Shown here: piece by piece, positions 1 through 22,423 of the stretch
Numbering within the stretch: the stretch's first letter is position 1
Layout of the letters: every line of letters starts with the position of its first letter
From: a virus
DNA: 22,423 nt
Reading direction: 5' to 3' (one strand)
Virus record (IMG/VR): IMGVR_UViG_3300001589_000213
Coordinates: 1-22,423 of that record
Program-made: the position numbers and the translations under genes
Notes under the pieces: model-generated
What the model was told of the DNA's origin: nothing
The model's input: only the letters and a program-made list of their open reading frames with translations
Database searches by the model: none

Positions 1-37
1 GGATATAGGGGGAGGCAGGACATAGGGGGGCTAAGTG

Positions 38-108
38 ATGACAGCTAGATGCCATCGTTCGGATAAACCTTCCCTCGCTGCGCTCGGCTCACTACATCTA
101 GCTATCAT
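38..108. repeat. Imperfect inverted repeat, 14-bp arms, 43-nt loop
   Basis: Bases 38-51 pair with 95-108 at 13 of 14 positions; the core is the nine-base arm AGCTAGATG against CATCTAGCT. The 43-base loop contains a GC-rich stretch around 72-90. No T-run follows, so it is not an ordinary terminator. It could be a structured leader RNA, a replication or recombination site, or chance. Confidence 0.5.
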
Positions 109-264
109 GAGATCGAGCCTTTGCTGGTTGTCAAGTATATAATCCACTGCATTGCAGTCAGTTGCACAGCTTATGCATGCGCTTTGCGAAAGAAACTGTC
201 TTACTGGTTACTTATGAGGGTTAAAATGCTCTGGAACGGCTTTATATATTCCGATACTCTCGAC

Positions 265-281
265 GTGCACACGTTGTGCAC
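265..281. promoter_or_regulatory. Palindrome GTGCACA-CGT-TGTGCAC, possible operator
   Basis: The two 7-bp arms are perfectly complementary around a 3-bp centre, and the site lies 25 bp upstream of the first start codon (306). Size and position suit a dimeric repressor or activator site, or a short RNA hairpin in the 5' leader. No second copy was noticed elsewhere in the window and no regulator gene is seen, so the role is inferred. Confidence 0.35.
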
Positions 282-305
282 AACCAAACCAAACCAAATA
301 AGAAC

Positions 306-707
306 ATGAAAATCCAAATTAACACCGAATCAGAAATCGATATTGACGAACTAGCAGACGCACTCGACTCAACTCTCGACTGCAAAATTGACGGGTTCGT
401 CTCCGAGCTCGATCTGTCCGATGAAATACGCGATGCAATCTCCGATCAAAGCTTTGATTACGAAATCGACAGCGCCTTGAATGATTACGACTTTAGCAGA
501 TGCGATGAAATAGTAATCTTACAAGAGCGAGTCACCGACCTGGAGGACGTAATCAAGAGAGTTGCGCAAGCACTGCCAAACAGCGCATTTGATGCAATGG
601 CGGAAACCAACAAGCAACTGCAAAGCAGATACGATGAACTAGAAGCCAAGTTCAAGAAAATGGCGGGACTGGACGACGTCTCGGATTACGAAAAGGATCA
701 AATCTAA
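306..707 (+). CDS. Acidic early protein with predicted coiled coil, unknown function
   Basis: 133 residues, starting at the ATG at 306; an in-frame GTG at 276 lies inside the palindrome and is less likely. I do not recognise a family. The protein is strongly acidic: I count about 36 Asp/Glu against about 13 Lys/Arg. Residues 1-65 carry repeated DE-rich helical segments. Residues about 70-120 have heptad-like hydrophobic spacing (ILQERVTDLEDVIKRV, then LQSRYDELEAKFKKM), which suggests a coiled coil and an oligomer. It is the first gene of the rightward region and is followed at once by a strong terminator at 723-754, so it seems to be its own transcription unit. Acidic early phage proteins can be DNA mimics that block host nucleases or regulators; that is only a possibility here. 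No strong SD is present, only an A-rich leader. Confidence 0.75.
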   Translation: MKIQINTESEIDIDELADALDSTLDCKIDGFVSELDLSDEIRDAISDQSFDYEIDSALNDYDFSRCDEIVILQERVTDLEDVIKRVAQALPNSAFDAMAETNKQLQSRYDELEAKFKKMAGLDDVSDYEKDQI

Positions 708-722
708 TTTGTTCAATGGTTC

Positions 723-754
723 AAGGTGGCGGGTATATACCCGTCGCCTTTTTT
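723..754 (+). terminator. Intrinsic terminator after first early gene
   Basis: Bases 723-750 form a near-perfect hairpin: AAGGTGGCGGGT pairs with ACCCGTCGCCTT around a short loop, with two G-T wobbles. Six T follow (749-754). It lies 15 bases after the stop at 707 and 60 bases before the next start at 814. Confidence 0.85.
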
Positions 755-813
755 CGTGCAATTTAAAACAAAACAAAAACCCAAACAGAAGCCCAAAGGA
801 GGGCAAAAGAATT

Positions 814-1419
814 ATGATAAGAATCACAGACACAACAGATCGGAAGATTTTCAACAGTCTCGACAGATGGATACAGCACGCCAACCCGAAGCAATGGAAA
901 GCGGGCAAGGTATGGTATACAGAGGCGCAAGACTACTGCAAAGGACTAGCGAAGGAGTTCAAAATCGACCCTTACAAAGTCGCGGGCGTCTTGTCTGCAC
1001 TTTCGCCGAATAACAAATGGGAGCGCAACAAGTCAGACGCTTATGACGTGATCAATGCTCACTGGTATGGATCGGGAGCGGACTCCGTCAAGTGTTGCAC
1101 TTACAACGCCAACAAATTGAAAGCTTTCGCCATACTGGCGGACAAGGTTTCACTGTCGGAGAAGTCACCGAAGACGCACGCTTTCGCAATGAATGTCGGT
1201 TTGCTTTCACCTGATCACATCACAGCGGACAAGTGGCACATCCGAGCTTGCCTAGTTCGTCCAGAACAGGGCGTCACGGAAACCGCCGAGAGTTGCACGT
1301 CTGCACAATACCGCCGAATCGAAGCGGTCACTGTAGAACTCGCCCGAGCTTACGAGCTCAAGGGATACGAAGCGCAAGCCATCATCTGGTGCACAATCAA
1401 GGACACTTGGAACAGGTAA
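814..1419 (+). CDS. Conserved phage protein, DUF7178-like (tentative)
   Basis: 201 residues. The reading frame is open from 709, but that start lies ahead of the terminator, and the ATG at 814 has an AAAGGAGGG Shine-Dalgarno about ten bases upstream, so 814 is chosen. Order of motifs: a WYTEAQ helix near residue 35, GVLSALSPNNKWERN near residues 57-71, a central KLKAFAILADK helix, an ITADKWHIRACL segment near residue 139, and a C-terminal YEAQAIIWCTIK. From memory, this order (ALSP..W..N, then T.D.H..A, then QAI.W) is shared by a phage family of unknown function labelled DUF7178. The ALSP helix followed by a (T)xDxxH segment loosely recalls helix-hairpin-helix DNA glycosylases, but no lysine/aspartate catalytic pair can be assigned. 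The gene stands alone between two terminators. Confidence 0.8.
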   Translation: MIRITDTTDRKIFNSLDRWIQHANPKQWKAGKVWYTEAQDYCKGLAKEFKIDPYKVAGVLSALSPNNKWERNKSDAYDVINAHWYGSGADSVKCCTYNANKLKAFAILADKVSLSEKSPKTHAFAMNVGLLSPDHITADKWHIRACLVRPEQGVTETAESCTSAQYRRIEAVTVELARAYELKGYEAQAIIWCTIKDTWNR

Positions 1420-1426
1420 CAACAAG

Positions 1427-1456
1427 CCCTAGTCAGTATATCTGGCTAGGGTTTTT
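1427..1456 (+). terminator. Intrinsic terminator after DUF7178-like gene
   Basis: CCCTAGTCAG (1427-1436) pairs with CTGGCTAGGG (1442-1451) with one G-T wobble and a TATAT loop, followed by five T. It begins eight bases after the stop codon at 1419. Confidence 0.85.
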
Positions 1457-1522
1457 CTCGTAAGTCAGCTATCACACATACAGAACGGAGCCCAAACCGA
1501 AGAAAAGAGGGGACAATTTATT

Positions 1523-1831
1523 ATGCAAAAAGAAAAACAGAAAACATACAACAAGATCACTACCGAGCATCTCACTTTAGAGAACTCGTTTGGAGTAATA
1601 AGGGAGGAGACGGAAGTCAAACTCAACTGCACTATTGGAATCAGAAGCCATGACTACGGCTGGTTCGAGATCTTCGACGAAGAAACGGGGGGCAATGAGT
1701 GGCACGCCGAAGGCGGTCTCTGGTTCGAGGGTAAGAATGTCACCGATTACGACGGGGTCTTTGCCTTGTCAGGCGGGGTCATTGAGCTACTGAAGGAGAA
1801 CGGATACAACACAGAGGAGGTGGACGTATGA
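1523..1831 (+). CDS. Small conserved phage protein, unknown function
   Basis: 102 residues, ATG at 1523 preceded by an AGAGGGGA SD-like stretch at a rather long spacing of about twelve bases. The middle (residues about 45-80) reads as beta-rich and aromatic: YGWFEIFDEETGG, then HAEGGLWFEGK, then DYDGVF. I recall similar 'EIYD..TGG..w.AEGGLWF.GK.l.DYDG.FeLp' proteins in unrelated phages, all without known function. It is the first gene of a run of seven short genes that are translationally coupled; its stop overlaps the next start as ATGA at 1828. Confidence 0.75.
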   Translation: MQKEKQKTYNKITTEHLTLENSFGVIREETEVKLNCTIGIRSHDYGWFEIFDEETGGNEWHAEGGLWFEGKNVTDYDGVFALSGGVIELLKENGYNTEEVDV

Positions 1832-2130
1832 AGGAGACAATGCTCAGAGGGACAATCGCTAAGTTGGATATAGAGGTGCAGTCAGCACTCGACGAAACCG
1901 AGCCTCACGATTACTACGAGAGACTGGTGCGGATAGAAGCACTGGTAAAGGAGTTGTCGCCGATGGCGCAGGACATAATGATCCTGTCCATGACCGCATA
2001 CAATACTGGCTATACCGACGGAATGTCTGGGGACAACTTCAACCCGCCTTACAAACACAAGACTGATCCAGACCGACATGCAGACTACGCTTTCGGCTTT
2101 CAAATGGGAACAAAGGAATACGAATCATGA
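1828..2130 (+). CDS. Small phage protein, unknown function
   Basis: 100 residues. Its ATG (1828) overlaps the previous stop as ATGA and is preceded by GGAGGTGG, a strong SD at good spacing. The first 60 residues look helical (ETMLRGTIAKLDIEV, then YYERLVRIEALVKEL). The C-terminus is polar and aromatic with GYTDGMSGDNFNPPY and ADYAFGFQMGTKEY, a 'Y..G..(G)..NPY...Y..GF..G' pattern often seen in small phage proteins of no known role. No catalytic motif, membrane segment or signal peptide is visible. Confidence 0.75.
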   Translation: MKETMLRGTIAKLDIEVQSALDETEPHDYYERLVRIEALVKELSPMAQDIMILSMTAYNTGYTDGMSGDNFNPPYKHKTDPDRHADYAFGFQMGTKEYES

Positions 2131-2330
2131 AAACAAACATAGAAAAAGTAACTAGCGCGATGGACTTCGGTTCACCGCTGAATCAAGTAGTGATCCTGTC
2201 GGCAATTGAAAAATATTGCGAGCAGGTGTCGAAGATAGAAGAGCAACCCGAGAACTGGACGAATGGTCTGGTCTCTTGGGAGGCTTGGAAACAATCATGC
2301 AAGGACGTAGAAAGGAGGATCTTCGAGTGA
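2127..2330 (+). CDS. Small phage protein, unknown function
   Basis: 67 residues, ATGA overlap with the gene before and AAAGGAA upstream as SD. The sequence is one or two amphipathic helices: a MDFGSPLNQVVILSAIEKYCEQV segment, then LVSWEAWKQSCKDVERRI. Short proteins with 'lnQ.f(v/i)l.AI..Y...V' and a C-terminal 'is..aW...c' are, from memory, common next to replication or host-takeover genes in phages, but none that I know has a known role. Its last codons carry the AGGAGG that serves the next gene. Confidence 0.7.
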   Translation: MKTNIEKVTSAMDFGSPLNQVVILSAIEKYCEQVSKIEEQPENWTNGLVSWEAWKQSCKDVERRIFE

Positions 2331-2620
2331 AGAGCATAATAGAAGTAGAACTAGAGTTGCGAGGCAGAGAATGCATTGCAACGACAGAGGTCTCGTGGAG
2401 GCTAAAGCACTGCGAGTGCACTTCCACCTACGGCGACGACAAGAATTGCGTCGAGAAGTGGGACGAGGTCGAGATAGAGGGCGTCGAGCTTGAGTGCCTG
2501 CAAGTCCTGACTGATACCGAAGACGAATACAGGGCGATACCCTTGTCGTCATTAACAATAGAAGACCTGCGATGCATAAAGGATCTAGCAGGGGAACAAC
2601 TAATGGAGGAAGAGGTATGA
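2327..2620 (+). CDS. Small acidic phage protein, GTG start, unknown function
   Basis: 97 residues. The open frame runs from 2216, but the start that fits is the GTG at 2327: it overlaps the previous stop as GTGA and has AAAGGAGGAT eight bases upstream. The N-terminus is an alternating beta strand (SIIEVELELRGRE), followed by a Cys-containing acidic stretch (HCECTSTYGDDKNC) and EVEIEGVELECLQVL. The C-terminal part is helical and acidic, ending EQLMEEEV. Five cysteines are notable for a cytoplasmic protein of this size, but they form no clean zinc-finger spacing. Function unknown. Confidence 0.7.
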   Translation: MKSIIEVELELRGRECIATTEVSWRLKHCECTSTYGDDKNCVEKWDEVEIEGVELECLQVLTDTEDEYRAIPLSSLTIEDLRCIKDLAGEQLMEEEV

Positions 2621-2898
2621 TGCCAGAAGGAGAACATAAAGAAGAGTGCATTGACGACATCACCAACATGGTAATGGACGAAGTCCGCGAGGTGCTATCT
2701 AAATACGAGATGCACTTCCCCGAGTGGAGCGACGACGACCTGCCCCAAAATCTGGACGACACGATCTACGGGTGCATTCACTCGGAGATTAGATACGCCC
2801 TTGAGCCAAAGCCAGAGCCATACGAATACGTATCGCCCGACGAGCACCTAAGCAACGCATTCTGCGACGCTATTAAAAAAACAGAAAGGAACAAATGA
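2617..2898 (+). CDS. Small, very acidic phage protein, unknown function
   Basis: 93 residues from the ATG at 2617, which overlaps the previous stop as ATGA; a second ATG follows directly at 2620. GGAGGAAGAGG just upstream provides the SD. The protein is rich in Asp and Glu throughout (EEC, DDITN, WSDDDLPQNLDDT, EPKPEPYEYVSPDEH) with only a short basic C-terminal end (KKTERNK). It looks mainly helical with a proline-rich turn near residues 62-72. No motif is recognised. The acidity fits the general character of this cluster. Confidence 0.7.
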   Translation: MMPEGEHKEECIDDITNMVMDEVREVLSKYEMHFPEWSDDDLPQNLDDTIYGCIHSEIRYALEPKPEPYEYVSPDEHLSNAFCDAIKKTERNK

Positions 2899-3131
2899 AC
2901 GATACACATAAAGACCACATCATAGTTTTCAGCCGAGATACACTCGACGAAACTATTACAGCCCGACTGGGAATGAAGATAAGTGCAACCGATGACCAAT
3001 GGAATGAAGTCGTTGATTATTTTCACAGCGATGACGAGGCGTGGGGATACATTAATCATGCTGTAGATGAAGCGGTGGAGGAATGCATTCTACCTATGGT
3101 GCAATCAATGGAAGGAGGAACCAATGGGTAG
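2895..3131 (+). CDS. Small acidic phage protein, unknown function
   Basis: 78 residues, ATGA overlap with the gene before, AAAGGAA as SD. After a short N-terminal strand (HIIVFSRDT) the protein appears to be all helix: TITARLGMKISATDDQWNE, then VVDYFHSDDEAWGYINHAVDEAV. The 'l...lG..it.deW......h.S.DD.aW..I..a.deA' arrangement recurs, from memory, in small phage proteins of unknown role. Its final codons hold the GAAGGAGGAA SD and the start of the next gene, so the two are translationally coupled. Confidence 0.7.
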   Translation: MNDTHKDHIIVFSRDTLDETITARLGMKISATDDQWNEVVDYFHSDDEAWGYINHAVDEAVEECILPMVQSMEGGTNG

Positions 3132-3477
3132 ATACTACAACGGAGACATAGAAGGTAAATTCTGGTTCGGACTGCAATCGTCCGACTCCGCCGACAGGTT
3201 CGGTGCTGAAGGAACTACGAGTTACTTGGAATACCATTTCGACGAGGAAGAGTTACCTGCTGTCGAGGCGGAGATCAAGAGCATCGAAGATGCAATCGAC
3301 GAGAAGAAGATTGAATCTTATCTCTACGGCGACAAGGGAAGATACACAACCGAAACGCTCGAGCAGAATGGCATAAATGAAACTCAACTCAGTGAATACG
3401 CAGACCTCCTTATCGGCAGGAAGATCAGGGACTGCATAAAAGAAACAGGTGAATGCAACTTCGACGCAGAACTATAA
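3124..3477 (+). CDS. Conserved phage protein with MGRYYNGDIEGKFWF N-terminus, unknown function
   Basis: 117 residues. The frame opens at 3067, but the ATG at 3124 has GAAGGAGGAA at ideal spacing and overlaps the previous stop by 8 nt, so it is chosen. The N-terminal 'GRYYNGDIEGKFWFGLQSSD.ADRFG' block and the following 'YLEYHFDEEELP.VE' are, from memory, conserved in a family of hypothetical proteins from uncultured marine phages and some cyanophages. The remainder (residues 45-117) is acidic and helical. No catalytic residues are evident. The gene ends the strictly overlapping run; a short 13-base gap separates it from the next start. Confidence 0.75.
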   Translation: MGRYYNGDIEGKFWFGLQSSDSADRFGAEGTTSYLEYHFDEEELPAVEAEIKSIEDAIDEKKIESYLYGDKGRYTTETLEQNGINETQLSEYADLLIGRKIRDCIKETGECNFDAEL

Positions 3478-3478
3478 C

Positions 3479-3495
3479 AGAAAGCAAACAATGAA
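3479..3495 (+). repeat. Repeated translation leader, copy 1
   Basis: The 17-base string AGAAAGCAAACAATGAA covers the start codon of the gene at 3491. The same 17 bases occur at 3714-3730 around the next start. Both lack a full SD and have only GAAAG about seven bases before the ATG. Confidence 0.8.
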
Positions 3496-3712
3496 TAAGT
3501 TCAAGCATTACTACGCCCAAGTGCTTATCCGCATAGGCGAACACGAAGTTCACACTGGATACCGATTCATCGCTACCGACATGAAGTCGGCAGAGAGAGA
3601 AGTAATAGAGGGTTACGACATAGGTGGAGACGACGACGAGAAAGTCGCCGAACTCTATAGCCTAGTCGAAGTCCCAAAGAAGGACTACGACGTCCTAAGA
3701 AAATATACATAA
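3491..3712 (+). CDS. Small phage protein, unknown function
   Basis: 73 residues; the ATG at 3491 is chosen over an earlier in-frame start at 3449 because that one lies inside the previous gene. The fold is likely a small alpha/beta domain: KHYYAQVLIRIGEHEVHTGYRFIATDMKSAEREVIEGYDI reads as two strands and a helix, with a DDDEK acidic turn, then a YSLVEVPKKDYDVL strand/helix. This 'strand-strand-helix with A..M..Ae.e' shape is common in small phage proteins that resemble dsRBD- or ATDMK-type folds, but nothing specific is recognised. The start is led by the repeated AGAAAGCAAACA element rather than an SD. Confidence 0.7.
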   Translation: MNKFKHYYAQVLIRIGEHEVHTGYRFIATDMKSAEREVIEGYDIGGDDDEKVAELYSLVEVPKKDYDVLRKYT

Positions 3713-3713
3713 A

Positions 3714-3730
3714 AGAAAGCAAACAATGAA
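3714..3730 (+). repeat. Repeated translation leader, copy 2
   Basis: Identical 17-base copy of the element at 3479-3495, again centred on a start codon (3726). The coding sequences downstream differ beyond ATGAA, so the repeat is confined to the initiation region. Confidence 0.8.
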
Positions 3731-4046
3731 AAATATAACCGAAATCATAGAAGAACTAGATCTACCCGAAGACGAGCCATTCACTTACTTCAGCGAAGTC
3801 AATCGACTCCTGAAGGAGGAAGGCTCAGTCCGTATGCTAGCGCAGACTGACGGGCAATACACCGCGATCACGCACGACGACGTCCTAGCGCACTTCACGG
3901 ACGAAGGGTTCCTGACGGACTGGAATGCTCCTAATGACATGCCGATGGAAGACAGTCTAGAAAGGCAACGGCTCTTCATGCTGGAGCTGGACAAGGTCTT
4001 CGTGAACTTGGGACTGCAGTCAGGCGAGGAGGTTCAGGGTGCTTAG
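3726..4046 (+). CDS. Acidic phage protein, unknown function
   Basis: 106 residues, start at 3726 behind the second copy of the repeated leader. The N-terminus is very acidic (EIIEELDLPEDEPFTY), followed by helical segments (FSEVNRLLKEEGSVRML), a short QTDGQYTAITHDDV region and a C-terminal helix (SLERQRLFMLELDKVFVNL). No motif or family is recognised. The end of the gene carries GAGGAGG, which is the SD of the tiny membrane peptide that overlaps its stop. Confidence 0.7.
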   Translation: MKNITEIIEELDLPEDEPFTYFSEVNRLLKEEGSVRMLAQTDGQYTAITHDDVLAHFTDEGFLTDWNAPNDMPMEDSLERQRLFMLELDKVFVNLGLQSGEEVQGA

Positions 4047-4119
4047 GGCTCTTGGGGATGCCTTCGACCTGCTTCTGGTCGTCTTCATAGCGATTGTAAT
4101 TCTAAGCAACATGAAGTAA
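4039..4119 (+). CDS. 26-residue single-span membrane peptide
   Basis: This gene is very short. A GTG at 4039 has a perfect GAGGAGG Shine-Dalgarno at 4026-4032 with six bases between, and overlaps the stop of the previous gene (4044-4046). The peptide is MLRALGDAFDLLLVVFIAIV followed by ILSNMK: a short polar N-terminus, about 16 hydrophobic residues (LLLVVFIAIVIL core) and a lysine end, so one membrane span in the inner membrane. It is the last gene before a terminator. Possible roles by analogy are a holin-like or pinholin-like peptide, a superinfection-exclusion peptide, or a regulator of a host membrane protein. The lysozyme is 1.7 kb downstream. The strong SD and overlap are the main evidence that it is real. 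Confidence 0.6.
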   Translation: MLRALGDAFDLLLVVFIAIVILSNMK

Positions 4120-4152
4120 CAATATACCCGCGAAAGTAGCACATACAATAAC

Positions 4153-4198
4153 AAGCTCTTTAAGCCTTGACAACCAGGGCTTAAGGGGCTTTTTTTTT
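4153..4198 (+). terminator. Intrinsic terminator ending the small-gene cluster
   Basis: AGCTCTTTAAGCC (4154-4166) pairs with GGCTTAAGGGGCT (4178-4190) with two G-T wobbles, followed by nine T. It closes the cluster of short early genes and ends only six bases before the next start codon at 4204. Confidence 0.9.
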
Positions 4199-4203
4199 GG
4201 GTT

Positions 4204-4566
4204 ATGGAAAAACTCAACGTATATCCAGAAGGGGGGGCTAACCTTTTAGAGCCCGATGCAATGGTGTCAGTAGTTCAAGGAGACAGCATTCAGGAGAAGA
4301 TGGTATCGCAGTTGGCAACTGGCGATGTTTACACAACTAGAATCAAAAGGGAAATGCACAAGCGCACAGTCAAGCAGTGCATAGAGCAAATGATAGCTAG
4401 GAAAATATCGGTAACGTATAAGTTCTTCCCTTGCTGTTACCTGGTGATAAGTCACATCACAAAGGGAGAAATCCTGAACTTTCCTATTGAGGAAGACCTC
4501 GACGTGGACGACATACAATACGTATTTAATTACGTGCTGGACTGCGTAGAAGAGGACGAACTTTAA
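4204..4566 (+). CDS. Protein of unknown function directly after a terminator
   Basis: 120 residues from the ATG at 4204, which comes six bases after the T-run of the terminator and has no SD. In-frame ATGs at 4261 and 4300 are alternatives; 4300 has AGGAGA very close upstream, so the true start is uncertain. The sequence has a basic middle (RIKREMHKRTVKQCIEQMIARK), a beta-like cysteine-containing stretch (VTYKFFPCCYLVISHITKG) and an acidic C-terminus (EEDLDVDDIQY, then DCVEEDEL). No known family is recognised. Its stop overlaps the next start as TAATG at 4564-4568, and GAGGACG just before serves as the SD there, so it is translationally coupled to the nuclease gene that follows. Confidence 0.65.
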   Translation: MEKLNVYPEGGANLLEPDAMVSVVQGDSIQEKMVSQLATGDVYTTRIKREMHKRTVKQCIEQMIARKISVTYKFFPCCYLVISHITKGEILNFPIEEDLDVDDIQYVFNYVLDCVEEDEL

Positions 4567-5126
4567 TGCGAGGACATAAGGGGCAGACATACCAGGATTG
4601 GGTAGGGACGGAGTCCTGGAAGGAGGGGCAGGAGACGGAGGCGTCTTTCGGTGAACTCCTCGAAGAGAGATACCCAGGGGCTAGACCCGCAACTCTATCC
4701 GAGCAATACATGCACATTGACTGGGTGTGCTCTGCTGGTAGCATAGACGTCAAGGCGCTGAAGCGTAAAAGCAGAACAGGGGCCAAAACGGAGGACTTCA
4801 TCTGGCTGGAGTTCAAGAACAACAGGGGGGACAAGGGTTGGCTATACGGACAGCAGGACTTCATAGCCTTTGAGTGCATTGATCACTACCTGGTAGTCCG
4901 AAGGGAGCACCTAAAAGATTTAGCCGAGGAACTTTGCGATACAAATAAAAGTGTTGTAACCGCCTCAGATGCCCTATACAAGGGCTACACAAGAAGGAAC
5001 CGAGATGACGTCATCTCAATGATTCGCAGATCAGATCTGCTTAAAATCCAATACACCAAACTAAATAAGATATGTCGCACTTCTACAAATACAACAAAGG
5101 AAACCCCATCTTCCTCGAGGATGTAG
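4566..5126 (+). CDS. PD-(D/E)XK-like nuclease
   Basis: 186 residues. A candidate active site is visible: E26 in the helix ETEASFGELLEERYPG, D52 in MHIDWVC, and D61-V-K63 in SIDVKALKRK, followed by a WLEFKNNRGDKGWLYGQQDFIAF strand-helix block. This E...D...DxK order with a leading helix is typical of PD-(D/E)XK phosphodiesterases, a group that includes phage exonucleases, resolvases and restriction enzymes. The exact activity cannot be told from sequence; a DNA end-processing or resolvase role fits its neighbours. The 60-residue C-terminus is polar with a Ser/Thr-rich tail, and the last 55 nt overlap the next nuclease gene in another frame. The start is fixed by the TAATG overlap. Confidence 0.7.
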   Translation: MRGHKGQTYQDWVGTESWKEGQETEASFGELLEERYPGARPATLSEQYMHIDWVCSAGSIDVKALKRKSRTGAKTEDFIWLEFKNNRGDKGWLYGQQDFIAFECIDHYLVVRREHLKDLAEELCDTNKSVVTASDALYKGYTRRNRDDVISMIRRSDLLKIQYTKLNKICRTSTNTTKETPSSSRM

Positions 5127-5827
5127 CAACTCCAGCTCAAGCAAAGAAAATACAGGGGGCATGGCCTTCAGTCACAACTGTTCTAGGTATAATAAAGGAC
5201 CCCTTCCTCGACGGCATCTACAAGCCGATGAAGATCACCGAACTAGCAAGGGAGTTACCCCACATGCACTGGCGGGGAATCGCGGACTTGACCTACGGAA
5301 CCAGGGAGAGTCCAGTAACAGGAAAGCAGATACCTTCATCCGAGTTCGGGACGTCCGTGCATAAGCGCATAGAGGACTTCGTCCTGGCGGACATGGATGC
5401 TAGACTGCCAGCAGATAAGACGCCCTGGGATGACTGGGCTCGTCCATTCATAGATTGGTATATTGACAACGACGTAACTCCAGTGGCTGTAGAGCACATG
5501 CTGGGCGAAGGGACAGTCAAGATCGTGGGTAGCGTTGACTTCATTGGCAAGGATGCTTCTGGTGAAGCGTTCCTGGCTGATTACAAGTGCAGGGCAAACT
5601 GCAAGGGGACGGGGAAGTTCTACCCCAAGGACCTGTATCAGCTTGCTATTGAATCCTGGATGCTTTCCAAGCGAGCTAAAATGGACTACATACCTGGGTG
5701 CATATCAATCTGCATTGATTGCGACACCAAGAAGCATTATCACAAGGTCTGGAACCCAGAGCAGATTCTCGAGGGCGTCGAGATCGCCAAGCTCTGCAGT
5801 AAACTATATTGGAAAACTAGAATGTAA
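5072..5827 (+). CDS. RecB/Cas4-like PD-(D/E)XK exonuclease
   Basis: 251 residues. Motifs in order: a WPSVTTVLGIIKDP segment near residue 31 (common at the N-terminus of phage PDDEXK_1 nucleases), G93-T-S-V-H97-KRIEDF, E141 in VAVEHML, D156 in GSVDFIG, D170-Y-K172 in LADYKCR, and YQLAIESWML with Q190, the Q of the RecB-type QxxxY-like motif. The H...D...DxK...Q arrangement marks the RecB/Cas4 nuclease branch. Such enzymes resect DNA ends to leave single strands; here the ERF annealing protein encoded 2 kb downstream would be the natural partner, making an exonuclease/annealase recombination pair. No four-cysteine Fe-S cluster of Cas4 is clear, although Cys173, Cys177, Cys210, Cys214 and Cys217 are present. 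The gene overlaps the preceding nuclease by 55 nt. There is no clear SD. Confidence 0.85.
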   Translation: MSHFYKYNKGNPIFLEDVATPAQAKKIQGAWPSVTTVLGIIKDPFLDGIYKPMKITELARELPHMHWRGIADLTYGTRESPVTGKQIPSSEFGTSVHKRIEDFVLADMDARLPADKTPWDDWARPFIDWYIDNDVTPVAVEHMLGEGTVKIVGSVDFIGKDASGEAFLADYKCRANCKGTGKFYPKDLYQLAIESWMLSKRAKMDYIPGCISICIDCDTKKHYHKVWNPEQILEGVEIAKLCSKLYWKTRM

Positions 5828-5834
5828 TAAAGTA

Positions 5835-6179
5835 ATGACGATACTAAGCTTAATACTAATTTTAATACAGGTAGAAAGCTCTGGAAACGACCTAGCCGTC
5901 GGGGACGGGGGTAAAGCCTATGGTTGCCTTCAGATGCACGCAGGATACGTCCAGGATGCCGCTGAATACGCTGGGGAAGACTGGAAGCACGAAGATGCCT
6001 TCTGCAGAGAGACGAGCATAGATATATTCCTTGCTTACATGGCTAGATACGCTACTTATGAGCGCCTAGGAAGAGCCGTAACGGCGGAAGACGTAGCCCG
6101 AATTCACAACGGGGGCCCGAACGGATGGAAAAAACAATCAACAGAAAAATATTGGAAAAATGTACAGACTAAACTATAA
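5835..6179 (+). CDS. SLT-type lysozyme / endolysin
   Basis: 114 residues from the ATG at 5835; the frame is open further upstream, but only inside the nuclease gene. The sequence matches the lysozyme-like SLT fold: LILIQVESSGNDLAVGDGG with catalytic Glu14, then AYGCLQMHAGYVQDA (the 'G..Q' block), and a C-terminal ARIHNGGPNGWKKQSTEKYW, the 'NGG..GW....T..Y' block of phage endolysins. It should cleave the glycan strand of peptidoglycan. The hydrophobic N-terminus is part of the catalytic helix rather than a signal peptide, so export would need a holin. It is notably short, and Glu14 lies very close to the start. It sits among replication genes, not with virion genes. No SD is visible, so coupling to the upstream gene is likely. 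Confidence 0.8.
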   Translation: MTILSLILILIQVESSGNDLAVGDGGKAYGCLQMHAGYVQDAAEYAGEDWKHEDAFCRETSIDIFLAYMARYATYERLGRAVTAEDVARIHNGGPNGWKKQSTEKYWKNVQTKL

Positions 6180-6450
6180 CAACGAAAATGGTTACAGTGA
6201 AACTAAGAAGGAAGAACCAAGCGAGGAGAACCTTTTTGATCTAGCTGATGAAGCGATTATATTTCACGGACTGGAGAAGTGCATCACTGGCATGGATCAA
6301 TTCGGTTACGCGGTATACGACTACTTGAGGATGATTGACATCTTCACGGAAGACGGTATGACGCACGAAGAAGCCGAGGAGTGGGTTGATTTCAACGTAG
6401 CGGGAGTGAATGCTGGTGTAGGCTTCGTCATTCATTACCCTAACCTGTGA
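6160..6450 (+). CDS. Conserved phage protein, unknown function
   Basis: 96 residues; the start at 6160 overlaps the end of the lysozyme gene by 20 nt. The protein is acidic. The C-terminal half (FGYAVYDYLRMIDIFTEDGMTHEEAEEWVDFNVAGVNAGVGFVI in pieces) follows a pattern that I recall in many phages: 'yd..kmi..l...dGMt.eeA.E...fNi.Ga..G...P'. No member has a known function as far as I recall. The next gene starts at the stop as GTGA, so the two are coupled. Confidence 0.75.
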   Translation: MYRLNYNNENGYSETKKEEPSEENLFDLADEAIIFHGLEKCITGMDQFGYAVYDYLRMIDIFTEDGMTHEEAEEWVDFNVAGVNAGVGFVIHYPNL

Positions 6451-6644
6451 ATCAATACTCAATAAAATACAGCAGATCCGACATGCCAGAGGGTTACGTC
6501 GGGTCAACGATCAAGTGGGCCAGGACAAAGAACGATGCAGTTAAATTAATCCTTAAGAAACTACCAGACTCCCAGGGCAGGTGCGTTTTTAAGCGCGGTG
6601 GCATAGGGGAAATAATATCAATAGAACAGATAGAACAAACATGA
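6447..6644 (+). CDS. Small basic protein, GTG start, unknown function
   Basis: 65 residues; the GTG at 6447 overlaps the previous stop as GTGA, and no SD is visible, so the gene is read by reinitiation if it is translated. The sequence looks like a small alpha/beta unit: QYSIKYSRSD strand, STIKWARTKNDAVKLILKKL helix, then GRCVFKRGGIGEIISIEQI strand. The 'i.w..T...A...i' helix after a strand is typical of short phage proteins of unknown role. It in turn overlaps the next gene as ATGA. Confidence 0.65.
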   Translation: MNQYSIKYSRSDMPEGYVGSTIKWARTKNDAVKLILKKLPDSQGRCVFKRGGIGEIISIEQIEQT

Positions 6645-6982
6645 AACTACCAGACTCAGGAAACAGATCAAACTTCAGCACTGGAGCAGTGCGAGACTCA
6701 ATGCGAGGCAAGGGGTTACCTAGCTTAATTCCCGTCAGCGCACTCAGGGCCGTTGCCAGGCGCTTTGAAGACGGCGCAGAGAAATACGGCAGGGATAACT
6801 GGAAGAAGGGCATCCCTGTCTCTAGATACGTGGACAGCATCAACAGGCACCTGTGGCAATTCATGGAAGGAGACCAGGCCGAGGATCATCTGTCGGCGGT
6901 AATCTGGAACGCCATGTGCCTTTACGAGACAAAAAACAGAATTGACAAGGGGGACTTGCCAAAGGATCTTTATGACTTATGA
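6641..6982 (+). CDS. DUF5664 / MazG-like dATP/dGTP diphosphohydrolase
   Basis: 113 residues, ATGA overlap with the gene before. The whole protein fits the phage family known as DUF5664 or dATP/dGTP diphosphohydrolase N-terminal: GAVRDSMRGKG.PSLIPV, then FEDGAEKYGRDNWKKGIPVSRY (E43, E47, KYG and NW), then SINRHLWQFMEGD (R69-H70), then E81-D82-H83 and WN (89-90). It is an all-helical fold of the MazG/HisE type in which Glu/Asp residues hold magnesium. Known relatives hydrolyse deoxynucleoside triphosphates; one is the MazZ enzyme of phage S-2L. The substrate here is inferred only. It likely changes nucleotide pools during infection. No PurZ or DatZ gene is in the window. Confidence 0.8.
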   Translation: MKLPDSGNRSNFSTGAVRDSMRGKGLPSLIPVSALRAVARRFEDGAEKYGRDNWKKGIPVSRYVDSINRHLWQFMEGDQAEDHLSAVIWNAMCLYETKNRIDKGDLPKDLYDL

Positions 6983-7254
6983 CAACGAAAACACAAATAA
7001 AGAACCAAAGGAAACTTAAGCTAGAAAAGGAGGAGTCCAAGCACAGGAATGCCTTTAATCATAAAGTCCCTTCTTCCCCTTCGGAGGTTCGCGCTCTAAA
7101 GCGCCATGCTCAGTCGCTAATACATAACCACAGGATGCTGAGTTGCAGAATAAAAAGACTCAAGAGGCAGAGGGTGTCAATTAACCAGGAGCTAGATGAA
7201 ATCGCAAAATGCATGAGCTTAACTTACGAAAGGGGAAGTAGCTCAGCTGGATAG
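6979..7254 (+). CDS. Basic coiled-coil protein whose 3' end overlaps the tRNA gene
   Basis: 91 residues, ATGA overlap with the gene before; AAAGGA lies thirteen bases upstream. The protein is rich in Lys and Arg: TKTQIKNQRKLKLEKEESKH at the start and MLSCRIKRLKRQRVSINQEL near residue 54, with heptad-like spacing that suggests a coiled coil and perhaps nucleic acid binding. No family is recognised. The last eight codons (from GGGGAAG onward) lie inside the tRNA-Arg sequence, so its stop codon is in the D-loop of the tRNA. Either the end is a random extension or the tRNA was inserted into this gene. Confidence 0.65.
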   Translation: MTTKTQIKNQRKLKLEKEESKHRNAFNHKVPSSPSEVRALKRHAQSLIHNHRMLSCRIKRLKRQRVSINQELDEIAKCMSLTYERGSSSAG

Positions 7255-7308
7255 AGCATCGGTTTTCTAAACCGAGGGCCGCAGGTTCGAGTCCTGTCTT
7301 CCCTACCA
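7232..7308 (+). tRNA. tRNA-Arg(UCU)
   Basis: A full cloverleaf can be drawn. Acceptor GGGGAAG (7232-7238) pairs with CTTCCCT, with G1-U72 as a wobble. D-arm GCTC...GAGC. Anticodon stem TCGGT/ACCGA with loop TTTCTAA, giving anticodon UCU. A five-base variable loop GGGCC, T-arm GCAGG-TTCGAGT-CCTGT, and an encoded ACCA 3' end. It reads AGA and AGG codons, which make up most arginine codons in the neighbouring genes I checked (for example the three arginine codons among the first fifteen of the endonuclease VII ORF from its SRL onward). The endonuclease VII gene starts four bases after the CCA end. Confidence 0.93.
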
Positions 7309-7312
7309 CATT

Positions 7313-7759
7313 ATGAAATATATAACTCAAAGCAGACTCTCCGAATGGAGAAAGGCAAACGAACCTAAGAGGTGTCCTATAAGCCAAGGTAGCATGCACG
7401 ACACTGTCGTGGATCATTGTCACGCAAGCGGGGAAGTAAGAGGAGTTCTGCACAGGCAGAGCAATGCCTTCCTGGGGAAGGTCGAGAACGCATGGAAGCG
7501 CTACGCATGCAGGAGCGCAGATGTATCTCTACCAGAAGCACTTAGGCGCATGGCTGACTGGATCGAGTTCAGCAGGACTGGATTGTTGCACCCCATCGGG
7601 GCAACTCAATTGCAGAAAAGATTCAAGCAGAAAAAAAATGAACAACAATTGAAAATTTTACTTGACCTCGGTGTAGACGTTGTCAGCATGGATGCAAGCA
7701 ACTCGGATAAGAGATCTAAGTTGTATAGAAAACAAATAACAAAAACCAAGTATGACTAA
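7313..7759 (+). CDS. Endonuclease VII-like HNH nuclease
   Basis: 148 residues. The core motif is CPISQGSMHDTVVDHCHASG followed by EVRGVLHRQSNAFLGKVEN, the signature of T4 gp49-type recombination endonuclease VII: D34-H35 and H37 as the catalytic ββα-metal site and N51 as the late Asn. Such enzymes resolve Holliday junctions and branched DNA before packaging. In T4 the zinc is held by two CxxC pairs; here these are C21xxS24 and H47xxS50, so three of four cysteines are replaced. Zinc-less or partly changed relatives with 'VLHR..N..LGK.EN' are, from memory, known in other phages. The C-terminus (100-148) is lysine-rich. It begins just after the tRNA with no SD, and overlaps the ERF gene by 8 nt. 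Confidence 0.85.
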   Translation: MKYITQSRLSEWRKANEPKRCPISQGSMHDTVVDHCHASGEVRGVLHRQSNAFLGKVENAWKRYACRSADVSLPEALRRMADWIEFSRTGLLHPIGATQLQKRFKQKKNEQQLKILLDLGVDVVSMDASNSDKRSKLYRKQITKTKYD

Positions 7760-8222
7760 AGCAAATACGAATACAAATATACGTAAGAAGCTACAGAGGA
7801 TACAATCCTCTTTGAAAGCCCCCAAGGGGCAGACTAATAAATTCGGTGGATACAGCTACCGATCCTGCGAAGATATCTTAACTGCTCTGAAGCCTCTCTT
7901 GATTATTCAAGAGTGCAGTATAGTCATTGGTGACGAGCTGGTTGCCCTGGAGGGCAGAGTCTTCGTCAGGGCTGTAGCTAGACTTCTTGACAACGACACG
8001 GATGATGCAATCAATGCAAGCGGTTTCGCTGAGCACGCCGTAACTAAGAAGGGTATGGACCAAGCGCAGGTTACTGGCAGTGCTAGTTCTTACGCTCGCA
8101 AGTATGCACTAAATGGACTTTTTGCTATCGATGACGCAAAGGATGCTGACGCAACCAATGATCATGGAAAAGCATCAAACAAACCCACCACTAATAACAA
8201 AAAGACAGAGGAGCTGTTTTAA
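7752..8222 (+). CDS. erf: ERF-family single-strand annealing protein
   Basis: 156 residues. The start at 7752 overlaps the previous gene by 8 nt. Diagnostic ERF blocks are clear: an N-terminal 'kL..iQ.sLKapK.q.NkFGgYsYRScEDIl.alKPLL' pattern (residues 12-50) and GMDQAQVTGSASSYARKYAL (101-120) followed by NGLFAIDDAKDAD. P22 Erf and its kin form rings that anneal complementary single strands in phage recombination and repair. The C-terminal 25 residues are a low-complexity Thr/Asn/Lys linker that ends KKTEELF, which looks like an acidic-aromatic protein-binding tip. Its natural partners here are the RecB-like nuclease (5072-5827) and the protein immediately downstream. Confidence 0.9.
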   Translation: MTKANTNTNIRKKLQRIQSSLKAPKGQTNKFGGYSYRSCEDILTALKPLLIIQECSIVIGDELVALEGRVFVRAVARLLDNDTDDAINASGFAEHAVTKKGMDQAQVTGSASSYARKYALNGLFAIDDAKDADATNDHGKASNKPTTNNKKTEELF

Positions 8223-8224
8223 TT

Positions 8225-8470
8225 ATGCCAGAAAAATACGATAACACTAATAGCGGAGCTATATTCAAAAACAAATACAAGGAGAGCGACAAGCACCCAG
8301 ACTTGACTGGTCCTCTCAATGTAGAAGGTGTTGAATATAACATAGCCGCATGGAGCAACGTGAGTGATTCTCAGGGTAAATACCTGAAGATCAGCATCAG
8401 CAAGAAGGAGGACAAGGCGGGCAAGGGCCCTTCAGCTTCCGTCAGCGGGTCTACAGACGAGCCGTTCTAA
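8225..8470 (+). CDS. DUF736-like small protein with SSB-type acidic tip
   Basis: 81 residues, two bases after the ERF stop, with GAGGAG upstream at a rather long spacing. The body (KYDNTNSGAIFKNKYKESDKH, then PDLTGPLNVEGVEYNIAAW, then GKYLKISISKKED) matches from memory a class of short OB-like or DUF736-like phage proteins (FKN....dKhPdytG..nv.G.eywi.aW......k.y.s.s...k.). The tail is a Gly/Ser linker ending STDEPF, close to the DDDIPF tip that bacterial SSB uses to bind partner proteins. Together with ERF and DnaB next door, a role as a small single-stranded DNA-binding protein is likely but not shown. A terminator follows 23 bases after the stop. Confidence 0.7.
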   Translation: MPEKYDNTNSGAIFKNKYKESDKHPDLTGPLNVEGVEYNIAAWSNVSDSQGKYLKISISKKEDKAGKGPSASVSGSTDEPF

Positions 8471-8493
8471 GCTGATCACAGCTTAATGATTCT

Positions 8494-8524
8494 GGGGAGG
8501 GGGTTATGCCTCCTCCCCTTTTTT
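8494..8524 (+). terminator. Intrinsic terminator between SSB-like and dnaB genes
   Basis: GGGGAGGGGG (8494-8503) pairs with CCTCCTCCCC (8509-8518) with one G-T wobble and a TTATG loop; six T follow. The dnaB start is 22 bases beyond, so helicase expression must come from read-through or a promoter that is not obvious. Confidence 0.9.
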
Positions 8525-8546
8525 GACCAATAACACAAACAAGAAA

Positions 8547-9857
8547 ATGATACCACAAAATACAGAAGCAGAAGAATGCCTTCTCTCCAGTTTTGTAACT
8601 GCAGGAGGAGAAAACAAGTTCGATGAAGTGGCAACATTGCTAGAAGCATCGGACTTTTATAAGGTAGAAAACCAAATTATATTTAAGTGCATGCGCCAGA
8701 TCGTAGTATCTGGTAATGAGCTGGACGAAATATCATTGTCCGAGGAGCTCAAGAAGGACGGTATGCTAGAAGAGGTCGGCGGAATCGCAGGGATGATGGA
8801 GCACGTCAACAAGACTGGCCTTGTCCAGGTTAAGATGTGCGCCGAAATAATAAAGGAGAAGTCCAACCTTCGTCAGCTGATCAAGCAGTTCAGGTCCAGC
8901 GTTGAAGAGATGCAGTCAGAAGTAAAGGACAGCAAGGCAGTCTCCTCAGAAATTGAGAGCCTTCTTCTGGGTCTTAACGACATGTCCGATTGCGACAAGA
9001 GCGTCAAGTCCGCCCTAGCCGAGATACAGGAGGAGTTCGAGAGCATGATCGACGGGAGCTACGAAGCTGACGTAGTCAAGACGCACATTGATCACCTGGA
9101 CATCAAACTGCACGACGGAGGCATAGGCATGGGGGAGGTTTGCGTTATCGCGGCACCTACATCCTGCGGTAAGTCCCAGTTGGCTCTGAACATAGCTAGC
9201 AGGGCCGTGGACAGGCAGGGAATATCTGCCTTCATATTTTCATTTGAGATGCCCCAAAAGCAAGTTCTCAAGCGTATGATGCACTCTATGTCGGGGGTGA
9301 ACCCCAGGAACATTAAGGCTGGATTAATAACCGAAGAGGAAAGAGAGAAGGTCCGCCAAAGCAGTAAAGCCGTAGAGAGCATGAACATCTTCACCAGTCA
9401 CAGTGTTCGGGATGTCGAAGATCTAATGATTCAGGCTAGGTCAATGGTTCGTAAGCACGGGATAAAGCTTATAATCATAGACTACCTTCAGCTGGTTCCC
9501 TGGGACGCCAACAAGTTCGGCAAGACCGCTGGTGTCTCTGACATCTCGCACAAGGTCAAGCAGATGGCAATTGAGCTCAATGTAGCGGTAATACTGCTAT
9601 CTCAAGTCAACCGAGACGGCGCTCGTTCGGAGGGTGGCCTGGAAGTTTATCATCTACGCGATTCTGGGGACATTGAGAATGACGCTGACGTCATAATTAT
9701 GATGTATCCAGAGCACATGGACATGAACAAGGCCAGCTACAAGGATAACGTAGGTGAATACAAGAATATGGTTTACAAGATCGGCAAGAACAGAGAAGGT
9801 GAAAGGGACCTAATGGGGAACTTTAAATTTTATAATCAATACGGGAGGTTTTATTAA
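8547..9857 (+). CDS. dnaB: Replicative DnaB-like helicase
   Basis: 436 residues. The frame opens at a TTG (8523) inside the terminator T-run, but the ATG at 8547 gives the usual N-terminus MIPQNTEAEECLLSSF and is chosen. The DnaB N-terminal domain covers about residues 1-150. The RecA-like motor follows: Walker A A203-PTSCGKS, catalytic Glu234 in FSFEMP, Walker B in LIIIDYLQLV (Asp312), SQVNRDG with Gln353, HLRDSGDIENDADVI, and K414-N-R416 as the arginine finger. It is a hexameric 5'-3' helicase that unwinds the fork. Unlike T7-type helicases it has no primase domain, and no primase or polymerase gene is in the window. No SD is seen. Start placement is confident, function very confident. Confidence 0.95.
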   Translation: MIPQNTEAEECLLSSFVTAGGENKFDEVATLLEASDFYKVENQIIFKCMRQIVVSGNELDEISLSEELKKDGMLEEVGGIAGMMEHVNKTGLVQVKMCAEIIKEKSNLRQLIKQFRSSVEEMQSEVKDSKAVSSEIESLLLGLNDMSDCDKSVKSALAEIQEEFESMIDGSYEADVVKTHIDHLDIKLHDGGIGMGEVCVIAAPTSCGKSQLALNIASRAVDRQGISAFIFSFEMPQKQVLKRMMHSMSGVNPRNIKAGLITEEEREKVRQSSKAVESMNIFTSHSVRDVEDLMIQARSMVRKHGIKLIIIDYLQLVPWDANKFGKTAGVSDISHKVKQMAIELNVAVILLSQVNRDGARSEGGLEVYHLRDSGDIENDADVIIMMYPEHMDMNKASYKDNVGEYKNMVYKIGKNREGERDLMGNFKFYNQYGRFY

Positions 9858-10052
9858 ATGAGTAGTATAACAAGTTGCATTAAGTATTTTGAAAGCACAC
9901 GCGGAAAGTTAGTCACCCCTGTCCAAGAAGTAGAAGAAGTCTACTGCGGACCAGTACTAACAGATTTCGCCAAGGAGCTAATCGAAAGAGTAGAAAACAA
10001 GAAAAATAACGAGGACTCCTTGACACGCGTTCCCCCAGGCATTACAAAGTAA
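9858..10052 (+). CDS. Small protein after dnaB, unknown function
   Basis: 64 residues, starting directly after the dnaB stop, with GGGAGG (SD) inside the end of dnaB about nine bases upstream. The sequence has two parts: SSITSCIKYFESTRGKLVTP, then a helix (VLTDFAKELIERVENKKNN) and a polar tail. No motif is recognised. Being translated together with the helicase suggests a replication-related helper, perhaps a loader or inhibitor, but nothing in the sequence shows that. It is the last plus-strand gene before the convergent terminator. Confidence 0.65.
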   Translation: MSSITSCIKYFESTRGKLVTPVQEVEEVYCGPVLTDFAKELIERVENKKNNEDSLTRVPPGITK

Positions 10053-10113
10053 TGCGAGGTAAGCTCCTAGGTGACGAAGAGCGGGTTAGTTCTTGACCCT
10101 GTTTAATCCTCAG

Positions 10114-10153
10114 CCCCTCTCGTGTTGGTCATAATACGAGGGGGGTTTTTTTT
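10114..10153 (+). terminator. Intrinsic terminator at the convergence of the two gene blocks
   Basis: CCCCTCTCGT (10114-10123) pairs with ACGAGGGGGG (10136-10145) with one wobble, followed by eight T. It serves plus-strand transcription. The last T's overlap the stop codon of the minus-strand gene ending at 10152. Read on the minus strand the hairpin is preceded by A's and has no T-run, so it is not a good terminator for the leftward operon. Confidence 0.9.
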
Positions 10154-13100
10154 ACCTAGAGAGCAGGAGTGCCGCTACGTCGTTAGTTATTATTTTCTTT
10201 CTCCTCATTTCATTAAACAAGGATCTATCTATGTGGGCGTTCATCTGTCTTAGTAGGTCCGCTCTGTCCGCCGCATTCAGATTCATCAACAAGAGGTCCT
10301 GGGCGCTTCTTCCGTATCTCTGGTTAGTGCGCCTTCTCTTATCTTCGGACTTGAATCGTTCCGCCTTCATTCTGTCTTCGGCTCCACCGCTATACAGGCC
10401 CCTGATTACGCCAATTTTCTCCGCCTTGCTCTTACCCTCCATTTGAGCGTCGTATTGCTCTTGGGTTGATTCCGTTGCGCCCTTCTTGAATGGCTCAAAG
10501 TCCATGCCTTTAGTTATTCTAAATATGTCGGCGCTTCTTACGCCCGCGCTTTTCATGAGATCGATTTTCTCATCCCTGCTATACCCGAACGAGTCGAGCC
10601 TACTGTAGGACTCTTCAATTCTATCGAAAGCAGACTTGGCATTCTCCACGGCTTCCACGTAGGACCTTTCGATCTGCTCTTCGGTCATCTTGCCTTCACT
10701 GAACTTATACTTGAAGTCAGTGCTGTAGTTGCCCCTGGCGTCAGAATATCTCTCAACGAAATCCTGGATTCTCCTCTTAGCCATTTGGTTGAAGTCAATC
10801 TTCGTGAACCTGGCACCGACCTGTCGAAGTAGAACTTCTGACATTGTGAAGTCACCAGTTCCATCTACCGAGCCCTGAAGGTTCTCCAGCTCTCGCATTA
10901 CACCTGGCTTGAATGTCTCAAAGATTACAGAACTTACCCGATCCTTGAAGGATTGAAATCCTTCCGCTGTAGATATTTTTTCACCGTAGATGTCTCTGTT
11001 GTCAACGGCACGCATTACGTTTTGATTAATGAAAGTACCTTCGCCCATTAGTTCCTCGGAGATCAGTCCAGAAAGGGTCTTGGTTGTGTCGTATTCATTC
11101 TCTTTGCCTTGCGAAGCTGCATCAATGACAGCTGAAGCAAACTGCGTAAGGGTTGCATGCGGGAAGAGGTAACTGGTCATCGCGAAAGTCCCTTTCTTAG
11201 TATCCTTGTCGATGGTAGCCATGAAGTCCTTGTCTCTCATGTAACTGAATCCGAAGAAAGCAAAGTCGTCCCTCTCTTGTGATCCATCCAAAGCTTCTCC
11301 TTGAACTCCTGGAACCTTCTCTACGCCCCTAGACAAGAATTCCTTCGCCCCTGCGGAGGCGGCAAGGATCCCCACTAGCATCCCAGATCTTTTTAGTCCT
11401 TCGTTTCGCACTGCATTTATGGCGGCGGCCCTCTGAGCTTCATTTGCTGGAAGCTCTATGTCGAACCTCTTAAAGAAACTAGCGCCGTGAATCATCTCTC
11501 CAGCAATCCTAGCCTGGTTCATTGTGTTCCTGGCTAGCTCAAGCGTAAATGTAACGAAAGGAGGCAGCAGTCCCCTCCTTGAAAGATACTTACCAAGTCT
11601 ACTTGTTCTTTCGTAGTTCTGATAGGTGTCGTTTGTGATGGAGGCAGCCATTCTTTTGACCTGACCCTCGTCCAAGTTTACGCCGTTCTTGACCAGCTTC
11701 TTTTTTATCATCCCCTGGTTGGACTTCCAAATGGCGTATCTTGTTGCGCTGTCGGTGACGCTGTAAAGCTTTCCCATTGTCTTGGTCATGCGCTCAGCAA
11801 GATTGCCTACCTTGCCGTTTCTTATGGCTGCAGCAACTTCATTGGACGCGATACTGGCGTTGCCAATGCCGTATTCATACATTTCATCTACCTCTGAAAC
11901 CAATTGCTTCCTGTAGGAAGCTTCTTGCTTCTTGGTTATCTTTCCTGCAACATTCCCAATGGCAGTTCCCTCGAGTTCGGACAGTGCAAGTCTAGCACCC
12001 CTGAAATAATCCTTGCTGAATATATTTACTCCGTTGGAAGCCGCCGAGATAGCTCCGCCGATTGCATTGACCGCATAGGATGGCGGATTGTATATAACCT
12101 TTACAGCTTTAGAGTAAGCGACCATGCTGCCGAAGGCTTGATTGACGAACCCAGCGGTTCCTTCTGCCATCATTTCGGAGAACTCCGACTCGTAAAGCTT
12201 GCTTACAGCATGCGCAGTTTCTGTCGGAATATAGAGCTGCCTTCCGTCTGAATCAATTCCCTTCATGCCTGGAAGGACCAATTCAGTGAAGCCAGGCTCC
12301 TTGCGAGTCCTTATTTGCTCTGTGCTCTTTAGACCGTTAACTACAGCAAGGTTGGACTCTATCTGGGCTATGTGCCTCCTGGAGTCCCTTAATCTGTATT
12401 TAGCCTGAGCTGCTGGCTTCTGTATGCCCGCAGTTACTTCACCCAGGAACGCTCTTTCGGCTGGGCCTGGTAAGTGCCCCTCTAGTTTCATCTCGAATCT
12501 GCCTGGTAGACTAGCTACAAGCGCCTTTTGAGACATCCTTTTATCCTTTGCTCGCATGCTATCGAGATGCTTGAAGTGCGCATCCACTTCTCCTTGCATC
12601 TTTTTGGCAACCTTATCGTCAGAGATGTCCTGACCAGCATCCTTGGCTTTTCTTTCAAGGCCAGAAAGCACTTCAGCCTTAGCTAAGGCCTCCTGCGCTT
12701 CCGTTGTAGTAAATTTTTTATCAGTGAATGCCTTGTAGGTAGCAGTATCATACTTTCTGTATCCCCGCTGTATCTCCTCCTGCATCCTCGTCATTAGGGA
12801 TTCTTTTTGAGCTTTCGGAAGAAGATCGAATTCATCGGTTTCATCGAGAATGTCGTAGAGATCGCCCATCGCCTTGATCTCAATATCTCTCATTGCATTG
12901 AGGTCTCCAGCAATAGGCTCCTTGGCCAGCTTGTCGGACATCACTCCCCCATCCATGAAATCGCCTATATCTTGCTTTAGATCTTCCCTGTCCAGGACAG
13001 CTTTTGTGATCTTGGCATCCAGTTTAGTGCTGATCGATTCAGCCCTCTGCATGTCGTTTTGAAATTTAAAGTAACCCTCTCTAGCTCCCTTGCCAATCTG

Positions 13101-13844
13101 CCTTGCTGGAGCTATATAATTGAGGCCCCGTATCAGTGCATTGCGGATGGGAGTTTCGGATTGAGATAGTTCGTTAGCGATGAACTCCCGCTGGAGTCTA
13201 TCCTTGGTGCTTGCGATCTGCCTTGTTGTTGCATCTTTACCCAGGATCGGAGAAAGGACACCCGCTACGGCATCTTCCGTTAGCTGATCAGTAGCTATGA
13301 GCTCATCAATCTGCTTGGCACTCTTACCAATCATTTTATGAGCGGTGCTGAAATATTTAGCGTCTATGCTTCCTAGGCCTCTGCCCATAAGACCGCCAGT
13401 TCCCATCGCCAGTAGGGTTCCCTTTGCGTCTACTTCGCCCGTATCAATGACGTCACCCAAAGCTCTTTCGCCACCAGCAAGAGCTGCCCCCTTGAGCATC
13501 TGGCTGGTAGCTGGGTTAAGGTTTACCCCTTTACCCTTTAGGTCCACCGTATTAGCTGCACCAGCTGCAAGTATTCTACCCAGGCTTAGGTCGGCGGATC
13601 CCTTGTCCTCAAAGCCCACTTGGGCTGCAGCGCTACCAATAGCTCCAGAGAGAAACCTGACTCCTGCACCCGCAAAGGGTATTCTCTTCTTGATGAATTG
13701 AGCGGCAATCTCTCCGCCTATACCGAAACTTATTTCAGTAGCAGCTGATCCAGCAATCTGCCCAGCACTAAGAGGAGCCCTGGTGGGAGCGCCCTCTGCC
13801 TCAAGTTCAGTTTCTTCTTCGGTGTCGATTTCTTCTGGGTCCAT
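10152..13844 (-). CDS. Large internal virion / polyvalent-type protein with LPD38-like region
   Basis: 1230 residues. The N-terminus is very acidic (DPEEIDTEEETELEAEGAP), followed by Gly/Ala-rich, weakly hydrophobic stretches (about residues 25-160: IAGSAATEISFGIGGEIAAQF, GAIGSAAAQVG). Residues 170-560 are long charged helices. Residues about 570-830 resemble the LPD38 domain of phage polyvalent proteins: VIYNPPSYAVNAIGGAISAA, then YSVTDSATRYAIWKSNQ, RMAASITNDTYQNYERTS, and LLPPFVTFTLELARNTMNQ. The rest is helical and charged. Proteins of this kind are thought to travel in the capsid and enter the cell with the DNA; a T7 gp16-like ejection role is inferred. No lysozyme or polymerase motif is seen. 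It starts by a TAATG overlap without SD and is the last gene of the leftward operon. Confidence 0.75.
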   Translation of the reverse strand: MDPEEIDTEEETELEAEGAPTRAPLSAGQIAGSAATEISFGIGGEIAAQFIKKRIPFAGAGVRFLSGAIGSAAAQVGFEDKGSADLSLGRILAAGAANTVDLKGKGVNLNPATSQMLKGAALAGGERALGDVIDTGEVDAKGTLLAMGTGGLMGRGLGSIDAKYFSTAHKMIGKSAKQIDELIATDQLTEDAVAGVLSPILGKDATTRQIASTKDRLQREFIANELSQSETPIRNALIRGLNYIAPARQIGKGAREGYFKFQNDMQRAESISTKLDAKITKAVLDREDLKQDIGDFMDGGVMSDKLAKEPIAGDLNAMRDIEIKAMGDLYDILDETDEFDLLPKAQKESLMTRMQEEIQRGYRKYDTATYKAFTDKKFTTTEAQEALAKAEVLSGLERKAKDAGQDISDDKVAKKMQGEVDAHFKHLDSMRAKDKRMSQKALVASLPGRFEMKLEGHLPGPAERAFLGEVTAGIQKPAAQAKYRLRDSRRHIAQIESNLAVVNGLKSTEQIRTRKEPGFTELVLPGMKGIDSDGRQLYIPTETAHAVSKLYESEFSEMMAEGTAGFVNQAFGSMVAYSKAVKVIYNPPSYAVNAIGGAISAASNGVNIFSKDYFRGARLALSELEGTAIGNVAGKITKKQEASYRKQLVSEVDEMYEYGIGNASIASNEVAAAIRNGKVGNLAERMTKTMGKLYSVTDSATRYAIWKSNQGMIKKKLVKNGVNLDEGQVKRMAASITNDTYQNYERTSRLGKYLSRRGLLPPFVTFTLELARNTMNQARIAGEMIHGASFFKRFDIELPANEAQRAAAINAVRNEGLKRSGMLVGILAASAGAKEFLSRGVEKVPGVQGEALDGSQERDDFAFFGFSYMRDKDFMATIDKDTKKGTFAMTSYLFPHATLTQFASAVIDAASQGKENEYDTTKTLSGLISEELMGEGTFINQNVMRAVDNRDIYGEKISTAEGFQSFKDRVSSVIFETFKPGVMRELENLQGSVDGTGDFTMSEVLLRQVGARFTKIDFNQMAKRRIQDFVERYSDARGNYSTDFKYKFSEGKMTEEQIERSYVEAVENAKSAFDRIEESYSRLDSFGYSRDEKIDLMKSAGVRSADIFRITKGMDFEPFKKGATESTQEQYDAQMEGKSKAEKIGVIRGLYSGGAEDRMKAERFKSEDKRRRTNQRYGRSAQDLLLMNLNAADRADLLRQMNAHIDRSLFNEMRRKKIITNDVAALLLSR

Positions 13845-15766
13845 TATGGGGTATTGGGAGTTTTAGCTGAAAATGGGTTATCGAGAAAATCGGCATTAGG
13901 AAGCAAAAACTTAAAGATCATTTCACGCCTTAAATCATCCTTCTCCTTGTCAGTCATTCCACTTCCGTCTTGACCCGTGTAGCCTTCTAGTAGCGCGTCA
14001 GCCTGAAGTTCCGCCTCTTCAAACTTGCTGGGGTCCTCTTTTTTCAGGGAATCTATTCTAGCATTGTCAAAGTCAATTTGCCTCTTTCTGTCGTCTTCTT
14101 CGTCCGCAATTTTATTCCCCGTCAGAATGTTAATCCCGTTGGCTTCGGCAACCTTCATCGCCCTACCAATTTCACCATTAGACGAATATCTGTCGTTGAA
14201 CTTTGCCATGTCGCGAAGGTCCGCCATGCTGGTTCCTTCGCCCCTGGCTTTTCTTCTATCGCGGTCGCTCGCTGCATCATTGAAATCTGGCCTTGCGTCA
14301 AGTCTAGCTTCACGATCAAGGGACGCCTGACTAAACGCACTTCCTGCAGCATCTCTGCTAGAGGTATCCTTGGGGCTCTCTCTCGATTTCAAGAATGAAT
14401 CACGGCTGTAGCCAGTCTCAGCGTTGAACGTAGTGTTCATGCCTTTAGCTAATTCCTCCGCTTGAGATATCTCATCTTTTGTAATTTCTGCGCCAGACTT
14501 CATCCTTTCAAGGAAGTTGGCTTGAGGGCTTCCCTGTTCTGGTTCCTGAGGGATCTGACCGCTTCGTGCAGCTACATTTTGAATGGCTCTTTCGTATGCC
14601 GATCGATTCCCTTGCAACTTCTGACCAGCTAAAGCGTTCATACTGCTGGCTGTTTCAGGGTCCGCAAACGCTACATTGCCAGATTGGTCAATGAAGGGAC
14701 GCATGCCTTCAGGTCTTCCAGCTGCGCCAGGGATGGTGCCTCCGTTTTCATTTGTCAATCCACCAGATATGAACGGAGCTCCAGATTCAACCATTTGACC
14801 CGCCAGAGAATCAAGCTGCTGTTGGGTTATTGGGGCGTTGGGTTGATTTTGGAACATGCCTATGTTCTGCCCATCAGGGGCCTGGTAGCTACCTATAATG
14901 TTGCCTTGAGGTGCTGCGCCCCCATTAAATGGAAGGGGTCCGCTGGGAGCCAATGCCTGCTGAATGTTGGGGGCCTGGCCCCCTTGAGCTGATTGATTTG
15001 CTTGAGCTTGTTGGACTGATTGAGGAGCAACTCCCTCTTGACTATCTAACCTGGCGTTAGTAGCATCAAATTGATTTGGGTTCATTGAGTTTAAGAACGA
15101 TACGCTCTCAGGGGCCGACATAGCTGCTTCTCCAGCAGCTTCCCTTCTTTCGTTCTCCTCAGACAATGTTCGCATGCCTTCGTTGTCGCCGTATCCGTCA
15201 CCGCCGCCATACACCGCTCTCCCTATAAGTCCGCCTAGAGCGTTCCCGCCCATTTCAGAGAGACCTCTGCCGTCGTCCCTCACGGCTCCTGTAATTAAAT
15301 CTGCAGCGGTATATAGTCCCGCAGGAGTCAGTAGGCTCCCTGCTTGAGCTAGCCTTGAACCTTTTGCCAAATTTCCAACTATTTGTGGAGCCTTGATTTT
15401 GTTGAGCTTGTCTGCAAATCCAGCTACCTTTTGAACAGGCTTTGAGCCTAGAATGCGACCTTCATTGCCAGCTAGTCTAGCAGTGTCATAAATTCCTTCA
15501 GCGCCGAGCAATGCATCTTGAGCCAATGTGGCGTCACCGCCTCTACCCGTTGGGGCATCACCGCGATCAATCTTGAACGGGTCTTTGCTATTGATTTCTA
15601 CCTCTCTTCCAGATTCAGGTAAAGTTGCTGTAACTTTACTGTCGTCACGTTCAACTCGTGAATCCGAAGCTGCTTCGTCACCTTTTTCCTTGGCTTCTCT
15701 CGCCAGCCTAATTAACCTTTGCTCTTCGGTTTCTTCTTCTTCGTTATTATTATTATTGTCTGCCAT
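13844..15766 (-). CDS. Acidic, Gly/Ala/Gln-rich putative internal virion protein
   Basis: 640 residues. No family is recognised. The N-terminus is NNNNN followed by a Glu-rich block (residues 4-15), then a charged helix to residue 30. Residues about 85-190 are Gly/Ala-rich with amphipathic or weakly hydrophobic helices (LLTPAGLYTAADLITGAV, GGNALGGLIGRAVYGGG), which could enter a membrane. Residues about 225-320 are Gln/Asn/Pro-rich (VQQAQANQSAQGGQAPNIQQ). The C-terminal half is charged and helical. The composition and the one-base overlap with the LPD38-like gene suggest the two proteins work together, as a second ejection or core protein. Two-part disordered and amphipathic layout is common in such proteins. 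The start at 15766 has no SD. Confidence 0.7.
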   Translation of the reverse strand: MADNNNNNEEEETEEQRLIRLAREAKEKGDEAASDSRVERDDSKVTATLPESGREVEINSKDPFKIDRGDAPTGRGGDATLAQDALLGAEGIYDTARLAGNEGRILGSKPVQKVAGFADKLNKIKAPQIVGNLAKGSRLAQAGSLLTPAGLYTAADLITGAVRDDGRGLSEMGGNALGGLIGRAVYGGGDGYGDNEGMRTLSEENERREAAGEAAMSAPESVSFLNSMNPNQFDATNARLDSQEGVAPQSVQQAQANQSAQGGQAPNIQQALAPSGPLPFNGGAAPQGNIIGSYQAPDGQNIGMFQNQPNAPITQQQLDSLAGQMVESGAPFISGGLTNENGGTIPGAAGRPEGMRPFIDQSGNVAFADPETASSMNALAGQKLQGNRSAYERAIQNVAARSGQIPQEPEQGSPQANFLERMKSGAEITKDEISQAEELAKGMNTTFNAETGYSRDSFLKSRESPKDTSSRDAAGSAFSQASLDREARLDARPDFNDAASDRDRRKARGEGTSMADLRDMAKFNDRYSSNGEIGRAMKVAEANGINILTGNKIADEEDDRKRQIDFDNARIDSLKKEDPSKFEEAELQADALLEGYTGQDGSGMTDKEKDDLRREMIFKFLLPNADFLDNPFSAKTPNTP

Positions 15767-15819
15767 GATATGTTATTTAACTTGGTTAGTAAATAGGTGT
15801 AAAGGGTAATGAAATAATG

Positions 15820-16059
15820 TCACTCAAATAAGTCGACTTCACCAAGTACATCAATCCCTGAGTCTTGAATCGACGTATCCTGATCTATTTGATTCCTATT
15901 AGGCTGACGATAGTTATCGGTAGATATGTCGTATATACCACCTCTAGCATTTCCTCCAGAACTTGACCTACCTAACATCGACATACCTCCTCCACTGGAG
16001 GCTATAAAGTCTGGGATATCGTTAGCGCTAGTTATCTTTGGTTTGTTTCCGTTTGCCAT
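15820..16059 (-). CDS. Small protein between repeat protein and core-type genes, unknown function
   Basis: 79 residues. Its start overlaps the stop of the repeat-protein gene as TAATG, so it is probably read by reinitiation. It is polar and looks disordered: GGGMSMLGRSSSGGNARGGI in the middle, then STDNYRQPNRNQIDQDTSIQ, and an acidic end VLGEVDLFE. There is no membrane segment and no motif. Position just after the long fibre-like gene makes a small virion or fibre-assembly protein possible, but a guess. Confidence 0.65.
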   Translation of the reverse strand: MANGNKPKITSANDIPDFIASSGGGMSMLGRSSSGGNARGGIYDISTDNYRQPNRNQIDQDTSIQDSGIDVLGEVDLFE

Positions 16060-19000
16060 TATGGAGTGGGGATTAATGCAGTAAGAATGGTTTTCTTGTA
16101 ATATGTATTGCCGTTAATATCTGAGAAGGCTGGTCTTAGATCAACATCAAGGGTAAGCTTACTGTTAGCAGGATTACTTGGTCCTCCAGATATCTCCAGA
16201 ATAAATGGTTCATTACCATACATCCTTCTGCCATTTGCTACAACTTCTAGGCCATCGCCATCCGCAACGCCACTTATAGTTGCTTTAAGTGAACCAGCTG
16301 TAGTTACACTAGATTTTTGTACAAAACTAGGCCTTTTAGACGTGAACACAATGACCCCATTGGACGTAAATGTTCTCGTAATATTATTGCCAGAACCATT
16401 AGACGGTGTCACGCCAAGTATAGTTGTGTCAATCCTATATCCACGAAGTCCTCTAGTTACAGAAAACGGTGAGAAGTTATGAGCAATTCCACTCTCATAG
16501 GTTCTGGCCCAAGATGTTGGATTGTAAAGTCCAGTAGCTGCTCCACCTGCATCTCCATCATTAAAGGTAAAATCGCCCGCAACAATATCTGCTGAGGTTT
16601 GAAATATAACAGTTACTCTGGCTTCAACCTTAGCTTGAACTGGAGGCTTTAGGTGAAAGTTATAAAAATTAATGTTGGGGTTATTAACGCCCGATGGATC
16701 TATTACATCGCCACCTAGAGAAACAACTCCAGGGTAAGTAAAGTCAACCATCCTGTTATATTTATGCACAGTATTAGAATTACTGTGAACAATACTTTGT
16801 CCACTGTCATCCTGCAAAGTGGTAACAGCAATTGTTTTTAGACCCTCAAATTTTCCAGTAGTTCTTTCGATAACAGGCCCTACCGTTGAGCCTTCGGTGG
16901 CTAGGAAAGTTGTAGTAACTTTTATTACACCTTCGCTTTCATTGTTTTTTGATACAGACAATGTTCCAGCTTCTATCCAATTTGAAACCTTTGTTTTTAT
17001 ATCCCCCCCGTTGTCAATTTCCTCGGCACTTAAGTATAATCCAATAACAGGAGACCCCGCAGGAACGGTGTTAGCGGCACTTGCGGCAGTGCCAGCTACA
17101 CCACCTATTACTCCTGCTGTAAAATCTGAGGTGGAAAATGTTCTTTGTTCTATCCTCTTGAGTCCGTTTAAATCATAGCTCTCTGTAAATACTTCGTGAA
17201 ACTCGAAATTAAATACCCTGGTCTTTATTCCATCGAAATCACTTGTTTCTTCAGAAACAATAGATGACCCATTTGGCAGTGTGTCCGTCGCTTGGGGAGG
17301 GTTACTTGTTAAGATCCCCCTGACATCACCATCGGTTAAATCAAATGCTCTAACGGATATTTTCCGAAAGCCACTATTAAGTTCTCTCTGGACCGAGAGT
17401 ATACTTGGTTTTAAAAATGTATATCGTTCTGTAGGGATGCCTTCAACATTACTAATTTCCTCTTTGGCTAAGGAATAGCTGGATTTAGTTTTTCTTGATG
17501 AAGCAGGATTAAACCACTCCTCTACTATTGCCTTCTGAGATCCCACATTGTCAGTTGAGTCAGATAACTTAACATCGTTCTCCAAGAAAGTATATCGTTC
17601 TGTAGGTATGCCGCCAATATCTGATTGATCTTTACGGGCTAAGGAATAATTGGATTTAGTTTTTCTTGATGCAGCAGGCTTGAACCACTCTTCTGTTATA
17701 CTATTTTGACTTCCTACTTCATCTTCGGAGTCAGAAAGTTGCACGTCTTCCTTTAGGAATGTATAACGCTTTGTTGGTATTCCGTCTACATCGGATTCCT
17801 GCTCACTGGCGATTGAATATCCGCTTGGTGTAACAGGAGTGCCGTTAAACACCTCTTTGACAATAGCTAGTTGACTTCCTACTTTATCCTCAGTCTCAGA
17901 AAGAACCACGTTATTCTTGAGAAACGTATAACGCTCCGTTGGAATCCCGTTTACATTTGATTCTTCTTTGCGGGCTAAGGAGTAATTAGTTTTCGTCTTC
18001 CTTGATGCGGACGGCTTGAACCACTCTTCGTTAATGCTGTTCTGACTGCCCACTTCGTCTTCGGACTGAGAAAGCTGCACGTCCGCCTTTAGAAACCTAT
18101 ATTGAATCGTGGGTATTCCCGCAAAGTCAGACTTCCGCCTGTCTGCTTCTTGGTATCCAGATAGTGCTACATTAGCAACGTCTACTCCCGCAAAAGCATC
18201 ATTGGTAGGTTTGAACACTTCATTGGTTACTGCTAGTTGGCTGCCCACCCTGTCTTGAGAGACGGAGAGAACTACATTGTTTTTTAAGAACATATAACGC
18301 TCTGTGGGAATACCATCAACATCACTTATATCTTCTTTAGCTAAAGAGTAATTAGACTTTGCTTTCCTCGACGCTGCAGGTTTGAACCATTGTTCTGTTA
18401 TGGCTAGCTGGCTACCCACATTATCCTCGGTCTCAGATAATTGAACATCATCCTTTAGGAAGGTATAACGCTCCGTCGGGATGCCATCTACATCGGATGC
18501 GTCCTCCTTCGCTAAGGAGTAGTTGGTTTTTAATTTCCTCGCCGCTGTAGGCTTGAACCATTGTTCCGTAATTGCCTTCTCAGAACCTACGTTATCAGTT
18601 GATTCAGATAGTTGTACGTTATCTTTCAGGAATACGTAACTGATTGTGGGAATTCCCGCAAAGTCAGACTTCTCCCTGCTCGCCTCCGAATAACCAGATA
18701 GCGCAGTCCCACTTACATCTTTACCTACAATAGTATCACTGGTGGGCTTGAAAACCTGGTTGGTTACCGAAAGCTGTGAACCTATCCTGTCTTCCGAGAT
18801 AGAAAGAATTACATTATTTTTTAAGAAAGTAAAACTCCTCGTAGGAATGCCTTCAAAATCACTGGCGGCTTCCTTGGCCAGGGAATATCCAGTCTTCACA
18901 CTGCGATTAACGGCTCCAGAGGTCGCAACCAGAGATGGTTTAAACCATTGCTCTATAACCGCCTTCTGAGATCCTACGTTGTCTATGGAATTGGAAAGTT

Positions 19001-21053
19001 TAACGTCGTCCTTAAGGAAAGTATATCTTTCCGTGGGAATGCCATCAACATCTGATTCTTCTTCACGGGCCAGGGAGTAAAGGCTTTTTGTTTTCCTTGA
19101 TGCGGACGGGTTGAACCATTCTTCGGTTATGGCCAGTTGACTCCCTACTTTGTCCTCAGAAACAGAAAGAGCTACATTATTTTTTAAAAAAGTATATCGT
19201 TCGGTGGGGATACCGCCAATATCTGATTCTTCCTTGCGGGCTAAGGAATAGTTGGCCTTGATTTTTCTTGATGCGGCAGGCTTAAACCACTCTTCGATAA
19301 TGCCGTTCTGGCTTCCTACCTCGTCTTCGGATTGAGAAATCTGAACGTCATCCTTGAGGAATGTATAACGCTCCGTAGGAATACCATCTACGTTCGATTC
19401 TTCCGTTCGGGCTAAGGAATAGTTAGTTTTTGCTTTCCTCGTGGATGCGGGCTTGAACCATTCTTCGGTTATGGCCAGTTGACTTCCTACTTTATCTTCG
19501 GACTCTGAGAGCTGAACATCATCCTTGAGGAATGTAAATCTTTTAGTAGGTATGCCATCTACCTCGGACACTTCCGTCCGAGCTACAGAATACCCACTCT
19601 CGGTTGGATCAGAGGCAGGATTGAAAACCTCAGTAATAATTGATAGTTGAGAACCAACTTTATCTTCTGTTCGAGAAAGCTCTACATTGTCTTTTAGAAA
19701 AGTATATCGTTCCGTAGGAATGCCCTGGACATTTGATTCTTCTTTGCGGGCTAAGGAATAAGTAGTTTTTATTTTCCTTGATGCGGACGGCTTAAACCAC
19801 TCTTCGGTAATGCTATTTTGACTTCCTACTTCGTCCTCGGACTGGGACAGTTGAACGTCTTCCTTGAGGAATCTGTATTCAATGGTCTTAATACCCTCGA
19901 AGTCCGACGTGTTCTGACTTGCTAGGCTGTATCCTGATACGGTTTTATCCGAGGAAGGGTTAAACCATTGCTGCGAAATAGAAAGTTGGCTTCCCACCTT
20001 GTCTTCGGATTGAGACAACTGAACATTATTTTTGAGAAATGTAAATCGTTTAGTCGAAATACCATCAACATTGGATTCCTGTTCGCTGGCTATAGAGTAT
20101 CCACTTGGTGTGCTAGGCGTTCCGTTGAACACCTCTTTTACAATAGCCAACTGACCACCGACCTTATCTTCTGTTTCGGACAGGGTTACATTATTCTTTA
20201 AAAAAGTAAACTGTCGGGTAGGTATTCCATCTACGTTGCTAACCTGCTCATTGGCGATACTGTAACCAGATGGAGTAGAGGGAGTTCCGTTAAACACTTC
20301 TTTGACGAGGGATAACTGGCTACCCACTTTGTCCTCTGTCTCAGAAAGAACTACATTATTTTTAAGAAAAGTAAACCGTCTGGTCGGGATACCATCCACA
20401 TTGGATTCCTGCTCGTTAGCTATTGAGTAACCAGATGGAGTAGATGGAGTGCTGGCGAAAGTTTCTTTTACAATGGACAGTTGACTACCTACCTTGTCCT
20501 CTGTTTCGGATATGGTTCCTGCCTGTATATATACTTCAGTTACTTCCCTATAACTATCTGTATCGCTAACTTCATAATTAGCTAAAATACAAGTGACTGC
20601 TGTTTCAGTATCAATCTGTGACGTAATAGAAGTTGTGCCTACTGTCTTTTGAAAATTAGTTCCAGCCTTTGCAATACTTGTTCTTTTTACGCGCCGTAAA
20701 CCATTCTCTATGTAATTAACGGTATCATCTTTTACTTGGACAAAGCTAGCTCCCAGTGTTTGATACACTAGGGTGACAATATATTGTTCTTGCTGTGTGC
20801 TGGACTGCACAGATACAAGGTTCATATCTGCGTAGGCTTCCCCCGTTCGAGGTTGAAGCCCATCTATGTTCATCGCTGCTCCCTGAAATGAACCAAAGGA
20901 AGGAAAGATGCGAGACTTATTGGCACTATACCAGTCTTCACGACTGTTCATAGTCGTGCAATTGACGGTCAGTTGATACCGACCGTTTTGAAACTGCTCA
21001 ACGGACGGAGTCCCGACCAGCTTGAGCCTGCTAGTTCTGTGAGATACAGCCAT
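16059..21053 (-). CDS. Giant modular repeat protein, likely tail fibre or virion appendage
   Basis: 1664 residues, the longest gene in the window. Residues 1-180 are non-repetitive, beta-rich, with an early IFPSFGSFQG and DGLQPRTGEAYADMNL, perhaps the virion-anchoring part. Residues 181-1218 hold 18 tandem modules of 55-65 residues. The consensus is LSxSEDxVGSQ, then a WF or VF with (K/N)P, then YSLA or YSIA, then S(D/N)VDGIPTERYTFLK(D/N)(D/N)VQ. Residues 1219 to about 1430 carry about three decayed modules. The C-terminus (about 1430-1664) is non-repetitive and beta-rich (VEARVTVIFQTSA, TLDVDLRPAFSDINGNTYYK), a possible receptor-binding tip. Cys is nearly absent. The repeats suggest a rod of stacked beta domains, probably trimeric as in many fibres. 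Assignment as a fibre is inferred from length, modularity and the virion-type neighbours. No chaperone or enzyme domain is seen. Confidence 0.75.
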   Translation of the reverse strand: MAVSHRTSRLKLVGTPSVEQFQNGRYQLTVNCTTMNSREDWYSANKSRIFPSFGSFQGAAMNIDGLQPRTGEAYADMNLVSVQSSTQQEQYIVTLVYQTLGASFVQVKDDTVNYIENGLRRVKRTSIAKAGTNFQKTVGTTSITSQIDTETAVTCILANYEVSDTDSYREVTEVYIQAGTISETEDKVGSQLSIVKETFASTPSTPSGYSIANEQESNVDGIPTRRFTFLKNNVVLSETEDKVGSQLSLVKEVFNGTPSTPSGYSIANEQVSNVDGIPTRQFTFLKNNVTLSETEDKVGGQLAIVKEVFNGTPSTPSGYSIASEQESNVDGISTKRFTFLKNNVQLSQSEDKVGSQLSISQQWFNPSSDKTVSGYSLASQNTSDFEGIKTIEYRFLKEDVQLSQSEDEVGSQNSITEEWFKPSASRKIKTTYSLARKEESNVQGIPTERYTFLKDNVELSRTEDKVGSQLSIITEVFNPASDPTESGYSVARTEVSEVDGIPTKRFTFLKDDVQLSESEDKVGSQLAITEEWFKPASTRKAKTNYSLARTEESNVDGIPTERYTFLKDDVQISQSEDEVGSQNGIIEEWFKPAASRKIKANYSLARKEESDIGGIPTERYTFLKNNVALSVSEDKVGSQLAITEEWFNPSASRKTKSLYSLAREEESDVDGIPTERYTFLKDDVKLSNSIDNVGSQKAVIEQWFKPSLVATSGAVNRSVKTGYSLAKEAASDFEGIPTRSFTFLKNNVILSISEDRIGSQLSVTNQVFKPTSDTIVGKDVSGTALSGYSEASREKSDFAGIPTISYVFLKDNVQLSESTDNVGSEKAITEQWFKPTAARKLKTNYSLAKEDASDVDGIPTERYTFLKDDVQLSETEDNVGSQLAITEQWFKPAASRKAKSNYSLAKEDISDVDGIPTERYMFLKNNVVLSVSQDRVGSQLAVTNEVFKPTNDAFAGVDVANVALSGYQEADRRKSDFAGIPTIQYRFLKADVQLSQSEDEVGSQNSINEEWFKPSASRKTKTNYSLARKEESNVNGIPTERYTFLKNNVVLSETEDKVGSQLAIVKEVFNGTPVTPSGYSIASEQESDVDGIPTKRYTFLKEDVQLSDSEDEVGSQNSITEEWFKPAASRKTKSNYSLARKDQSDIGGIPTERYTFLENDVKLSDSTDNVGSQKAIVEEWFNPASSRKTKSSYSLAKEEISNVEGIPTERYTFLKPSILSVQRELNSGFRKISVRAFDLTDGDVRGILTSNPPQATDTLPNGSSIVSEETSDFDGIKTRVFNFEFHEVFTESYDLNGLKRIEQRTFSTSDFTAGVIGGVAGTAASAANTVPAGSPVIGLYLSAEEIDNGGDIKTKVSNWIEAGTLSVSKNNESEGVIKVTTTFLATEGSTVGPVIERTTGKFEGLKTIAVTTLQDDSGQSIVHSNSNTVHKYNRMVDFTYPGVVSLGGDVIDPSGVNNPNINFYNFHLKPPVQAKVEARVTVIFQTSADIVAGDFTFNDGDAGGAATGLYNPTSWARTYESGIAHNFSPFSVTRGLRGYRIDTTILGVTPSNGSGNNITRTFTSNGVIVFTSKRPSFVQKSSVTTAGSLKATISGVADGDGLEVVANGRRMYGNEPFILEISGGPSNPANSKLTLDVDLRPAFSDINGNTYYKKTILTALIPTP
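17400..20513 (-). repeat. 18 in-frame tandem coding repeats of 165-195 bp
   Basis: The period is 165, 168, 171, 192 or 195 bp, always a multiple of three. Four module classes can be seen. A: 55 residues with STPSGYSI (modules 1, 2, 3 and 16, and module 6 in part). B: 57 residues with WFKPxASRKxK.NYSLA (5, 7, 8, 9, 12, 13, 15, 17, and 18 at 56). C: 65 residues with VFKPT and an extra eight-residue insert before SGY (11 and 14). D: one 64-residue variant (10). Module 4 is a 56-residue hybrid. Modules 4-5 look like 14-15, and 10-11 like 13-14, which points to block duplication. Confidence 0.9.
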
Positions 21054-21068
21054 CAGTAGTTAGATCTT

Positions 21069-21770
21069 TTATTTCTTAGTGGGCGGCTTTACCTTCTTAA
21101 TTGTTCCGTTTTTGTTACGAATAATGCTTGATCCGACCTCTACCTTGGTTTTACCCTTATTGATTCCCATTCTTGAACTGTCAGTCCGAACCATAGCGTA
21201 TCTCTTTGGGGTGGCTTTCTTACCTAGTCTTGCATAAGCTGGAAGCGCTTTCTTCGCGGCTTTCTTGGCTGGAGTCTTTGCCGCAGTCTTAGAGGTCGAT
21301 GATCTAGCCTTTGATGCTGCTGCATCTCTCTTCGCTTTTGCTGCTGCTGCAGCCTTTGACTTTTTGGCGTTGTTTGCTTTAACGGACTTAGTTGCGCTGT
21401 ATCCAGCTTCAATCGCAGCTGCACCACCAATAACCTTCTTGCCTGTTTTTCTTACGGCAGCCTTAGAAACAGAGCGAATGGGTTTTGAGCCTCCACCCTT
21501 AAAGTATTTACCTGTCTTGCTTCTCTTTAGGCCAGATGTAGAAGCGTAACCTACGCCCTCGACGACCTTACCGCCGACTCTCTTGGCTCCCTGGGCAACC
21601 TTGGTCTTGCCGACCGCCTTTGCAGCGCCCTTAGCCTTCGATCCAGCTGCCTTCGCGCCTCTGCCTGTTGCCTTAGCGCCTGCTTTGGCTCCTCTACCTG
21701 TTGCTTTTGCGGCTCTTCCAGCCAGTTTAGCGGCACCCTTAGCGCCCCTGATTAGTAATCCAATATTCAT
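21069..21770 (-). CDS. Histone H1/AlgP-like Lys-Ala-rich basic protein
   Basis: 233 residues, almost all Ala, Lys, Gly, Arg, Ser and Thr. The N-terminus is MNIGLLIRGAKGAAKLAGRA, followed by repeated KATGRGAKA units (residues about 21-45), a GKxx-rich stretch, an Ala-rich helix (SKAAAAAKAKRDAAASKARS, about 140), and TAAKTPAKKAAKKALPAYAR, which reads like a histone H1 or AlgP C-terminal tail. The C-terminal 50 residues are basic but less repetitive. It should bind DNA or RNA without sequence preference. AAAGGA seven bases upstream is a clear SD. As it sits in the virion operon next to two more basic proteins, packaging with the DNA is a reasonable guess; host-nucleoid compaction is another. Confidence 0.75.
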   Translation of the reverse strand: MNIGLLIRGAKGAAKLAGRAAKATGRGAKAGAKATGRGAKAAGSKAKGAAKAVGKTKVAQGAKRVGGKVVEGVGYASTSGLKRSKTGKYFKGGGSKPIRSVSKAAVRKTGKKVIGGAAAIEAGYSATKSVKANNAKKSKAAAAAKAKRDAAASKARSSTSKTAAKTPAKKAAKKALPAYARLGKKATPKRYAMVRTDSSRMGINKGKTKVEVGSSIIRNKNGTIKKVKPPTKK

Positions 21771-21772
21771 AA

Positions 21773-22063
21773 TTAATCCTTTGTAACCTTATCGATGGTT
21801 TGTTTATATGTTCGCTCCATTTGCGGAGAAAGTTTTTTCTTGCCTGATATTATAGCAAAGAAATTTTCTAGCAGCTCCGATGTAGGCTTGTCCTTCATCT
21901 TTGCCATTTCCTTGGGGAGCTCGAACTCTCCCTGCTCAAGTTCTTTGTCTACTGCTTTTTTAGCGGTAGGTCTTGGTTTTAAAGACTTGCTTGCGCCTGG
22001 ACTCTTAAGAAGTCCAGATCCTTGCTTGGCAAGTTTTGCTGCTCTTATTGCGCCTCCTAGCAT
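21773..22063 (-). CDS. Small basic protein with MLGGAIRAAKLAK N-terminus
   Basis: 96 residues, start overlapping the previous stop as TAATG. The N-terminal MLGGAIRAAKLAKQGSG is amphipathic and basic and resembles the N-termini of both flanking genes. A low-complexity K/P-rich region (about 20-50) follows, then a more folded-looking helix pair (LPKEMAKMKDKPTSELLENF and SPQMERTYKQTIDKV). No family is recognised. It is likely a virion-associated or DNA-associated protein because of its neighbours. Confidence 0.65.
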   Translation of the reverse strand: MLGGAIRAAKLAKQGSGLLKSPGASKSLKPRPTAKKAVDKELEQGEFELPKEMAKMKDKPTSELLENFFAIISGKKKLSPQMERTYKQTIDKVTKD

Positions 22064-22359
22064 TATTCAACGGGCCTACGACTAAAAACATCCTCCTTGG
22101 GGAGCTGGGGCTTGGTTTGAATCTTCTGCGGAGTATCCGAGAACTTCTTCAGGTTTCGCATAAGGTTGCCCTTTAGCTTATCTGGTGATGATAGCTGCGG
22201 TATAGGCATGCCCTTGGAGCTCCTTGGGGCGTCCGCCAAGAACTCCTTACGCTTGTATGCTTCGGCGGCTCTGTCCATGCTGCTTAGCTTTTTAGGCACG
22301 TCCTTGACGCTCCTGATCTTTCTCAGGGCACCCACTCCTCTTGCTATTGATCCTAGCAT
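22063..22359 (-). CDS. Small basic protein with MLGSIARGVGALRK N-terminus
   Basis: 98 residues. The N-terminus MLGSIARGVGALRKIRSVKD is amphipathic and basic, like that of the next two genes. The rest is K/R/P/S-rich and probably disordered (SSPDKLKGNLMRNLKKFSDT, then QTKPQLPKEDVFSRRP). A GAAGGGA stretch about fifteen bases upstream may act as a distant SD, and the start overlaps the upstream stop as TAATG. No function can be assigned. Confidence 0.65.
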   Translation of the reverse strand: MLGSIARGVGALRKIRSVKDVPKKLSSMDRAAEAYKRKEFLADAPRSSKGMPIPQLSSPDKLKGNLMRNLKKFSDTPQKIQTKPQLPKEDVFSRRPVE

Positions 22360-22423
22360 TACTTTATTTCCCTTCTTTTGAACGTAACCCTAACATTGGG
22401 GTTAGGCTTTGGAGCCTCAGGTA
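22359..22423 (-). CDS. 3' end of an upstream minus-strand gene (partial)
   Basis: In one frame from the right edge the minus strand reads PEAPKPNPNVRVTFKRREIK and then stops with TAA, whose last base is the A of the next ATG. The same TAATG arrangement occurs at three other junctions of this operon, which makes this fragment believable. Only 20 residues are seen; they are basic and proline-rich and tell nothing of function. Confidence 0.5.
   Translation of the reverse strand, partial: PEAPKPNPNVRVTFKRREIK

Follow-up and report, generated by a model that had tools for sequence, protein, structure and literature searches.

A phage protein family with a variable number of beta-strand modules, a candidate distal tail protein

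What does a virus do with a protein that carries 18 tandem modules of one kind? The question is posed by an IMG/VR contig (virus record IMGVR_UViG_3300001589_000213; the whole stretch of 22,423 nucleotides is called the window here), in which a single gene, recognized from its open reading frame, its translation and its IMG/VR family, encodes a 1664-aa modular protein on the minus strand (16059-21053). We refer to this protein as P0001. With a probability of roughly 0.6, we read it as a short-tailed phage's distal tail protein, with the modules serving as an adjustable stalk and the C-terminal end as a swappable tip.

Results

Translation of the minus strand gives an ATG start and no internal stops for P0001, and the plus strand has stops throughout the same interval. 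The conserved N-terminal domain (residues 1-181; 20511-21053, minus strand), aligned in 13 rows, is 67-75% identical to those of four relatives. It is followed by the module array (residues 182-1218; 17400-20510, minus strand), delimited by a module HMM, pairwise comparison and a five-module structural model. Beyond the array lie a partial diverged module (residues 1256-1283; 17205-17288, minus strand; module HMM E 1.9e-6) and a last diverged module (residues 1361-1416; 16806-16973, minus strand; E 1e-9), the latter aligning with the single-module region of short relatives. The C-terminal domain, of type B (residues 1417-1664; 16062-16805, minus strand), was placed by its alignment with those of the relatives L015, L004, L026, L028 and L048. 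G+C across the gene (window 16001-21000) is 0.40-0.45 vs 0.46-0.505 in the rest of the window, which may reflect acquisition or the composition of the modules.

Eighteen tandem modules had been predicted, and the array does consist of 18 unbroken units with a period of 55-65 aa, starting at residues 182, 237, 292, 347, 403, 460, 516, 573, 630, 687, 751, 816, 873, 930, 995, 1052, 1107 and 1164. The module HMM matches each of them (E 3e-24 to 1e-33) together with the two diverged copies, although these E-values are not independent because the profile was partly trained on P0001 modules. Protein identity across all 153 module pairs is 42-89% (mean 59%), which far exceeds chance. At the DNA level the modules are 60% identical on average and 83% at most, and residues that are identical between modules use the same codon in only 39% of cases. 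With synonymous sites largely scrambled and the protein pattern kept, we conclude that the array is not a recent tandem duplication. Calling the module core invariant, as the original prediction did, was too strong: the motif SED.VGSQ varies as STDNVGSE, SIDNVGSQ and SQDRVGSQ, and modules 3 and 4 have IST and IKT, respectively, in place of the IPT of the core.

That the modules match no recognized fibre repeat agrees with Pfam and PHROG profile searches, which give none across them. Pfam has no match to P0001 above its curated cut-off, enzyme families included; among PHROG matches, no single stretch of the protein passes alone, and relatives are without such matches. We therefore attribute the weak matches to accumulation over the repeats, and phrog_36108, phrog_20511, Dam and Ntox6 were rejected as candidates. 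We also rejected a homology between the modules and N-terminal residues 108-182, the hhalign match (99%) having come from over-extended module rows; it vanished once rows reaching into the N-terminal domain were removed. Sequence families of the PDB likewise leave the modules uncovered. Judged by its sequence, the beta-strand module is previously undescribed.

Monomer structure prediction, which had been proposed for the modules, gave a confident five-module AlphaFold model (residues 343-629 of the window protein; mean pLDDT 93.5, pTM 0.77). Each modelled module has four strands of ~10 residues, and in some modules the middle loop contains a short helix. Structural comparison with the PDB yielded no clear match for the module model, whose best Z is 4.2 among mixed folds, and Foldseek against the PDB found nothing at E<=0.001 for this model or for that of L015. 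Single modules align with parts of Fn3 and Ig domains at Z ~4, the same score as for unrelated folds, kinase N-lobes among them. Arrays of Ig-like or Fn3 domains are built from seven-stranded sandwiches of ~90 aa; the modules of P0001 measure 55-65 aa and have four predicted strands.

The model of the short relative L015 (479 aa, 26 rows) has a mean pLDDT of 77.8, reaching ~90 or more across most of residues 120-240. Against BFVD it matches A0A1B1IWJ7 at 8.9e-6, an entry that carries no name. Residues 102-181 align, as one domain, with tail-hub domains at Z 4.3-5.4, below the trusted Z of 8; the hubs include the PVC1 spike, VgrG1, the AFP spike, Ur-lambda gpJ, the HFTV1 tail and the Chi tail tip, and the best-scoring alignment, to the first hub domain of the PVC1 spike, has Z 5.4 and covers 77 residues at 3.0 A. 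We treat this resemblance as a lead only, because such Z values can reflect a common arrangement. No sequence match to gp27/VgrG-type hubs was found, and these hubs belong to contractile or long-tailed systems. Lambda gpJ consists of a hub, beta domains and a distal fibre, and P0001 as read here would likewise combine a hub-like domain, beta domains and a distal part.

Searches with the whole protein and with its N-terminal domain recovered ~25 distinct relatives in IMG/VR, all on viral contigs. The family has no member among 50,697 phage records searched by tblastn with the window, L025, L028 and L048 proteins, and a pattern scan of genome contigs found no relative. Full-length relatives share a layout in which a conserved N-terminal domain of ~182 aa precedes the modules, and the protein closes with a C-terminal domain of one of two types, A (ending like DGTTYYEVITWSV) or B (ending like DGTTYYKKTI). 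On the tree of N-terminal domains, the C-terminal type switches at least 3 times on well-supported branches.

Module number across the family runs from about 1 to about 25, a range to be read with the caution that short-read assembly may lose arrays of near-identical DNA. The highest count, obtained with two module profiles, is 25 in L025 (1895 aa). Short relatives have no modules by these two profiles, but the region after their N-terminal domain matches a broader module profile; we counted them as having one module because of this match and the alignment with the last diverged module of the window protein. There are two module subtypes, often in blocks inside one protein. Sister pairs on the N-terminal tree differ by whole modules: for L019 and L023, DNA identity is 92% in the first 710 nt of the gene and 86% in the last ~1290 nt, and the middles, of 1978 and 328 nt, differ by 1650 nt, or ten 55-aa modules. 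The pair L024/L025 has the same layout, with ends 91% and 82% identical.

Placement of P0001 in a virion gene block, part of the original prediction, is borne out by collinear relatives, in which the family lies in the tail block. The window itself, which spans small genes (98, 96 and 233 aa) to a 1230-aa protein and then a replication block on the other strand, has no capsid or portal gene. Near-complete relatives begin at the head end with terminase, portal, scaffold, capsid, a 102-aa gene and a ~330-aa adaptor-like gene, and continue with small genes, often a fibre-like gene (c7), the P0001 family and ejection-type proteins. PHROG profiles support the capsid, terminase and fibre-like gene, the portal was called by similarity to annotated portals, and the adaptor-like and ejection-type roles are presumed from position and general knowledge. 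Downstream of P0001 in the window, two genes for proteins of 640 and 1230 aa (10152-15766, minus strand) are putatively of the ejection type, judging by their position, and clusters c29 and c6 follow the family in relatives.

Several other features of these contigs were recorded. On the far side of P0001 (21069-21770, minus strand) lies a gene for a basic protein of 233 aa, rich in Lys, Ala and Gly, with histone-H1-like repeats (GRGAKAGAKATGRGAKAAG); the protein is conserved among the relatives as cluster c28 and perhaps binds DNA. A tRNA-Arg gene (anticodon TCT; 7232-7308, plus strand) lies among the early genes. The 70,525-base contig G011 (L034-L037) carries two DnaB-type ORFs, two copies of c68 and a 2474-aa ORF, and may combine two phage genomes.

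An indication of a tail role comes from what occupies the position of P0001 in other phages. Phage C75C1 has the same head genes, adaptor and large downstream protein as P0001 phages, and no relative of P0001. The corresponding position is occupied by a match to PHROG 578, 'head closure Hc3' (1e-10), with a fibre gene after it. The PHROG 578 class includes P22 gp10, and we call its members nozzles; gene position alone does not separate nozzle, hub and fibre. The profile matches the C75C1 gene and two IMG/VR genes, and gives no match to P0001 or its relatives. After the fibre gene, C75C1 (L040, record 38751 across the origin to 7576) encodes a 2769-aa protein, which sits in the block that holds the 640-aa protein in P0001 phages.

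Among loci fetched by another conserved gene, this slot held a P0001-type protein in 9 and a nozzle in 3. A second set was fetched by c4, a gene of 131 aa (MTPELLAMLGGG...; L002:5273-5665) found at 500 or more IMG/VR loci and common to phages with quite different tail types. Its 31 loci with at least 6 kb downstream comprise 16 with a nozzle, 4 with a third type of protein, 4 with a P0001-type protein and 7 with none of these; by eye, five of the seven carry a T7 gp12-like gene, and the other two have no comparable tail block downstream. The third protein is unrelated, ~425 aa long and starts MGFGQRANKFNELGKV (L083:8922-10223, L107:6146-7405, L075:15124-16386); it has no PHROG match. Across the loci fetched by these two conserved genes, nozzle, P0001 family and third protein never occur two together. 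The P0001 family thus resembles P22 gp10-class nozzles in its slot between small genes and ejection-type proteins and in mutual exclusivity with them. It differs in having a modular array, and neither tblastn nor profile comparison shows sequence similarity between the two.

Such strict alternation between P0001 and nozzle genes at a single slot argues against P0001 being a head decoration, an internal virion protein, or a secreted enzyme or adhesin instead of a tail component. Its downstream neighbours are probable internal proteins, as such a role might lead one to expect, but no enzyme family reached the curated cut-off, and we regard a place outside the tail as most improbable. Replacement of the nozzle, together with the regular module domains of the model, could also suggest that the modules stack as a ring-like tube, lengthening the tail channel so that module number sets tail length. 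However, the largest ejection-type protein has ~1140-1360 aa whether a relative has 1 or 20 modules. Ejection-type proteins need not act as rulers, which limits this argument, and we hold the tube to be very unlikely. The idea of a tail-length ruler was itself rejected, because ejection-type protein sizes do not track module number.

An ordinary side tail fibre or spike is a more serious competitor. Another protein would then supply the conduit, and nozzle and fibre would have been exchanged as one cassette. A conserved N-terminus, a repetitive middle and a swapped C-terminus are the typical fibre pattern, and between sister phages the nozzle is replaced along with the fibre gene that follows it. 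Yet the relatives have no large universal tail-region gene besides P0001 other than the adaptor-like and ejection-type genes, and many of them already have c7 as a separate fibre-like gene. We consider a side fibre doubtful.

Discussion

Taken together, the conserved N-terminus, length-variable array, swapped C-terminus and exclusive tail slot suggest that P0001 is a distal tail protein with an adjustable stalk, in a phage that is probably short-tailed. On this reading the N-terminal domain would dock on the tail, with the adaptor as the likely docking site. The beta-module array would serve as a spacer or stalk whose length can be adjusted, and the exchangeable C-terminal domain would be the tip, which probably contacts the receptor. 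Gain and loss of whole modules would set the reach of the tip. P0001 would be present in the virion and may take over part of the nozzle's job. A stronger version holds that these phages have a new class of short tail, lacking the usual propeller nozzle, in which a hub-like N-terminal domain is fused to a rod of as many as ~25 beta modules with a swappable tip, the rod growing or shrinking by whole modules; this we consider unlikely.

Adjustable reach has a precedent in Periscope Proteins of bacterial surfaces, in which the copy number of a domain array alters how far an end domain projects (Whelan et al. 2021, PMC8201768). The P0001 family resembles them in having tandem folded domains whose number differs between close relatives (L019/L023, L024/L025). 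It differs in being encoded by a viral gene in a tail block, and not as a bacterial surface protein. Additionally, Periscope Proteins carry an N-terminal ligand-binding domain, whereas the N-terminal end of P0001 is conserved and its C-terminal end swapped. The Periscope screen used repeats of >50 residues with at least 80% identity (PMC8201768), a similarity that the P0001 modules, at a mean of 59% in protein and no more than 83% in DNA, fall short of. Because its repeats are not near-identical in DNA, we do not count P0001 as a member.

The spread of module number among relatives suggests that these phages alter tail reach by whole modules. If our reading is correct, module copy number would be the means by which phages adjust how far a tail protein reaches, much as bacteria do with surface adhesins. 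It would also mean that a large group of uncultivated phages has swapped the usual nozzle cassette for a design unrelated to it. Given the absence of the family from the phage records searched, such tails would be invisible to present annotation.
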